Positions 1-54,775 of a stretch of 54,775 nucleotides of DNA are shown here, piece after piece. Origin of the DNA: an uncultured beta proteobacterium (GTDB taxonomy: Bacteria > Pseudomonadota > Gammaproteobacteria > Burkholderiales > SG8-41); the NCBI GenBank assembly GCA_903913965.1, contig CAIWNB010000039.1, positions 1 through 54,775 of the forward strand, read 5' to 3'. Under the pieces are notes generated by a model. It was not told the origin of the DNA, did not search any database, and was given only the letters and a program-made list of their open reading frames with translations. A program made the translations under genes and the position numbers. Numbering within the stretch: position 1 is the stretch's first letter; each line of letters starts with the position of its first letter.

Positions 1-81
1 AATCCTGTCTGAAAAGCCCGGGAAAATGCTGTCCCCGGCAGGTGTAATACACTGAGTGGATAGGTTTTTCTCAAGTTTTTC

Positions 82-110
82 TTAAGTTTTGGCGCGACTT
101 TCGCTAAAAT
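82..110 (+). promoter_or_regulatory. candidate sigma70 promoter of petABC
   Basis: A -35-like TTAAGT (82-87) and a -10-like TAAAAT (105-110) are separated by 17 bp, ending 35 bp before the petA start. The -10 is good and the -35 weak. No other promoter-like pair is obvious in the first 145 bp, which otherwise hold the end of an unseen upstream region. Confidence 0.4.
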
Positions 111-145
111 GGCGGTTTTCTTCCAAATCGTCAACGGGGATTTCC

Positions 146-739
146 ATGTCGGACCAGGAAGTGGATAAGGGCAAGCGCGGGTTTTTAATCGGCGCTACGG
201 GGGTTGTCGGCGGCATAGCGGCGGCGGCTACGGCCGTGCCGTTTGCGGGCAGCATGTTGCCATCAGAGCGGGCGAAAGCGGCTGGCGCGCCGGTTGAAGC
301 GGATATTTCCCAACTTGCGCCGGGCGAGATGCAAATCGTCGAATGGCGTGGCAAGCCGGTGTGGATCGTCAACCGCACCAAGGAAATGCTTGAGGGCATC
401 AAGAAAAGCGATGGTCAGGTGTCCGATCCGAAATCGGAAGTGCCGCTGCAGCCGGAATACGCCAAGAACGAATACCGTTCGATCAGGCCTGAAATTGCGG
501 TTATTGAGGGCGTTTGCTCGCATCTTGGCTGTTCGCCGCAATTCAAGTCGGTGGAGGCCAAGGGTGAGATGGGCGCGGAGTGGAATGGCGGATTCTTCTG
601 TCCCTGCCACGGTTCCAAGTTTGATTTCGCGGGGCGTGTTTTCTCGGGTTCGCCGGCACCGGTGAACCTGAAGGTGCCGCCGTATAAATTCGTTGGTGAC
701 AACAAGGTCATCATCGGCGACGACAGCAAGGGGGCGTAA
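146..739 (+). CDS. petA: Ubiquinol-cytochrome c reductase, Rieske iron-sulfur subunit
   Basis: This is the [2Fe-2S] subunit of the cytochrome bc1 complex, which takes the first electron from ubiquinol at the Qo site and passes it to cytochrome c1. The 197-aa protein has an N-terminal transmembrane anchor (about 11-36) and both cluster boxes: CSHLGC (Cys124, His126, Cys129) and CPCHGS (Cys152, Cys154, His155). Cys129 and Cys154 are the expected disulfide pair. The ATG at 146 is chosen because GGGGA lies just upstream and the protein then starts at the usual Rieske N-terminus; an in-frame start at 89 would add 19 unlikely residues. The Tat-type signal reads KGKRGFL, so the first arginine of the pair is lysine. 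It is the first gene of petABC, 2 bp before petB. Confidence 0.97.
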   Translation: MSDQEVDKGKRGFLIGATGVVGGIAAAATAVPFAGSMLPSERAKAAGAPVEADISQLAPGEMQIVEWRGKPVWIVNRTKEMLEGIKKSDGQVSDPKSEVPLQPEYAKNEYRSIRPEIAVIEGVCSHLGCSPQFKSVEAKGEMGAEWNGGFFCPCHGSKFDFAGRVFSGSPAPVNLKVPPYKFVGDNKVIIGDDSKGA

Positions 740-741
740 AC

Positions 742-2061
742 ATGGCTGCGGCAGACAAACAACCCGTCACCATCACCTCCGCTGGCCCGCTGAACGGCGT
801 AGCCAGTGGTTTGCTGACTTGGGTCGACCAGCGTTTCCCGCTGATGTCGATGTGGCGTGACCACCTCTCCGAATACTACGCTCCCAAGAATTTCAATTTC
901 TGGTATTTCTTCGGTGCGCTTTCGTTGTTCGTGTTGGTGCTGCAAATCACCACCGGCATCTTCCTGACCATGAACTATAAACCCGACGCGACCCAAGCTT
1001 TTGCGTCGGTTGAATACATCATGCGAGACGTCTGGGGCGGCTGGTTTATCCGCTACATGCACTCGACCGGTGCGTCGGCGTTTTTCATCTGTGTCTATCT
1101 GCACATGTTCCGTGGCCTGATGTACGGTTCGTATCGGAAACCGCGCGAATTGATCTGGATCTTCGGCATGCTGATCTACCTCTGCCTGATGGCGGAGGCG
1201 TTCTTTGGCTACCTTCTGCCGTGGGGACAGATGTCGTACTGGGGCGCGCAGGTGATTGTTAATCTGTTCGGTTCGGTACCTTTCATTGGTGAGGACCTGT
1301 CGGTATGGATACGCGGCGACTACGTGGTATCGGACGCGACCCTGAATCGCTTCTTCGCCTTCCATGTGATTGCGGTTCCGCTGGTTCTGCTTGGGCTGGT
1401 GGCAGCGCATATTCTGGCGCTGCATGAGGTCGGTTCGAACAATCCGGACGGCGTCGAGATCAAGGCGCACAAGGACGCGGCAGGCCATCCGCTCGACGGT
1501 ATCCCCTTTCATCCGTATTACACGGTGAAGGACCTGATGGGCGTGTCGGTCTTCCTGATCGTCTTCAGCATCATCATGTTTTTCATGCCTGAGGGCGGCG
1601 GTTATTTTCTCGAATACAACAACTTTATTCCCGCCGATCCGTTGAAGACGCCGCCGCACATCGCGCCGGTCTGGTATTTCACGCCGTTTTATTCGATTCT
1701 GCGTGCGGTGCCGCCGATGTTCAATTCGCAGTTTCCCGGCGTGATTGCCATGGGCGTGTCGACCTTGATTTTCTTTCTGCTGCCGTGGCTGGACCGTAGC
1801 CCGGTGAAGTCGATCCGTTACAAAGGGCCTTTGTTCCGCGCTGCGCTGACGACTTTCGTCATTGTCTTCCTGATCCTTGGTTATCTTGGCACTGAGCCGA
1901 CCAATGTTTGGGGGCAGTTTGGTGCTTGGCTGGGCAACGCCGACCGCGCCACCGTAGTGGCGCGCATTGGCACGGCGATTTATTTCCTGTTCTTTCTGCT
2001 GATGCCTTGGTACTCGAAGATCGATAAATGCAAACCCGAGCCGGGGAGGGTCACATGGTAA
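742..2061 (+). CDS. petB: Cytochrome b subunit of the bc1 complex
   Basis: The 439-aa integral membrane subunit carries both b hemes and the two quinone sites. Heme-ligating histidines are visible as pairs His107/His121 and His208/His223. The second pair is 15 residues apart, one more than in mitochondrial-type cytochrome b. The Qo-site tetrapeptide is PVWY (309-312) rather than PEWY, a variant I associate with beta- and gammaproteobacteria. PWGQMSYWGAQ (160-170) is the conserved Qo segment. The length is usual for a full-size cytochrome b with eight helices. Its TAA stop overlaps the petC start by 7 bp, indicating translational coupling. Confidence 0.97.
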   Translation: MAAADKQPVTITSAGPLNGVASGLLTWVDQRFPLMSMWRDHLSEYYAPKNFNFWYFFGALSLFVLVLQITTGIFLTMNYKPDATQAFASVEYIMRDVWGGWFIRYMHSTGASAFFICVYLHMFRGLMYGSYRKPRELIWIFGMLIYLCLMAEAFFGYLLPWGQMSYWGAQVIVNLFGSVPFIGEDLSVWIRGDYVVSDATLNRFFAFHVIAVPLVLLGLVAAHILALHEVGSNNPDGVEIKAHKDAAGHPLDGIPFHPYYTVKDLMGVSVFLIVFSIIMFFMPEGGGYFLEYNNFIPADPLKTPPHIAPVWYFTPFYSILRAVPPMFNSQFPGVIAMGVSTLIFFLLPWLDRSPVKSIRYKGPLFRAALTTFVIVFLILGYLGTEPTNVWGQFGAWLGNADRATVVARIGTAIYFLFFLLMPWYSKIDKCKPEPGRVTW

Positions 2062-2903
2062 GTCCATCGGTTAAACGTTTTATGCGCGGCCTAGCGCTGG
2101 CCGCCTTGTTGATACCGGCGGCGGTGCAGGCCAATGAAGGCATGCGTCTGCAAAGTGCGCCGATTAATTCGCACGACGTCGCCTCTTTGCAGAATGGCGC
2201 CAAGCTGTTCGTCAATTATTGTCTGAATTGCCATAGTGCCGGCTACATGCGCTACAACCGGCTGCAGGATCTCGGGCTGACCGAGCAGCAGATCCGCGAT
2301 AACCTGATCTTCACCGGCGTCAAGGTCGGCGAGTTGATGAAGGTGGCAATGGACAAAAAAGATGCCAAGGACTGGTTCGGTGCGCCGCCGCCTGATTTGA
2401 CGGTGATTACGCGTTCGCGCAGCTCTGGGGCCGGTAGCGGGGCCGACTGGGTCTATAACTATCTGCGCGGGTTTTATCGTGATAGCAGTCGTCCGACGGG
2501 CTGGAATAACCTGGTGTTTGAAAACGTCGGTATGCCGCACGTCTTATGGCAGCTGTCTGGCCAGAATACGCTTGAGAAGAAAGAGTTCGGGCGCCATGAA
2601 GAGGCAGAGGCCGCGTTTATTGCGTCGAAAACGCTGTCGCGCCTGGAAAAAGTGAATGCCGACGGTGGCGAGGGCAAAACGTCAACTCGTTACGTGTTGA
2701 GTAGCATAGTCCCGGGTAAGGGCACTCTGTCGTCGGTTGAATACGACAAGGCGGTGGTCGATCTGGTGAACTATCTCGACTATATGGGCGAGCCGGCCCG
2801 TTTGCAGCGCCGTCAGATCGGTATTTATGCGCTTCTCGCGCTTGGACTGTTGTTCATTTTTGCGTTTGCGCTGAAAAAAGCTTATTGGAAAGACGTGCAC
2901 TAA
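2055..2903 (+). CDS. petC: Cytochrome c1 subunit of the bc1 complex
   Basis: This 282-aa periplasmic c-type cytochrome accepts electrons from the Rieske protein and passes them to a soluble or membrane cytochrome c. It shows a signal peptide ending near AVQA, one heme-binding CLNCH motif, a candidate methionine ligand region around GMPHVLWQ, and a single C-terminal membrane anchor followed by a basic tail (KKAYWKDVH). The start at 2055 (MVSPSVKRF) is chosen because GGGGAGG lies just upstream; it overlaps the end of petB by 7 bp. An in-frame start at 2028 lies inside petB and would add nine residues. Confidence 0.96.
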   Translation: MVSPSVKRFMRGLALAALLIPAAVQANEGMRLQSAPINSHDVASLQNGAKLFVNYCLNCHSAGYMRYNRLQDLGLTEQQIRDNLIFTGVKVGELMKVAMDKKDAKDWFGAPPPDLTVITRSRSSGAGSGADWVYNYLRGFYRDSSRPTGWNNLVFENVGMPHVLWQLSGQNTLEKKEFGRHEEAEAAFIASKTLSRLEKVNADGGEGKTSTRYVLSSIVPGKGTLSSVEYDKAVVDLVNYLDYMGEPARLQRRQIGIYALLALGLLFIFAFALKKAYWKDVH

Positions 2904-2912
2904 TCTGCGTAG

Positions 2913-2947
2913 CGGCGTCAGGGTGTGCGTTGCGCGCCCTGACGCCG
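2913..2947 (+). terminator. strong hairpin between petC and sspA
   Basis: A perfect 11-bp stem, CGGCGTCAGGG (2913-2923) with CCCTGACGCCG (2937-2947), encloses a 13-nt loop and begins 10 bp after the petC stop. Only a short T run (GTTTCC) follows. It may be an intrinsic terminator, or an RNA-processing or stability element separating petABC from sspAB. Confidence 0.55.
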
Positions 2948-2994
2948 GCGTTTCCGACCAACAATCACTACGCGATCTATCAAGGCGCCCCATT

Positions 2995-3594
2995 ATGATG
3001 ACTTTGTATTCAGGCACCACCTGCCCCTTCAGCCAGCGCTGCCGCAATGTGCTCTATGAAAAAGGTATGGACTTCCAGATTGTTGACGTGGATCTGCACA
3101 ACAAGCCGGAAGACCTTGCGGTGATGAACCCCTACAACCAGGTCCCGGTGCTGGTCGAGCGTGACTTGATCCTGTATGAATCGAACATCATCAATGAATA
3201 CATCGATGATCGCTTTCCGCACCCGCAGTTGATGCCCGCTGATCCCGTGATGCGTGCCCGCGCGCGGCTTTTTTTGTTTCGTTTTGAGCGTGAACTGTTC
3301 TCGCATGTCGAGACGCTGGAGAAGGGCAACCAGCGTAATGCCGACAAGGCGCGCGCGGCGATTCGTGACGGTCTGACGCAGATTGCCCCGGTTTTTGCCA
3401 AGCAGAAACACATGCTGGGCGAGGACTTCTCGATGCTCGACGTGGCGATCGTGCCACTGTTGTGGCGCCTTGATTACTACGATATTCAGTTGCCAAAAGT
3501 AGCCGCGCCGTTGATGAAATACGCAGAGCGGTTGTTTAGCCGTCCGGCGTATATCGACTCGCTGACCGCCTCAGAAAAGGTCATGCGGAAGTAG
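2995..3594 (+). CDS. sspA: Stringent starvation protein A
   Basis: SspA is an RNA polymerase-associated protein of the glutathione S-transferase fold that acts in starvation and stress regulation. The 199-aa protein opens with a thioredoxin-like half (TLYSGTTCPFSQRCR, then NPYNQVPVLVERD and YESNIINEYIDD) and continues with the alpha-helical GST C-terminal half. The ATG at 2995 (a second ATG follows at 2998) is chosen over the longer frame from 2923, whose first 24 codons run through the intergenic hairpin. It sits 10 bp upstream of sspB, the usual pairing downstream of petABC in betaproteobacteria. Confidence 0.95.
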   Translation: MMTLYSGTTCPFSQRCRNVLYEKGMDFQIVDVDLHNKPEDLAVMNPYNQVPVLVERDLILYESNIINEYIDDRFPHPQLMPADPVMRARARLFLFRFERELFSHVETLEKGNQRNADKARAAIRDGLTQIAPVFAKQKHMLGEDFSMLDVAIVPLLWRLDYYDIQLPKVAAPLMKYAERLFSRPAYIDSLTASEKVMRK

Positions 3595-3604
3595 GCGAAC
3601 GGTC

Positions 3605-4015
3605 ATGATGAAGGAACGATCGACCAAGCCGTATTTGATCCGCGCAATATTCGAGTGGTGCACGGATAGCGGCTACACGCCCTATCTGTCGGTCAAGGTG
3701 GACGCCAATACGCGCGTGCCGCTTGAATACGTCAAGAATGGCGAAATTGTGCTGAACATCAGTCCGGATGCCACACAGCACCTGGCCATCGGTGATGATC
3801 TGGTGGCCTTTTCCGCGCGTTTTAACGGGGTTGCACGGGAGTGCTCCGTGCCTATGACAGCGGTGATTGGCATCTCCGCACGCGAAAACAACCAGGGTTT
3901 GTTTTTTCCGCCGGAACCATCGGTCTCCACCGACGATACGATGACACCGGATGCCGAGCCAACCCCACCGGCCCCTGCGCCCTCGGGCAAACGCCGCCTG
4001 CAAATCGTCAAATAG
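3605..4015 (+). CDS. sspB: ClpXP adaptor protein SspB
   Basis: SspB delivers ssrA-tagged and other substrates to the ClpXP protease. The 136-aa protein begins with the typical KPYLIRAIFEWCTDSGYTPY segment and has the beta-rich substrate-binding core up to about residue 100. An acidic, proline-rich linker follows, and the protein ends in a basic tail (GKRRLQIVK) that corresponds to the ClpX-binding peptide. It lies 10 bp after sspA. The start is one of two adjacent ATGs (3605 or 3608). Confidence 0.95.
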   Translation: MMKERSTKPYLIRAIFEWCTDSGYTPYLSVKVDANTRVPLEYVKNGEIVLNISPDATQHLAIGDDLVAFSARFNGVARECSVPMTAVIGISARENNQGLFFPPEPSVSTDDTMTPDAEPTPPAPAPSGKRRLQIVK

Positions 4016-4199
4016 TCCGTCATCCGGTTTGGTGTGGCCTTCGTCGACCGTTCTTTTTGCGACGTGTTGCTGCGGTATTCTCAGATACCGACATGTGTAT
4101 GCCGGGCCATCGCGATTACAGGCGATGCACCGCGCCCGCAGCATTTAATAACCCAATTGTCTTGTATCCGGGCTTCACACCAATAAAAGGGATCGCACG

Positions 4200-4832
4200 A
4201 TGAGTGCTCAAGGGAAAAACGCAGGGCAATCCGCAACGATTACTTATACCGTCTTGCCCGAGCGCATGCGGCCGATACCGCCAGAGCAGTTCAACGTGGC
4301 GCAACAGAAGGTCGCAGCTGAACTTTCAAGTTCGCGCGGTTCGGTGCGCGGCCCCTTTGGTGCAATGTTGAGAAGCCCCGAGCTGGCCGATTGTATGCAA
4401 AGAGTCGGCCAGTATGTTCGCTTCAAATGCGGTCTCGACAAGCGTATCAACCGGCTCGCCGGCATGCTGGCGACACGTCATTGGAGCAACCAGTACGAAT
4501 GGAATGGCCACGTGCCCTATGCCCTGCAGGCGGGTATGGAGCAGGCGCTGATTGATGCGCTCGCTGAGGGGCGGCGTCCATCAGCCATGCGTGCCGACGA
4601 GGCCGCGGTCTACGATTTCATTACCGAGCTATATGCCAACAAAGGGGTGAGTGACCCCACCTACGCACGCGCCGTCGCCGAGTTCGGCGAGGCGGGCGTG
4701 ATCGATTTGCTGGGTGTGGTCGGCTATTACGCCACCAATGCGATGATCATGAATGTGGCGCTCACCGCGGTGCCCAATGACAACCCGATGCCGCTGATTC
4801 CGTTGCCGCTGCAACTCGCCCCGCAGGACTGA
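4200..4832 (+). CDS. Carboxymuconolactone decarboxylase / AhpD-like protein
   Basis: The 210-aa protein resembles the carboxymuconolactone decarboxylase family of all-helical enzymes. Visible features are the central helix with a WSNQYEWNGHVPYA stretch, where Glu and His of the ExxxH-type motif sit, and the following amphipathic helices. No CxxC pair is present, so peroxidase-type (AhpD) chemistry is not supported. The start at 4200 is an ATG after a 184-bp upstream spacer in which I see no gene and no convincing promoter. It converges on the amidohydrolase at 4857, 24 bp away, and may belong with it in aromatic-acid or lactone catabolism; that link is inference. Confidence 0.75.
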   Translation: MSAQGKNAGQSATITYTVLPERMRPIPPEQFNVAQQKVAAELSSSRGSVRGPFGAMLRSPELADCMQRVGQYVRFKCGLDKRINRLAGMLATRHWSNQYEWNGHVPYALQAGMEQALIDALAEGRRPSAMRADEAAVYDFITELYANKGVSDPTYARAVAEFGEAGVIDLLGVVGYYATNAMIMNVALTAVPNDNPMPLIPLPLQLAPQD

Positions 4833-4856
4833 TAGACGGGCGGCGACTGATAACGC

Positions 4857-5696
4857 TTACGCCGCCGGCAGTGGCCAGCCCAGCCACTCGCATAATCCCC
4901 GCCCCATGATCCATTCCTTGTCGTTTTCATTCAGCCAGGGTTGTTCCTCGGTGAACAGTGTGATCGCCTGACGATAGCTGCACGGCAGACGCGAGTAGTC
5001 CGTGCCCCAGAAGATACGTTGCGGGCCGAACGCGTCGTAAACACGGCGCAGATGCGGTTGCAGGTCGCGATACGGATACGCTTCGACAGAGTAACTGGGC
5101 AGGCCGGAGGCTTTCACTGCCAGATTCGGATAACGCGCCAGTGCCAGGAGGTGGTCGAGCCCGGCAAACGCTTCGTGGCCGCGCGTCTTCGATGGCACCG
5201 ACAGGTGATCCATCGTAAACCGCAGCCCGGGATGGCGCGCCACAATCGGTTCGAGCAGGTGCAGCATCTGATGTGGCACCAATACCATCACCGGCACACC
5301 GGCCCGCTCTGCCGCCGGCCAGAACAGATCGAGCTTGCCATTGGTTAAGAGCGGACGTTGCCACTCGGTATGAAAGGTCAGGCGTATCCCCAGCATGCCC
5401 TGGCTTTTGCGCCAATCGGCGAGCTCTTCCATTGCGCCGGGTCTTTCTGGATCAAGTCTGCCCATGACGGCAAAGCGGTCGGGATGAAGTTGCGCTGCTT
5501 CCAGGGCCAGATCATTGCGTTCACCCTCCCAGCCTGGTGGCACGATGATCACGCGATTAACGCCGGCGTCGTCCATCGCGCGCAGCAGTTCGTCCTTACC
5601 CAGCGCTACCGGGCGGTGCGGGGAGTGGCGTTTGGGCCAAGGGCGTTCCGGTGTGTCAGCGCCCCAGATATGTACCTGCGCATCAGCAATCATCAT
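4857..5696 (-). CDS. Amidohydrolase (PF04909-type, TIM-barrel metal hydrolase)
   Basis: The 279-aa protein looks like a metal-dependent hydrolase of the amidohydrolase-2 group, whose members hydrolyse lactones, decarboxylate aromatic acids or open rings. It starts with DAQVHIW, where many relatives have DxHxH, and keeps a mid-protein MDHL and a C-terminal FWGTDYSR, whose Asp is the expected catalytic or metal-binding residue. The start is one of two adjacent ATGs at 5696/5693. It lies 26 bp downstream of a Bug receptor on the same strand, so the two probably form a small substrate-binding plus hydrolase unit. Substrate unknown. Confidence 0.8.
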   Translation of the reverse strand: MMIADAQVHIWGADTPERPWPKRHSPHRPVALGKDELLRAMDDAGVNRVIIVPPGWEGERNDLALEAAQLHPDRFAVMGRLDPERPGAMEELADWRKSQGMLGIRLTFHTEWQRPLLTNGKLDLFWPAAERAGVPVMVLVPHQMLHLLEPIVARHPGLRFTMDHLSVPSKTRGHEAFAGLDHLLALARYPNLAVKASGLPSYSVEAYPYRDLQPHLRRVYDAFGPQRIFWGTDYSRLPCSYRQAITLFTEEQPWLNENDKEWIMGRGLCEWLGWPLPAA

Positions 5697-5722
5697 GATT
5701 TGATCATTCCAAGTTTGGTTAG

Positions 5723-6694
5723 CTAATCGACCCGCATGCCAGTGGCCTTGACCATTTTGCCGAACTTGACGATCTGGCCACGGATATAAACATCGAGTTC
5801 CTGCGGTGTGCTGCCGACCAGTTCGAGACCCTGGGCGGCGGCCTGTTCGCGAAGTTCATGGGTTTTTGCCATTTTCGCGAGCTCGCTACTCATGCGCGCG
5901 ATGATCGCTGCCGGAGTGCCGGCCGGTGCAAGAACACCATGCCAGGTCCCGATGTCATAGCCGGGAAGGGTTTCCGCCAGCGTTGGCACATCGGGCAGGC
6001 GTGCGACGCGACGCGGGCCACCAAGCGCCAGCACGCGCAGGCGGCCGGAGCTGATCAGCGGCAGCGCCGCGGGAAGCGTGACGAAGCTGACTTGCACTTC
6101 ATTGGCGAGCAGTGCGTTGAGATTTTCCGCGGTGCCCTTGTAAGGCACGCGCACGATGTCGATGCCCGCCATCAGCTTGAGCAGCTCGCTCCCAATATGC
6201 GCTGACGATCCATTCGTGCCCGACGCGTAATTCAGTTTGCCAGGGTTTGTTTTTGCGTAGTCAATCAGCTCACGAACAGTTTTTACCGGTAGTGATGGAT
6301 GTGTCAGCAGCAGACTGTGAGTTAATGCGACCAGACTGACCGGCGCAAAATCTTTCAGCGGGTCATAGGGGAGTTTCGCGTGCAGGCTGGGTTGCACGGC
6401 ATGACTCGTATTCGACATCAGGATGGTATAGCCATCGGGGCGCGCCTTGGCCGTGAGGTCGGATGCAATGACGCCACCGCCGCCGGGTCGGTTGTCGAGT
6501 ACCACTGTCTGCCCCAGCCCTTCGCCGAGAGCGCGACCGGTAGCGCGTGCCACCATGTCGGTGCTGCCGCCCGCCGAGGAAATAACAATCATGCGTATGG
6601 GCTTATCTGGAAATGCCGCCATCGCTGCGCCGGTGCAAAAAAGCACGCCTGTCGCGCCCAGAAAGACCCGGCGCAGCAGAAAAAATGAATTCAT
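5723..6694 (-). CDS. Bug family (TctC-like) periplasmic solute receptor 1
   Basis: The 323-aa protein has a signal peptide (MNSFFLLRRVFLGATG... ending at AMA) and then the Bug start FPDKPIRMIV. Other family marks are the ligand-loop segment GGSTDMVAR, NRPGGGGVI, VPYKGT in the middle and a C-terminal helix ending MVKATGMRVD. Bug proteins bind carboxylated solutes such as organic or aromatic acids in the periplasm. The ATG at 6694 is chosen because it places the signal peptide at the N-terminus; a GTG at 6778 would add 28 residues. No clear Shine-Dalgarno is seen. Neither TctA nor TctB membrane subunits are encoded nearby. Confidence 0.92.
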   Translation of the reverse strand: MNSFFLLRRVFLGATGVLFCTGAAMAAFPDKPIRMIVISSAGGSTDMVARATGRALGEGLGQTVVLDNRPGGGGVIASDLTAKARPDGYTILMSNTSHAVQPSLHAKLPYDPLKDFAPVSLVALTHSLLLTHPSLPVKTVRELIDYAKTNPGKLNYASGTNGSSAHIGSELLKLMAGIDIVRVPYKGTAENLNALLANEVQVSFVTLPAALPLISSGRLRVLALGGPRRVARLPDVPTLAETLPGYDIGTWHGVLAPAGTPAAIIARMSSELAKMAKTHELREQAAAQGLELVGSTPQELDVYIRGQIVKFGKMVKATGMRVD

Positions 6695-6889
6695 GGGGAG
6701 TTGTGGCCTGCGGTCGATTACGAAAACGAGGCGCAACGATACGGGGCGGATGCCGCAATGTAAAGTGCTGCGGGCCACGCATCTATTGGTGGCGTTTCGG
6801 TGTGTGGGTGCGGTGTTAAACTCATCGCGCGGTGCGTGTAACTATTGCACGACTCTCGCCCCCCCATTTTTACCGCTGGCACACCGATT

Positions 6890-7933
6890 ATGTTGATATT
6901 GTCGAATGACGATGCAGAAAAGCTCCTGACGATGGGCGATTGCATCGCCGCCCTTGAGCTGGTTTATCGCGAAATGGCCGAGGGCCGCGCCGCCAATGCC
7001 ACGCGCTCGGATGCGGTGACGTTGACGTCGCGCGCCGACACGGTGTATTCGCTGAAAATGATGGGCGGTGTGGTGCAGCACAGTGGTATCGGCGTCGTGC
7101 GCATCAACTCCGATATTCTTTCGTTTACCAACAAGCGGCAGGTCAAATTGCCGCTTGCTCCAGGCAATCGTTACACCGGACTCGTTTTGTTGTTCAGCGT
7201 TGAAACCGGCGAGCCGCTGGCGATTTTCCCCGACGGCATTTTGCAGCGCATGCGTGTTGGTGCGACCTCGGCGCTGGCCGCGCGTTATCTGGCACGCAGC
7301 GATGCGACAACCGTGGCGGTGATCGGTGCCGGTTGGCAGGCTGGCGGTCATGTGATGGCGATTGCCGCCCTGCGCAAACTCGACGAGATCCGCTGCTACA
7401 GCCCGACACCTGAAAAACGCGAGGCGTTTTGTCGCGAGATGGGCGAGTCGGTTGGCGTCAGGGTTACTGCTATGGCAAGCGCCGAAGAGGCCGTGCGGGG
7501 CGCCGGTATCGTGTTGTGCGCGACCAACGCCTCGCAGCATGTGTTCAGACGTGACTGGGTTGAGCCGGGCATGCATGTCGGCACCATACGCGGACCGGAG
7601 CTCGAGCCTGCGGTGGTGCTGGACGCCGATGTGGCGGCGGTGAATGATCGTGTGGTGCACGAAAACGTCAGCACAACCCGCGGCGTGGTGTTGCCGAAGA
7701 ACCGGCATACGATCGAAGGCTTTGACGTCGCTGCCGCCCCTACCCTGGCCGAGCTGGTGGCTGGGATGGCCGGCGGGCGTGTATCACCGGAACAGAAAAC
7801 CGTGTTCGTCAATTTGCCCGGCCTTGGTCTGCAATTTGCGGCGGTCGGTGCTGCGCTTTATCAGAAGGCGCGTGCTGCGGGTCATGGGCATGAATTGCCG
7901 ACGGAATGGTTTACTGAGGATGTTGTACCTTGA
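6890..7933 (+). CDS. Ornithine cyclodeaminase / mu-crystallin family protein
   Basis: The 347-aa protein is an NAD(P)-binding member of the ornithine cyclodeaminase / mu-crystallin / alanine dehydrogenase family. It shows the N-terminal substrate half with MMGG, a Rossmann motif VIGAGWQAGGH in the centre, and CATNAS in the cofactor half. Relatives include cyclodeaminases, ketimine reductases and amino acid dehydrogenases, so the reaction cannot be named. The ATG at 6890 is used; an upstream TTG at 6845 would add an odd 15-residue tail. It lies 7 bp upstream of an alpha/beta hydrolase, with which it is probably cotranscribed, and is divergent from the Bug / amidohydrolase pair. Confidence 0.85.
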   Translation: MLILSNDDAEKLLTMGDCIAALELVYREMAEGRAANATRSDAVTLTSRADTVYSLKMMGGVVQHSGIGVVRINSDILSFTNKRQVKLPLAPGNRYTGLVLLFSVETGEPLAIFPDGILQRMRVGATSALAARYLARSDATTVAVIGAGWQAGGHVMAIAALRKLDEIRCYSPTPEKREAFCREMGESVGVRVTAMASAEEAVRGAGIVLCATNASQHVFRRDWVEPGMHVGTIRGPELEPAVVLDADVAAVNDRVVHENVSTTRGVVLPKNRHTIEGFDVAAAPTLAELVAGMAGGRVSPEQKTVFVNLPGLGLQFAAVGAALYQKARAAGHGHELPTEWFTEDVVP

Positions 7934-7940
7934 GAGGAGC

Positions 7941-8873
7941 ATGCGTATGAACGCGCCTGTCGCAAAAGAGTTGCCACCACACGGCTACAGCATCACCCGG
8001 CCGGTGCGCGGCTCGGCGATTCCCATGGAACTGACGTTTGTGCTGACACGCGACGAAATTTATGTGCCGATCGGTATTCGCAAGCCGGCCGGCGACGGGC
8101 CGTTTCCGGTGATTACCATGGGGCGCGGCGACGGCAAAGGCGGTGTGCCGCATCTGGAGGCGCAGGTTGATCTGCTGGCCTCGATGCAGGATGAAATGAT
8201 CAGGCGCGGCTATGTGGTGGTGTATGTCAACTATCGCAACGAAGTGCCGCACCTCTACGAAAATATCGTGCGCGCGGAAAACCTGCCCGACGACATCAGT
8301 GGCGGCGTGCGGCGTACCGTCAAGTCATCGCCGACGCTCGATTCTGATGATCTGATTGCAATCTTCAAATATTTGCGCAGCCTGCCGTATGTGGATCCCG
8401 ATGCAATCGGTGCAATCGGCGTCAGTCACAGCGGCGAGATGATTTTGAAGGTTGCGGCGGAAATGGATTTCGCTGCTGGAGTCGCGATCGAGGGAGCCTC
8501 GCACGAATTCATCAGCGTCAACACCGGCCCCTCGGCGCCGCGCAAGGGCACGGAAATCCAGTATCAGGACATCGAGGTGGTACGCGAAAACGCCGATAAG
8601 CCGCGTGCGATGGAGCGCATCCGCCGTATCAACACGCCGATCCTGCATCTGGCGCGCGACAGCGATCATCTGCAGGGCATCTTCAAGCTGGTGCATGAGT
8701 GGATGCTGGAGGCCGGCAAGGATTCCACCCTGGTCAGTTTTGATCACCCCTCGCATGGCTACCCGTATATTTATCGCAAGCCCGGCGGTGCCTATCAGCC
8801 GGAGCCGATGCAGCAGGAAGCGTTTGATTTGTTCATGGGGTTCTTTGACCGGCATTTGCAGCGGCGCCCCTGA
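7941..8873 (+). CDS. Alpha/beta hydrolase (dienelactone hydrolase / S9-like)
   Basis: The 310-aa serine hydrolase shows a nucleophile elbow GVSHSGEM with Ser164, a candidate acid in LARDSDH and a candidate base in HPSHGY. The N-terminal part (MELTFVLTRDEIYVPIGIRKP) is the beta-sandwich entry common in dienelactone-hydrolase or peptidase-S9-like esterases. The ATG at 7941 follows a clear GAGAGGA ribosome site; the longer open frame upstream overlaps the cyclodeaminase-like gene and is rejected. Substrate unknown. Cotranscription with the upstream gene suggests a shared pathway acting on a lactam, lactone or amide (inference). Confidence 0.8.
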   Translation: MRMNAPVAKELPPHGYSITRPVRGSAIPMELTFVLTRDEIYVPIGIRKPAGDGPFPVITMGRGDGKGGVPHLEAQVDLLASMQDEMIRRGYVVVYVNYRNEVPHLYENIVRAENLPDDISGGVRRTVKSSPTLDSDDLIAIFKYLRSLPYVDPDAIGAIGVSHSGEMILKVAAEMDFAAGVAIEGASHEFISVNTGPSAPRKGTEIQYQDIEVVRENADKPRAMERIRRINTPILHLARDSDHLQGIFKLVHEWMLEAGKDSTLVSFDHPSHGYPYIYRKPGGAYQPEPMQQEAFDLFMGFFDRHLQRRP

Positions 8874-9007
8874 TTCTGCTGCGGTCTAAACGATGCGCGC
8901 CGAACGGAGTGGTCGAGCGCACTCGAATGCTATTGCGGCAAGCCATCGAGGATTCTCGCGCGCGGATATGGCGCCCTTGATGACGACTATGCGAAAATCC
9001 ACCCCGC

Positions 9008-9083
9008 GCCGGGTTAGCTCAGTTGGTAGAGCAGCGGTTTTGTAAACCGAAGGTCGCGGGTTCGATCCCTGCACCCGGCACCA
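9008..9083 (+). tRNA. tRNA-Thr (anticodon UGU)
   Basis: A complete 76-nt cloverleaf with encoded CCA can be folded by eye. The acceptor arms are GCCGGGT and ACCCGGC, the D arm is GCTC...GAGC, the anticodon loop is TTTGTAA with TGT at the anticodon, and the T arm contains GTTCGATCC. It reads ACA (and ACG by wobble). The 449-bp gap between the hydrolase (8873) and the ABC ATPase (9323) holds this tRNA and otherwise no gene that I can support. Confidence 0.97.
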
Positions 9084-9240
9084 TCTCCGGCCGTTCCAGC
9101 ACGCTGCCTTTGAAACCTGCCATAATGGCGCCCGCACTGAAGCTGCGGCACGGGGGGCTGGTATTTCTCAAGGGCGGATGACAGCTTTCAGCGTTCGCGG
9201 GAACCTCTGGCACAGGCGGCGGTCGATAGTTGCGCGGGAC

Positions 9241-9269
9241 TTGAAAACAGTTGCGCAACCCCATACAAG
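9241..9269 (+). promoter_or_regulatory. candidate promoter of the Gld-like ABC cluster
   Basis: TTGAAA (9241-9246) and TACAAG (9264-9269) are spaced by 17 bp, about 53 bp before the ATPase start. The -35 is good and the -10 moderate. Confidence 0.35.
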
Positions 9270-9322
9270 TGAAAAAATCACGCGCTGCCGGCAGCGGCCG
9301 GTTGACGTGGTGGAGGACCATA

Positions 9323-10279
9323 ATGATCAAAGTTGAAAATCTGGTGAAGTCTTTCGGCGCCAAGCGCGCGGTCGACGATGTTTCGTTCAGCGTCGAGCGC
9401 GGCGAAGTGCTTGGGTTTCTCGGGCCCAACGGTGCCGGTAAATCCACAACCATGCGCATCATCACGGGCTTTTACCCGCCGACGTCGGGACGGGTGACCG
9501 TTGGCGGCTTCGATATTGTCGAGGATCCGCTGCCCGCCAAACGCCTGATCGGCTATCTGCCGGAGAACGCGCCGGGCTATGCCGATATGACAGTGTTCGG
9601 TTTTCTGGCCTTTGCCGCCGACTTGCGCGGCCTGACCGGCGACGCCAAGAAGAAGGCGATTCACCGCTCAGTTGAGACGTGCATGCTCGAAGGAGTGCTC
9701 TACCAGACGATCGACACCCTGTCGAAGGGCTACAAACACCGTACCTGTCTGGCGCAGTCGATCATTCATGATCCGGACATCCTGATTCTTGACGAGCCGA
9801 CCGACGGCCTCGACCCCAACCAGAAGCACGAGGTGCGCGGACTCATCAAGCGCATGGGCGAGAAAAAGGCGATCGTTTTCTCCACACACATCCTCGAAGA
9901 AGTCGAAGCAGCCTGCTCGCGCGTGATCATCATCGACCGCGGCCGCGTGGTGGCTAACGGTACGCCGCAGGAACTTAAGGCACGTTCGGAAACTGCTGGT
10001 GCGGTTCATTTGTCGGTGCGTGGCACCGCCGCTGCGGCCATCATGGAAAAACTCGCCGCCGTTTCCGCGCGCAGTGAGGTCCTCTCCGAACAGGGCGGCC
10101 TTGCCGTGGTGCGGGCTTATCCGCAGACGCGCGGCGGCAACGCCGCGTTTGTCGGCAGCGTCGCTGAACTGGCGCAACGTGAACAATGGAAGCTCGACGA
10201 GATTCATGTCGAGGAGGGGCGCATGGACGATGTGTTCCGCAGCATCACCTTGCCTGACACCATCAAGAGGGCCGCATAA
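9323..10279 (+). CDS. ABC transporter ATP-binding protein, GldA-like
   Basis: The 318-aa ATPase energises an ABC-2 type exporter with the next gene as its permease. Walker A is GPNGAGKS (34-41) and Walker B is ILILDEPTD (153-161), followed by a DGLDP D-loop and STHILEE with the switch histidine. The signature is LSKGY (133-137) instead of LSGGQ, and the Q-loop position reads LPENAP, both as in GldA-type and NosF-type ATPases. A 100-residue C-terminal extension follows the nucleotide-binding domain. The ATG at 9323 has GGAGG seven bases upstream; the frame from 9251 is rejected. Its stop overlaps the permease start (TAATG). Confidence 0.93.
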   Translation: MIKVENLVKSFGAKRAVDDVSFSVERGEVLGFLGPNGAGKSTTMRIITGFYPPTSGRVTVGGFDIVEDPLPAKRLIGYLPENAPGYADMTVFGFLAFAADLRGLTGDAKKKAIHRSVETCMLEGVLYQTIDTLSKGYKHRTCLAQSIIHDPDILILDEPTDGLDPNQKHEVRGLIKRMGEKKAIVFSTHILEEVEAACSRVIIIDRGRVVANGTPQELKARSETAGAVHLSVRGTAAAAIMEKLAAVSARSEVLSEQGGLAVVRAYPQTRGGNAAFVGSVAELAQREQWKLDEIHVEEGRMDDVFRSITLPDTIKRAA

Positions 10280-11022
10280 TGGGTGCATGGAATAATATCA
10301 AGGCGATCATGAAGCGCGAGCTCGGCGGTTATTTCACGTCGCCGGTGGCTTATGTGTTTCTGGTGATCTTTCTGTTGCTGACTGGTTTCTTCACTTTTAC
10401 CGTCGGTAATTTCTTCGAGCGCGGCGAAGCTTCGCTGGTGTCGTTCTTTACCTGGCACCCATGGCTATATCTGTTTCTGGTGCCGGCCGCTGGTATGCGT
10501 CTGTGGTCTGAAGAGCGTCGCCTTGGTACGCTCGAGCTGCTGCTAACCATGCCGATCACGACGTGGCAGGCGATCGTCGGAAAATTTCTCGCTTCTTGGC
10601 TGTTTCTCGGCATTGCGCTGGCGCTGACCTTCCCGGTGTGGATTACAGTGAACTGGCTGGGCAGCCCTGACAATGGCGTGATTTTCGCCGGTTACGTCGG
10701 CAGCCTGATGTTGGCTGGTTCCTATCTGGCGATCAGCTGCATGACTTCGGCGATGACGCGTAACCAGGTGATCAGCTTCATCGTTTCGGTGATGCTCTGC
10801 CTGTTTCTGATCCTGGCCGGTTTCACGCCGGTCACCGATCTGCTGGTGCGTTGGGCTAATCCGGCGGTAGTGCAGACCATTGCTTCGTTCAGTGTGATGA
10901 CGCATTTTGAAAGCTTTCAGCGTGGCGTCATCGACTTGCGCGACGTGATGTTCTTTGCTTCCTTGATGGGCTTCGCCTTGTTTACCACCGGTGTGGTCAT
11001 TCGCGGCCATCGCGCGGGTTAG
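10279..11022 (+). CDS. ABC-2 type permease, GldF-like
   Basis: The 247-aa membrane protein has about six hydrophobic segments and the typical ABC-2 entry IKAIMKRELGGYFTSPVAYVFL. A cytoplasmic loop SEERRLGTLELLLTMPITTWQ, the contact region with the ATPase, follows the second helix. It overlaps the ATPase gene by one base and ends 9 bp before the GldG-like gene, so the set is an operon. The exported substrate is unknown; in gliding Bacteroidetes the GldAFG complex is needed for motility, but homologous sets occur in many non-gliders. Confidence 0.9.
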   Translation: MGAWNNIKAIMKRELGGYFTSPVAYVFLVIFLLLTGFFTFTVGNFFERGEASLVSFFTWHPWLYLFLVPAAGMRLWSEERRLGTLELLLTMPITTWQAIVGKFLASWLFLGIALALTFPVWITVNWLGSPDNGVIFAGYVGSLMLAGSYLAISCMTSAMTRNQVISFIVSVMLCLFLILAGFTPVTDLLVRWANPAVVQTIASFSVMTHFESFQRGVIDLRDVMFFASLMGFALFTTGVVIRGHRAG

Positions 11023-11031
11023 GAACAGATC

Positions 11032-12924
11032 ATGAATAAAAAACATCTCGAACAACTGCTCTATTCAGCCGGCGGTGTGGCCGCCCTGGTCGTTATTCTG
11101 ATTGCGGCTAACTTCATTATCAGCTCGCTGAATCTGCGTGCCGATTTGACGCAGGGCAGCGTGTATACGCTGTCGCCGGGCACCAAGGCGATCCTGTCGA
11201 AGCTCGAAGCGCCGGTCAAAATCCGTTATTACTATTCACAGGGCAACAGCGCACTGCCGGTCGGTCTAAAGACTTTTGCGAAACGCGTTGAAGATTTGCT
11301 CGGCGAGTTTGCGCGCGCCGGTGGCGGTAAGGTGATCATCGAACGGCTCAATCCGGAGCCTGATTCGGACGCTGAGGAATCAGCAACCCTCGATGGCATC
11401 GAAGGTCAACTGACGAATACCCAGGAAAAGTTTTATCTTGGTTTGTCCGTTGCCTTTCTGGATCAGAAGTTCCCCTTGCCGGTGCTCGCACCGGACCGCG
11501 AACAGCTGCTTGAATATGACATCACACGCGCGATCACACGCGTCGCTTCGACCACCAAGCCGGTGATCGGCGTGATGAGCGGGTTGCCAGTGATGGGGCA
11601 GCCTCTCAATCCGATGAAAAAACAGCAGCCGACCGAGCCGTGGACGCTGATGACCGAGTTGCAGAATCTGTTCACCGTCAAAAAGATTGACCTCAACACG
11701 GACAAGATTCCCGACGAGATCAAGGTGCTGCTGGTGATCCATCCGCGCGACATCCAGGAAACCGCGGAATTCGCCATCGACCAGTTCGTGTTGCGTGGTG
11801 GCAAGTTGATCGCTTTCATGGATTCTTTCGCTTACTTCGATCAGCAGCCCGATATGCAGAACCCGTTGGGCGGCACCGCCGCCGGGCAGTCCACCTTCTT
11901 CCGCCTGCTCAAGCATTGGGGCTACGGCATGGAGATGGGCAAGGTCGTTGCCGATTTGACGTATGCCAGTGGCGCGGGTCCGCGCATTCTGCCGACGCTG
12001 CTATCGCTGCCGCAGGACGCTTTGAACAAGGATGATGTGGTGACCAGCCGCGTCGGTCAGTTGCTGATTCCGTTCTCTAGCGTGTTTACCGGTAAACCGG
12101 CCGAGGGGCTCACGCAAAGCGTGCTGGTGCAGACTTCACCGAATGCGATGCTGGCCGATCTGATCATCGCCACGCTCTCCGGCGAGCCATCAACGCGCGG
12201 TTTTCAGCCGAACGGCACGCCTTATCCGATCGCCATACGCGTCTCCGGAAAATTCAAGACAGCCTTTCCGGAAGGCAAACCAAAACCGTATGAGCCACCG
12301 CGCGACCCGAAGAAGGGTGATGCCAAGGCCGACGAAGCCAAAGCGGATACATCGCTGAAAGAGTCGGCTCAGGAAAATTCGGTGGTGCTTGTTTCCGACG
12401 TCGACATGCTGACCGATAACGCCGCGGTTGAAGTGCAGGAAGTGTTCGGTCAGAAAGTGATCGTGCCGCGTAACGGCAACCTGAACTTTGCGCAAAGTCT
12501 GGTTGAGCAGGTGGCCGGTGATTTTGATCTGACCGGTTTGCGCAGTCGTGCCGCCTTCACGCGCCCGCTCACGGTGATTCAGCAGATGGAGTCCCGTGCA
12601 CAGCAGAACTACCTGGGCAAGATCAAGGAACTCGAAGATACCTTGCAGCAGACGCAGGAGAAACTCACTGCCCTGCAGAAGCAGCGCGGCGGCACCCAAA
12701 GCTCGGTGCTCACGCCGGAACAGCAGACGGAGGTCGATAATTTCCGCAAGAAGACCACCGAAACCAAGCGTGATCTGAAAGACCTGCGCAAGAATTTGCG
12801 TGAGGAAAGTGAGCTGCTGCAGTTCTGGACCAAGCTCGTCAACATCGGTACTGTGCCGTTGCTGGTGGTGATACTCGGTGTCGTGCTGGCGATGATGCGC
12901 CGGCGGAAGGTGGCTGCCAAATGA
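11032..12924 (+). CDS. GldG-like auxiliary protein of the ABC-2 exporter
   Basis: The 630-aa protein has an N-terminal membrane helix (about 10-32), a conserved periplasmic start LRADLTQGSVYTLSPGT, a long GldG-type extracytoplasmic domain with VLLVIHPRD and AFMDSFAYFD segments, a Lys/Asp/Ala-rich insertion near residues 415-445, a coiled coil (about 520-605) and a C-terminal helix followed by a basic RRRK tail. The membrane ends with a large periplasmic body match the auxiliary component of uncharacterised Gld-type transporters. Its stop overlaps the start of the DUF4340 gene (ATGA). Confidence 0.88.
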   Translation: MNKKHLEQLLYSAGGVAALVVILIAANFIISSLNLRADLTQGSVYTLSPGTKAILSKLEAPVKIRYYYSQGNSALPVGLKTFAKRVEDLLGEFARAGGGKVIIERLNPEPDSDAEESATLDGIEGQLTNTQEKFYLGLSVAFLDQKFPLPVLAPDREQLLEYDITRAITRVASTTKPVIGVMSGLPVMGQPLNPMKKQQPTEPWTLMTELQNLFTVKKIDLNTDKIPDEIKVLLVIHPRDIQETAEFAIDQFVLRGGKLIAFMDSFAYFDQQPDMQNPLGGTAAGQSTFFRLLKHWGYGMEMGKVVADLTYASGAGPRILPTLLSLPQDALNKDDVVTSRVGQLLIPFSSVFTGKPAEGLTQSVLVQTSPNAMLADLIIATLSGEPSTRGFQPNGTPYPIAIRVSGKFKTAFPEGKPKPYEPPRDPKKGDAKADEAKADTSLKESAQENSVVLVSDVDMLTDNAAVEVQEVFGQKVIVPRNGNLNFAQSLVEQVAGDFDLTGLRSRAAFTRPLTVIQQMESRAQQNYLGKIKELEDTLQQTQEKLTALQKQRGGTQSSVLTPEQQTEVDNFRKKTTETKRDLKDLRKNLREESELLQFWTKLVNIGTVPLLVVILGVVLAMMRRRKVAAK

Positions 12925-14111
12925 ACCGCAAATCGTTTTTGACTCTGCTGGTGGTGTTGGCCGTGCTGGGTGGCGCGGGCCTCGGACTGTTCTGGAATGA
13001 TCTGAGTTCCTGGCGTAAGGCCGATGCAAAAATCGGCTCCAAGCTGTTTGAAAAACTCCCCGTCACCGATATCGCCCAGATTCAGCTGACCGATGGCAAG
13101 GGCAGTATGCGCCTGGTCGTCAAGGACAAGCGTTGGGTGGTCGAAGAGCGTAACGGCTACGGTGGCAACAATCAGGATATCGGCGACTTGCTGATCAAAT
13201 TGACCGAACTCAAGGTTGTGCAAACCGAAACGGTTGGCGATTCACTGCTACCGCGCCTCAATCTGGTTGATCCGGGGAAGGGCGATGGCAAGGATGCCAA
13301 GGCCGCCGAGACCATGGGTACGCGTCTTGAGTTGTTTGACGCGGCCGGCAAGTCTGCAGCCACCATTCTGCTGGGCAAGAAAGTAATCAAGACTGAGGAC
13401 AGCCCCCTGCCGATCAAGCCGCAGACCCCGGTTGGCCGTTATGTCTTGATGCCGGGTAGTACTACCGTGTTAGTGGTATCGGATGCGCTGGTCGTCGCCG
13501 AAGCCAATCCGGCACGCTGGCTTGCCAAGAGTTTTTTCAAGGCTGAGCGTATCCGTAGCCTTACCGCTGGCGGTGAGGGCGCGCAATGGAAACTCGCGCG
13601 GCCCGAAGAATACGGCCAGTGGAAGTTTGCGGATGGTGGCGGCGAGCTTGATGCCAGTGCCGCCGTAGGCGCGGTCAACGCGCTGGCCAATCTTGCGTTT
13701 TCGGACGTTGCGGTTGGCGTGAAAGCGGAGAATATGGTCAAGCCGCGCAGTTTTGTCGGCGAGACCTATGACAACCTCGTCTATACCGTCAAGATCGCCA
13801 AACAGCCCGAGGGCGACGACTATTACCTCACCGTCGCCGTGACCGGTGAAGCGCCGCGCGAACGCAAAGCGGAAAAGGGTGAGAAGGCCGAAGACAAAGA
13901 GCGGCTCGATAAACAGTTCGCGGAGACGCTGGTCAAACTGGATGAGCGAGTGAAGGCCGAGAAGGATTTGTCTGCCTGGACCTTCGTTGTTCCCGGCAAG
14001 ACTTTGGAGCCGCTGCTTAAAGATCGTGCCGCCCTGATCGCCAAGCCGCGTCAGCCCGGTGCTGGCGGACCACCGGGCATGCCGCCGGGTATGTTCCCGG
14101 GTATGCGCTAG
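12921..14111 (+). CDS. DUF4340 protein of the Gld-like exporter cluster
   Basis: The 396-aa protein has one N-terminal membrane helix and a repeated beta-rich domain of the DUF4340 type. Marks are ITDIAQIQLTDGK-like strands, RWVVEERNGYGG, LLIKLTELKVVQ and a second copy starting near RIRSLTAGGEGAQWKL. A charged, Lys/Glu-rich insertion lies near residues 310-335, and the C-terminus is a short Gly/Pro/Met repeat (GMPPGMFPGMR). DUF4340 proteins regularly follow GldG-like genes and probably form part of the periplasmic assembly. The ATGA overlap with the upstream gene supports coupled translation. Confidence 0.88.
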   Translation: MNRKSFLTLLVVLAVLGGAGLGLFWNDLSSWRKADAKIGSKLFEKLPVTDIAQIQLTDGKGSMRLVVKDKRWVVEERNGYGGNNQDIGDLLIKLTELKVVQTETVGDSLLPRLNLVDPGKGDGKDAKAAETMGTRLELFDAAGKSAATILLGKKVIKTEDSPLPIKPQTPVGRYVLMPGSTTVLVVSDALVVAEANPARWLAKSFFKAERIRSLTAGGEGAQWKLARPEEYGQWKFADGGGELDASAAVGAVNALANLAFSDVAVGVKAENMVKPRSFVGETYDNLVYTVKIAKQPEGDDYYLTVAVTGEAPRERKAEKGEKAEDKERLDKQFAETLVKLDERVKAEKDLSAWTFVVPGKTLEPLLKDRAALIAKPRQPGAGGPPGMPPGMFPGMR

Positions 14112-14170
14112 AATATCGGCGCAATTACGACGCAGCAGCGATTACCCTATACCAAGCGCGGAGCCTGATC

Positions 14171-14365
14171 ATGAAATTCAAGGATATTCTCAAGTCGCCG
14201 GTCTTTGCGCGTGGCCACCTCTGGCCGTTTGAAAAACGCAAGCAGCAGTATGAGTCGGACGTCACCGCACTGGTGCGCAAGATGCAGGAAGATGAAAGCA
14301 TCCGGCGTGATCAGAGCTTCGCCTGGAACCGCTGGCGTGCCGACGATCGCGCGACGACCCGCTAG
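14171..14365 (+). CDS. small basic protein, possibly DUF3460-like
   Basis: The 64-aa protein is soluble and rich in Lys/Arg and Asp/Glu. Its middle, YESDVTALVRKMQEDE, resembles the N-terminal segment of small DUF3460 proteins of Burkholderiales as I remember them; the C-terminal half does not match well, so the family is uncertain. GGAG lies upstream of the ATG. It lies 59 bp after the DUF4340 gene, and the next Bug gene probably begins inside it. It could be the fifth gene of the exporter operon or the first of the Bug cluster. Confidence 0.6.
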   Translation: MKFKDILKSPVFARGHLWPFEKRKQQYESDVTALVRKMQEDESIRRDQSFAWNRWRADDRATTR

Positions 14366-15338
14366 GCTGCTGCAGTGCGGCCTGGTGGCCGCGCTCAGTC
14401 TGTCTGGCGTCGTGTCAGCGGCATCGGCGGTGGAACCAGTGTATCCGGTGCGTCCTGTTCGGTTCATTGTGCCCTTTGCGCCCGGCGGTAGTACCGATAC
14501 CCTTGCACGCACGCTGGCGCAACGTTTGTCCGATGCGCTGGGTCAGCAAGTGGTGGTCGATAATCGTGCCGGTGGTAATGGCAACATCGGCACGGAACTC
14601 GTCGCCCGTGCCGCGCCCGACGGACACAGCATTGTTCTGGGTTACATCGCCAACCTCGGCATCGGTCCGAGTCTTTACGCGAAACTGCCGTTTGATCCGG
14701 TGAAGGATTTCGCACCGATTACATTGCTGGCAGTCGCCCCCAACATTCTGGTTGCCCACCCTTCGGTGCCGGTGAAATCGGTGCGTGAACTGGTGGCCTA
14801 TGCCAAGGCCAATACGCAAAAGGTCAATTACGCGTCAGCGGCGGTTGCCAGTCTGGGCCATTTGGCCGGTGAATTGCTGAACAGCTCGGCCGGTATCCAG
14901 ATGCAGCACGTGCCCTACAAAGGTAGCGGCCAGGCGGTGATCGACTTGCTCGCCGGCCAGGTGCAGATCATGTTTAGCGGCATGTCATCGGTGATGCCGC
15001 ATATTAAAGGCGCCAAGCTGCGCCCGCTCGCGGTAACTGGTGCGCGGCGTTCTGCGGCAGCCCCAGAGGTGCCGACGATTGCAGAATCCGGTTACCCGGG
15101 GTTTGAGGCCAGCGCGTGGTACAGCGTGATGGCGCCGGCTGGGACCCCAAGGTCCGTGGTGATGCGTCTGAACAGCGAGATTTTGCGTGCGCTCAAAGTG
15201 CCCGAAGTGAAAGAGCGCCTCGAAAACGTCGGCTTTGAAATCGTTGGTAGTTCGCCCGACGAATGCGCAACGTACATACGCAGTGAAATCGTCAAATGGG
15301 CCAAGGTCGTGAAGGCCTCCGGCATCAAAGCCGAATGA
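14337..15338 (+). CDS. Bug family periplasmic receptor 2 (first of three in tandem)
   Basis: The protein has a signal peptide (RLLQCGLVAALSLSG... to SAASA), then YPVRPVRFIVPFAPGGSTD, NRAGGNG, VPYKGSGQAV and the C-terminal KWAKVVKASGIKAE. These mark a full-length Bug receptor of about 333 aa. The open frame extends left to 14205 inside the 64-aa gene, so the start is inferred: a GTG at 14337 gives a normal signal peptide with GGAA a few bases upstream; an ATG at 14292 has a purine run too close. The gene would thus overlap the small gene by 29 bp, and it overlaps the next Bug gene by 4 bp. No TctA/TctB partner is present. Confidence 0.88.
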   Translation: MPTIARRPARLLQCGLVAALSLSGVVSAASAVEPVYPVRPVRFIVPFAPGGSTDTLARTLAQRLSDALGQQVVVDNRAGGNGNIGTELVARAAPDGHSIVLGYIANLGIGPSLYAKLPFDPVKDFAPITLLAVAPNILVAHPSVPVKSVRELVAYAKANTQKVNYASAAVASLGHLAGELLNSSAGIQMQHVPYKGSGQAVIDLLAGQVQIMFSGMSSVMPHIKGAKLRPLAVTGARRSAAAPEVPTIAESGYPGFEASAWYSVMAPAGTPRSVVMRLNSEILRALKVPEVKERLENVGFEIVGSSPDECATYIRSEIVKWAKVVKASGIKAE

Positions 15339-16285
15339 GATACGCCGCGGCAGCGCTTCTTCTGCTGTCCGGACTCTGCTGTGCCCAGACTTATCCAGTG
15401 AAGCCGGTGCGCTTGATTGCCGCATCCTCGCCGGGTAGCGCGGTCGATATCGTTTCGCGCGTGATCGCGCAAAAATTATCCGAACAAATCGGCCAGCAGG
15501 TGGTGGTTGATAATCGCGCCGGCGCAGGCGGCAATCTCGGCGCCGAGCTGGCGGCGCGTGCCCCCGCCGATGGTTACACACTGTTCATGGCGACCCCGGC
15601 GCAGGCCATCAACACCGGGTTGTATCGCAAACTGGATTACGATCTGACACGCGATTTTGCACCGGTCAGTCTGTTGACCATCGGACACTATTGCGTCGCC
15701 GTGCATCCCTCGCTGCCCGTACATACGGTGAAGGCATTGATTGCGCTGGCGCGTAGCCGCAGCGGCCAGCTGAATTACGCGTCGGCGGGCAACGGCAATG
15801 CGACCCATTTGGCCGGCGCATTATTCAACACCATGGCGCGGGTTGATCTTGTGCATGTCCCCTACAAAGGTTCTGGCCCGGGACTGACCGATTTGATCGG
15901 TGGGCAGGTGCAGGTGATGTTTCCCAATCTTACCGCTGCCATCCCCTACGCCAAGGCCGGTCGTTTGCGCGCACTCGCGGTGAGCGGCGAGAAGCGCTCT
16001 TCGATCATGCCGGAACTGCCAACAGTCAGCGAGGCAGGCGTGCCCGGTTATCGCGTGATTTCGTGGTTCGGCATGATGGCGCCTGCAGCGGTGCCGGCGG
16101 AAATTGTCGCCCGCTTGCAGCGCGAGCTGGCGCTCACCATGCGTGCCACCGAGGTGCGCGGAAAACTCGCCGGCGAGGGCGCCGAGCCGATGGCAAGCAC
16201 GCCTGAATTCTTCGGCACGTTTATCAAATCGGAAATTACGCAATGGGTGAAGGTGGTGCGCGAGGCCCGTATCAGCGCGGAGTGA
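15335..16285 (+). CDS. Bug family periplasmic receptor 3 (second of three in tandem)
   Basis: This 316-aa Bug receptor starts at the ATG of an ATGA overlap with the preceding Bug gene, so translation is coupled. The signal peptide is short (MRYAAAALLLLSGLCCA), followed by QTYPVKPVRLIAASSPGSAVD, NRAGAGGNLG, VPYKGSGPGL and a C-terminal KVVREARISAE. The glycine-rich loop reads SPGSAVD where most relatives, including the neighbours here, have PGGxTD or similar. This suggests that ligand choice differs from its two neighbours. Confidence 0.9.
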   Translation: MRYAAAALLLLSGLCCAQTYPVKPVRLIAASSPGSAVDIVSRVIAQKLSEQIGQQVVVDNRAGAGGNLGAELAARAPADGYTLFMATPAQAINTGLYRKLDYDLTRDFAPVSLLTIGHYCVAVHPSLPVHTVKALIALARSRSGQLNYASAGNGNATHLAGALFNTMARVDLVHVPYKGSGPGLTDLIGGQVQVMFPNLTAAIPYAKAGRLRALAVSGEKRSSIMPELPTVSEAGVPGYRVISWFGMMAPAAVPAEIVARLQRELALTMRATEVRGKLAGEGAEPMASTPEFFGTFIKSEITQWVKVVREARISAE

Positions 16286-16329
16286 TACTGCGTGTCGACA
16301 AACCATTCAAATACTGTCTGGAGGTTATT

Positions 16330-17316
16330 GTGAAGCAATTGAAAAAAACAACTGCGCTTTCAATCGTCGCATTGATCCTTGGCGCTATGGCTGCGCCGGT
16401 AATTGGCGCTGATACAGCTTATCCGAGCAAGCCGGTGCGCATGATTGCACCTTATCCGCCGGGCGGTACTTCCGACATCATCGCGCGGATTGTTGGCATG
16501 AAGTTGAACGAAGCCTGGGGGCAGCAGTTGGTAGTCGATAATCGCGCTGGCGCCAACGGTGGCATCGGCAGTGAACTGGCGGCGAAATCGCCGGCCGATG
16601 GATATACCTTGCTGGTTGGCAATATGACGCCGATTGCGGCCAACCCTTCACTCTACGCGAAGCTTGGTTATGATCCGCTGCGCGATTTCGCCGGCGTGAC
16701 GCTGGTGGCGGCGGGCCCCAACGTATTGGTGGTGAATCCATCCTTGCCAGTGAAGTCGGTGCAGGAATTGACTGCCTATGCCAAAGCTAATCCGGGCAAA
16801 CTGAATTTTGGTTCCGGTGGCGCCGGTTCGCCAGCGCATCTGGCCGGTGAAATGTATAAAACCATGACAGGCGTGGCGATGACGCATGTGCCATACAAGG
16901 GCACGGTGTTATCGGTCAATGATTTGATTGCGGGTCAGGTTCAAGTCGTGTTTTCCGATGCGCCACCGGCGGTGCCTCATGTGAAGAGTGGGAAGCTGCG
17001 CGCACTGGCCGTTACCGGTGCCAAACGTACCCCCCTGTTGCCGGAACTGCCGACAGTGGCCGAAGCAGGTGTGCCCGGGTTCGCCTTTGATAATTGGTGG
17101 GGCATACTGGTGCCGGCAGGTACGCCGAAGCCGGTGATCGGTCGCATCAATGCCGAGATCGTCAAGGCGATGCAAACGGCCGACGTCAAGGAACGCTTTG
17201 CCAATCTAGGCGTGGAGGCGATCTACAGCACACCGGCTGCCTTTGATGATTACATCAAGTCGGAATACGCCAAGCTAGCGAAAGTGATCAAAGCGTCGGG
17301 CGCACGCGCCGACTGA
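16330..17316 (+). CDS. Bug family periplasmic receptor 4 (third of three in tandem)
   Basis: This 328-aa Bug receptor has a signal peptide with a Lys-rich n-region (KQLKKTTALS) and cleavage near VIGA. It then shows YPSKPVRMIAPYPPGGTSD, NRAGANGGIG, VPYKGTVLSV and the C-terminal KVIKASGARAD. The start is a GTG at 16330 with GGAGG 5 bp upstream; the frame open from 16243 lies partly inside the preceding gene. It lies 44 bp after the second Bug gene. The downstream neighbour is convergent. Confidence 0.92.
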   Translation: MKQLKKTTALSIVALILGAMAAPVIGADTAYPSKPVRMIAPYPPGGTSDIIARIVGMKLNEAWGQQLVVDNRAGANGGIGSELAAKSPADGYTLLVGNMTPIAANPSLYAKLGYDPLRDFAGVTLVAAGPNVLVVNPSLPVKSVQELTAYAKANPGKLNFGSGGAGSPAHLAGEMYKTMTGVAMTHVPYKGTVLSVNDLIAGQVQVVFSDAPPAVPHVKSGKLRALAVTGAKRTPLLPELPTVAEAGVPGFAFDNWWGILVPAGTPKPVIGRINAEIVKAMQTADVKERFANLGVEAIYSTPAAFDDYIKSEYAKLAKVIKASGARAD

Positions 17317-17325
17317 TCTGCAGGG

Positions 17326-17350
17326 CGCGGGCGCTCTACGCGCGCCCGCG
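17326..17350. terminator. GC-rich hairpin between convergent genes
   Basis: Arms CGCGGGCG (17326-17333) and CGCCCGCG (17343-17350) form an 8-bp stem with a 9-nt loop between the last Bug gene and the thioesterase. It has no T run on either side and overlaps the thioesterase stop, so terminator function is uncertain. Confidence 0.35.
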
Positions 17351-18295
17351 TGCCACGTGGTGGGTGACGACGTCGAGTACCCGTGCACCAGTGTCTGTTT
17401 TGACCTCGGTACGCACCACGGCGATGGTTTTTCCGGGATGCACGACGCGTGATTTCACGACGAGCGCCTTGCCCCGCCCGGGGCTGATGTAGCAGGCTGA
17501 AATATTCGACAGCATCATGTGGGCCGGCGCGGCGACACAGGCGCAGCGTGCAGCGATGCCGACCGAAATGCCGCCCTGCACATGGCCTACACGGTTGCCA
17601 ACGTGAGGGCCGACCGCAAAGCGCGTGCGTGCACCGTCTCTCGTGCGTATCGGCAGCCCGCCCCAAAAATGCTGGATGAAAGCCGGTTGGTCGGCGGCTT
17701 TGCGCAAGGCATTCCGGCAGGCCTTGAAGATCGGTTCTTCGTCGGCCAATAGTGCGCCTGCGCTAAGTGCGGCCGGCTGCGGCGGTGTTTCGTATTGCCA
17801 TGGCAACGGTGCGAGGGCGACGCCGGGCGGTGGTTCGAGCGCAGCGAATTCCCCGCTGGTGTGGCAAATAATGCCCGCGCTGGTCGCGATCGTTGCACTT
17901 GCCAGCAACTGCTGGACGGCGCTACCGGCGAAAGCGCCGAGTGGACGCGCCGTTGAAGTCGCGGCGCCGCTGGCCGGCAGTCCCGTGAATTGCAGTTGTA
18001 AATGCAGCGTAGCCAGGCGTGCCCCCGCCGCGACCTGGCTGCGTGTCGCCGTGGCGAGCGAGCTATCGGCGAGCATGCATAGCGTCGTGAGGTCGAGCAT
18101 GCCTTGGTCGTCGCAGGTGTGGGGCGCGTGCGGTAACGACATGACCACTTCATCGCCGTTGATGCGCGGCAGCGCCATATCGAGAAAGTAACCGGCGAAG
18201 TGCAATCCTGGAATACGGTTGCCGGCGATGCCGCGCAGAACTTGTGCGGTGATCTCGCCGGCTTGCGGGATGGGGGCAATGGTGTTTTTAGGCAT
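17336..18295 (-). CDS. Tandem hotdog-fold acyl-CoA thioesterase-like protein (PaaI group)
   Basis: The 319-aa protein appears to hold two hotdog domains in tandem. The first is marked by DDQGMLDLTTLCMLADSS and the second by RVGHVQGGISVGIAARCA. Both are the central-helix segment that in PaaI-type thioesterases carries the catalytic HGG...D/E. In the second copy the usual His before GG is Gln, and in the first the motif is degenerate, so activity is uncertain. The ATG at 18295 is chosen; a GTG at 18343 would add 16 residues. No ribosome site is clear for either. Confidence 0.7.
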   Translation of the reverse strand: MPKNTIAPIPQAGEITAQVLRGIAGNRIPGLHFAGYFLDMALPRINGDEVVMSLPHAPHTCDDQGMLDLTTLCMLADSSLATATRSQVAAGARLATLHLQLQFTGLPASGAATSTARPLGAFAGSAVQQLLASATIATSAGIICHTSGEFAALEPPPGVALAPLPWQYETPPQPAALSAGALLADEEPIFKACRNALRKAADQPAFIQHFWGGLPIRTRDGARTRFAVGPHVGNRVGHVQGGISVGIAARCACVAAPAHMMLSNISACYISPGRGKALVVKSRVVHPGKTIAVVRTEVKTDTGARVLDVVTHHVARGRA

Positions 18296-18369
18296 GATTA
18301 AAGGGCAGTGCGCGGACAGGTTGCCCGCTGGTCTCACAAGCAAGCGGCTGCGTTACCGCAGCCGGGGCG

Positions 18370-18915
18370 TTATACCTTGAGGAAATGCTCGCGGTAGTAT
18401 TTGAGCTCGTTGATGGATTCGTAGATGTCGGCCAGAGCCTCGTGTTTGCCATGTTTGACAAAACCGGCGGCCAGATCGGGGCGCCAGCGCTTCATCAATT
18501 CCTTCAGTGTGCTGACATCGAGGTTGCGGTAATGGAAGAACGCCTCCAAGGCCGGCAGATAGCGCGCCATGAAGCGGCGGTCCTGATGAACGGTGTTGCC
18601 ACACATCGGCGAAGTGCCGGCAGGTGCATAGGCGCTGAGAAATTCAACCAGCCGGCGTTCGACCTCGGCCTCGGCCAGCGTCGATGCCTTGACGCGGTCG
18701 ATCAGGCCGGATTTCGCATGGGTGCTCTTGTTCCAGGCGTCCATCGCTCCGAGCACTGCATCGCTTTGATGCACCACTAACACGGGTGCCTCAGCGACCG
18801 TATTGAGTTGTGAGTCGGTGACCACGATCGCGATTTCCAGCACGCGCTCGATTTCCGGGTTGAGGCCGCTCATTTCCATGTCGACCCACAGCAGATTGTC
18901 GGGATTCGCAGCCAT
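18370..18915 (-). CDS. orn: Oligoribonuclease
   Basis: Orn is the 3'-5' exoribonuclease that degrades dinucleotides and short RNA fragments, including pGpG from c-di-GMP breakdown. The 181-aa length is standard. The DEDDh residues are visible: [11 protein letters not shown] (Asp12 and Glu14), then a mid-protein Asp, and HQDRRF and KHEALADI near the C-terminus. It is divergent from the M48 protease gene with 79 bp between starts. The pGpG link is of interest because the window also encodes a diguanylate cyclase. Confidence 0.96.
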
Positions 18916-18957
18916 GATGATTTGTTTGCACCGGTTAAAACTAAACAGGCCCGCATT

Positions 18958-18986
18958 TTGTCATATTCACGCCGAGATAGGATAAT
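18958..18986 (+). promoter_or_regulatory. strong sigma70 promoter, leaderless-type
   Basis: TTGTCA (18958-18963) and GATAAT (18981-18986) have exactly 17 bp between them. The M48 protease ATG begins at 18995, eight bases after the -10, about where transcription would start, and no Shine-Dalgarno is present. The mRNA is therefore probably leaderless or has a leader of only a few bases. Confidence 0.65.
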
Positions 18987-18994
18987 CTTCGCCT

Positions 18995-20236
18995 ATGCAT
19001 ACCTTCACAGTCTTGTTTCTTGCCGCGCTGGCCCTGACCACCACACTCAAGATGTGGCTGGGCTTGCGCCATATCCGTCATGTCGCCGCCGCCCGCGAGG
19101 CGGTGCCGGCTGAATTCGCCGCCGAAATCACCGCAGAAGCTCACCGTACGGCGGCTGACTATAGCAACGCCAAGACCCGTCTCTCGCTGCTCAGTATCGT
19201 CTTCGAAGCGGTGGTGGTTTTGGTGCTGACCTTCGGCGGGGTGCTGCAGGTGCTCGATGGGTTGAGCAGTGCCTGGTTTGAGCCTGGCGTCGCGCGCGGT
19301 GTCACGCTGATCATCATGCTGGGTGCCTTGATGGCGGTGATCGAGATGCCATTTGACATCTACCGCACCTTCGTCATCGAGCAGCGTTTCGGCTTTAATA
19401 AAATGACGCCGCGCATGTTTATCCTCGATGGTATCAAGCATGCGCTGCTGGGCGCTGCGCTTGGTGTTCCGCTGGTCGCCGCCATTCTGTGGGTGATGGC
19501 GGGCATGGGGCCGGCATGGTGGCTGTATGCCTGGCTGGTCTGGATGGCCTTTAACCTGATGGTATTGGCGATATTTCCGACCTGGATTGCACCGCTATTC
19601 AATAAATTTGCACCGCTTGAAGACCTTGCACTCAAGAGCCGGATCGAAGGTTTGCTGGAACGCTGTGGTTTCAAGGTCGGTGGCCTCATGGTGATGGATG
19701 GTTCAAAACGCTCCAGCCACGGCAACGCGTACTTCACCGGCTTTGGCAAAACCAAGCGTATCGTTTTCTTCGATACCCTGCTTGAGCGCTTGTCGCCACA
19801 GGAAGTCGAGGCTGTACTCGCACATGAACTCGGACACTTCAAGCACAGGCATGTGATCAAGCGCATGGTGTGGACGTTTGCTGTGAGCCTGGCTTTTCTC
19901 TGGCTGCTGGCCCAGTTAATGACGCAGACCTGGTTCTATACGGCGCTCGGTGTCAGCACATCTTCAACAGCGATGGCGCTACTGTTGTTCTTTATTGTGG
20001 TGCCGCAATTCACCTTTTTGCTTTCGCCGCTGTCGAGTTATTACTCACGCAAGCATGAGTTTGAGGCCGACCACTATGCCACGGAGCAGGCGGCGGCCGA
20101 TGATCTGGTGACGGCGCTGGTCAAGCTTTACAAGGATAACGCAGCGACGCTGACGCCCGATCCGCTGCATTCGTTGTTCTACGATTCGCATCCTCCGGCC
20201 ACCGCGCGTATTGCGCGCCTGAAAGCGGTCGGTTGA
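18995..20236 (+). CDS. M48 family metalloprotease, Ste24/CAAX protease-like
   Basis: The 413-aa inner-membrane zinc protease belongs to the Ste24-like branch of family M48. It has several membrane helices, an N-terminal extension typical of the CAAX-protease branch, HELGH at 277-281 (two zinc histidines and catalytic Glu) and a downstream KHEFEADHYA segment carrying the third zinc ligand. The bacterial role is probably membrane protein quality control; no prenylation substrate is implied. It ends 1 bp before phhB, with which it is probably cotranscribed. Confidence 0.93.
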   Translation: MHTFTVLFLAALALTTTLKMWLGLRHIRHVAAAREAVPAEFAAEITAEAHRTAADYSNAKTRLSLLSIVFEAVVVLVLTFGGVLQVLDGLSSAWFEPGVARGVTLIIMLGALMAVIEMPFDIYRTFVIEQRFGFNKMTPRMFILDGIKHALLGAALGVPLVAAILWVMAGMGPAWWLYAWLVWMAFNLMVLAIFPTWIAPLFNKFAPLEDLALKSRIEGLLERCGFKVGGLMVMDGSKRSSHGNAYFTGFGKTKRIVFFDTLLERLSPQEVEAVLAHELGHFKHRHVIKRMVWTFAVSLAFLWLLAQLMTQTWFYTALGVSTSSTAMALLLFFIVVPQFTFLLSPLSSYYSRKHEFEADHYATEQAAADDLVTALVKLYKDNAATLTPDPLHSLFYDSHPPATARIARLKAVG

Positions 20237-20237
20237 T

Positions 20238-20573
20238 ATGGGAGCGGCCGATCTTGCCCGTAAAAAATGCAAGCCTTGCGAGGGTGGCGTTGCACCGCTC
20301 AATGACAGCGAAGCGGCCATGTTGCTTGGTCAGATCAAGGGGTGGCAATTAAACGGTGCGGTGATCAGTAAAACGTATGAGTTCGCCAATTATTATCAAA
20401 CCATGGCCTTCGTCAACGCGGTGGCCTGGCTGGCGCACCGCGAAGATCATCACCCGGATATGAATGTCGGCTATAACCGCTGCCGAGTCGACTATGCGAC
20501 GCATGCAATCGGCGGGCTGTCGGAGAATGACTTTATTTGCGCCGCCAAGGTCGATGCATTGTTCGAGTTATGA
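20238..20573 (+). CDS. phhB: Pterin-4a-carbinolamine dehydratase
   Basis: This 111-aa enzyme regenerates the pterin cofactor by dehydrating 4a-hydroxytetrahydropterin. The family signature is clear: WQLNG, FANYYQTMAFVNAVAWLA, then HREDHHPDMNVGYNRC with the active-site histidines, and VDYATHAIGGLSENDF. The ATG at 20238 lies 1 bp after the protease stop. No phenylalanine hydroxylase gene is in the window. A degenerate copy of its last 37 bases occurs 78 bp downstream of the gene end. Confidence 0.95.
   Translation: MGAADLARKKCKPCEGGVAPLNDSEAAMLLGQIKGWQLNGAVISKTYEFANYYQTMAFVNAVAWLAHREDHHPDMNVGYNRCRVDYATHAIGGLSENDFICAAKVDALFEL
20537..20573 (+). repeat. 37-bp direct repeat, copy 1 (end of phhB)
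   Basis: These are the last 37 bases of phhB, ending in the TGA stop. They match 20651-20687 at 31 of 37 positions without gaps, by direct comparison. The conserved core contains GATGCATTGTTC. Confidence 0.75.
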
Positions 20574-20650
20574 CATTGCGTTTTCAATGATCTCGCAGGC
20601 CTGTCACAGTCATCCATGTCATGACTTTCTGCATGCCCGGGGTATTTCGG

Positions 20651-20687
20651 TTGCGCCGCCGAGGTTGATGCATTGTTCACGCTTTGA
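20651..20687 (+). repeat. 37-bp direct repeat, copy 2 (between phhB and rsgA)
   Basis: A second, degenerate copy of the phhB 3' end, also ending in TGA, sits in the intergenic space and overlaps the proposed TTG start of rsgA. It looks like a remnant of a small tandem duplication; the 77 bp between the copies show only patchy similarity to phhB. Confidence 0.75.
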
Positions 20688-21595
20688 ATAAACGCAGTAA
20701 CAAGGTTGCGTCGCCGACCCTTGGCGGTTGTGTTGTCGCCAGTTTTGGTCGCAGCTTTATGGTCGAACTTGCGGATGGTTCACTGATTACCTGTACGACG
20801 CGCGGCAAACGCACCGATATCGCCTGTGGCGATCGCGTGCAGATCGCCATGACGGCGCCCGAGCAGGGCGTGATTGAAGTCATCGAGCCGCGTGCCTCGC
20901 TGTTTTACCGCTCTGATATTCAGCGCCAGAAATTGATCGCCGCCAACGTGACGCGCATCGTTGTCGTACTGGCGGTGCCGACCTTGCACCGTCATTTGCT
21001 TGACCGCTGTCTGGCAGCTGCGGAATACGCTGAAATCCCCGTACTGCTCGCATTGAACAAAATGGATCTGCCGCAGTCGGACGTTGCGCTGGCCGCGCTC
21101 GACCTTTATCGCGCGCTCGGTTACGAAGTGCTGCCGCTGGCCGCCAAAATTGACATTGCGCCTTTGCGTGCCGCGCTGGCCGGACATACCAGCGTGCTGG
21201 TAGGGCAATCGGGGATGGGGAAATCAACCATCATCAACCGTTTGCTGCCCGATGCCGCCGCACGTGTTGGTGAGCTCTCGGAAGCGCTTGGCAGCGGACG
21301 GCATACCACCACCCATGCACGGCTTTATCATCTCGATGCAAACAGCTCGATCATCGATTCGCCGGGCCTGCAGGAGTTTGGTCTGCAACATGTCGAGACC
21401 ACGGAACTGGCGAATTGTTATGTCGAAATGCGCCCGCAGCTGGGGCGTTGCAAGTTCAACGATTGCCGGCATATGAGCGAGCCCGGCTGCGCCATCATTG
21501 CCTTGATGGAGAGCGGCGGCATCGATGCGGCGCGGGTCGCGTCCTATCGCGAGTTGTTATTGCAGATTGAAAATAAATCGCGCTACCGCGATTAA
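20684..21595 (+). CDS. rsgA: Ribosome small subunit-dependent GTPase RsgA
   Basis: This circularly permuted GTPase acts in late 30S subunit maturation. The 303-aa protein has an N-terminal OB fold (CVVASFGRSFMVELADGS), the G4 motif NKMD (125-128) ahead of G1 GQSGMGKS (174-181), a DSPG G3 motif, and the zinc finger CKFNDCRHMSEPGC near the C-terminus. The start is inferred as the TTG at 20684, because the next ATG (20759) would remove half of the OB fold. GAGG lies about 20 bases upstream, too far to be a good ribosome site. Confidence 0.94.
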   Translation: MNKRSNKVASPTLGGCVVASFGRSFMVELADGSLITCTTRGKRTDIACGDRVQIAMTAPEQGVIEVIEPRASLFYRSDIQRQKLIAANVTRIVVVLAVPTLHRHLLDRCLAAAEYAEIPVLLALNKMDLPQSDVALAALDLYRALGYEVLPLAAKIDIAPLRAALAGHTSVLVGQSGMGKSTIINRLLPDAAARVGELSEALGSGRHTTTHARLYHLDANSSIIDSPGLQEFGLQHVETTELANCYVEMRPQLGRCKFNDCRHMSEPGCAIIALMESGGIDAARVASYRELLLQIENKSRYRD

Positions 21596-21617
21596 ATTCC
21601 GTCGAGGAGCTCCCCCT

Positions 21618-22592
21618 TTGTCGATCAGATTGCTGCCTGGTGTCTTCGCCCTCGTCGTCCTCGTCTTTTCAGTGACTGCAGCGTTTGCCCAGGCCTGGCC
21701 GGCGCGTCCGCTACGCGTCATTGCGGCGCAAAGCCCGGGCGGTGTGACTGACATGTTGGCGCGTACTTTGGCGCAAAAATTCAGCGAAACATGGCGGCAA
21801 CCGGTGGTGGTAGAAAACCGTGCCGGCGCGGCGGGTGCGATCGGCACCGAAGTGGTCGTCAAGGCGGCGCCTGATGGTTACACATTGCTGTTGTCGTCCT
21901 CCGGCCCCATTGTCATCAATCCGGGCCTGTATCCGAAACTGGGGTATGACCCCTTGCGTGATCTGACCGCGGTGGCCTTCGTTGCGGCATCACCGTTGAT
22001 GCTGGTGGTTCATCCGTCGGTGCCGGTGCAATCGGTCAAGGCGTTGGTGGCGCTGGCACGGGCGCAGCCGGAACGTTTGAGCTACGCCTCGGGGGGCAAC
22101 GGGTCCCCCGCCCATTTGACCGCCGAATTGTTCAAATCTGAAACTGCAACGCGTCTCACGCATGTACCCTTCAAGGGTTCGGCGCCCGCCGTGCTGGCCC
22201 TGGTCGGCGGACAGATCGAGTTGTCGTTTACAACGATCGTGATTTCGATGCCGCAAGTCAAAAGCGGCCGTTTGCGTGCGCTGGCGGTAACCTCGCCGCT
22301 GCGTTCACCCGCGGTGCCGGCGTTACCGACGATGATCGAAGCGGGGATTCCCGGCTTTGAGTCGCAGCAGTGGTTTGGTTTGTTCGCGCCGGCCGCCTTG
22401 CCGAAGGATATCGTCGCCCGTTTGCATGGGGAGGCCCGGCGCATCATGGAGTATCCCGACATCCGTGAGCGGCTGGCCGCAGACGGCGGTGAACCCATCG
22501 CCATGACGACTGATCAATTCACGGCGTTTATTCGCGCCGACGCGGCGCGCTGGATGCGGGTAATCAAAATCTCGGGTGCCAGCGCTGACTAG
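21618..22592 (+). CDS. Bug family periplasmic receptor 5
   Basis: This 324-aa receptor has a signal peptide (LLPGVFALVVLVFSVTAAFA), then WPARPLRVIAAQSPGGVTD, NRAGAAGAIG, VPFKGSAPAV (Phe for the usual Tyr in the VPYKG motif) and C-terminal RVIKISGASAD. The start is a TTG at 21618 with GAGGAG about 8 bp upstream; there is no ATG in a suitable place and the frame upstream overlaps rsgA. It begins 22 bp after rsgA, so a receptor gene has been added to the end of a housekeeping transcription unit. Confidence 0.9.
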   Translation: MSIRLLPGVFALVVLVFSVTAAFAQAWPARPLRVIAAQSPGGVTDMLARTLAQKFSETWRQPVVVENRAGAAGAIGTEVVVKAAPDGYTLLLSSSGPIVINPGLYPKLGYDPLRDLTAVAFVAASPLMLVVHPSVPVQSVKALVALARAQPERLSYASGGNGSPAHLTAELFKSETATRLTHVPFKGSAPAVLALVGGQIELSFTTIVISMPQVKSGRLRALAVTSPLRSPAVPALPTMIEAGIPGFESQQWFGLFAPAALPKDIVARLHGEARRIMEYPDIRERLAADGGEPIAMTTDQFTAFIRADAARWMRVIKISGASAD

Positions 22593-22616
22593 CGCCAAGA
22601 GTGTCTCGTCGCGCGC

Positions 22617-23534
22617 TCAGACCGCGCGGGCAAGCGTTACCAGCAGAACCAAAAAAAGCCACAGGACCAGCGCGCGCCAGATCAGGCCGGCGGCGGCGTC
22701 CATCGTATCAAGGTCAGCGTCGGGACCGTCACCGAGTTGTGGTCGGTATTGAATGCCGCTGTCCTCATGCAACACGCCGCCGAGCTTGACGCCGAGTGCG
22801 CCGGCCGCTGCCGACAGCAAGATGCCTTGCTGCTGCGTGCGCCAGGTTGCAGCTTGCGCGCGCCAGCATTCAACCGCGCCCATGAAGTCACCCGCCACCG
22901 CGAATCCGAAGGCGGTCAGGCGCAGCGGCAGCCAGTCCATCACGGCAAAGGCACGTGCGGCAAACAAACCAAAGGCGCCGGTGTCGCCGTCACGCGCTGA
23001 CCCCCAGCGATCACTGACCAGCGCCGCCAGCCTGTAAACAATCGCGCCGGCTGCACCGAGCAGCACAAACCAAACGATTACGCCGAACACGTGGCGATGC
23101 GAGCGCAGCAGGCCGAGTTCGATGGCGACGCGCGCGACTTCGTCCGCCGTCAGTTCGCTCGCACTATCGCCACGCCAGCGCGCGATGACGGCACGCGCAC
23201 GCGATAGATCGCCGGCGCGCAATGCGGTTGCGGCATCGGTATAAAAGTGGCTGAACTGGCGGAAACCGAAGGCGACATAGAGCACCACCACATTCCAGGC
23301 CAGCACTGCGATCCAGTTCAGCTGGCGTGACAACAGATACACCACCCAGGTCAGCACGGCGGCGGGAATCACGGCGAGCGTCCAGGAAATCAGGCCATCA
23401 CGATATTGACCGGCATTGAGCGACTGGGCGAGCCGGTTGACGTAGCGGGCAAATGCCGCATAGAGGACATTGCCGGTGCGCAGGGGCCGCCATTGTTCAA
23501 GCAGCAGGGCAAGGATAAGCGCGAGAAAAGTCAT
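22617..23534 (-). CDS. CobD/CbiB family membrane protein
   Basis: The 305-aa protein has several hydrophobic segments and the overall pattern of CobD/CbiB (also AmpE) proteins: MTFLALILALLLEQWRP at the start, AFGFRQFSHFYTDAATALRAGD in the middle and a C-terminal membrane helix. True CobD/CbiB attaches aminopropanol to cobyric acid. No other cobalamin gene is here, and this homologue next to rsgA in Burkholderiales may have another role. The ATG at 23534 is used; an alternative start at 23546 would add four residues. A good promoter lies just upstream. Confidence 0.8.
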   Translation of the reverse strand: MTFLALILALLLEQWRPLRTGNVLYAAFARYVNRLAQSLNAGQYRDGLISWTLAVIPAAVLTWVVYLLSRQLNWIAVLAWNVVVLYVAFGFRQFSHFYTDAATALRAGDLSRARAVIARWRGDSASELTADEVARVAIELGLLRSHRHVFGVIVWFVLLGAAGAIVYRLAALVSDRWGSARDGDTGAFGLFAARAFAVMDWLPLRLTAFGFAVAGDFMGAVECWRAQAATWRTQQQGILLSAAAGALGVKLGGVLHEDSGIQYRPQLGDGPDADLDTMDAAAGLIWRALVLWLFLVLLVTLARAV

Positions 23535-23578
23535 GTTGGACGGCAATCGACACGGTTGGAAAACAATGCTGAGGGGGC

Positions 23579-23607
23579 ACTATATGTCAGGTGGCGTTTA
23601 CACTCAA
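23579..23607 (-). promoter_or_regulatory. sigma70 promoter of the CobD-like gene
   Basis: On the minus strand TTGAGT (forward 23602-23607) and TATAGT (forward 23579-23584) are spaced by 17 bp, 45 bp before the CobD-like ATG. The element overlaps the last codons of the DUF938 gene. Confidence 0.55.
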
Positions 23608-24195
23608 TCGCCGCCACACCAGAGTGCGGTTATTCGCTGGCATCGCGTGATCGTCTTCGAGCGCCAGACCGGCGCGGGCGGCAAGTGTGCAGAGCGCTTC
23701 GAAATCACGCAGGCCGCTGACCGGATCGCGCGCTTTAAGCCATTGGTCGAATTGCGCGTTGCTCTCCGAGGTAAAGGCGCCGCCGTAGTTAAGCGGCCCA
23801 TAAACGGCGAGTACGCCCCCCGTGGTTAATACTTTGGCCACGCCGGCAAAAAATTTTTCGACGTGAGGCCACGACATGATGTGCAGCGTGTTGGCGGTGA
23901 AGATGCCGTCAACCGTGAGGTCAGGCCAAACCCCGGCGACGTCCAGCATGAGAGGGGGGCGCAGGTTGGGTAGTTGCGCGTCGGCCAGCCAGGCGTGGAT
24001 GCCGGCGTGCAGGGGCGCCAATTCGCTGGTTTGCCATTGGATGTGGGGGAGTTCAGCGGCGAAATGCACCGCATGTTGTCCGCTGCCAGAGCCGACTTCG
24101 AGTACGTGGTTGCACGTCGCGAACGCTATCTTAAGCACCTCAAGCAGCGGCCCGCGGTTGCGCGCGCAGGCTTCGGAGTAAGGTTTTTCCATCAT
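23587..24195 (-). CDS. DUF938 SAM-dependent methyltransferase
   Basis: The 202-aa protein shows the fixed DUF938 pattern: KPYSEACARNRGPLLEVL, the SAM-binding motif VLEVGSGSGQHAVHFA, FTANTLHIMSW, GPLNYGGAFTSESNAQFD and a C-terminal PANNRTLVWRR. The reaction is unknown. The ATG at 24195 (a second at 24192) is chosen; the frame from 24234 runs into the patatin gene. The patatin stop (24215) is 19 bp upstream, so the two may be cotranscribed. Confidence 0.9.
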   Translation of the reverse strand: MMEKPYSEACARNRGPLLEVLKIAFATCNHVLEVGSGSGQHAVHFAAELPHIQWQTSELAPLHAGIHAWLADAQLPNLRPPLMLDVAGVWPDLTVDGIFTANTLHIMSWPHVEKFFAGVAKVLTTGGVLAVYGPLNYGGAFTSESNAQFDQWLKARDPVSGLRDFEALCTLAARAGLALEDDHAMPANNRTLVWRRLSVNAT

Positions 24196-24214
24196 GCGAG
24201 AACACACGTTTGAA

Positions 24215-25384
24215 TCATAACCAGCAGGCCTCATAACCGAGAAAACCCATCAGATCATCGCGCCGTTGTTTCGCGTCGTGATAACCGAGCTGGATCAGGG
24301 CGCGGCAATATTCGCGTTCGAATAACAGGTAGCTCACCAGGTTCGATCCGCTTTTTCGCAGTGCGCCGATGGTGAACAGCAAGGAGCGTATGGTCAGCGG
24401 GAGCGAGGACAGATGATCGGTGGCGATTTTTTCCAGTGCATCACTGGGGGATATGACGCGGAAGTCGATTTCCCGCAGCGGCATGTGATTTTCTTCCCGT
24501 AGTTCAGGCGGAATCACACTGAGCGTGCGGTTGATGCGCTGCAGGCGTTCGAGGTCGACCTCCAGGCCATCGAGGAAAATACTATTCAGGCAGTGACCGG
24601 CGATTTGCGCGATCGACGGATAAGTGTCGGAGCTGGCGCGTTCGGGCTGGGCCTGTAACTGGCGGCCTACGCCGATGACAAACAGGCGGTCGGCACCGAG
24701 GTGCAGCGCCGGGCTGATCGGTGCGATTTGGCGCATCGAGCCATCACCGAAATATTCACGGTTGATATGCACCGCGGGGAAGACAAACGGCAGCGCGGAG
24801 GAGGCCAGCAGATGGGATGAATTGATGGCGGCGCCGACGCCGATACGGCGTGCACGCTGCCACGATTCGACACCCGGCGCACTTTGGAAAAAAGTGACTG
24901 ACTGGCCCGAGGTATAACCGGAGCAGGTGACACTGAAAGCGGACAGGCTGCCGTTATCGATCGAGCGTTGTATGCCGGGATAGTCCATCCGTGTGTTGAG
25001 GAGGTGGGCCAGCGGGGCGTTATCGAGCAGTGCGACCGGCGTTTTGCGTCCAAGGCCGCCGCTAAGGGTTGAGAGGATCCACTTGCCGCTATTGCGAAAC
25101 GCACCGAGCGGATCGGCGCGGTAGACGTGATGCACATGAAAATTTTTCCAGACCGTCATCAACAGGCGCACACCGCGTCGGAAATTGTCAGCGTTGGCGG
25201 CGAGTACCGTGGCATTGATCGCGCCCGCCGAGGTGCCGCAAATGATTTTGAAAGGAACCGGTGAGTTGGCTGGCAGCATTTCGGAAATCGCTCGCAGGAC
25301 GCCAACCTGGTAGGCGGCGCGTGCGCCACCGCCACTGAGCACAAGGCCGATTTTGGGCGCTTTGGGACGCTCGACGCTAGCCAT
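24215..25384 (-). CDS. Patatin-like phospholipase / lipid acyl hydrolase
   Basis: The 389-aa protein has the patatin Ser-Asp dyad layout. It shows the oxyanion motif LSGGGARAAYQ (17-25), nucleophile elbow GTSAG with Ser52, and DGS with Asp214. The C-terminal region (DGLEVDLERLQRINRTL... and SNLVSYLLFEREYCRALIQLGYHDA) matches bacterial patatins related to RssA-like proteins and is longer than the catalytic core. It lacks a signal peptide, so it probably acts on the cytoplasmic face. It is followed by the DUF938 gene; the 105 bp to the Nudix gene show nothing recognisable. Confidence 0.9.
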   Translation of the reverse strand: MASVERPKAPKIGLVLSGGGARAAYQVGVLRAISEMLPANSPVPFKIICGTSAGAINATVLAANADNFRRGVRLLMTVWKNFHVHHVYRADPLGAFRNSGKWILSTLSGGLGRKTPVALLDNAPLAHLLNTRMDYPGIQRSIDNGSLSAFSVTCSGYTSGQSVTFFQSAPGVESWQRARRIGVGAAINSSHLLASSALPFVFPAVHINREYFGDGSMRQIAPISPALHLGADRLFVIGVGRQLQAQPERASSDTYPSIAQIAGHCLNSIFLDGLEVDLERLQRINRTLSVIPPELREENHMPLREIDFRVISPSDALEKIATDHLSSLPLTIRSLLFTIGALRKSGSNLVSYLLFEREYCRALIQLGYHDAKQRRDDLMGFLGYEACWL

Positions 25385-25489
25385 TGGTTTCGGTACTTAC
25401 CTCGGTTGAATTCAGGCAGTTTGCCACAGCAGGCCGGCCGCTGGCCGCTATCTGTTGGCGGCTACACGCCTGCTGGCTGCTGACGTTCG

Positions 25490-26119
25490 CTAGCTTTCGA
25501 CAATTTGCCGGTAAAGGCTGTAGAGCATGCCGGCAGTGGCGCCCCAGATATAGCGGCCCTGATAGGGCATCGCCAGATAGTAGCGGTCGCGGTTGTTGAA
25601 AAAATAATAACGCCGCACGTGATTGGCAGGATCCAGAAAGTGGGCGAGAGGCACTTCGAATGCCGAGGCGACTTCAAAGGGATCCAGCGTCAGATCAAAA
25701 GGCGGTTCGATCCAGCCGACCACGGGGTGGATGCGAAAGCCCGATGACATCTCGTGCACTGGCAGCGTGCCCAGTACATCGATGTGCTGTGGAGCGAGGC
25801 CGATTTCCTCCTCGGCTTCGCGCAGGGCGGTGGCGATGCGATTCTCATCGCCGCCTTCCACGCGGCCGCCGGGAAAACTGATCTGATTGGGATGATCGCG
25901 CAGATGGGCGCTGCGTTGTGTCAGCAGCACATGTATGCCGTCGACGCGCTGCACCAGCGGCACCAGCACGGCGGCGGGCATGACGCGGGCGCCAGGTGGA
26001 ATCGGTGAATAATGCAAATCCTGCGGCCGCAGTGGCGGTGGGGTACGCTGCAGGCACTCGACGATGCTGGCGCGATCAGGCGTTTGTGTCGTCTCTGCGC
26101 AGGGCGTTGCAGCGTTCAT
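25490..26119 (-). CDS. Nudix hydrolase, probable CoA pyrophosphatase (NudL-like)
   Basis: The 209-aa protein carries a Nudix box starting at GGRVEGGDE and continuing to REAEEEIGL. Directly before it is LLTQRSAHLRDHPNQISFP, which matches the motif distinctive of coenzyme A pyrophosphatases (LLTxRS...LRxHxGQxxFPGG, with Asn for Gly before Gln here). It would cleave CoA or acyl-CoA to 3',5'-ADP and phosphopantetheine compounds. The ATG at 26119 is used; the upstream frame to 26212 has no support. It lies 99 bp after the fumarase stop. Confidence 0.87.
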   Translation of the reverse strand: MNAATPCAETTQTPDRASIVECLQRTPPPLRPQDLHYSPIPPGARVMPAAVLVPLVQRVDGIHVLLTQRSAHLRDHPNQISFPGGRVEGGDENRIATALREAEEEIGLAPQHIDVLGTLPVHEMSSGFRIHPVVGWIEPPFDLTLDPFEVASAFEVPLAHFLDPANHVRRYYFFNNRDRYYLAMPYQGRYIWGATAGMLYSLYRQIVES

Positions 26120-26218
26120 GACGGATGCCGGTGTATTGCCTGGTCGCGCTGCACATGCAGACGGCGCGCCTTGATTGCAACGCTGCTGCAGATGCAGGCG
26201 TTCACCGAACAACCGTGC

Positions 26219-27736
26219 TTAGACAACCTTGACCGGAATCTTGCCGATCTTGCTGCGCCACTCGCGCGGGCCGCTGTCGTGTACCGCATTGCCGGTCGGA
26301 TCAACGGCGACTGTCACTGGCATGTCCTTGACGTCGAATTCGTAGATGGCTTCCATGCCCAGATCACCGAAGGCGAGGACTTTGGAGGCTTTCACCGCTT
26401 TCGACACCAGATAAGCCGCACCGCCGACTGCGATCAAATGTGCGCCGCCGTATTTCTTGATGGTTTCGACGGTTTGCGCGCCGCGCTCGCTCTTGCCGAT
26501 CGAGCCGATCAGGCCGGTCTTGCCGAGCATGGTTTCCATGAATTTGTCCATGCGGCGCGAGGTGGTGGGGCCCGCCGGACCGACTACTTCTTCGCGTACT
26601 GGATCGACCGGACCGACGTAGTAAATCAGCTTGTTGGTGAAATCAACCGGCAGCTTCTCGCCATTGGCGATCATGTCGATAATGCGCTTGTGCGCGGCGT
26701 CGCGGCCGGTGAGAATTTTTCCGTTCAGCAACAGGCGATCGCCCGCCTTCCACGTCGCAACTTCCGTCTTGTCCAGTTTCGCCAGATCGACGCGCTTTGC
26801 ACCCGCAGCCATATCGATGCTGAGCTTGGGCCAGTGGTCGAGACTGGGGGCCTCGAATTTCGCCGGACCCGAACCATCCAGGGTGAATTCCAGATGCCGG
26901 GTCGCCGCGCAGTTCGGTACGATCGCCACCGGCTTCATCACTGCGTGGGTCGGATAATCGAGCACTTTCACATCGAGCAGCGTGGTCAAACCGCCGAGGC
27001 CCTGCGCGCCGATACCCAGCGCGTTGATTTTTTCAAACAGTTCAAGACGCAATTCTTCGGCGCGGTTCTGTGGTCCGCGCGCCTTTAGTTCATGCATCGA
27101 GAGGTGGTCGAGGATCGATTCCTTGGCCAGCACCATGGCTTTTTCCGGCGTGCCGCCGATACCGACGCCGAGCATGCCCGGCGGACACCAGTCGCCACCC
27201 ATAGTCGGTATTTGCTCGAGCACCCAGTCGACCACGGAATCGCTCGGATTGAGCACGGCAAATTTTGTCTTGCTCTCGGATCCCCCGCCCTTGGCCGCCA
27301 GCTTGACCTCGATGGTGTCGCCTGGCACCAGTTCCATGTGCACGACGGCCGGCGAATTGTCGCGCGTGTTTTTGCGCGCGCCGTCGGGGTCTGCGACGAT
27401 CGAGCCGCGCAGCGGGTTTTCCTTGTTGGTATAGGCGCGTCGCACACCCTCGCTCACCATGTCGGTCACCGACAGTGTGGCCTCCCAGCGTACGTTCATG
27501 CCGACTTTCAGATAGACCACGGCGATGCCGGTGTCCTGGCAGATCGGGCGGTGGCCCTCGGCGGCCATCCGCGCATTGATCAGAATCTGTGCGATGGCAT
27601 TTTTTGCCGCCGGGGATTCTTCGTGCTCGTAGGCCTCGGCCATTGCCTTGATGAAATCAACCGGGTGGTAGTAGGAGATGAACTGGTAAGCATCGGCGAT
27701 GCTTTGGATGAAATCTTCCTGTTTGATGGTAGTCAT
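26219..27736 (-). CDS. fumA: Fumarate hydratase, class I ([4Fe-4S])
   Basis: The 505-aa enzyme interconverts fumarate and malate in the TCA cycle using an oxygen-sensitive [4Fe-4S] cluster. Candidate cluster cysteines are in ICQDTG (Cys66), WCPPGMLGVG and NCAATRH, as in two-domain class I fumarases. The N-terminal half also carries EVKLAAKGGGSESKT, and the C-terminal beta domain VGPAGPTTSRRMDKF, both typical. AAAGG lies 8 bp upstream of the ATG. It lies 53 bp downstream of the malic enzyme gene on the same strand, placing two malate-consuming or malate-producing enzymes together. Confidence 0.95.
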   Translation of the reverse strand: MTTIKQEDFIQSIADAYQFISYYHPVDFIKAMAEAYEHEESPAAKNAIAQILINARMAAEGHRPICQDTGIAVVYLKVGMNVRWEATLSVTDMVSEGVRRAYTNKENPLRGSIVADPDGARKNTRDNSPAVVHMELVPGDTIEVKLAAKGGGSESKTKFAVLNPSDSVVDWVLEQIPTMGGDWCPPGMLGVGIGGTPEKAMVLAKESILDHLSMHELKARGPQNRAEELRLELFEKINALGIGAQGLGGLTTLLDVKVLDYPTHAVMKPVAIVPNCAATRHLEFTLDGSGPAKFEAPSLDHWPKLSIDMAAGAKRVDLAKLDKTEVATWKAGDRLLLNGKILTGRDAAHKRIIDMIANGEKLPVDFTNKLIYYVGPVDPVREEVVGPAGPTTSRRMDKFMETMLGKTGLIGSIGKSERGAQTVETIKKYGGAHLIAVGGAAYLVSKAVKASKVLAFGDLGMEAIYEFDVKDMPVTVAVDPTGNAVHDSGPREWRSKIGKIPVKVV

Positions 27737-27789
27737 CGATTGGCCTTTATCAAATCAATCAATCAAAAATAATAGCGTTGCCGGTTTAC

Positions 27790-30087
27790 CTAAAAGGGCA
27801 GCAGCAGATTGCCGCGTGCCGCGCCCGCATCGACCACTGCAAGTGCCGTCATGTTGACCAGACGGCGCACCGTGGCGGTCGAGGTGACGATATGCACGGC
27901 CTTGGCCGCACCGAGTAGGATGGGACCGACGGTGATGCCGTCGCCGGCGGCGGTTTTGAGCAGATTGAAAGCAATATTCGCCGCATCGAGGGTCGGCATG
28001 ATCAGCAGATTGGCGTCACCTTTGAGGCGTGAATTCGGAAACGCACCGCGTCTGACCTGCGAGGACAATGCGGCGTCCCCGTGCATTTCACCCTCGACTT
28101 CCAGATCGGGGGCGATTTTTTCGATCAATGCCAGCGCTGCGCGCATTTTCAGGGCGGTGGGCGTGTTGGCGGAGCCAAAGCTCGAATGTGAGAGTAGTGC
28201 GACCTTGGGGGTGATGCCGAAGCGGCGTATTTCCTCGGCGGCGAGCACGGTCATTTCGGCAAGCTGCTCGGCGGTCGGATCGAAATTGACGTAGGTGTCG
28301 CAAATGAACACCGTGCGCCGCGGCAGCAGCAGTACGTTCATCGCATAGTAATTGTGGACGCCCTGGCGGCGCCCGATTACCTGGTCGATGTAATGCAGGT
28401 GCGTCTGGTGCGTGCCGAAGGTGCCGCAGATCATGCCGTCCGCTTCGCCACGGCGCACGCACATTGCAGCGATCAGCGTCAGACGCCGGCGCATTTCGAT
28501 CTTGGCGTATTCCTGCGACACGCCCTTGCGCTCGGTGAGTCCGAGGTATTCCTGCCAGTAGGCGCGGTAGCGTTCATCCCATTCGGGATTGATTAAATCG
28601 AAATCAACACCCGGTTTGATACGCAGGCCAAACCGTTCGATACGGCGTTCGATCACGGAGGGCCGGCCTACCAACACGGGGAAGGCCAGCTTTTCATCGA
28701 CGATCACCTGCACAGCGCGCAGGACGCGCTCATCTTCACCCTCGGCATAAACAATGCGCCGCAGCGGGCCCTGTTTGGCCGCGGCGAACAGCGGCTTCAT
28801 GATCATGCCCGAGTGATAGACGAATTGCTGCAACGAATCGCGGTAGGCGTCGAGATCGGCGATCGGGCGGGTCGCCACGCCACTGTCCATGGCGGCCTTG
28901 GCCACCGCCGGCGCGACTTGCGCGATCAGGCGCGGATCAAACGGACGCGGAATCAGATACTCGGGGCCAAACGACATGATTTTTTCGCCATACGCCATGG
29001 CCACCACATCCGATTGTTCGGCCTGCGCCAGCGCAGCGATCGCGTGCACGGCGGCCATTTCCATTGCGGTGTTGATAGTGGTCGCGCCGACATCGAGAGC
29101 GCCGCGGAAGACGAATGGAAAGCACAACACGTTGTTGACCTGGTTCGGATAATCCGAACGACCGGTTGCCATCACCACATTGGGGTTCGCCTGTCTGGCC
29201 AGTTCGGGGAGGATCTCCGGTTCAGGGTTGGCCAGTGCCAGGATCAGTGGCCGCTCCGCCATGGTCTTGACCATTTCGGGCGTCAGCACTTTGCCGGCGG
29301 ACAGGCCGAGAAAGACATCGGCACCGGCAATGACCTCGGCCAGCATGCGCGCCTCGGTCTCAACCGCGAATTGTTCCTTGTCCGGATCCATCAGGACTTT
29401 GCGGCCTTTGTAGACCACGCCCTCGATGTCGGTGACGATGATGTTCTCTTTGACCAGGCCGAGCTTGCACAGCAGGTTGAGACAGGTCAGTGCCGCGGCA
29501 CCGGCGCCCGAGACCACCAGTTTGATCTTGGCAATGTCCTTGCCGATGACCTTAAGTCCGTTAATGAAGGCCGCGCTGACAGTGATTGCAGTGCCGTGCT
29601 GGTCGTCGTGGAAGACAGGGATGCGGCAACGTTCGCGCAGCTTACGCTCCACGATGAAGCACTCGGGGGCTTTGATATCTTCCAGATTGATGCCGCCAAA
29701 GGTTGGCTCCAGACTGGCGATGATGTCGACCAGTTTGTCGGGGTCGCGCTCGTTGATTTCGATGTCGAACACATCGATACCGGCGAATTTCTTGAACAGT
29801 ACCGCCTTGCCTTCCATCACTGGCTTGGCCGCCAGCGGACCGATGGCGCCGAGCCCCAGTACCGCCGTGCCGTTGGTGATCACAGCCACGAGGTTGCCGC
29901 GCGAAGTCAGATTGCGTGCTTCAGCGGGGTCGGCAACGATCGCTTCACAAGCCGCGGCAACCCCCGGGGTATATGCCAGTGCGAGGTCGCGCTGATTCAG
30001 CAATGCTTTGGTCGGCGTGACCGAAATTTTGCCGGGTGTCGGGAAGCGGTGATAGTCGAGTGCGCTATTGCGCAGTGAATCGTCCAT
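27790..30087 (-). CDS. maeB: NADP-dependent malic enzyme fused to a phosphotransacetylase-like domain
   Basis: The 765-aa protein decarboxylates malate to pyruvate with NADP. The N-terminal malic enzyme part (about 1-430) shows [21 protein letters not shown], the HDDQHGTAI metal and substrate segment and the [16 protein letters not shown] Rossmann site. The C-terminal part (about 440-765) is a phosphotransacetylase-like domain starting [25 protein letters not shown], which in MaeB is regulatory, responding to acetyl-CoA. Length and order match MaeB. The ATG at 30087 is chosen; the frame to 30126 crosses the -10 promoter element. The fumarase follows on the same strand. Confidence 0.96.
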
Positions 30088-30114
30088 GCAGATGCCTGAT
30101 TCAGTAGGGACTAC

Positions 30115-30120
30115 ATTATA
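30115..30120 (-). promoter_or_regulatory. -10 element of maeB
   Basis: A perfect TATAAT on the minus strand (forward ATTATA) lies 28 bp before the maeB ATG. The -35 is weak, so activation or an extended -10 may compensate. Confidence 0.5.
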
Positions 30121-30217
30121 ACGCACCCCCTGCAGACAGGCCGCATGGCGCAGCCCGCGTTCCGCGGCAAGAGTCCTTTGTGTTATGTTCAGGCCTCCGC
30201 GCTGCTTGAGTTATCGC

Positions 30218-31189
30218 ATGGATAAAAAACAAGGGTTCCGTCAGGAGCTCTATCCCCCCATAGAACCGTACCGCACCGGCATGCTGTCTCTGGACGCCGT
30301 GCATACGATGTACTGGGAGCAATCGGGTAATCCGAACGGGGTTCCGGTGGTGTTTTTGCATGGCGGGCCCGGCGCCGGCAGCGCACCTGGTCATCGCCGT
30401 TTTTTTGATCCGGCGCACTACAATATTGTGGTGTATGACCAGCGCGGCGCAGGACGTTCCACTCCGCTTGGCGAGTTGCGCGATAACACCACGCCGCTGT
30501 TGATTGACGATATCGAACGGTTGCGCCTTCATCTCGGCATCGAGAACTGGCTGGTATTTGGCGGTTCATGGGGCTCAACGCTGGCGCTGGCCTACGGCGA
30601 GGCGCATCCGCAGCGTTGCCTCGGTTTTATTCTGCGCGGTATTTTTCTCTGCCGGAAAAGTGAAATCGACTGGTTTTTGTATGGGCTTAGAAATATTTTT
30701 CCCGAGGCCTGGCAGGCTTTCACCGCCCTGATTCCAGAGGGCGAGCGGGGTGATTTGCTCACTTCGTATCACCAACGGCTGGTTGATGTCGACCCTGCGG
30801 TGCATATGCCGGCGGCACGGGCGTGGAGCCGTTACGAAGGTTCCTGCTCGACCTTGCTGCCCAGCGCCGACACCGTTGCTTATTTTTCCAGCGACGGGGT
30901 GGCGCTCGGGTTGGCGCGCATGGAAGCGCATTATTTTATGCACGATATTTTTTTGCCTCAGAACGCACTGCTCGACAACGTCGGTTGCCTGCGCGACAAG
31001 CCTGCGGTGATCGTGCAGGGGCGTTATGACGCGGTTTGTCCGGCGGTAAGTGCGTATGACCTGCATTGTGCGTGGCCGGAGGCGGAATATATCGTCGTGC
31101 CGGCGGCAGGGCATGCGGCCTGGGAGCCGGGTATCTGCGCTGAGCTCGTGGCGGCATGCGAACGTTTCAAATCTTTATCGGTAAACTGA
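30218..31189 (+). CDS. pip: Proline iminopeptidase
   Basis: The 323-aa alpha/beta-fold serine peptidase removes N-terminal proline from peptides. It has the typical start LYPPIEPYRTGML, the HGGPGAGS oxyanion segment, YDQRGAGRSTP, the nucleophile motif GGSWGS with Ser117, then GRYDAVCP (Asp271) and AAGHAAWEP (His299). The length is standard for the single-domain enzyme. The ATG at 30218 is favoured over 30185, which would add 11 non-homologous residues. It is divergent from maeB and lies 15 bp upstream of the FAH-family gene. Confidence 0.94.
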   Translation: MDKKQGFRQELYPPIEPYRTGMLSLDAVHTMYWEQSGNPNGVPVVFLHGGPGAGSAPGHRRFFDPAHYNIVVYDQRGAGRSTPLGELRDNTTPLLIDDIERLRLHLGIENWLVFGGSWGSTLALAYGEAHPQRCLGFILRGIFLCRKSEIDWFLYGLRNIFPEAWQAFTALIPEGERGDLLTSYHQRLVDVDPAVHMPAARAWSRYEGSCSTLLPSADTVAYFSSDGVALGLARMEAHYFMHDIFLPQNALLDNVGCLRDKPAVIVQGRYDAVCPAVSAYDLHCAWPEAEYIVVPAAGHAAWEPGICAELVAACERFKSLSVN

Positions 31190-31204
31190 AAAAAGGAATT
31201 CATC

Positions 31205-32116
31205 ATGCGGTTGATCACTTTTAAACCCAAACGCGGTGGTGTTGCCCGTACTGGTGTGCTGCTCGATGCAGAGCGCGCGCTGGATATCGGCGATGTCGCA
31301 AAGCGTGCGCGCAAGCGCCTGCCTTTCGATCCAGCCGATATGGTGTCGTTGATCGAATCTGGCAAGGCTGGGCTGGCGGCGGTTTCCGCACTGGTCAAAA
31401 GTTACAGGGGCAAGGGCGTCAAGCTGAACACCGTCAAGCTGCTCTCGCCGATTCCGCGGCCACGCAAGAATATTTTCTGCGTTGGCTGGAATTATCTCGA
31501 CCATTTCCAGGAAGGCGCCAAAGCGCGTCCGCATGTGCAGGAAATGCCTGCGCATCCGGCGTTTTTCACCAAGGCGGCGACCACCATGAATGGCCCCTTC
31601 GATGACATTCCGGCGCATAAAGGCGTCACGGAAAAACTCGATTGGGAAGTCGAACTCGGGTTGGTCATCGGCAAGGCGGGGCGCAATATCACCGAAGCCA
31701 AGGCGATGAAACACGTCTTTGGCTATACCGTGATCAACGATGTTTCAGCACGCGAGATTCAGCGCCAGCACGGCCAGCAATGGTTCAAGGGCAAGAGTCT
31801 GGACGGTCATTGCCCGATGGGCCCGTGGATCGCCACCGCGGACGAAATCAAGGATCCGAACAACCTCGATATCCGTTGCAGCGTGAACGGAGTGGTGAAA
31901 CAGAACTCGAACACGCGGCATCTGTATTTCAAACTGCCGCGCATTATTGCGGAATTGTCTGCCGGGCTGACACTCGATTCAGGTGACATCATCGCCACCG
32001 GTACCCCGTCCGGGGTCGGGCATGCGCGTACGCCGCCGGAATTCATGAAGTCCGGCGACATCATGGAAACCGAAATCGACTGCCTGGGCAAATTGCGCAA
32101 CCGTATCGGTAAATAA
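31205..32116 (+). CDS. Fumarylacetoacetate hydrolase (FAH) family protein
   Basis: The 303-aa protein has the FAH fold: an N-terminal domain, KNIFCVGWNYLDH, the metal-binding pair in KLDWEVELGLVIGK, GYTVINDVSARE, SLDGHCPMGPWIAT and the C-terminal SGDIIATGTPSGVG. Relatives are acylpyruvate hydrolases, 2-hydroxyhepta-2,4-diene-1,7-dioate isomerases and oxaloacetate decarboxylases, so the substrate is open. AAGGA precedes the ATG. Cotranscription with pip is likely from the short gap. The 134 bp to the next gene contain no recognisable feature. Confidence 0.92.
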   Translation: MRLITFKPKRGGVARTGVLLDAERALDIGDVAKRARKRLPFDPADMVSLIESGKAGLAAVSALVKSYRGKGVKLNTVKLLSPIPRPRKNIFCVGWNYLDHFQEGAKARPHVQEMPAHPAFFTKAATTMNGPFDDIPAHKGVTEKLDWEVELGLVIGKAGRNITEAKAMKHVFGYTVINDVSAREIQRQHGQQWFKGKSLDGHCPMGPWIATADEIKDPNNLDIRCSVNGVVKQNSNTRHLYFKLPRIIAELSAGLTLDSGDIIATGTPSGVGHARTPPEFMKSGDIMETEIDCLGKLRNRIGK

Positions 32117-32250
32117 GATCGGGTGGGGGCGGCCGCGCCATAACTGTTGCGGTCGCCTCAGAAGCAGTCTGTTCCAAATGACGGCGCTCGCACGTATTGC
32201 AATTCGTAAGGGAGGGCGCCCGCCGTCGCCTTAACGAAGCGAAGAAGAAA

Positions 32251-32541
32251 CTATTTGCCGTCGGGATTCTTGGGGGGAGCCGCGCCCTGAGCGCTTGATT
32301 GGCCGGTTGCTTGCAGGCTGTCGAGGGCGGAGAGTTGCATTTCAAGAGCCTTGACGGTCATCTGCACCAACCCGGTGTTCATCGTCAGCCAGGTTTCAAC
32401 CGCCTTTAAATCTGCGATCTTTTTCTTGATTTCTTCCGCATCTACCGTTGGCGTCATCATGCCGGGTAGCGGGAATGAAATCGGATTCCACGCCTTTTGC
32501 ATGAACTCGAACCAGTCTTTGGGGATTTCCTGCTCGGGCAT
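32251..32541 (-). CDS. PhaM-like polyhydroxybutyrate granule regulatory protein
   Basis: The 96-aa protein matches the PhaM group of betaproteobacteria in its core TPTVDAEEIKKKIADLKAV and following amphipathic helix (ETWLTMNTGLVQMTVKALE). In Ralstonia PhaM activates PHB synthase and tethers granules to DNA through a basic Lys/Pro/Ala-rich tail. That tail is nearly absent here (GAAPPKNPDGK), so DNA binding is doubtful. It sits 21 bp downstream of the lytic transglycosylase gene. The window also has a BktB-type thiolase, in keeping with PHB metabolism. Confidence 0.75.
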   Translation of the reverse strand: MPEQEIPKDWFEFMQKAWNPISFPLPGMMTPTVDAEEIKKKIADLKAVETWLTMNTGLVQMTVKALEMQLSALDSLQATGQSSAQGAAPPKNPDGK

Positions 32542-32562
32542 GGTGGCTGTCGATTCGCCGCG

Positions 32563-33306
32563 TTAAATGGCGGCTTCCAGTAATTTCGAATTGCCCTGTT
32601 GCTGACCGAAACTGCGGCCTTGCAGTTGTTTGAGCATGCCATTGAGTCGTTCGCGTTCGGCGATCACCTTCGCTGAATAGCCGTTCTCAGCTTCTTCCGT
32701 GGTCGCGCCGACATATAACTGTAATGCCCCCGTCAGGTCGCCTGCGCGCCGCAGGTATTCCTGCAGAATTTTGGCGCCGACCGTGATGTTGGCGGTTGTT
32801 TCGAAGGCGACCTTTTCGCCGCCCAGAGGCCCGAACTTATCGGGGTGAAAACGCGGGATAACCTGCATCAGACCTTTGGCCCCCATCACACTTTCGGCGA
32901 TCGGATTGAAGCGGGATTCCACCGCAATAACGGCCAGGATCAGCATCGGGTCTAATTTGAGCTCGCTGCCGATCGCGTAGGACTTGGCCACGATCTGTGT
33001 GGTCATTTCGGCTGGAACGCCGAAGCGACTGGCGAGTTGTTCGCCCATTGCGCGGTATTTTGATTCGGTTGGGTCCGCCTCGATGCGTGCAGCCTCGTAA
33101 CGGTTGAGGGCGGATGCCGGCAGTTCCAGCGTACCGAATGATCGCACCAGAGAGGCGCCAAGACGGCTGCCGATAGGGGCGTTCAACAGGATGGCGAGAG
33201 AGGCAAGGCTTAACAGGACTGTAAGGGCTGCTAGCGAATTGCGTGCCCTGGAAACCGGGCGGGATGTGACTTGATCGTGCGACAGTGCGGGGTGTGATTT
33301 TGCCAT
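32563..33306 (-). CDS. Lytic transglycosylase, SLT domain
   Basis: The 247-aa protein has a cytoplasmic N-terminus, a single membrane segment (about 24-42) and a periplasmic SLT domain. The catalytic Glu130 is in AVIAVESRFNP, followed by GAKGLMQVIP and LYVGATTEEAENGYSAKV. It cleaves the MurNAc-GlcNAc bond of peptidoglycan to anhydro ends. AGGAGG lies 9 bp upstream of the ATG. Upstream is a roughly 160-nt leader with several stem-loops and a candidate promoter, which is unusual for this window and suggests RNA-level control. Confidence 0.92.
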   Translation of the reverse strand: MAKSHPALSHDQVTSRPVSRARNSLAALTVLLSLASLAILLNAPIGSRLGASLVRSFGTLELPASALNRYEAARIEADPTESKYRAMGEQLASRFGVPAEMTTQIVAKSYAIGSELKLDPMLILAVIAVESRFNPIAESVMGAKGLMQVIPRFHPDKFGPLGGEKVAFETTANITVGAKILQEYLRRAGDLTGALQLYVGATTEEAENGYSAKVIAERERLNGMLKQLQGRSFGQQQGNSKLLEAAI

Positions 33307-33470
33307 GACGCAAAACCTCCTTTCGTTAATCGCCAGTCCGGTGTGGACCGGCGGGTAAATTACCTTGCTAGGGTAACGGTGCTCCTTGAAACCTTGGTGT
33401 TGAAATTGGCCGCTCTAGACGGGCGACCCCTGAAAAGTGAGGCGATTCTAGTGTGATGGTGGGGGAGGCG
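33307..33470 (-). promoter_or_regulatory. long structured 5' leader of the lytic transglycosylase gene
   Basis: Between the candidate start of transcription near 33470 and the ATG at 33306 the transcript can form several hairpins. Nearest the ribosome site is a 7-bp stem, CGCCGGT with ACTGGCG (forward 33331-33353, one G-U pair), ending 13 bases before AGGAGG. Next upstream is GTTACC with GGTAAT (forward 33360-33377). Farther up, CTAGA pairs with TCTAG across about 30 nt. It matches no riboswitch class that I recognise. Confidence 0.4.
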
Positions 33471-33476
33471 CAACCC

Positions 33477-33504
33477 AATTTATCCCTTTGAGGTGCGTGG
33501 CCAA
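33477..33504 (-). promoter_or_regulatory. candidate promoter of the lytic transglycosylase leader
   Basis: On the minus strand TTGGCC (forward 33499-33504) and TAAATT (forward 33477-33482) are 16 bp apart. Each matches the consensus at four of six positions. Confidence 0.35.
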
Positions 33505-33519
33505 GCCCGGAAAAGACCA

Positions 33520-33548
33520 TTAATAGTGCGACGCAACATTAATATAAT
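33520..33548 (+). promoter_or_regulatory. strong promoter with no gene downstream
   Basis: TTAATA (33520-33525) and a perfect TATAAT (33543-33548) are spaced by 17 bp on the plus strand, in the AT-rich middle of the 413-bp gene-free interval 33307-33719. There is no plus-strand gene before 38894, which makes a short RNA the natural product. Confidence 0.5.
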
Positions 33549-33554
33549 CTTTTT

Positions 33555-33736
33555 ATTCAGTGCTTTATAAAATTTTCCCGGTTGCGAATTGCGCTGGCGC
33601 AGAGTTGGGCTGCGGTTAGCGTTGAGTTTTGGCAAGGAATGCCACAATTGGGCGCGAAGCGGGGCTGTTCCCGGTCGGTCTTTATGATGTTGCCAAATAT
33701 GTTAAAGATTAATAATCAGTTATTTAGTAATCTTTT
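33555..33736 (+). ncRNA. candidate small RNA between promoter and terminator-like hairpin
   Basis: A transcript from the promoter at 33520-33548 would run about 180 nt before meeting a hairpin built from AAAGATT (33704-33710) with AATCTTT (33729-33735), extended by AATAA with TTATT and with a bulge, and ending in TTTT. Inside is a small stem-loop TGGCA/TGCCA with AGGAA in the loop. No known RNA family was recognised. Existence of the RNA is inferred from promoter and hairpin only. Confidence 0.3.
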
Positions 33737-33926
33737 CGGTTGTGGTGGCGTGCCTCAACTGCATGGATTCCCAGTTGGCCAGGGCTTGCTCGTAGCGCTC
33801 GCAGGCATCCCAATAACGATCGTAGACACAGGGCTCGCATCCGTTTTGGCAACACTCTGCAGGTTCCGGTTCGCGCGGTGGTTGGGGCTTGGGGTTCATC
33901 ACGTCGTCTTCATTTTTGATCGGCAT
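33720..33926 (-). CDS. small cysteine-rich protein with Oxidored-like motif
   Basis: The 68-aa protein contains PPREPEPAECCQNGCEPCVYD followed by YWDACERYEQALANWESM. The proline-rich run, four clustered cysteines and the CVxDxY segment match the short oxidoreductase-like N-terminal domain (PF09791-like), whose function is unknown. The cysteines could bind a metal. Start is either the ATG at 33926 or the ATG at 33899 (MNPKPQPPRE); neither has a clear ribosome site. The stop lies within the hairpin at 33704-33735. Confidence 0.65.
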   Translation of the reverse strand: MPIKNEDDVMNPKPQPPREPEPAECCQNGCEPCVYDRYWDACERYEQALANWESMQLRHATTTEKITK

Positions 33927-34067
33927 TGTTTGGTTTGCATTTTATCCGCCAGTGCCTGGTATCCGTGTGCGGCAGGCGTTTTGCCACTGCGCCATCTTGT
34001 CTGCAACAGAGTGTGGCAGGCCCACTTGCGGTGGGGGGGGGCGACCATTAGCTGAGCCACACTACTC

Positions 34068-35045
34068 TTATTCGCCTTCGAGCACTGCACGTGGCAGGGC
34101 ATATTGCGGATAGCGTTTGCGAAATTCCGTGAGTCCGGCGCGAGCTTCTTCGTGCCGTCCGAGCCGGCGCAGTTCGGCGAGGCGGGCCAGCCATTGGTCT
34201 GGCGGCAGTTGCGCCAATGCAGATACCGCGTAAGCGTTCTCCGCTGCGGATTGCCCAGTAAGCGCGCGTGCTTCAGCGCGTGTGTCAGCGGTTTGTGGCG
34301 CCGATGACGCCGTGGCTGAAGGCGTGGCTACGCGGTCGGTGCGATTCGCAGTAGTTGTTATGGGCGCGCCTGTAGCCAGACGGCCGGGGGCTTCCCGCAT
34401 TGCCGGTGCTGGTGCCGATGCCAGCATGTCGCCAGTCCGCGCCGACTGGCGGTCTTTATCCGATGAGGCTGCGAAGGTTAGCGCCTCGCTCGCAGCCTGG
34501 TTTTTCTCCGCGGCGGCTGATCTTGGTGCCGGCTGCACCTCACTCGCTATTGCAGTGGGATTGCCGCCAAGACCGCGCGGTGGGGTGAGGCCGGTAGCGC
34601 TGCCGGGCGTGGCCAAACCGTAGGCATCTCTTCCGTAGCGCGAGCCGTCAGCGGCTTGCTCGGGGAGCTTGAGTCCCAGGTTCCGGTTACGCCCGTCGCT
34701 GAGTACGATATTGGGGATTTCACTGCCCTCGTTACGGGCATTGTTTGGCGGCGCGGCTGCAGACGAGGCGGGTAACTCCGGCTGCGGTGTTTGCCTTAAT
34801 ACCCCGCCTTCGTCGCGCATGATGGTCACCAGGCTGACACAGACGACGACAACCGCAGCGGCCGATAAAGGCCGCTGCCAACGCTTGATAAACGGCATCC
34901 CGATCGCGCGCGGACGCGCAGCAACTGCGCGACGGGCGGACGCACGAATTGCGTCGTCCATGCTTAATGGCGGCTCGTCGGTTGCGGCCGCCCGGTAGAC
35001 CGACGAGAGTTTTGCATCGCGTTCGCTGTCTGGAATATCGTTCAT
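34068..35045 (-). CDS. Anti-sigma factor-like membrane protein
   Basis: The 325-aa protein has a short cytoplasmic N-terminus, one membrane helix (about 59-76) and a long Ala/Pro/Thr-rich periplasmic region (about 80-270), presumably disordered. A C-terminal helical segment follows, DQWLARLAELRRLGRHEEA, ending in FRKRYPQYALP. The start overlaps the stop of the ECF sigma gene (ATGA), the normal arrangement for a cognate anti-sigma factor. No zinc-binding HxxxCxxC motif of the ZAS type is seen at the N-terminus, so the mode of sigma binding is unclear. Confidence 0.8.
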   Translation of the reverse strand: MNDIPDSERDAKLSSVYRAAATDEPPLSMDDAIRASARRAVAARPRAIGMPFIKRWQRPLSAAAVVVVCVSLVTIMRDEGGVLRQTPQPELPASSAAAPPNNARNEGSEIPNIVLSDGRNRNLGLKLPEQAADGSRYGRDAYGLATPGSATGLTPPRGLGGNPTAIASEVQPAPRSAAAEKNQAASEALTFAASSDKDRQSARTGDMLASAPAPAMREAPGRLATGAPITTTANRTDRVATPSATASSAPQTADTRAEARALTGQSAAENAYAVSALAQLPPDQWLARLAELRRLGRHEEARAGLTEFRKRYPQYALPRAVLEGE

Positions 35046-35617
35046 TTTTCGGCCTCCCTCATGCCCGCCCGCAGGCGTGCCAGCGCGTAACGCAACCGGC
35101 TCTTCGCCGTCTCACGGTTGACGCCGGTCGCTTCCGCGATGTCCTCGACGCTCATATCCGACTCCTGCTGCAACAGAAAAGCTTCGCGCTGTGGTTCGGG
35201 CAGCTCGCTGATCAATTGCAATAGTCTGCCGGCCTGCTGTTTGATATCAAGGCCGATCGCAGGATCCGCAGCGCGTGCCGCCGGCACCTCCAACTGTGCC
35301 GGGTTGTCATCGGTTTCAAAAGAAATCGCCACCCGCCCGCCCTGCCGGCGGTAGTGATCGATCAGTCTGTTGTGTGCCAGCCGGTAGAGCCAGGTGGTGA
35401 ATTTCGCGGTGACCTTATAACCGTCGCGCGCACGAATCAGATTCGTCCAGACGTCCTGATACAGTTCCTCGGCAACGCCGCGTTCGCCGCACTGGCGCAG
35501 CATATAGCGATAGACGCCGCCCTTATGCCGCGTATAGAGCAGATCAAACGCGCCCGCGTCGCCATCGCGGTAGCGTTCCATTAATAGTTCGTCGGTGGGC
35601 AGGTTGTCTGCGGGCAT
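35042..35617 (-). CDS. RNA polymerase ECF-type sigma factor
   Basis: The 191-aa protein has region 2 (ELLMERYRDGDAGAFDLLY, then TWLYRLAHNRLIDHYRR) and region 4 (ELPEPQREAFLLQQESDMS with a helix-turn-helix IAEATGVNRETAKSRLRYAL). It would direct transcription of a stress or envelope regulon and is coupled by a 4-bp overlap to the anti-sigma-like gene. The ATG at 35617 gives the usual N-terminus; the frame to 35662 has no support. No autoregulated promoter was identified upstream. Confidence 0.93.
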   Translation of the reverse strand: MPADNLPTDELLMERYRDGDAGAFDLLYTRHKGGVYRYMLRQCGERGVAEELYQDVWTNLIRARDGYKVTAKFTTWLYRLAHNRLIDHYRRQGGRVAISFETDDNPAQLEVPAARAADPAIGLDIKQQAGRLLQLISELPEPQREAFLLQQESDMSVEDIAEATGVNRETAKSRLRYALARLRAGMREAEK

Positions 35618-35692
35618 GGCGGCGGCAGTATGCGCAAGCCCGCGCGCCACGGCAACTCTCATGGCTGCATCTTGGCAGTCACCAGTCTTTCC

Positions 35693-36505
35693 TCAGGACG
35701 GATCAGGCACGAAGCGGCCGGGAAAGGCCGCTGGGTGTGCCATTGCAGGCGGGCGGATTACGCCCCGGGCCAGTAAATTTTGATAGCTATCGTAGTAGAT
35801 CGTGATCACTTCGTCGGGCACTGCAGCAGCGCGTTCGAAGCTGGTTTGGAGCACCGGCGCATGTTCGCGTGTGCCGTGCCCGGTGCCGAGGCTTTTGTTG
35901 AGCTGCGGCGGTGGTGATGCCTGGGTCTGGCGGCCCGCACTATCTTCCGCAAGGTTTTCTGTTGGCGCTGACCGGCCTGCGGCCCGATCGGTGGGGGTGG
36001 AATCGCGCCGCTTATCCGTGTTCATTTCGGGGCGAAGTGCTTCAGGGCTTGCCGCCGGCCGGGTCTTCGGCCGGAATATTGCAACGCCTATCACGCCGAC
36101 ATTCTCCGGCCGTGCGCTGCGGGCAGCGTAACTGGCATCGAGTTCGGTAAAGTAAAAGCGCGCCACGCTGTGCAGGTTTTTGCGCCAGCCGCCAATCGCA
36201 TAGGCTGCTGCAGCTCCCAAAACGTAGCCGCCCTGACTCCAATGCGCGGTTTCGCCAGTCACCGCATTGATGCCGTCCACCGAGATCACGGTCATGATTT
36301 CCGCTGGCTGTCGGTTACGTAAGGTGATCTGATAGTCATTGCCGGGTTTACCCGCGACGTAATAGCGGCCGTCATGAAAATAAACCGGCAGGGTGCGGTT
36401 TTCCGTGCGGTCATAGAGCGCAACGTCGGCGATTCGACCAAGTGCCTGTGCTTCACCGGCCATCGCGATCAGGCTGATGGCAAGAACAAAAAATTTGAGC
36501 GGCAT
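35693..36505 (-). CDS. Secreted protein of unknown function
   Basis: The 270-aa protein begins with a signal peptide (MPLKFFVLAISLIAMAGEAQA). Its first half is a compact domain with RTLPVYFHDGRYYVAGKPG, YQITLRNRQ and YVLGAAAAYAIGGWRKNL; the second half is Pro/Ser/Thr-rich and low in complexity, ending YYDSYQNLLARGVI. I do not recognise the family. It lies 75 bp upstream of the sigma gene on the same strand, so it may belong to that unit or regulon (inference). Confidence 0.65.
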   Translation of the reverse strand: MPLKFFVLAISLIAMAGEAQALGRIADVALYDRTENRTLPVYFHDGRYYVAGKPGNDYQITLRNRQPAEIMTVISVDGINAVTGETAHWSQGGYVLGAAAAYAIGGWRKNLHSVARFYFTELDASYAARSARPENVGVIGVAIFRPKTRPAASPEALRPEMNTDKRRDSTPTDRAAGRSAPTENLAEDSAGRQTQASPPPQLNKSLGTGHGTREHAPVLQTSFERAAAVPDEVITIYYDSYQNLLARGVIRPPAMAHPAAFPGRFVPDPS

Positions 36506-36584
36506 ACCGGACTCCCGAGGTGTGACATCAAGCCGATGTCAGCGCTATAAACGGGGGAAGAACGGCTGCGGGGTTAAACAGCCC

Positions 36585-36615
36585 CGAAAAAACGCGCGGC
36601 TGTAAAGCCGCGCGT
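36585..36615 (-). terminator. intrinsic terminator of the D-2-hydroxyacid dehydrogenase gene
   Basis: On the minus strand a perfect 10-bp stem, ACGCGCGGCT with AGCCGCGCGT around a TTAC loop, is followed directly by TTTTTT (forward run of A at 36587-36592). It begins 15 bp after the stop and is the clearest intrinsic terminator in the window. Confidence 0.9.
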
Positions 36616-36629
36616 CGGGGTGGCAATGC

Positions 36630-37604
36630 TTATTTGCCGAGGACGTCCGGATTCAACACATTGATCGGCGTGCCGGCGGCATAGCTGAGGATGCTGTCGA
36701 CGACGGTGCCGAAATAGCTTTCGTAGGTGCCGGCTTCGACATAGCCGAGATGCGGCGTGCAGACCACATTCGACATTTTGAGCAACGGGTGGTTGGCGCC
36801 TACCACCGGTTCGTCCTCATAGACATCGATCGCGCCAAAACCGGGGTGCCCCTTGTTCAAGGCATCCACCAAGGCGCCGCTTTCGATCAAACCGGCGCGG
36901 CTGGTGTTCACCAGCAAGGCGCTCGATTTCATCTGTGCGAGGTCCGCTGCCGTGACGATGCCGCGTGTTTCCTTGTTGAGCGGAATATGCAGGCACAACA
37001 CATCGGCACCGGCAAAAAATGCCTCGCGGCTGGCCGGCACTTCGTAACCGAGTTCCCTGGCTTTGGCCTTCGAGGTGTCGCGCCCCCAGCAGGTCACTTT
37101 CATGCCAAAGGCCTTGCCGATCTGGGCGACGACACTGCCGATCTTGCCCAGTGCATAAATGCCAAGCGTCTTGCCATGCACGCCGGTGCCGACGCTGGTC
37201 TGCCAGACGCCCTGTTTCAACTGTTGCACCTCGTGCGGAATGCTGCGCAGACTGGACAGTATCAAGCCCCAGGTCAGTTCCGCAGTTGCATTCGGCAGGC
37301 CACCGCCCGCGGCGGCGACGATGATGCCACGGGCCGTGCAGGCGGCCAGATCAATGTGTCCGACATTGCGCCCCGTGTTGCACAACAACTTGACGCTGGC
37401 TGGCAGCGCTTCGACCAGGGCCTTGGGCAGCGGCGAGCGCTGCTGGGTCATGATCACCGCTTCGTAACCCTCGAGCCGCGCGGCGAAGCGGGCCGCGTCT
37501 TTTTCGGTGTCGCGATAGACCGTGATGTCGTGGCCTTTGAGTTTCGCCGCGCAGGCGAGCTTGCGAAATGCATCCTGATAATCGTCGATAACTGCAATCT
37601 TCAT
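36630..37604 (-). CDS. D-2-hydroxyacid dehydrogenase family protein
   Basis: The 324-aa protein belongs to the NAD-dependent D-isomer 2-hydroxyacid dehydrogenases. Catalytic residues are present: Arg236 (NTSRAGL), Glu265 (YEDEP) and His285 (TPHLGY). The Rossmann turn reads GIYALGKIG (148-156), with Ala151 where the first glycine of GxGxxG is usual. The substrate cannot be deduced; relatives reduce 2-keto acids or oxidise phosphoglycerate. GGAGAGGA precedes the ATG. The MFS gene upstream is 24 bp away on the same strand, so transporter and enzyme probably form one unit. Confidence 0.9.
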   Translation of the reverse strand: MKIAVIDDYQDAFRKLACAAKLKGHDITVYRDTEKDAARFAARLEGYEAVIMTQQRSPLPKALVEALPASVKLLCNTGRNVGHIDLAACTARGIIVAAAGGGLPNATAELTWGLILSSLRSIPHEVQQLKQGVWQTSVGTGVHGKTLGIYALGKIGSVVAQIGKAFGMKVTCWGRDTSKAKARELGYEVPASREAFFAGADVLCLHIPLNKETRGIVTAADLAQMKSSALLVNTSRAGLIESGALVDALNKGHPGFGAIDVYEDEPVVGANHPLLKMSNVVCTPHLGYVEAGTYESYFGTVVDSILSYAAGTPINVLNPDVLGK

Positions 37605-37628
37605 GTGATCCTCTCCCTAAAAAACCTA

Positions 37629-38774
37629 TTATGCACTGCCGCGCCGTACCAGCACGCCGCCGCCTGCCAGCATCATGGCATTAATCCAGAACACCGGCCC
37701 TACGCCAAACACCGAGCCGATCGAACCGGCGGCGAGTGGAATGATGACGTGGGTCGCGTTGTTGATGGCCAGTCGCAAGCCGAGTGCCTCGCCGGTGCGG
37801 CCCTGTGGCGAACGCGCGTAGATCAGTATCGTCGAGAGCGGCTGGCCGCATCCCAGGCTGAGGCCGAGCAGGAACGCGAAGATCGTCAGCACCAGCATGT
37901 TCTTGAACAGCGGAAAGACGAGGAAGGCGCCGGCACCCAGAAATAACGACCATGCCAGTAGCGGTGCTTCTCCGGTACGACGCGACAGCCAGGGCATGAC
38001 GATACGCACCACAAATGCCGCCACCCCCATGGTGCTCAGCACAAAGCCGCATTCTGAAGCCGACAAGCCGATTGAGTGACCGTAGATGGGCATGTAAAAC
38101 TCGAAGAGGTCGGTGCCGGTGAGGATGGCGGTGCTGCCGATCAATGGACTGCGCAAAGGCTTGTGCCGTAACAGATCGCCGGTGGCGCGTGTCTCCGCTG
38201 GTGCGTCGGATTTCGCAGCTGCTGGTATCGAGGTGTCGCGCAAGGCACGCGAGGTAGCGAGCAGCACGAGAGGGATGAGTGCCAGCAGCGCCAGATACAA
38301 ATAGGTGCTGCCAAAACCGAAATGATCGATCGAAAAACCAGCGCCGAGCGGGCCTAAAGAACCGCCCGCCGCGATCATCAAGCTGTAGTTACTGAAATTG
38401 CGTGTGCGCGTCGCGTCACTGCTGATCGCGCCGAGCATGCTTTGCACGGTGACGTGATAAAAGACAAACGAGATACCGAACACCAGTGCCGATAAACAAA
38501 GCGCTGGCAGCCCCGGCGCGAGAAACGGTATCAGCAACCCGATTACGGCGCCGGCGGTGCCACCGATCATCGGCCAGCGCGGACCGATACGATCGGAGAG
38601 GCGTCCGGCATAGACGGCAAGCATGGCCGGAAACAGCGCATAGAGCGCGATCATCACGCCGATCATGTATTGTGGTGCGCCGAGTTCGATCGCAAACAGC
38701 GAGACGAGAATGCGGCTGGCCCGCAGGCAGGTCATATTGCACAGCACGATCAAGAGAACCAGTTGTACGTTCAT
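37629..38774 (-). CDS. MFS transporter
   Basis: The 381-aa protein has about twelve membrane helices, the MFS motif A (GRLSDRIGPR) in the loop after helix 2 and a long central loop. Direction and substrate cannot be read from sequence. Together with the adjacent D-2-hydroxyacid dehydrogenase it may take up or export a hydroxy or keto acid (inference). The gene is divergent from the UDP-glucuronate decarboxylase-like gene, with 119 bp between starts. Confidence 0.9.
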   Translation of the reverse strand: MNVQLVLLIVLCNMTCLRASRILVSLFAIELGAPQYMIGVMIALYALFPAMLAVYAGRLSDRIGPRWPMIGGTAGAVIGLLIPFLAPGLPALCLSALVFGISFVFYHVTVQSMLGAISSDATRTRNFSNYSLMIAAGGSLGPLGAGFSIDHFGFGSTYLYLALLALIPLVLLATSRALRDTSIPAAAKSDAPAETRATGDLLRHKPLRSPLIGSTAILTGTDLFEFYMPIYGHSIGLSASECGFVLSTMGVAAFVVRIVMPWLSRRTGEAPLLAWSLFLGAGAFLVFPLFKNMLVLTIFAFLLGLSLGCGQPLSTILIYARSPQGRTGEALGLRLAINNATHVIIPLAAGSIGSVFGVGPVFWINAMMLAGGGVLVRRGSA

Positions 38775-38893
38775 CGCTGTGCCGTGGCATTTTGACGGAG
38801 GGAAAATTTAGCAGCGACTATAGCAGACGACCTGCGTAGCCACACCCCGGTGGTTCCAATACAATGCCGCCACGCCAAAGCGAAAGGTTGTGG

Positions 38894-39829
38894 GTGAAAA
38901 AAATTCTGGTCACCGGCGGCGCCGGTTTTCTCGGCTCGCATCTTTGCGAGAAATTGCTCACGCGGGGCGACGATGTCCTGTGCATCGACAATTTTTTTAC
39001 CGGCGACAAACGCAACATCGCGCACTTGATGAATAGACCCCTGTTCGAGCTGATGCGTCACGACATCACCTTTCCGCTCTATGTCGAGGTCGACCAGATT
39101 TTTAATCTGGCCTGTCCGGCCTCGCCCGTGCATTACCAGTTTGACCCTGTACAAACCACCAAGACCTCGGTGCATGGCGCGATCAATATGCTGGGTCTCG
39201 CCAAGCGGGTGCAGGCGCGCATACTGCAGGCGTCGACTTCCGAGGTCTACGGTGATCCGCAGGTGCATCCGCAACGCGAAGATTATGTCGGGCATGTCAA
39301 TCCGATCGGCCTGCGCAGCTGCTACGACGAGGGCAAGCGTTGCGCCGAAACCCTGTTTTTTGATTATCACCGCCAGCACGGCGTGGATATTAAGGTGGCG
39401 CGTATTTTCAATACCTACGGACCGCATATGCATCCTGACGACGGGCGTGTCGTCAGCAACTTCATCATGCAGGCCTTGCGTGGCGAGGACATCACCATCT
39501 ACGGTGACGGCACACAATCGCGTTCGTTCTGTTATGTCGATGATCTGATCGACGGTCTGCTGCGCTTGATGGATAGTGCGGATGGTTTTACCGGGCCGGT
39601 CAATATGGGCAATCCGCAGGAGATTGCGGTCGGCACGCTGGCAGAGAAAATTCTCACGTTGACCGGCTCGCACTCCAAACTCAGCTACAAGCCGGCGGTT
39701 GCCGATGATCCGCAGCAGCGCCGTCCCGACATCACGCTGGCGCAAAAGAACCTCGGCTGGCAGCCGCATACCTCACTCGACGACGGCTTGCGCGAAACCA
39801 TACGCTACTTCCAGCGCCAGCTGGTCTGA
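38894..39829 (+). CDS. UDP-glucuronate decarboxylase-like NAD-dependent epimerase (UXS group)
   Basis: The 311-aa extended short-chain dehydrogenase has the cofactor motif GGAGFLG (8-14), the [14 protein letters not shown] segment, catalytic Tyr144 and Lys148 in RSCYDEGKR, and [19 protein letters not shown], all typical of UDP-xylose synthases. It would convert UDP-glucuronate to UDP-xylose for a polysaccharide or glycan. The start is a GTG at 38894 (VKKILVTGG) after AAAGG; an ATG at 38864 adds ten residues. It is convergent with the TPR/glycosyltransferase-like gene, 7 bp apart. Confidence 0.93.
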
Positions 39830-39836
39830 CGCCGCC

Positions 39837-41195
39837 TCAGGTCTGCGTGACCGCGTATTTGCGGTAGCGCGGGTCGAGCAGCAGGTGTTCGTAGGCATGA
39901 CCGAGATGCCATAGTCGATGTTCGGCTGCATTCGCGGCGAGCCAGGCGACCGCCGGTTCGGTGGCATAGCGTCGCATCATCGCCAGCACGCAGTAGAGCG
40001 CACTTTGATCGACCAGCCATGCCTCGGGTTCGCGTTCAAGCGTGTCAATGGCGTAGTTGGCGACGGCGCTGAAGTAGCTGGATGCCGCGGGCGTCGGATT
40101 GGCAACGATGATGTTGGCAATGATGTCGAGCCACGGTGAATCGGCCGGCACGCGCGGGTTCAATGCAATGTCGGCACCGGCCGCCGCCGCCACAATATTT
40201 TCAAGTCGGCCCTCGACAATGAAATCGACGTCGAGGCTGAGCACCGGCCGTTTATATTGTTGCAACCACGCTGCCATATGTATCAGACGGCCGCAGGCAT
40301 AGTAGGCCTTGCGTTGACGCGCCTGCTCGGGAGGGAAGGGGCTGGTTTCGGTAGTCGCTACGAAATGGCGCAGCCCACACTCTGTAATGAGGTTGTGCAC
40401 TTCGGTAATGATGGTTTTATCGGGGTCGTAAATATGTAAATGCAGCAGACCATCACCCTGCGCTTGTTCGGCATAGGAGCGCAGAAACGGGAACCCATAT
40501 TTGCGTACATAGGGCGGATTGCAGGAAATTAGCGTGACGTGGCCGCCGTGGCGCTGTGTATCCGGCGTGCAGAAAGCAATCTGTGGCGTTGCGGTCTTCA
40601 CGCGGGGCGCACGGATCTGCTCCCAGCGGCTTTGATCAAAACGTATCAGTCGCGGATATACAAACTTGCCAGCCCGCTGTGCTGCGCACTCAAAGGCAGA
40701 CTGCGACTCCTCATAACGCCCACTGGCAGCGAGTGTGCAGCCGCGCTGGCTGTCGATCCGGTAATCGTCGGCGCCGTTCGCGGCGGCTATATCGAGTTCA
40801 GCCAAGGCGCCAGCGAAGTCACCGCGTCCATGTAACACGGTTGCCAGTCCGGTGTGAGCGGCGGTTAACGCCGGCTTGAGTTCAATCGCGCCGCGCAGGC
40901 AATATTCGGCCTGGTTGAGATCGCCCGTTTTGCAATAACAGCTGCCGAGGTTGGCCAGCGTCCATGGATCGACGCGCCGCTGCAATGCCTCATCAAAGAG
41001 CTTGATGGCTTCCTGCCAGCGATATTGCAGCATGGCGATGCGACCGAGCATCACTTGCGCATCGATGTCATCCGGCACCTGTGTCAAGACCGACTCGCAC
41101 AAAGTGCGTGCGCCAATGTATTCGCCGCGTTCGATGTGGTGAGCCGCCTCGGCGAGGGTTTGATCGGCGTTGAAATTGTTACTGCCTGCATTCAT
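39837..41195 (-). CDS. TPR protein with a glycosyltransferase-like C-terminal domain
   Basis: The 452-aa protein begins with tetratricopeptide repeats (about 10-160; for example DPWTLANLGSCYCKTGDLNQAEYCL). The C-terminal half (about 215-450) has an SLDVDFIVEGRLENIV segment with an Asp-Val-Asp that resembles the DxD of nucleotide-sugar transferases, and a YGFPFLRSYAEQAQ segment. The first half could bind a partner, the second transfer a sugar. The nearby UXS gene is consistent with sugar metabolism, but no polysaccharide locus surrounds it. The ATG at 41195 is one of several possible starts. Confidence 0.6.
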   Translation of the reverse strand: MNAGSNNFNADQTLAEAAHHIERGEYIGARTLCESVLTQVPDDIDAQVMLGRIAMLQYRWQEAIKLFDEALQRRVDPWTLANLGSCYCKTGDLNQAEYCLRGAIELKPALTAAHTGLATVLHGRGDFAGALAELDIAAANGADDYRIDSQRGCTLAASGRYEESQSAFECAAQRAGKFVYPRLIRFDQSRWEQIRAPRVKTATPQIAFCTPDTQRHGGHVTLISCNPPYVRKYGFPFLRSYAEQAQGDGLLHLHIYDPDKTIITEVHNLITECGLRHFVATTETSPFPPEQARQRKAYYACGRLIHMAAWLQQYKRPVLSLDVDFIVEGRLENIVAAAAGADIALNPRVPADSPWLDIIANIIVANPTPAASSYFSAVANYAIDTLEREPEAWLVDQSALYCVLAMMRRYATEPAVAWLAANAAEHRLWHLGHAYEHLLLDPRYRKYAVTQT

Positions 41196-41236
41196 GTGCA
41201 GCATTATGACAGACTGGATACGTCGCCTATTCAACA

Positions 41237-41265
41237 TAGCCATGCCCTGTGCATTGCCCTAAAAT
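41237..41265 (+). promoter_or_regulatory. candidate promoter of the second MFS gene, leaderless-type
   Basis: TAGCCA (41237-41242) and TAAAAT (41260-41265) are spaced by 17 bp, and the ATG at 41275 begins nine bases after the -10, near the expected transcription start. No ribosome site is visible. Confidence 0.45.
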
Positions 41266-41274
41266 CGCGCCGCC

Positions 41275-42528
41275 ATGTCATCCCCCCTGCGCGCCCTGCG
41301 CCATCGAAACTTCGCCTTTTTTGCCGCTGGTCAGTCCATCGCTCTGGTCGGTTACTGGATACAGCAGCTTGCCGTCAGCTGGCTGATTTACCGGCTGACC
41401 GGTTCGGCAACACTGTTGGGTGTTCTGAGTTTTGCTGCGAACGTGCCTGTGTTGTTGTTGGCACCTGTGGCGGGTATCTGGGCCGACCGCTTCAACCGTC
41501 ATCGCATGATGTTGGCGACACAGGTGCTTGAAATGTTGCAGGCGATCGCACTCGCCGTGCTCGCCTACGGCGGCTGGATCGAGGTTTGGCATGTGGTGGC
41601 ACTGACTGTGATGCTGGGTATGTGTGTCGCAGTCGAACTGCCGGTGCGTCACGCCTATCTGCTCGAGTTGGTCGGCGACAAGCAGGATTTGCCAAACGCC
41701 GTTGCCACCACCTCGCTGGTCGCCAACTGTGGCCGTCTGGTCGGGCCCGCGATAGCCGGTGTATTGATCGCCAGTTTCAGCGAAGCCACCTGCTTTTTGA
41801 TCAATGCCATCAGCTACATCGCAGTGCTGATCAGTTTTATTTTTATCCGCGTCAAACCGCATGCTGCCGCCGTCGCAAAGCATCCGCCGGCGCTTAGGGG
41901 AATCGCCGAGGGCGTGCTTTATGCCTGGCGCAACCTGCCGATACGAGCGCTGCTCACGGTGCTGTCGTTGCTGGCATTGACCGCGGCGCCCTACAGCACG
42001 CTGATGCCGGCGGTGGTGCATGAGGCTTTTGACGGCAACGCGCAGACCCTGGGTTTCCTGATCGGTGCGGCTGGGTGTGGTGCGGTGTGCGGTACGCTGT
42101 TTTTGGCATCCCGCAATAATGTGCGCGGCTTGCTGCGTTTTATTATGACCGCAGCGCTGCTGGCCGGTGTCGCACTGGTGGCGCTGTCGCAATCGCGCAT
42201 GCTGTGGCTTTCTTTGCTGCTGATGGCGGTTATTGGTTGCAGCATTCTGGTCACATCGGTGTCGATTAATATGATCCTGCAGACGATAGTCGATGATGAC
42301 AAACGCGGCCGTGTCATGAGCCTTTATACGGCGGCTTTTCTGGGTGTGGTGCCACTCGGCGGTATGGTCGCCGGTGTGCTGGCTGACCGCATCGGTGCGA
42401 CGACCACACTGCTGGCCGGGGGGATGGTTTGCCTGGCCGGTGCGATCGTTCTTGCGCGGCAGTTGCCGCACTTGCGTGTGCAGATGCGTGCAACCTATGC
42501 GCGGCTTGGGATTCAGGCCTCTTCTTAA
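41275..42528 (+). CDS. MFS transporter, EntS-like (MFS_3 type)
   Basis: The 417-aa protein has about twelve membrane helices and resembles EntS-like exporters, with RHRNFAFFAAGQSIALVGYW at the start, GIWADRFNRHRMM (motif A form) and a central loop. Such proteins export siderophores or drugs, but no siderophore gene is nearby and the substrate is unknown. It is divergent from the TPR gene and convergent with the diguanylate cyclase gene. Confidence 0.88.
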   Translation: MSSPLRALRHRNFAFFAAGQSIALVGYWIQQLAVSWLIYRLTGSATLLGVLSFAANVPVLLLAPVAGIWADRFNRHRMMLATQVLEMLQAIALAVLAYGGWIEVWHVVALTVMLGMCVAVELPVRHAYLLELVGDKQDLPNAVATTSLVANCGRLVGPAIAGVLIASFSEATCFLINAISYIAVLISFIFIRVKPHAAAVAKHPPALRGIAEGVLYAWRNLPIRALLTVLSLLALTAAPYSTLMPAVVHEAFDGNAQTLGFLIGAAGCGAVCGTLFLASRNNVRGLLRFIMTAALLAGVALVALSQSRMLWLSLLLMAVIGCSILVTSVSINMILQTIVDDDKRGRVMSLYTAAFLGVVPLGGMVAGVLADRIGATTTLLAGGMVCLAGAIVLARQLPHLRVQMRATYARLGIQASS

Positions 42529-42594
42529 GCGCGCGGGTTAAATGCAATTCACGCAACGCCTATTAACGTTGATTGGGAATTGTTTGCTGCGGCC

Positions 42595-42620
42595 CTGCTG
42601 ACGATTTTTTCAGCAGTTTT
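42595..42620 (+). terminator. weak terminator after the second MFS gene
   Basis: CTGCTGA (42595-42601) pairs with TCAGCAG (42610-42616) around an 8-nt loop and is followed by TTTT. The stem is short, so efficiency is doubtful. Confidence 0.4.
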
Positions 42621-42636
42621 CCAGCGGAAATTTCAG

Positions 42637-43620
42637 TTACGACGTTTTGAGCGTTGGTATGTCCGTTTGCGCATGCGTACCGCAGCGCGTGCCATGCACG
42701 CGGTCACGGCCGTCGCGTTTGGCCCGATAGAGCATTTCGTCCGCGGCTTCAATCAACATCGACGGCGCGCTTGCATAATCGGGGATGGTCGAGGCCACGC
42801 CGACGCTGATGGTGACGATTTTTTCGCGTACCGTGGTGGCATGAGGCAGGGCCAGTGCCTTGATCGTGTCACACAGGCCTTGCGCGATGGAGAGTCCGCC
42901 GGCCAGCGGGGTAGCCGGCAAAATTGCCACGAATTCCTCACCGCCATAGCGGGCGATCATATCGCCCGGTCTTTTCAGCGCAAGCTGCAGGGCAACGGCG
43001 ATTTTACGCAGACAGTCGTCGCCGGCCAGATGGCCGTACTCATCGTTGTATTGTTTGAAATTATCGACATCGATCATGGCGAGCGACATGGCGCTGGCGG
43101 TGCGGGTATTGCGACGCCACTCGATCAGCAGTGCATTATCGAATGAGCGGCGATTGGGGATGCCGGTCAGCCCGTCGAGTGCCGACAGGCGTCGCAATTC
43201 CTGGTTTGCGCCATTGAGTTTGTGTGTTGTTTCGAGCAGCGCCTTGCGCATATCGTGCAAGCGTTGCATCGCCTTGATTTTGGCCCCCAGCACCACCGGG
43301 CTGACCGGTTTGATCAGGTAGTCGTCGCCGCCTGCTTCGATGCCGCGCCTGAGATCGTCTTCGGAATCCATGCCGCTGATGAAGATGATCGGTGTCCAGT
43401 TTGAACCGGCCTCGATGACGCGTATGCGGCGCGCGACTTCACAACCGTCCATTTCCGGCATCAGCACGTCCATCAGGATCAAATCCGGCTTTTCCCGTTC
43501 AAACAGGTTGAGCGCTTCCGCGCCGTCGCCGGCGGTAATCGCGGTATGGCCAAGCAATTCGACATGCTTGCGCATGATGAGCAGATTGGGGAGCGTGTCA
43601 TCGACAATGACGATTTTCAT
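42637..43620 (-). CDS. Response regulator with GGDEF domain (diguanylate cyclase)
   Basis: The 327-aa protein makes cyclic di-GMP under phosphorelay control. The receiver domain (1-120) has the acidic pocket VDD, acceptor Asp51 (LILMDVLMPEMDG) and conserved Lys in LIKP. After a coiled-coil linker the GGDEF domain (about 145-305) has an intact active-site GGEEF (226-230) and an RxxD inhibitory site (217-220), so it should be active and product-inhibited. It overlaps the hybrid kinase stop by 4 bp and is the likely end point of that kinase. Confidence 0.95.
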   Translation of the reverse strand: MKIVIVDDTLPNLLIMRKHVELLGHTAITAGDGAEALNLFEREKPDLILMDVLMPEMDGCEVARRIRVIEAGSNWTPIIFISGMDSEDDLRRGIEAGGDDYLIKPVSPVVLGAKIKAMQRLHDMRKALLETTHKLNGANQELRRLSALDGLTGIPNRRSFDNALLIEWRRNTRTASAMSLAMIDVDNFKQYNDEYGHLAGDDCLRKIAVALQLALKRPGDMIARYGGEEFVAILPATPLAGGLSIAQGLCDTIKALALPHATTVREKIVTISVGVASTIPDYASAPSMLIEAADEMLYRAKRDGRDRVHGTRCGTHAQTDIPTLKTS

Positions 43621-46600
43621 GACGTTACCCGGCAGGTTTGCGCAGCTGTTTCCAGTGCGCGGTCTGCAACAAGAGTTCCAAGCAGGGCGGCGGTGCTCTC
43701 CTGCAGCTTCGGCAAGGCGGCGCGCGCTGCCGCCAAATCCCCGTTGCGTGCGTATATTTCAAGTATCCGCGCCGCCGCGTGAACTGTGTCGGCCGACAGG
43801 TTTGAACAACTGCCTTTGAGAGTATGGGCGGCCCGGAATGCGCCCTCACACTCGCCACGTTCGAGGCATCCAGTGATTTTTGCCAGCATCGACGGCGTTT
43901 CGGCAATAAATATATCGATGATCTGTGCCAGAAGATCCGCGTCATCGGCGGTGCGTGCCAGTGCTGATTTGCGATTGTAGTGGGCGACATGATCCGCAGC
44001 CGTCGCCGGTTTTAACGGCGTTTCTGTCAGCGCAGGCGCGAGCTCACGCGGGGCAGCCTCATGACCTGCAGGCGCGTCGACATGGCTGACGCGCCCGAGT
44101 GCGTTGACCAGCATTTTTAGATCGATCGGTTTGGATACGTAGTCGTCCATGCCTGCTTCTATGCAGCGTTCACGGTCGCCGCTCATTGCATTTGCGGTGA
44201 CTGCGATGATCGGGGTGTATGTGCCGGCGGTTTCTCCGGCGCGGATGGCGCGTGTCGCATCAAGACCATCCATCACCGGCATTTGCATGTCCATTAAGAT
44301 CACATTGTACCGGTGCTTGCGTGTCATCGCTACCGCATCGGCGCCGTTGTGCGCTTCGCTCACGTGGTGACCGAGCTTTTCCAGAAGTCGCACCGCCAGT
44401 TTGCGGTTAACTGCATTGTCTTCGACCAAGAGGATATCGAGGCTGGTTTCCGGCATGGCGGATGCCGGTTCAGCATGGTTGAGCGGTATTTGTTCGAGCT
44501 GGAGGAGGGCCGGATCGAGTGCGATGGCGATGCCATCAAGCAAGGTCGACTGCGAAACCGGTTTGACCAGTGCGCGGACGTGGCCGTGGCCACGGGCCTG
44601 CGCGATGGCCGGACCCTGTGTTGTGTCGGCGAGCACGATGACCGATGTATTTTCCGCCATGACTTCGGTTGCCAGTTCAAACGCATTGCCATCCGTCAGC
44701 GTGCCATCGATCAGGGCCAGGCGGAATGGTTTGCCATCAGCGCGCGCACGGGTGATTTTTTCGAGTGCGGCAGCTGCGGAATCACAGGCGGTGGCCTGCA
44801 TCCCCCAGGACTGCACATACGCGCAGATCAACTCCCGGCAACGCCGGTTGTCGTCCACCACCAGAACGGGTTGCTGCAGGAAGGCTTCCGCAGGTGAAGA
44901 AGCGCCCCCAGCCGATTCATACGGTCGTGCGTTTTGCAGCCCGAGGCTGAGCGAAAACTCAAATGTGCTACCGACCCCCGGCACGCTACTGACGCCGATG
45001 GTGCCGCCCATGATGCCGACCAGGCGGCGGCAGATCGACAGGCCGAGGCCGGTGCCGCCAAATTGCCGTGTGGTCGAGGTGTCAGCTTGCTCGAAGGCTT
45101 CAAAAATAGCATCGCGTTTGTTTTCCGGGATACCGATACCGGTGTCGCGCACGCGAAAACGCAGTTGTACAGCGCGCTCCTGCACGTCCTCAAGCCGGAC
45201 CTGGATTTCGACTTCGCCCACGGTGGTGAATTTGATGGCATTGCCGACGAGGTTAAGGATGATCTGGCGTATGCGCAGCGGGTCGCCGATCACGTGGTCG
45301 GGCACTGCGGCATCGACCGACCATAGCAGCTCCAGGCGTTTTTCATGCGCACGCACCGCCAGCACACGGATGGTTTGTTGCAGGCTGTAGCGCAGGCTGA
45401 AGGGGATCGATTCAATCTCGAGTTTGCCGGCCTCGATCTTCGACAGGTCAAGAATATCGTTGATGATATGCAGCAGCGCCTCGGAGGACGATTTGATGGT
45501 GACCAGGCAGTCGCGTTGTTCGGCATCCAGCGCGGTGCCGAGTGCGAGCTGGGTCATGCCGATGATGCCGTTCATCGGGGTGCGTATTTCGTGGCTCATA
45601 TTGGCGAGAAATTCGCTCTTCGAGAGTGCCGCCGCCTCGGCTGCTTCCTTGGCGCGGCGCAGTTCTTCCTGCGCGTATTCGAGCATGGTCGTATCGTGCG
45701 TGACGGCGATGTCGCCGACGAGTTTGCCGCTATCGTCAGTCAGTGGGCCGCTCGATCCGACCACGTGCACACGACCGCCGCGTTTAGTCGGCCGCCAGTC
45801 ACGGATCATGAAAGTGCCGCCGGTTCTCAGGCGGGTCAGCCATTCCTGCCATTCTTTTTCCGGCGCATCTTTGAGCAGGACGTCGCGCATTGAACGGCCA
45901 ATTACCTCTTCCTTGCTGAAACCGAATATGGTTTCTGCGCCGTGATTCCAGGTTGTGATCATGCCGTTCATGTCGCGGGTGACGATGGAGTCGCGCGATT
46001 GTTCAACCACCCGTGCGAGCATGCGCGCGCGTGACTCGCTGTCGGCGAGCGCTTTTTGTTGTGTCTGCATGGTGCGCTCGGCGTGCTTCACCGCCAGCAT
46101 CAAAAACACAAACAAGGCGAGCATGCCGAGGCCCAGTACGCCGCCAAGACGCAGCTGGTCTTCGCGCAATGCGATGATTTCGTTTGACACATCAGTGTGA
46201 ATTTCCATCACACCCTGGCGCGCGCCGCTCACCGGATGGTCAATCGCCAGCAGCGTCCTGACAATTGAGCGGTCGCGCACGCGGCCGTCGATGGCCTCGA
46301 AGCGTGGCTGGAAGGACAGCGTAGATTGCGGTGCGCCGGCCAGCACGCTTTGCAATGCGCCGTCGTCCGGCAAGAGAGCGCCGATTTCGTTGTCCCAATT
46401 CGAAAACACGACCCTGCCGTCGGTTGTGTAAATGCGAATTTTGACTATGTTGAGTGTGCGTGTCAGTTCATAGATCAGTTTGCGCAGCTGGATATTTTCG
46501 AGTTGGTCGGCGAGTGCTGCCGGCGTCAGCGTATGGGCGCGCAGTGCCAGCGGGGCGTAATTCGGCCAGAGCGCGTTGAGCATGGTGCGGCCGAGGGCGA

Positions 46601-46808
46601 TGCCCTGGCTGGATTCCTGCCGCAACAGGGTGCTTTTCATCGACTCGCCGGAGAGCACAAATATCCCTGCCACTACCAGAACGATGCCGATCAAACTGAC
46701 GACGGAAAAATAGCTCAACAGCCGGAATCGGCTGGCAGTGACCGCCTGCTTTGGAGGCTGCAGGGCCCCTAAATGCGCGCCTATTTCCGGGATTTCGCTC
46801 ATGTTCAC
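43617..46808 (-). CDS. Hybrid sensor histidine kinase with PAS, two receivers and HPt
   Basis: The 1063-aa membrane kinase has two membrane helices (about 30-53 and 221-241) enclosing a periplasmic sensor. Then come a PAS domain (262-380), HisKA with phospho-acceptor His406 (MSHEIRTP), HATPase (about 505-625, with DTGIGIP and GTGLGLS), receiver 1 (about 645-765, Asp701), receiver 2 (about 790-905, Asp840) and a C-terminal HPt with His995 (AAHTLKGS). This is the full layout of a phosphorelay kinase. Receiver 1 has the unusual LIDGTLTDGN around its aspartate. The overlapping GGDEF response regulator is the probable output. Confidence 0.95.
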   Translation of the reverse strand: MNMSEIPEIGAHLGALQPPKQAVTASRFRLLSYFSVVSLIGIVLVVAGIFVLSGESMKSTLLRQESSQGIALGRTMLNALWPNYAPLALRAHTLTPAALADQLENIQLRKLIYELTRTLNIVKIRIYTTDGRVVFSNWDNEIGALLPDDGALQSVLAGAPQSTLSFQPRFEAIDGRVRDRSIVRTLLAIDHPVSGARQGVMEIHTDVSNEIIALREDQLRLGGVLGLGMLALFVFLMLAVKHAERTMQTQQKALADSESRARMLARVVEQSRDSIVTRDMNGMITTWNHGAETIFGFSKEEVIGRSMRDVLLKDAPEKEWQEWLTRLRTGGTFMIRDWRPTKRGGRVHVVGSSGPLTDDSGKLVGDIAVTHDTTMLEYAQEELRRAKEAAEAAALSKSEFLANMSHEIRTPMNGIIGMTQLALGTALDAEQRDCLVTIKSSSEALLHIINDILDLSKIEAGKLEIESIPFSLRYSLQQTIRVLAVRAHEKRLELLWSVDAAVPDHVIGDPLRIRQIILNLVGNAIKFTTVGEVEIQVRLEDVQERAVQLRFRVRDTGIGIPENKRDAIFEAFEQADTSTTRQFGGTGLGLSICRRLVGIMGGTIGVSSVPGVGSTFEFSLSLGLQNARPYESAGGASSPAEAFLQQPVLVVDDNRRCRELICAYVQSWGMQATACDSAAAALEKITRARADGKPFRLALIDGTLTDGNAFELATEVMAENTSVIVLADTTQGPAIAQARGHGHVRALVKPVSQSTLLDGIAIALDPALLQLEQIPLNHAEPASAMPETSLDILLVEDNAVNRKLAVRLLEKLGHHVSEAHNGADAVAMTRKHRYNVILMDMQMPVMDGLDATRAIRAGETAGTYTPIIAVTANAMSGDRERCIEAGMDDYVSKPIDLKMLVNALGRVSHVDAPAGHEAAPRELAPALTETPLKPATAADHVAHYNRKSALARTADDADLLAQIIDIFIAETPSMLAKITGCLERGECEGAFRAAHTLKGSCSNLSADTVHAAARILEIYARNGDLAAARAALPKLQESTAALLGTLVADRALETAAQTCRVTS

Positions 46809-46962
46809 TGTTTGCAGGAAGACGCTGATTCATGGCTGCCGGACAGAATGAACGGCCGCAGAATTTTGCGGTACAACCAACTAACGGCGGATGGCGGCGC
46901 GGGCTTGAGGGGATTTTCAGTTTAATGCGGGTGGATGGTGCAACTGCCTGATCGAAAAGTCT

Positions 46963-47169
46963 TTATTCGAGGCGTATTTCGCCCTCAAGGGTGATGTCGA
47001 GGCTCACGCCGTTGATGGTCAGGCGCATGCTGGCGGGCAAAACGGCGTCGCTTTTCAGTGTGCCTTCAGCGATCGCGCGCGCGACTGCGCGCTCGATCTC
47101 GGTCTGTGAGCGGATACCGACGACTTTTAGAAAGCGGCGGATACTCAGGTTAAAGGTTTCATCGTTCAT
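46963..47169 (-). CDS. small conserved protein, DUF6494-like
   Basis: The 68-aa protein starts MNDETFNLSIRRFLKVVGI and continues with an Arg/Ala-rich helix and a C-terminal beta segment (MRLTINGVSLDITLEGEI). The N-terminal pattern resembles what I know as DUF6494; the function is unknown. It overlaps the pgi stop by 4 bp (ATGA), so it is translated together with pgi. The 154 bp between it and the kinase gene hold no recognised feature. Confidence 0.7.
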   Translation of the reverse strand: MNDETFNLSIRRFLKVVGIRSQTEIERAVARAIAEGTLKSDAVLPASMRLTINGVSLDITLEGEIRLE

Positions 47170-48770
47170 TGCGGTCTTTCCGTGCGCGCCGGCGCTTCAC
47201 GATGGGCTTTGTAAAAATCGATCAGGCCGTTGGTCGAGGCATCATAGCCGCTGACCGGTGCGTTGTTGTGGAGGTCGGGCAGTATGCGCGAGGCCAGCCG
47301 CTTGCCGAGTTCAACGCCGGGCTGATCGAACGCATTGATACCCCAGATCACGCTTTGCACAAACACCTTGTGTTCGTAGAGCGCGAGCAGCTGGCCGAAT
47401 GAATACGGCGTCAGGCGCTCAAGCAACAGTGAGTTGCTGGGCCGGTTGCCGGGGAAACGGTCGTGCGGACTATCCGCTAACGGTGCACCGTTCATGAGTG
47501 CCGCAGTTTGCGCAAAGAAATTCGCCATCAAAATAGCGTGATGTTGCTCCGCTGTGTGGTGCGGCTGGCAGACCGCGATGAAATCGGCCGGCACCAGCCG
47601 TGTGCCCTGATGCAGTAGTTGGAAGAATGAATGTTGCGCATCGGTGCCGGCCGCGCCCCAGATGATCATGCCAGTCTCGCCATCGACGGCGCTGCCATCG
47701 GCGCGCACGCTCTTGCCGCAGGATTCCATATCGAGCTGTTGCAGGAATGCCGGGAGCAAGGAGAGGGATTCATCGTAGGGCAGTACGGCGTGGGATGCGG
47801 CGTCGAAAAAATTGTTGTACCAGATGCCGAGCAGGGCGAGTACCACCGGCATGTTTTTTTCAAACGGCGCGTCGTGAAAGTGCCGGTCCATCGCATGCGC
47901 GCCGCGCAGCATGTCGCGAAAGCCATCCATGCCGATGGCCAGCGCGATCGGCAGTCCGACCGCCGACCACAGTGAATAGCGACCGCCGACCCAGTCCCAA
48001 AACGGAAAGATGCGATCTTCGCTGACACCGAATTCGGCTGCCCGCTGCGGGTTGGCGGTGACGGCGACGAGCTGCAGCACGGCGTCCTTGCCGATTGCAT
48101 TTGACAGCCATTCGCGGACGCTACGTGCGTTGGCGAGGGTTTCGCTGGTGGTGAAGGTTTTTGAGACGACAATAACGAGCGTGGTCGCCGGATTCAGTGG
48201 GGCCAGCGTGCGTTGCAGCGCCGCCATATCAATATTCGAGACGAAGTGCACGCGCGGGCCGCCATCGGCATAGGGCGACAGCGCGTGGGTGGCCAGCATC
48301 GGGCCCAGATGCGAGCCGCCGATACCAATGTGCACAACATCGCTGTAACGGCTGCCGCCCTGTGCGCTGATGCTGCCGTCGCGTATTCCGCTGCTGAATA
48401 GCTGCATGCGTTCGAGGGTGGCGCGGACTTCCGGCATGACATCCACGCCATCGACGAGGGTGGCCCGTTCGCCACGCAATGCTGTGTGCAATACCGCGCG
48501 GTTTTCCGTGTTGTTGATGCGGCCGCCGCCGAACAGTGCGTGCATCTGTGTGCCAAGACCGCGTTCTCGTGCCAGCCCGGTTAGCAGATGCAGCGTGTCA
48601 TCATTGAGCCAATTTTTCGAGTAATCAAGGAGCATCCCGTCAAGGCGCAGGGACAGCCGTTGGAAGCGCTGCGGATCACCTTCAAACAGTTGCGCGAGGC
48701 TGCTGTGGACCATGGTTTGACGATGGTTTTTGAGTGCCAGCCAGGCGGGCGATTCGGTCAGTGTAGTCAT
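47166..48770 (-). CDS. pgi: Glucose-6-phosphate isomerase
   Basis: The 534-aa enzyme interconverts glucose-6-phosphate and fructose-6-phosphate. Both family signatures are visible: WVGGRYSLWSAVGLPIALAIG-like segment in the centre (VGGRYSLWSAVGLP) and GVELGKRLASRILPDL near the C-terminus, plus HIGIGGSHLGP. The ATG at 48770 is preferred over the TTG at 48785, which would add five residues. The gene overlaps the small DUF6494-like gene and is divergent from the EI24-like gene. Confidence 0.97.
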   Translation of the reverse strand: MTTLTESPAWLALKNHRQTMVHSSLAQLFEGDPQRFQRLSLRLDGMLLDYSKNWLNDDTLHLLTGLARERGLGTQMHALFGGGRINNTENRAVLHTALRGERATLVDGVDVMPEVRATLERMQLFSSGIRDGSISAQGGSRYSDVVHIGIGGSHLGPMLATHALSPYADGGPRVHFVSNIDMAALQRTLAPLNPATTLVIVVSKTFTTSETLANARSVREWLSNAIGKDAVLQLVAVTANPQRAAEFGVSEDRIFPFWDWVGGRYSLWSAVGLPIALAIGMDGFRDMLRGAHAMDRHFHDAPFEKNMPVVLALLGIWYNNFFDAASHAVLPYDESLSLLPAFLQQLDMESCGKSVRADGSAVDGETGMIIWGAAGTDAQHSFFQLLHQGTRLVPADFIAVCQPHHTAEQHHAILMANFFAQTAALMNGAPLADSPHDRFPGNRPSNSLLLERLTPYSFGQLLALYEHKVFVQSVIWGINAFDQPGVELGKRLASRILPDLHNNAPVSGYDASTNGLIDFYKAHREAPARTERPQ

Positions 48771-48808
48771 GTCGGTAGTTTCCAATGAGCGCGATGATTG
48801 TAGCGAGT

Positions 48809-48838
48809 TTGGCCGGTGCAGCCCAAGCGGATTAAAAT
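48809..48838 (+). promoter_or_regulatory. candidate promoter of the EI24-like gene
   Basis: TTGGCC (48809-48814) and TAAAAT (48833-48838) are spaced by 18 bp, 36 bp before the ATG. The TAAAAT form of the -10 recurs at several genes in this window. Confidence 0.4.
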
Positions 48839-48874
48839 CGGCGCCCGGAAAACTTTTTAACCTTCAATCTGCCA

Positions 48875-49594
48875 ATGTCACTTTTGTTGAGCGCCTGCGG
48901 ACGCGCTTTGCGCGATACCTTGACGCCGCGCATGCTGGCGTTGGCGATATGGCCGTTGTTGGCGGGACTTCTGATCTGGCTGTTATTGGCGTGGCTCTAT
49001 TGGGCGCGCTGGACGCAGTGGGTGGACGTCTGGATGGCCGGTTCGTTCGTCGCCCGCTGGTTGCCGGATGGACTGCCGCTGCTGGCGCATTACGCTGCGT
49101 GGCTGGGGCTCGTGCTGGTTTTGATCCCCGCCGTGCTGGCAACCGCCGGCATGCTCGCGGCGTTGTTGGTGATGCCTTTGATCGTCGGTTTTGTTGCCGC
49201 CCGTGGTTATCCAGCGCTGCAACGCCGTCAGGGCGGCAGTGTGCGCGGCAGTTTTATCAATACGCTGGTTGCACTGGCAGTGTTTGCAGCGCTTTGGCTG
49301 CTGACGCTGCCGCTCTGGTTTACGCTGGTGTTGGGGCCGCCGCTGGCGCTGTTGTTATCGGCTTGGCTGATCCAACGCCTGTTTCGTTACGATGCACTCG
49401 CCGAGCATGCGGATGCTGCTGAATATCGAACCTTGGTTAGCGCCTGCCGCGGACGTTTTTTTCTGCTTGGCGTGGCGGTTGCGCTGCTCTACGCGCTGCC
49501 AGTGGTGAATTTGCTGGCGCCGATCGCCGGTGGCCTTATGTTTACGCACTATGCGCTGGCCCGTCTGGCCGAATTGCGCGCGGCACAACAATAA
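48875..49594 (+). CDS. EI24/CysZ-like inner membrane protein
   Basis: The 239-aa protein has several hydrophobic segments and an amphipathic start (LLLSACGRALRDTLTPRMLALAIWP), with the layout of the EI24 domain family. CysZ relatives are sulfate transporters, but no cys genes are close, and this group in betaproteobacteria is otherwise uncharacterised. An FFLLGVAVALLYALPVVNLLAPI segment near the C-terminus is shared with the family. It ends before a bidirectional terminator. Confidence 0.8.
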   Translation: MSLLLSACGRALRDTLTPRMLALAIWPLLAGLLIWLLLAWLYWARWTQWVDVWMAGSFVARWLPDGLPLLAHYAAWLGLVLVLIPAVLATAGMLAALLVMPLIVGFVAARGYPALQRRQGGSVRGSFINTLVALAVFAALWLLTLPLWFTLVLGPPLALLLSAWLIQRLFRYDALAEHADAAEYRTLVSACRGRFFLLGVAVALLYALPVVNLLAPIAGGLMFTHYALARLAELRAAQQ

Positions 49595-49604
49595 TAATCA
49601 GCAC

Positions 49605-49640
49605 TGAAAAAACGGGGTGCCGCAGCACCCCGTAATTTTT
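49605..49640. terminator. bidirectional intrinsic terminator
   Basis: A perfect 9-bp stem, ACGGGGTGC (49612-49620) with GCACCCCGT (49625-49633), has a CGCA loop, A-rich sequence on the left (GAAAAAA) and AATTTTT on the right. It serves the convergent EI24-like and bktB genes in both directions. Confidence 0.88.
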
Positions 49641-49667
49641 ATGCATCCACTTGCGTGAATGAACGTG

Positions 49668-50852
49668 CTACATGCGTTCAAACACCGCTGCGATGCCCTG
49701 CCCGCCGCCGATGCACATGGTGACCAGCGCGTAGCGGCCGCCGCTGCGGTGCAATTCGTAAATCGCTTTCACCGTGAGTAGCGCGCCGGTGGCACCAATC
49801 GGGTGACCGAGGCCAACGGCACCGCCGTTCGGATTGGTTTTTGCCGGATCAAAGTTCAGATCACAGGCGACCGCCATGGCCTGCACGGCAAAGGCCTCGT
49901 TGGCTTCGATCACATCGATGTCGCCAATCTTGAGGCCGGCACGATCCAGCGCCAGCTTGCAGGCCGGCACTGGGCCGATGCCCATGATTGCCGGGTCAAC
50001 GCCGGCCAGACCGTAAGACACCATTCGTGCCATCGGTTTCAGCCCCTGTTTTTCCGCGGCCGCTTTTTCCATTAACACGACGGCGGCGGCACCATCGTTG
50101 ATACCCGAGGCGTTGCCTGCGGTGACCGAACCGTCTTTCTTGAAGGCGGCGCGCAGCTTGGCCATGCCTTCCAGGCTCGCATCGGCGCGCGGGTGTTCGT
50201 CCGTGTCAAACAAGGTGATGCCCTTGCGGGTCTTGAGTTCGACCGGCAGGATCTGGTCCTTAAAGTAGCCCTGCGCAATCGCATGCACGGCGCGGCGGTG
50301 GCTTTCAACGGCAAAAGCATCCTGCGCTTCGCGGGTAATTTTCCATTGCGTGGCGATATTCTCCGCTGTGATACCCATGTGCACCGTCTCGAACGGGTCG
50401 GTCAGTGCGCCCACCATCATATCGACATAGCCGCCATCCCCCATGCGCTGGCCCCAGCGCAGTGACGGCATTAGGTAGCCGCTGCGGCTCATCGATTCAG
50501 CACCGCCGCCGACGGCAATGTCGGCGTCGCCGAGCGTGATCATTTGTGCTGCACTGACGATCGCCTGCAGTCCGCTGCCGCACAGGCGGTTGACGGTCAA
50601 CGCCGTTGATTCTTGCGGCAGGCCGGCTTTGAGTGCAGCCACACGCGAGATGTACATGTCCTTGGCCTCGGTATGAATCACATTGCCGAGCGCCATCGCG
50701 CCAACCTGTTTTGGATCGACCCCCGCCCGCTTCACCGCTTCGCGGATTACCTGAGCCGCGAGTTCCGACGGGGGGATATCCTTCAGCGCGCTGCCATAGT
50801 CGCCGATGGCCGTGCGTACGCCGCTGAGTACTACGATTTCACGTTCCGCCAT
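49668..50852 (-). CDS. bktB: Acetyl-CoA acetyltransferase / beta-ketothiolase (BktB-like)
   Basis: The 394-aa thiolase condenses acyl-CoA units or cleaves 3-ketoacyl-CoA. Catalytic residues are Cys91 in NRLCGSGLQ, His in GHPIGATGA and Cys in CIGGGQG. The sequence stays close to the BktB type of Ralstonia as I recall it (VIHTEAKDMYISRV, MGITAENIATQW, YFKDQILPV), which accepts longer substrates and supplies PHB precursors. AAGGAG precedes the ATG. The PhaM-like gene in the same window is consistent with PHB synthesis; phaC is not seen here. Confidence 0.92.
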   Translation of the reverse strand: MAEREIVVLSGVRTAIGDYGSALKDIPPSELAAQVIREAVKRAGVDPKQVGAMALGNVIHTEAKDMYISRVAALKAGLPQESTALTVNRLCGSGLQAIVSAAQMITLGDADIAVGGGAESMSRSGYLMPSLRWGQRMGDGGYVDMMVGALTDPFETVHMGITAENIATQWKITREAQDAFAVESHRRAVHAIAQGYFKDQILPVELKTRKGITLFDTDEHPRADASLEGMAKLRAAFKKDGSVTAGNASGINDGAAAVVLMEKAAAEKQGLKPMARMVSYGLAGVDPAIMGIGPVPACKLALDRAGLKIGDIDVIEANEAFAVQAMAVACDLNFDPAKTNPNGGAVGLGHPIGATGALLTVKAIYELHRSGGRYALVTMCIGGGQGIAAVFERM

Positions 50853-50946
50853 GATGCGTCTCCTTGATCAGTTTGTTGCCGTGTAAAGAAGCAAACGTTG
50901 AAATTCAGTTTACGTCCACGGATGGGTCGCTACTCCATCCGCGGCA

Positions 50947-51921
50947 TTATTCGACTCGTATATTGGCCGCTTTGGCGACCTTGTTCCATTCCGGTATTTC
51001 ACGTTTGAGTAGTGCGGTAAATTCGTCTGGCGTGTTGCTAATCGGTTCCAGGCCGGCGACAGCAAAGCGCTCTACTACCACCGGCGCCTTCAGCAGTCGC
51101 GCGATTTCAGTGGCTAGTTTCGTCACGATTGGCCGCGGTGTGCCGCCCGGTGCCATCATTCCGTACCAGACGTTGAACTCATAACCCGGTACCCCGGCTT
51201 CGGCCACGGTCGGCACTTCCGGCGCCATGCGCGAGCGTTGCGAACCGGACACCGCGAGCACCTTGATCTTGCCGCTTTTGGCCTGCGGCAGTACGGTGGC
51301 AAGACCCGCCATCAAGACCTGTAACTCGCCGGACATCAGGGCTGACATGCCCGGACCGGTACCCTTGTACGGGATGTGCATCAGCGTGACGCCGGAGCGG
51401 AGCTGGAATAGTTCCACACCCAAATGCGAGGCCGAACCCGCGCCCCCCGAACCATAGGTAATGACGCCCGGTTTTGCTTTTGCCATGGTGATCAGTTCGC
51501 GGATTGAATTGGCGGCTACCGCACTGCTGACGGCCAGCACGAAGGGCTGGTTGGCAACGAGCGAAATCGGCGTCAGATCCTTTTGCGGATCGTAGGGCAG
51601 TTTGGGATTGATCGCAGCAGCAAACGAGAGGTGGCCGTTACTGCCGAGCAATAGCGTGTAACCGTCGGGGGCCGATAATTTCGCCGCCACCGTGACTCCG
51701 GCAATGCCGCCGGCGCCGCCGCGATTATCAACCACCACGGCCTGACCGAGACTTTCAGTCAGACCCTGGGCAATCAGGCGTGCCGCAATATCGGTGCCGC
51801 CGCCCGGCGCCGAGGGCACGATCAGGCGCACCGGCTTAACCGGATAATTTTGCGCAAACGCAACTGGCATGTTGATGCCGAGCAGTGCGACGAAGATTTG
51901 TAAGGCGGTGCGGTTTGGCAT
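50947..51921 (-). CDS. Bug family periplasmic receptor 6
   Basis: This 324-aa receptor has a signal peptide ending at AFA, followed by QNYPVKPVRLIVPSAPGGGTD, NRGGAGGIAG, IPYKGTGPGM and the C-terminal KVAKAANIRVE. AGGAAA precedes the ATG at 51921. It lies 94 bp downstream of bktB on the opposite reading order (both leftward), and is divergent from the two-repeat protein gene with a 170-bp gap. It has no TctA/TctB partner. Confidence 0.92.
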   Translation of the reverse strand: MPNRTALQIFVALLGINMPVAFAQNYPVKPVRLIVPSAPGGGTDIAARLIAQGLTESLGQAVVVDNRGGAGGIAGVTVAAKLSAPDGYTLLLGSNGHLSFAAAINPKLPYDPQKDLTPISLVANQPFVLAVSSAVAANSIRELITMAKAKPGVITYGSGGAGSASHLGVELFQLRSGVTLMHIPYKGTGPGMSALMSGELQVLMAGLATVLPQAKSGKIKVLAVSGSQRSRMAPEVPTVAEAGVPGYEFNVWYGMMAPGGTPRPIVTKLATEIARLLKAPVVVERFAVAGLEPISNTPDEFTALLKREIPEWNKVAKAANIRVE

Positions 51922-52091
51922 GGGGTTTCCTGCAGATAACGATAAGCTGCGAATCTTACACCCGGGCGTTCGCTTATTTGGGCTCGGGTGGCTATCGCGC
52001 CGGCGCGGACGGTGCGGGTGTTATGATTATTTCCCCGCCGGCGCATTCGTGCGGCGTATTAATCATCATCGAACAAAAAGTGGAGAATAAT

Positions 52092-52826
52092 TTGAATTCC
52101 GGATTCTGGATTAGTTGGTACAACCTGCCCGAGAAGGGTCGTGACACTTATTTGTCATGGCTGCACGAATCCTACATACCCGCGGTGCTCAAGCGCCCCG
52201 GCGTGCTCGGTGCCGCGCACTATGCATCCGAATCCAATGTCAGAATCTCCGGTGAGGCGGGACGTTTGCGCGGTACCACCGACCGGAAGGTGCCGACTGG
52301 TGACCGCTATATTCTGGTGTTTGGTGGAGAGACGCCGTATGCGTTTGCCAATCCTGCGCCGTCGATCTATCACGCTGGTTTGACCGCCGTGGACAGAAAA
52401 ATGCTCGCCATGCGTCTCGGTGAACGCTCCAATGTGATGGCGCTCGAAGGCATGGCCTACGGACCGGAAGCTGCAGCGGCCAAGGATGACATGACTTTCA
52501 TGCCCGGCATGCAGATGGGGAGTTTTAACGCCGGCGCACTCGAGGACGAAGACGAGTTGATGGATTGGTACGCAACCTGGCGCCTGCCCTGCATGGAAAA
52601 ACTGCCCGGTTGCGTGCGTATCCGCAAGCTGGTGTCGGTCTCCGGTTGGGCCAAACACGCGGTGTTTTATGAATTTGTGTCGGTCGATGCGCGCAACCAG
52701 AAATTCGTCGATCACGAAAATTTCAATCCCGAGAAAGAGGCGTGGACTGACAAGGTGGTGCGCAAGCTGGTGCATGCGCCCGGATCGCCCAATGTGGCGC
52801 AGCGCATCTGGCCGGTGGAGCGCTAA
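52092..52826 (+). CDS. uncharacterised protein with two alpha-beta barrel-like repeats
   Basis: The 244-aa protein has no signal peptide. An N-terminal unit (SWYNLPEKGRDTYLSWLHE ... IPAVLKRPGVLGAAHY) and a later unit (DELMDWYATWRLPCMEKLPG ... FYEFVSV) each look like a ferredoxin-like half of the dimeric alpha-beta barrel type, as in EthD- and DUF-type stress proteins. The function is unknown. The TTG at 52092 is chosen because GTGGAGA lies 6 bp upstream; longer frames to 51885 cross the divergent promoter region. It is followed after 4 bp by a Bug receptor, so the two probably work on the same compound. Confidence 0.65.
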   Translation: MNSGFWISWYNLPEKGRDTYLSWLHESYIPAVLKRPGVLGAAHYASESNVRISGEAGRLRGTTDRKVPTGDRYILVFGGETPYAFANPAPSIYHAGLTAVDRKMLAMRLGERSNVMALEGMAYGPEAAAAKDDMTFMPGMQMGSFNAGALEDEDELMDWYATWRLPCMEKLPGCVRIRKLVSVSGWAKHAVFYEFVSVDARNQKFVDHENFNPEKEAWTDKVVRKLVHAPGSPNVAQRIWPVER

Positions 52827-52830
52827 CTTC

Positions 52831-53811
52831 ATGGCTGTAATCAAGCTTGCAACTATCCCGGCCGCGATTGTACTTTCGTTGTTCGGCACAATGGCGGTTG
52901 CGCAGACCGCCGGCGGCTATCCGCATAAACCCATCCGTTTTGTGGTGCCGTATACGCCCGGTGGTGGCACCGACCTGATGGCGCGTGCGCTGGCGCAACG
53001 ACTGACCGAGAACATGGGGCAGTCGGTGATTGTTGAAAACCGCGCCGGTGCGGGCGGCAATCTCGGCATGGAGAATGTCGCGCGTTCCGCCCCCGACGGC
53101 TATACCATCGCATTGGCGCTGACCGCGCAATATGTGGTGAACCCCGCGTTGTATCCGAAGCTGCCCTACGATTCGGTCAAGGATTACGCCCCTATCATGC
53201 TGGTGGCGCGCAACCCGTATGTCTTGGTGGTGCATCCGACGGTGCCGGCAAAATCGTTTAACGAGTTGATGGCGCTGGCCAAGCAGCGCGCCGGTCAGCT
53301 GACGTTTTCCTCTTCCGGCAACGGCAGTGGCGCTCATCTCTCGGGTGAGATGATGAAAACCATGGGCCGCGTCAACATGCTGCATATCCCCTACAAGGGG
53401 GCGGGCGCTTTGCTGCCTGATCTGATCGCCGGGCAGGTGCATCTCTCGTTCGTGACCTGGAGTTCGGTCGGCCAATACGTCAAGGGCGGCCGTTTGCGTT
53501 CACTGGCGGTGACTACGCTCAAGCGCTCCCCGGCGTTGCCCGATCTGCCGGCGATCGCCGAGACGCTGCCTGGATACGATTTGCCGGTGTGGTATGGCAT
53601 CGTTGCCCCCGCCGGTACGCCACGCGAGATTGTGACGCGGCTCAATACTGAAATTCTGCGCGTGATTTCCATGCCGGATTTCAAGAAACGCATCGAAGTC
53701 GATGCGGTCGAGCCGATCGGCAGCACGCCGGAACAACTGGGCGACTACATCAAGGTTGAGCTGGTGAAGTGGGCGAAGATCGTCAAGGACAGCGGCGCGC
53801 GGGTGGATTGA
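52831..53811 (+). CDS. Bug family periplasmic receptor 7
   Basis: This 326-aa receptor has a signal peptide ending MAVAQTA, then YPHKPIRFVVPYTPGGGTD, NRAGAGGNLGM, IPYKGAGALLPD and the C-terminal KIVKDSGARVD. The ATG at 52831 lies 4 bp after the stop of the two-repeat protein, so the genes are cotranscribed; the frame open from 52669 lies inside that gene. It is convergent with the glycosyltransferase gene. Confidence 0.93.
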   Translation: MAVIKLATIPAAIVLSLFGTMAVAQTAGGYPHKPIRFVVPYTPGGGTDLMARALAQRLTENMGQSVIVENRAGAGGNLGMENVARSAPDGYTIALALTAQYVVNPALYPKLPYDSVKDYAPIMLVARNPYVLVVHPTVPAKSFNELMALAKQRAGQLTFSSSGNGSGAHLSGEMMKTMGRVNMLHIPYKGAGALLPDLIAGQVHLSFVTWSSVGQYVKGGRLRSLAVTTLKRSPALPDLPAIAETLPGYDLPVWYGIVAPAGTPREIVTRLNTEILRVISMPDFKKRIEVDAVEPIGSTPEQLGDYIKVELVKWAKIVKDSGARVD

Positions 53812-53826
53812 GCGTCAGCTATTGCT

Positions 53827-53858
53827 GCGGTCGTCATCGGCAGAGCGATGGCGACCGC
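53827..53858. terminator. long hairpin between convergent genes
   Basis: An 11-bp stem with one G-U pair, GCGGTCGTCAT (53827-53837) with ATGGCGACCGC (53848-53858), sits between receptor 7 and the glycosyltransferase stop. No T run follows the stem directly; TTTTT is 12 bp further right on the plus strand. Confidence 0.5.
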
Positions 53859-53863
53859 GCCAG

Positions 53864-54775
53864 TTACAAATTTTTGGCGGAAGGGTCGAGCCGGCGGTAG
53901 AGGCGGTAACGCTCGACCTTGTCGCCCGGGCGTGTGCCTTCCCAAATCTTTTCCCATGCGCCAGCCGGCGGTGTCGCTTCGCCCGCCACACCCTGGGTGA
54001 GGGTGAGCTGGCAGCTGCGTTTGCGGCCTTCTTCTTCCAGGCGCCAGGTAATGATGCCGGCAAAGTAATGCAACATCGCACGTTGCGGTTCGCCCAGCGT
54101 CTGGCTGGCGATGCAATCGTATTGTGCCGGCAATGCCTTTTGCAGATCGGCGATCATTGAACGATAACTCTTGCCGGCGTCGAGCCAGCCGACGAAGAGG
54201 ATGGCGATCAACCCCCACACCATGGTCATGGTCGCAGCCCAGGCAATGACCGGCCGTTCGCGGCTCTTGCGCAGTTTGAGCAAGACGACGATCCAGCCGA
54301 CCGAGTAGAACATGGCGAGCGTAAACGCCAGCCCTTTGAAGCCGGGTGTGTAGCCGGGTTGCAGGGTATGCAGATGGGCATGCAGTTTCGCCGGCACGGC
54401 TAGCTCAAGCGCCGTCCAGTAAAACCACGCGACGATCATGAAGAAGCAGCCGCTCATGATGCTGAACCAGTAGATCAGGTTGGCGGCACCGCGGCGTAGC
54501 ATGTCGATCGCCGGTGTGGCCAGTAGTGCGAGTGGGATCAGCATCGGCAGCGCATAGAGTTCGCGTGCATCGGCGGAGACACTGAGCACCGCCAGGATCA
54601 CACTAAAGCCCAGGAGCGGCAGGGCGATCCCCGGCGTGGTCAGGCCGGCAACGCGGGCACGCACCAGCGCCCATGCCGCCAGTGGCAGGGTGGGCAGCGC
54701 ATACCACGGCAGGATGCGCAGGTAATGCGCGTTGTCGGCCGCAGGGCCGAGGTCATTGCCGCCGAGAAAACGGCC
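53864..54775 (-). CDS. GT39/ArnT-like membrane glycosyltransferase, C-terminal part (5' end outside window)
   Basis: The reading frame stays open to the right edge, so only about the last 304 residues are seen. They begin GRFLGGNDLGPAADNAHYLR and contain several membrane helices, for example PGIALPLLGFSVILAVLSV and GLIAILFVGWLDAG, with a periplasmic C-terminal domain of about 100 residues (RRLDPSAKNL at the end). The pattern of alternating helices and a RELYALPMLIPLALLA segment fits GT39 lipid-linked sugar transferases such as ArnT. The acceptor cannot be told. The N-terminal catalytic loop is not in the window. Confidence 0.75.
   Translation of the reverse strand, partial: GRFLGGNDLGPAADNAHYLRILPWYALPTLPLAAWALVRARVAGLTTPGIALPLLGFSVILAVLSVSADARELYALPMLIPLALLATPAIDMLRRGAANLIYWFSIMSGCFFMIVAWFYWTALELAVPAKLHAHLHTLQPGYTPGFKGLAFTLAMFYSVGWIVVLLKLRKSRERPVIAWAATMTMVWGLIAILFVGWLDAGKSYRSMIADLQKALPAQYDCIASQTLGEPQRAMLHYFAGIITWRLEEEGRKRSCQLTLTQGVAGEATPPAGAWEKIWEGTRPGDKVERYRLYRRLDPSAKNL

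Follow-up and report, generated by a model that had tools for sequence, protein, structure and literature searches.

The window (the whole stretch of 54,775 nucleotides analysed here, from an uncultured beta proteobacterium) contains four genes at 9323-14111 that appear to constitute a complete ABC-2 exporter of the GldA-GldF-GldG-DUF4340 kind. The 64-codon gene that follows, here called s64, probably encodes a cytosolic protein that has diverged from the DUF3460 type, keeps its place among conserved chromosomal neighbours and is no dedicated exporter subunit; this explanation as a whole, exporter and s64 together, is held with moderate confidence. GldG/DUF4340 exporters are widespread, known and ordinary in the order, and the analysis adds only a little that is new: a GIFT fold in a betaproteobacterial GldG, and the assignment of a conserved 64-amino-acid family to the DUF3460 group. 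The s64 case is one in which gene neighbourhood alone suggests an exporter subunit and wider sampling does not.

The genes of this region of the window lie on the plus strand. The gene for the GldA-like ABC ATPase (9323-10279) begins with an ATG, with GGAGG six bases before it, and its product carries the Walker A motif GPNGAGKST, the signature LSKGYKHR and the Walker B motif ILDEP; it matches PF00005 at 98.5 bits, and its best NCBIfam GldA match is TIGR03522 at 302.5 bits (cut-off 402.6). A 1-bp overlap joins it to the gene for a GldF-like ABC-2 permease (10279-11022; PF12679, 30.1 bits, cut-off 27.2; TIGR03518, 193 bits, cut-off 288.5), in which hydropathy gave five separate hydrophobic segments over threshold. 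After a gap of 9 bp comes the gene for the GldG-like protein (11032-12924; PF09822, 178 bits; PF23357, 76 bits), which overlaps by 4 bp the gene for the DUF4340 protein (12921-14111), a match to PF14238 at 36.8 bits, above the gathering cut-off of 25. A further 59 bp separate it from s64 (14171-14365), directly followed by the gene for a TctC (Bug) periplasmic binding protein (14337-15338; PF03401, 251 bits) that possibly starts inside s64. The upstream flank is a tRNA-Thr(TGT) gene (9008-9083), kept in relatives and outside the exporter proper. These coordinates bear out the earlier note, which had described ATPase, permease, GldG-like and DUF4340 genes in one operon-like run and then the 64-codon gene. 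Additions to that description are the TctC gene right behind s64 and the genes that separate s64 from DUF4340 in relatives. The family matches, the ABC motifs and the single run point to an ABC-2 exporter with a GldG-type auxiliary protein. The run may be transcribed as a unit; scans of 8900-15400 gave no excess over shuffles either for promoters (2 against a mean of 2.1) or for terminators (7 against 7.0).

By hydropathy, the GldG-like protein has two membrane segments (15-33 and 602-620) with 568 residues between them, and the DUF4340 protein has one N-terminal anchor (6-24) followed by 372 residues. The predicted periplasmic portion of the pair is about 940 residues, close to the 1000 or so estimated earlier. 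The architecture of the GldG-like protein comprises an N-terminal transmembrane segment, DUF7088, the GIFT/ABC_transp_aux domain, long helices and the C-terminal transmembrane segment. A PDB sequence search with this protein gave a best E of 0.73. Its model (md1ea55d6bc94), of modest confidence with a mean pLDDT of only 65.4, has as top VIA matches chains of oligosaccharyltransferase (Z 16.6-17.6 over 214-234 residues), which we take to be OST48/Wbp1, as the match rows name the complex only; the N-terminal domain of IFT52 follows with Z 16.4. The GldG-like protein would accordingly share with IFT52 and an oligosaccharyltransferase subunit a GIFT fold, seen with modest confidence at about residues 175-501; these proteins are eukaryotic, belong to other complexes and show 11-14% identity to it in the alignments. 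The DUF4340 model (mca91496f6562, mean pLDDT 86.2) has a beta-rich periplasmic body, in which a weaker hydrophobic stretch (175-193) coincides with two beta strands. For this protein the best PDB sequence match had an E of 1.5, Foldseek returned nothing for the model at E <= 0.001 (best 0.08), and the best VIA matches (Z 6.2, 2mct; 5.1, 4q0y; 4.7, YycH, 2fgt) were all below the tool's trust level.

ABC_transp_aux (PF09822) proteins were found in 76 of 150 genomes of the order, so the exporter type is not unusual there; DUF4340 is present in 44 of 60 relatives, and the genome of the window has a second exporter cluster on contig C137. The window shares its families with generic ABC_transp_aux/DUF4340 (PF09822/PF14238) exporters and differs from them by a larger type of GldG, which scores 163-185 bits to PF09822 (families f1, f3, f6, f11, f13 and f17), while the remaining PF09822 matches in genomes of the order score 104 bits or less. 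With the GldA-GldF-GldG transporter of gliding Bacteroidetes the window has in common three protein families and a GIFT domain in GldG. The ATPase signature reads LSKGYKHR in the window and LSKGYRQR in GldA, as reported in PMC9127263. The three proteins stay below the NCBIfam equivalog cut-offs, both for TIGR03522 and TIGR03518 and for TIGR03521 (87.9 against 389.85 bits), and in the window a DUF4340 gene completes the run. Searches for SprA and GldM gave no match in this genome nor in any control genome, the latter offering no positive control. The Pfam and NCBIfam matches and the GIFT fold of the model support the earlier proposal that this betaproteobacterium has an ABC-2 exporter of Gld-like type.

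In the assembly envisaged here, a pair of GldA-like ATPases would power two GldF-like permease subunits. With both its ends fixed in the inner membrane, the GldG-like protein would expose its GIFT domain to the periplasm, and the DUF4340 protein, anchored at one end, would form a second periplasmic module; these two proteins together may receive or guide the substrate, the direction of transport presumably being export. The literature searched established no substrate for a GldG/DUF4340 exporter in any non-gliding bacterium. GIFT domains have been proposed to bind sugars, according to a review; for GldG this would be an extrapolation. Since the GIFT domain is common to an oligosaccharyltransferase subunit and sugar binding has been suggested for it, an envelope glycan or glycoconjugate can be put forward as a first guess at the substrate, a tentative one that may well be wrong.

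It is very unlikely that the cargo or partner is instead a small lipoprotein, encoded after DUF4340 in several other genera of the family, which would make the exporter a lipoprotein-handling system. A lipoprotein-like gene, whose product has a lipobox-like (L)PGC and a C-terminal CSC, does separate DUF4340 from s64 in 32 of 71 loci, and it occurs in 25 of 60 family genomes. GldJ and GldK of the gliding machinery are lipoproteins. The stability of both in Flavobacterium needs GldA, and that of GldK also needs GldF (PMC9127263), a requirement that would fit such a role. Against it, the gene is in none of 13 genomes of the window's genus, where the exporter is present, and was not found at the seven other-family exporter loci examined.

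The s64 gene is real and conserved, because it is present in 36/36 same-family genomes, and its differences from 18 of the 71 relatives fall mostly at third codon positions (196/162/494 by position). Its product is basic (15 K+R, 10 D+E) and strongly conserved. Profile-profile comparison with hhalign aligned it with DUF3460 (probability 93.6, E 2e-7, score 39.0 over 31 columns), with scores of 20.5 for the best of 200 column-shuffled controls and 9.8 for the reversed one. The s64 profile also matches the coordinates of DUF3460 proteins in genomes G082, G125 and G175, as well as a protein of G309 that scores 79.9 bits to PF11943. The YES[DE]xT motif of DUF3460 (PF11943) and the stretch after it align with residues 25-55 of s64. 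In contrast, s64 adds an N-terminal extension, KSPVFPxGHxW, and is without the C-terminal WD...PYxY: the W-D ... Y-x-Y residues, invariant in 12/12 DUF3460 rows, are absent from the s64 rows, and PF11943 gave no match at its gathering cut-off, either for the s64 of the window or for the 12 A1 rows. The C-terminal half of s64 is thus homologous to DUF3460 by profile comparison, and the protein looks like a diverged member of that group.

Among 150 genomes of the order DUF3460 turned up in 95, but the four listed for the family of the window gave no match. A search of the window's own genome gave no match, with the controls also silent, while the family did match in those 95 genomes elsewhere. 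A ScpA-like motif lies close to DUF3460 in 14 of 30 loci, from which no function is deduced. Weak Pfam matches of s64 relatives (BING4CT, DUF4880, NirDL HTH, FF, DUF7873) differ between members and are attributed to chance, as is the best PDB match of the s64 profile, dynein regulatory complex protein 1 (E 0.0011). A role as nitrile hydratase accessory, considered on account of the nitrile hydratase alpha and beta genes before s64 in relatives, was rejected: no nitrile hydratase-related model matched, and the alpha gene is present in just 7 of 71 loci, in 6 of them between DUF4340 and s64.

The earlier note had proposed s64 as a new partner of the exporter, to be abandoned if it stood next to unrelated genes in most genomes. 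This is not simply so, as the exporter precedes s64 at 52 of the 55 loci, among 71, with enough flank for the question, and the arrangement spans nine genera of the family. The linkage exceeds that of s64 with TctC (45/55) and that of the tRNA-Thr (32/40), which counts against reading s64 as a non-subunit. It would suit a cytosolic protein peculiar to the family that regulates the exporter or helps to assemble it, drawn from the DUF3460 group when its gene came to stand behind the exporter in this family, as would the strong conservation of s64, the joint presence of DUF4340 and s64 in 36/36 family genomes, and the short gap in the window and in seven genomes of its genus (18-62 bp), compatible with co-transcription. 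Such a role is nonetheless unlikely. Over the 61 linked loci used for gap counts, the DUF4340 stop is within 110 bp of s64 in only 11 and the gap exceeds 300 bp in 48 (the median in relatives being 528 bp), with unrelated and varying contents in many of the loci: nitrile hydratase, lipoprotein-like or FMN-dehydrogenase genes. The tRNA-Thr on the opposite side is kept in 32 of the 40 loci scanned (of the eight misses, L126 and L129 offer hardly any sequence upstream of the ATPase), and part of the s64-exporter linkage is therefore plain synteny. Three genomes of family f6 carry exporter and s64 on different contigs, and two further genomes have s64 away from the exporter; at L119, L137 and L158 s64 is not behind the exporter, and GldG is on another contig of the genome. 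Large-type GldG and DUF3460 are on different contigs in 11/11 other-family genomes with both, although in draft genomes a different contig is compatible with moderate distance or misbinning. The partner idea is favoured by linkage within the family of the window and weakened by the wide, filled gaps and by relatives (DUF3460, family f6) unlinked to the exporter; it is weakly supported. That this family turned a DUF3460-type protein into a dedicated cytosolic component of a GIFT-domain ABC exporter, as subunit or regulator, is distinctly improbable; if true, it would open a first functional way into the uncharacterised DUF3460 family and into GldG exporters of bacteria that do not glide.

A functional tie of s64 to the TctC (Bug) gene behind it, such as translational coupling or a partnership in a TctC-dependent uptake route, is rather improbable too. 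By extrapolated starts TctC is within 250 bp of s64 in 57 of 71 loci; in 16 of these 57 the genes must overlap, no in-frame start being left past the s64 stop, and L119 and L137, the two family loci that lack the exporter, retain TctC. However, a start past the s64 stop is possible in 41/57, so the overlaps extrapolated for 42/71 are not established. At 9 of the 55 testable loci exporter and s64 stand without TctC, at three f6 loci no TctC is adjacent, and TctC genes are abundant, the window having three consecutive ones. A cytosolic DUF3460-type protein in a conserved neighbourhood stays the preferred reading of s64. For the TctC gene of the window, GTG 14337 (29-bp overlap with s64) is preferred over GTG 14385, past the s64 stop, because it would give an Arg-rich, signal-peptide-like N-terminus.

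The exporter genes run along the forward strand, encoding an ABC ATPase (9323-10279), an ABC-2 permease (10279-11022), a GldG-like protein (11032-12924) and a DUF4340 protein (12921-14111), each with a Pfam score above the cut-off. The 64-codon ORF encoding the basic protein s64 (14171-14365, +) starts 59 bp after the DUF4340 gene. Re-derivation of the coordinates confirmed the gene limits and overlaps described in the earlier note. The ATPase contains a Walker A motif (GPNGAGKST), a signature (LSKGYKHR) and a Walker B motif (ILDEP), and hydropathy analysis revealed five separate membrane segments in the permease, two in the GldG-like protein (residues 15-33 and 602-620), and an N-terminal segment plus a weaker hydrophobic stretch in the DUF4340 protein, the latter forming beta strands in the structure model. 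This agrees with the previously estimated topology, in which both proteins lie largely on the periplasmic side. The ATPase and permease would each dimerize to form the pump, and the GldG-like protein, anchored at both ends, would make up the periplasmic part together with the DUF4340 protein.

The top NCBIfam models for these proteins were the gliding equivalogs GldA (302.5 bits; curated cut-off 402.6), GldF (193 bits; 288.5) and GldG (87.9 bits; 389.85). Because all three scores fall below their cut-offs, the exporter is a relative of the gliding GldAFG transporter, yet lies outside its equivalog set. Within the order, 76 of 150 sampled genomes encode ABC_transp_aux proteins, DUF4340 occurs in 44 of 60 relatives, and the window's own genome carries another ATPase-permease-GldG-DUF4340 cluster of smaller size (contig C137, about 16044-19668; locus L088). 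Genes resembling gldA, gldF and gldG are described from Thiothrix in an excerpt of PMC3368414, so that such genes were already known from Proteobacteria; for archaeal GldG-like proteins, PMC5898192 gives a prediction that they act in secretion. Exporters of this kind are widespread but poorly understood, and the present one is unremarkable among them.

A model of the GldG-like protein, built from 41 sequences (mean pLDDT 65), matched oligosaccharyltransferase chains over residues about 175-501 (Z 16.6-17.6), as well as the N-terminal domain of IFT52 (Z 16.4). The match rows name the oligosaccharyltransferase complex only, and we take the chains to be OST48/Wbp1. Foldseek returned first a GH42 enzyme (E 2.8e-4) and then the oligosaccharyltransferase chain 6s7o_G (E 5.8e-4), and long helices precede the C-terminal anchor in the model. 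This fold match is the GIFT-domain relationship described by Beatson and Ponting, in which GldG, IFT52 and Wbp1 are named together and for which sugar binding has been proposed, as cited in part of PMC7226087. From this modelled relation, a glycan may tentatively be put forward as the first-ranked guess for the substrate, with a lipoprotein second. The DUF4340 model was confident (pLDDT 86), and structure searches including Foldseek found no convincing solved relative for it.

s64 is a real gene. Relatives occur in 36 of 36 same-family genomes and in 1 of 24 genomes drawn from the other families in the order (n = 60), differences from 18 of the 71 relatives are distributed 196/162/494 over the codon positions, and 18 columns are invariant in an alignment of 12 rows. 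The window protein matched no Pfam or NCBIfam family, and 12 relatives had no Pfam match beyond marginal ones. A profile of these 12 found matches in 29 of 399 genomes of the order; weak ones coincided with DUF3460 proteins in three genomes (G082, G125 and G175), and another was a G309 protein scoring 79.9 bits to PF11943. Profile-profile comparison with 12 DUF3460 proteins gave a probability of 93.6 (E 2e-7, score 39.0, 31 columns), against a maximum of 20.5 for 200 column-shuffled controls and 9.8 for the reversed alignment. DUF3460 proteins differ from s64 in carrying a C-terminal motif. Genome G263 encodes, besides a normal s64, an apparent intermediate of about 98 aa (L190, contig C38) lacking any Pfam match. 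DUF3460 was present in 95 of 150 order genomes, a sample assumed identical to that used for ABC_transp_aux. It had no match in the four genomes listed for the window's family nor in G040 of family f6, and three further f6 genomes (G089, G133 and G172) are absent from the 95; s64 is found in G040, G089 and G172, G133 not being among its matches. The two thus seem complementary in distribution, and these profile comparisons indicate that s64 represents an unnamed DUF3460-like family. A literature search found no paper with the word DUF3460. In 14 of 30 DUF3460 loci (L191-L220) an ScpA-like motif lies within 1.5 kb of the gene.

The earlier note proposed s64 as a new partner of the exporter. The 71 s64 loci come from a named genome collection, and 55 were testable (at least 1.9 kb upstream and at least 1.2 kb downstream), 16 short-flanked loci being left out. 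DUF4340 lay upstream on the same strand in 52 of the 55, 43 of them with a TctC gene behind s64 and 9 without; two others had TctC only and one had neither. Across this bacterial family s64 keeps its place behind the exporter, an arrangement that was not observed in other families. To gauge how far conservation of the neighbourhood alone would go, the tRNA-Thr(TGT) gene upstream of the exporter was used for comparison; it was retained in 32 of 40 loci scanned (two of the misses have almost no upstream sequence). This share is high, yet below that of the s64 linkage, and the difference speaks for the partner reading. Against a partnership, s64 begins a median of 528 bp after the DUF4340 stop codon, more than 300 bp after it in 48 of 61 linked loci and at most 110 bp in 11, and differing genes fill this gap. 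s64 also stands apart from the exporter at L119 and L137 (with TctC and other neighbours) and at L158 (with neither TctC nor DUF4340 beside it), although all three genomes encode GldG on a different contig (the protein was present in 5 of 5 genomes queried), and in three f6 genomes the two are on different contigs. Among 12 other-family genomes with the large GldG type, 11 also have DUF3460, on the exporter's contig in none, and seven other-family exporter loci (L253-L259) contained neither an s64 nor a lipoprotein gene. The linkage stands within the family, but we read it as a shared neighbourhood rather than as membership of s64 in the exporter, a family-specific partnership being the less likely reading.

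In the window's own genus the gap can hold genes for nitrile hydratase subunits, the alpha subunit lying there in 6 of 71 loci (family assigned by Pfam for the L099/L101 copies). At L055 a 158-aa ORF seems to join the start of the beta subunit to the end of the alpha subunit, an apparent fusion that is likely a deletion remnant; separate genes occupy the same position in L057 and L059-L062. At 32 of 71 loci, among them L107, L110 and L151, the gap contains a lipoprotein-like gene. Its family has a lipobox-like PGC, a Thr/Ser-rich composition and a C-terminal CSC, had no Pfam match in the two members scanned, and occurs in 25 of 60 family genomes and in none of the 13 from the window's genus. 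L127, on the same contig as L080, has an FMN-dependent dehydrogenase gene in the gap.

On the other side, TctC follows s64 within 250 bp in 57 of 71 loci (with extrapolated starts); in 16 of these the two genes must overlap, and the start position leaves either option in the other 41. In the window, GTG 14337, inside s64, is the preferred TctC start and GTG 14385 a possible one. Three TctC (Bug) binding-protein genes stand in a row downstream of s64 (14337-17316). Several metagenome-assembled records with the family's locus (L091, L093, L119, L128 and others) bear the title Bordetella parapertussis, and one bears Chitinophaga pinensis; next to the many 'Betaproteobacteria bacterium' records these titles look mistaken.
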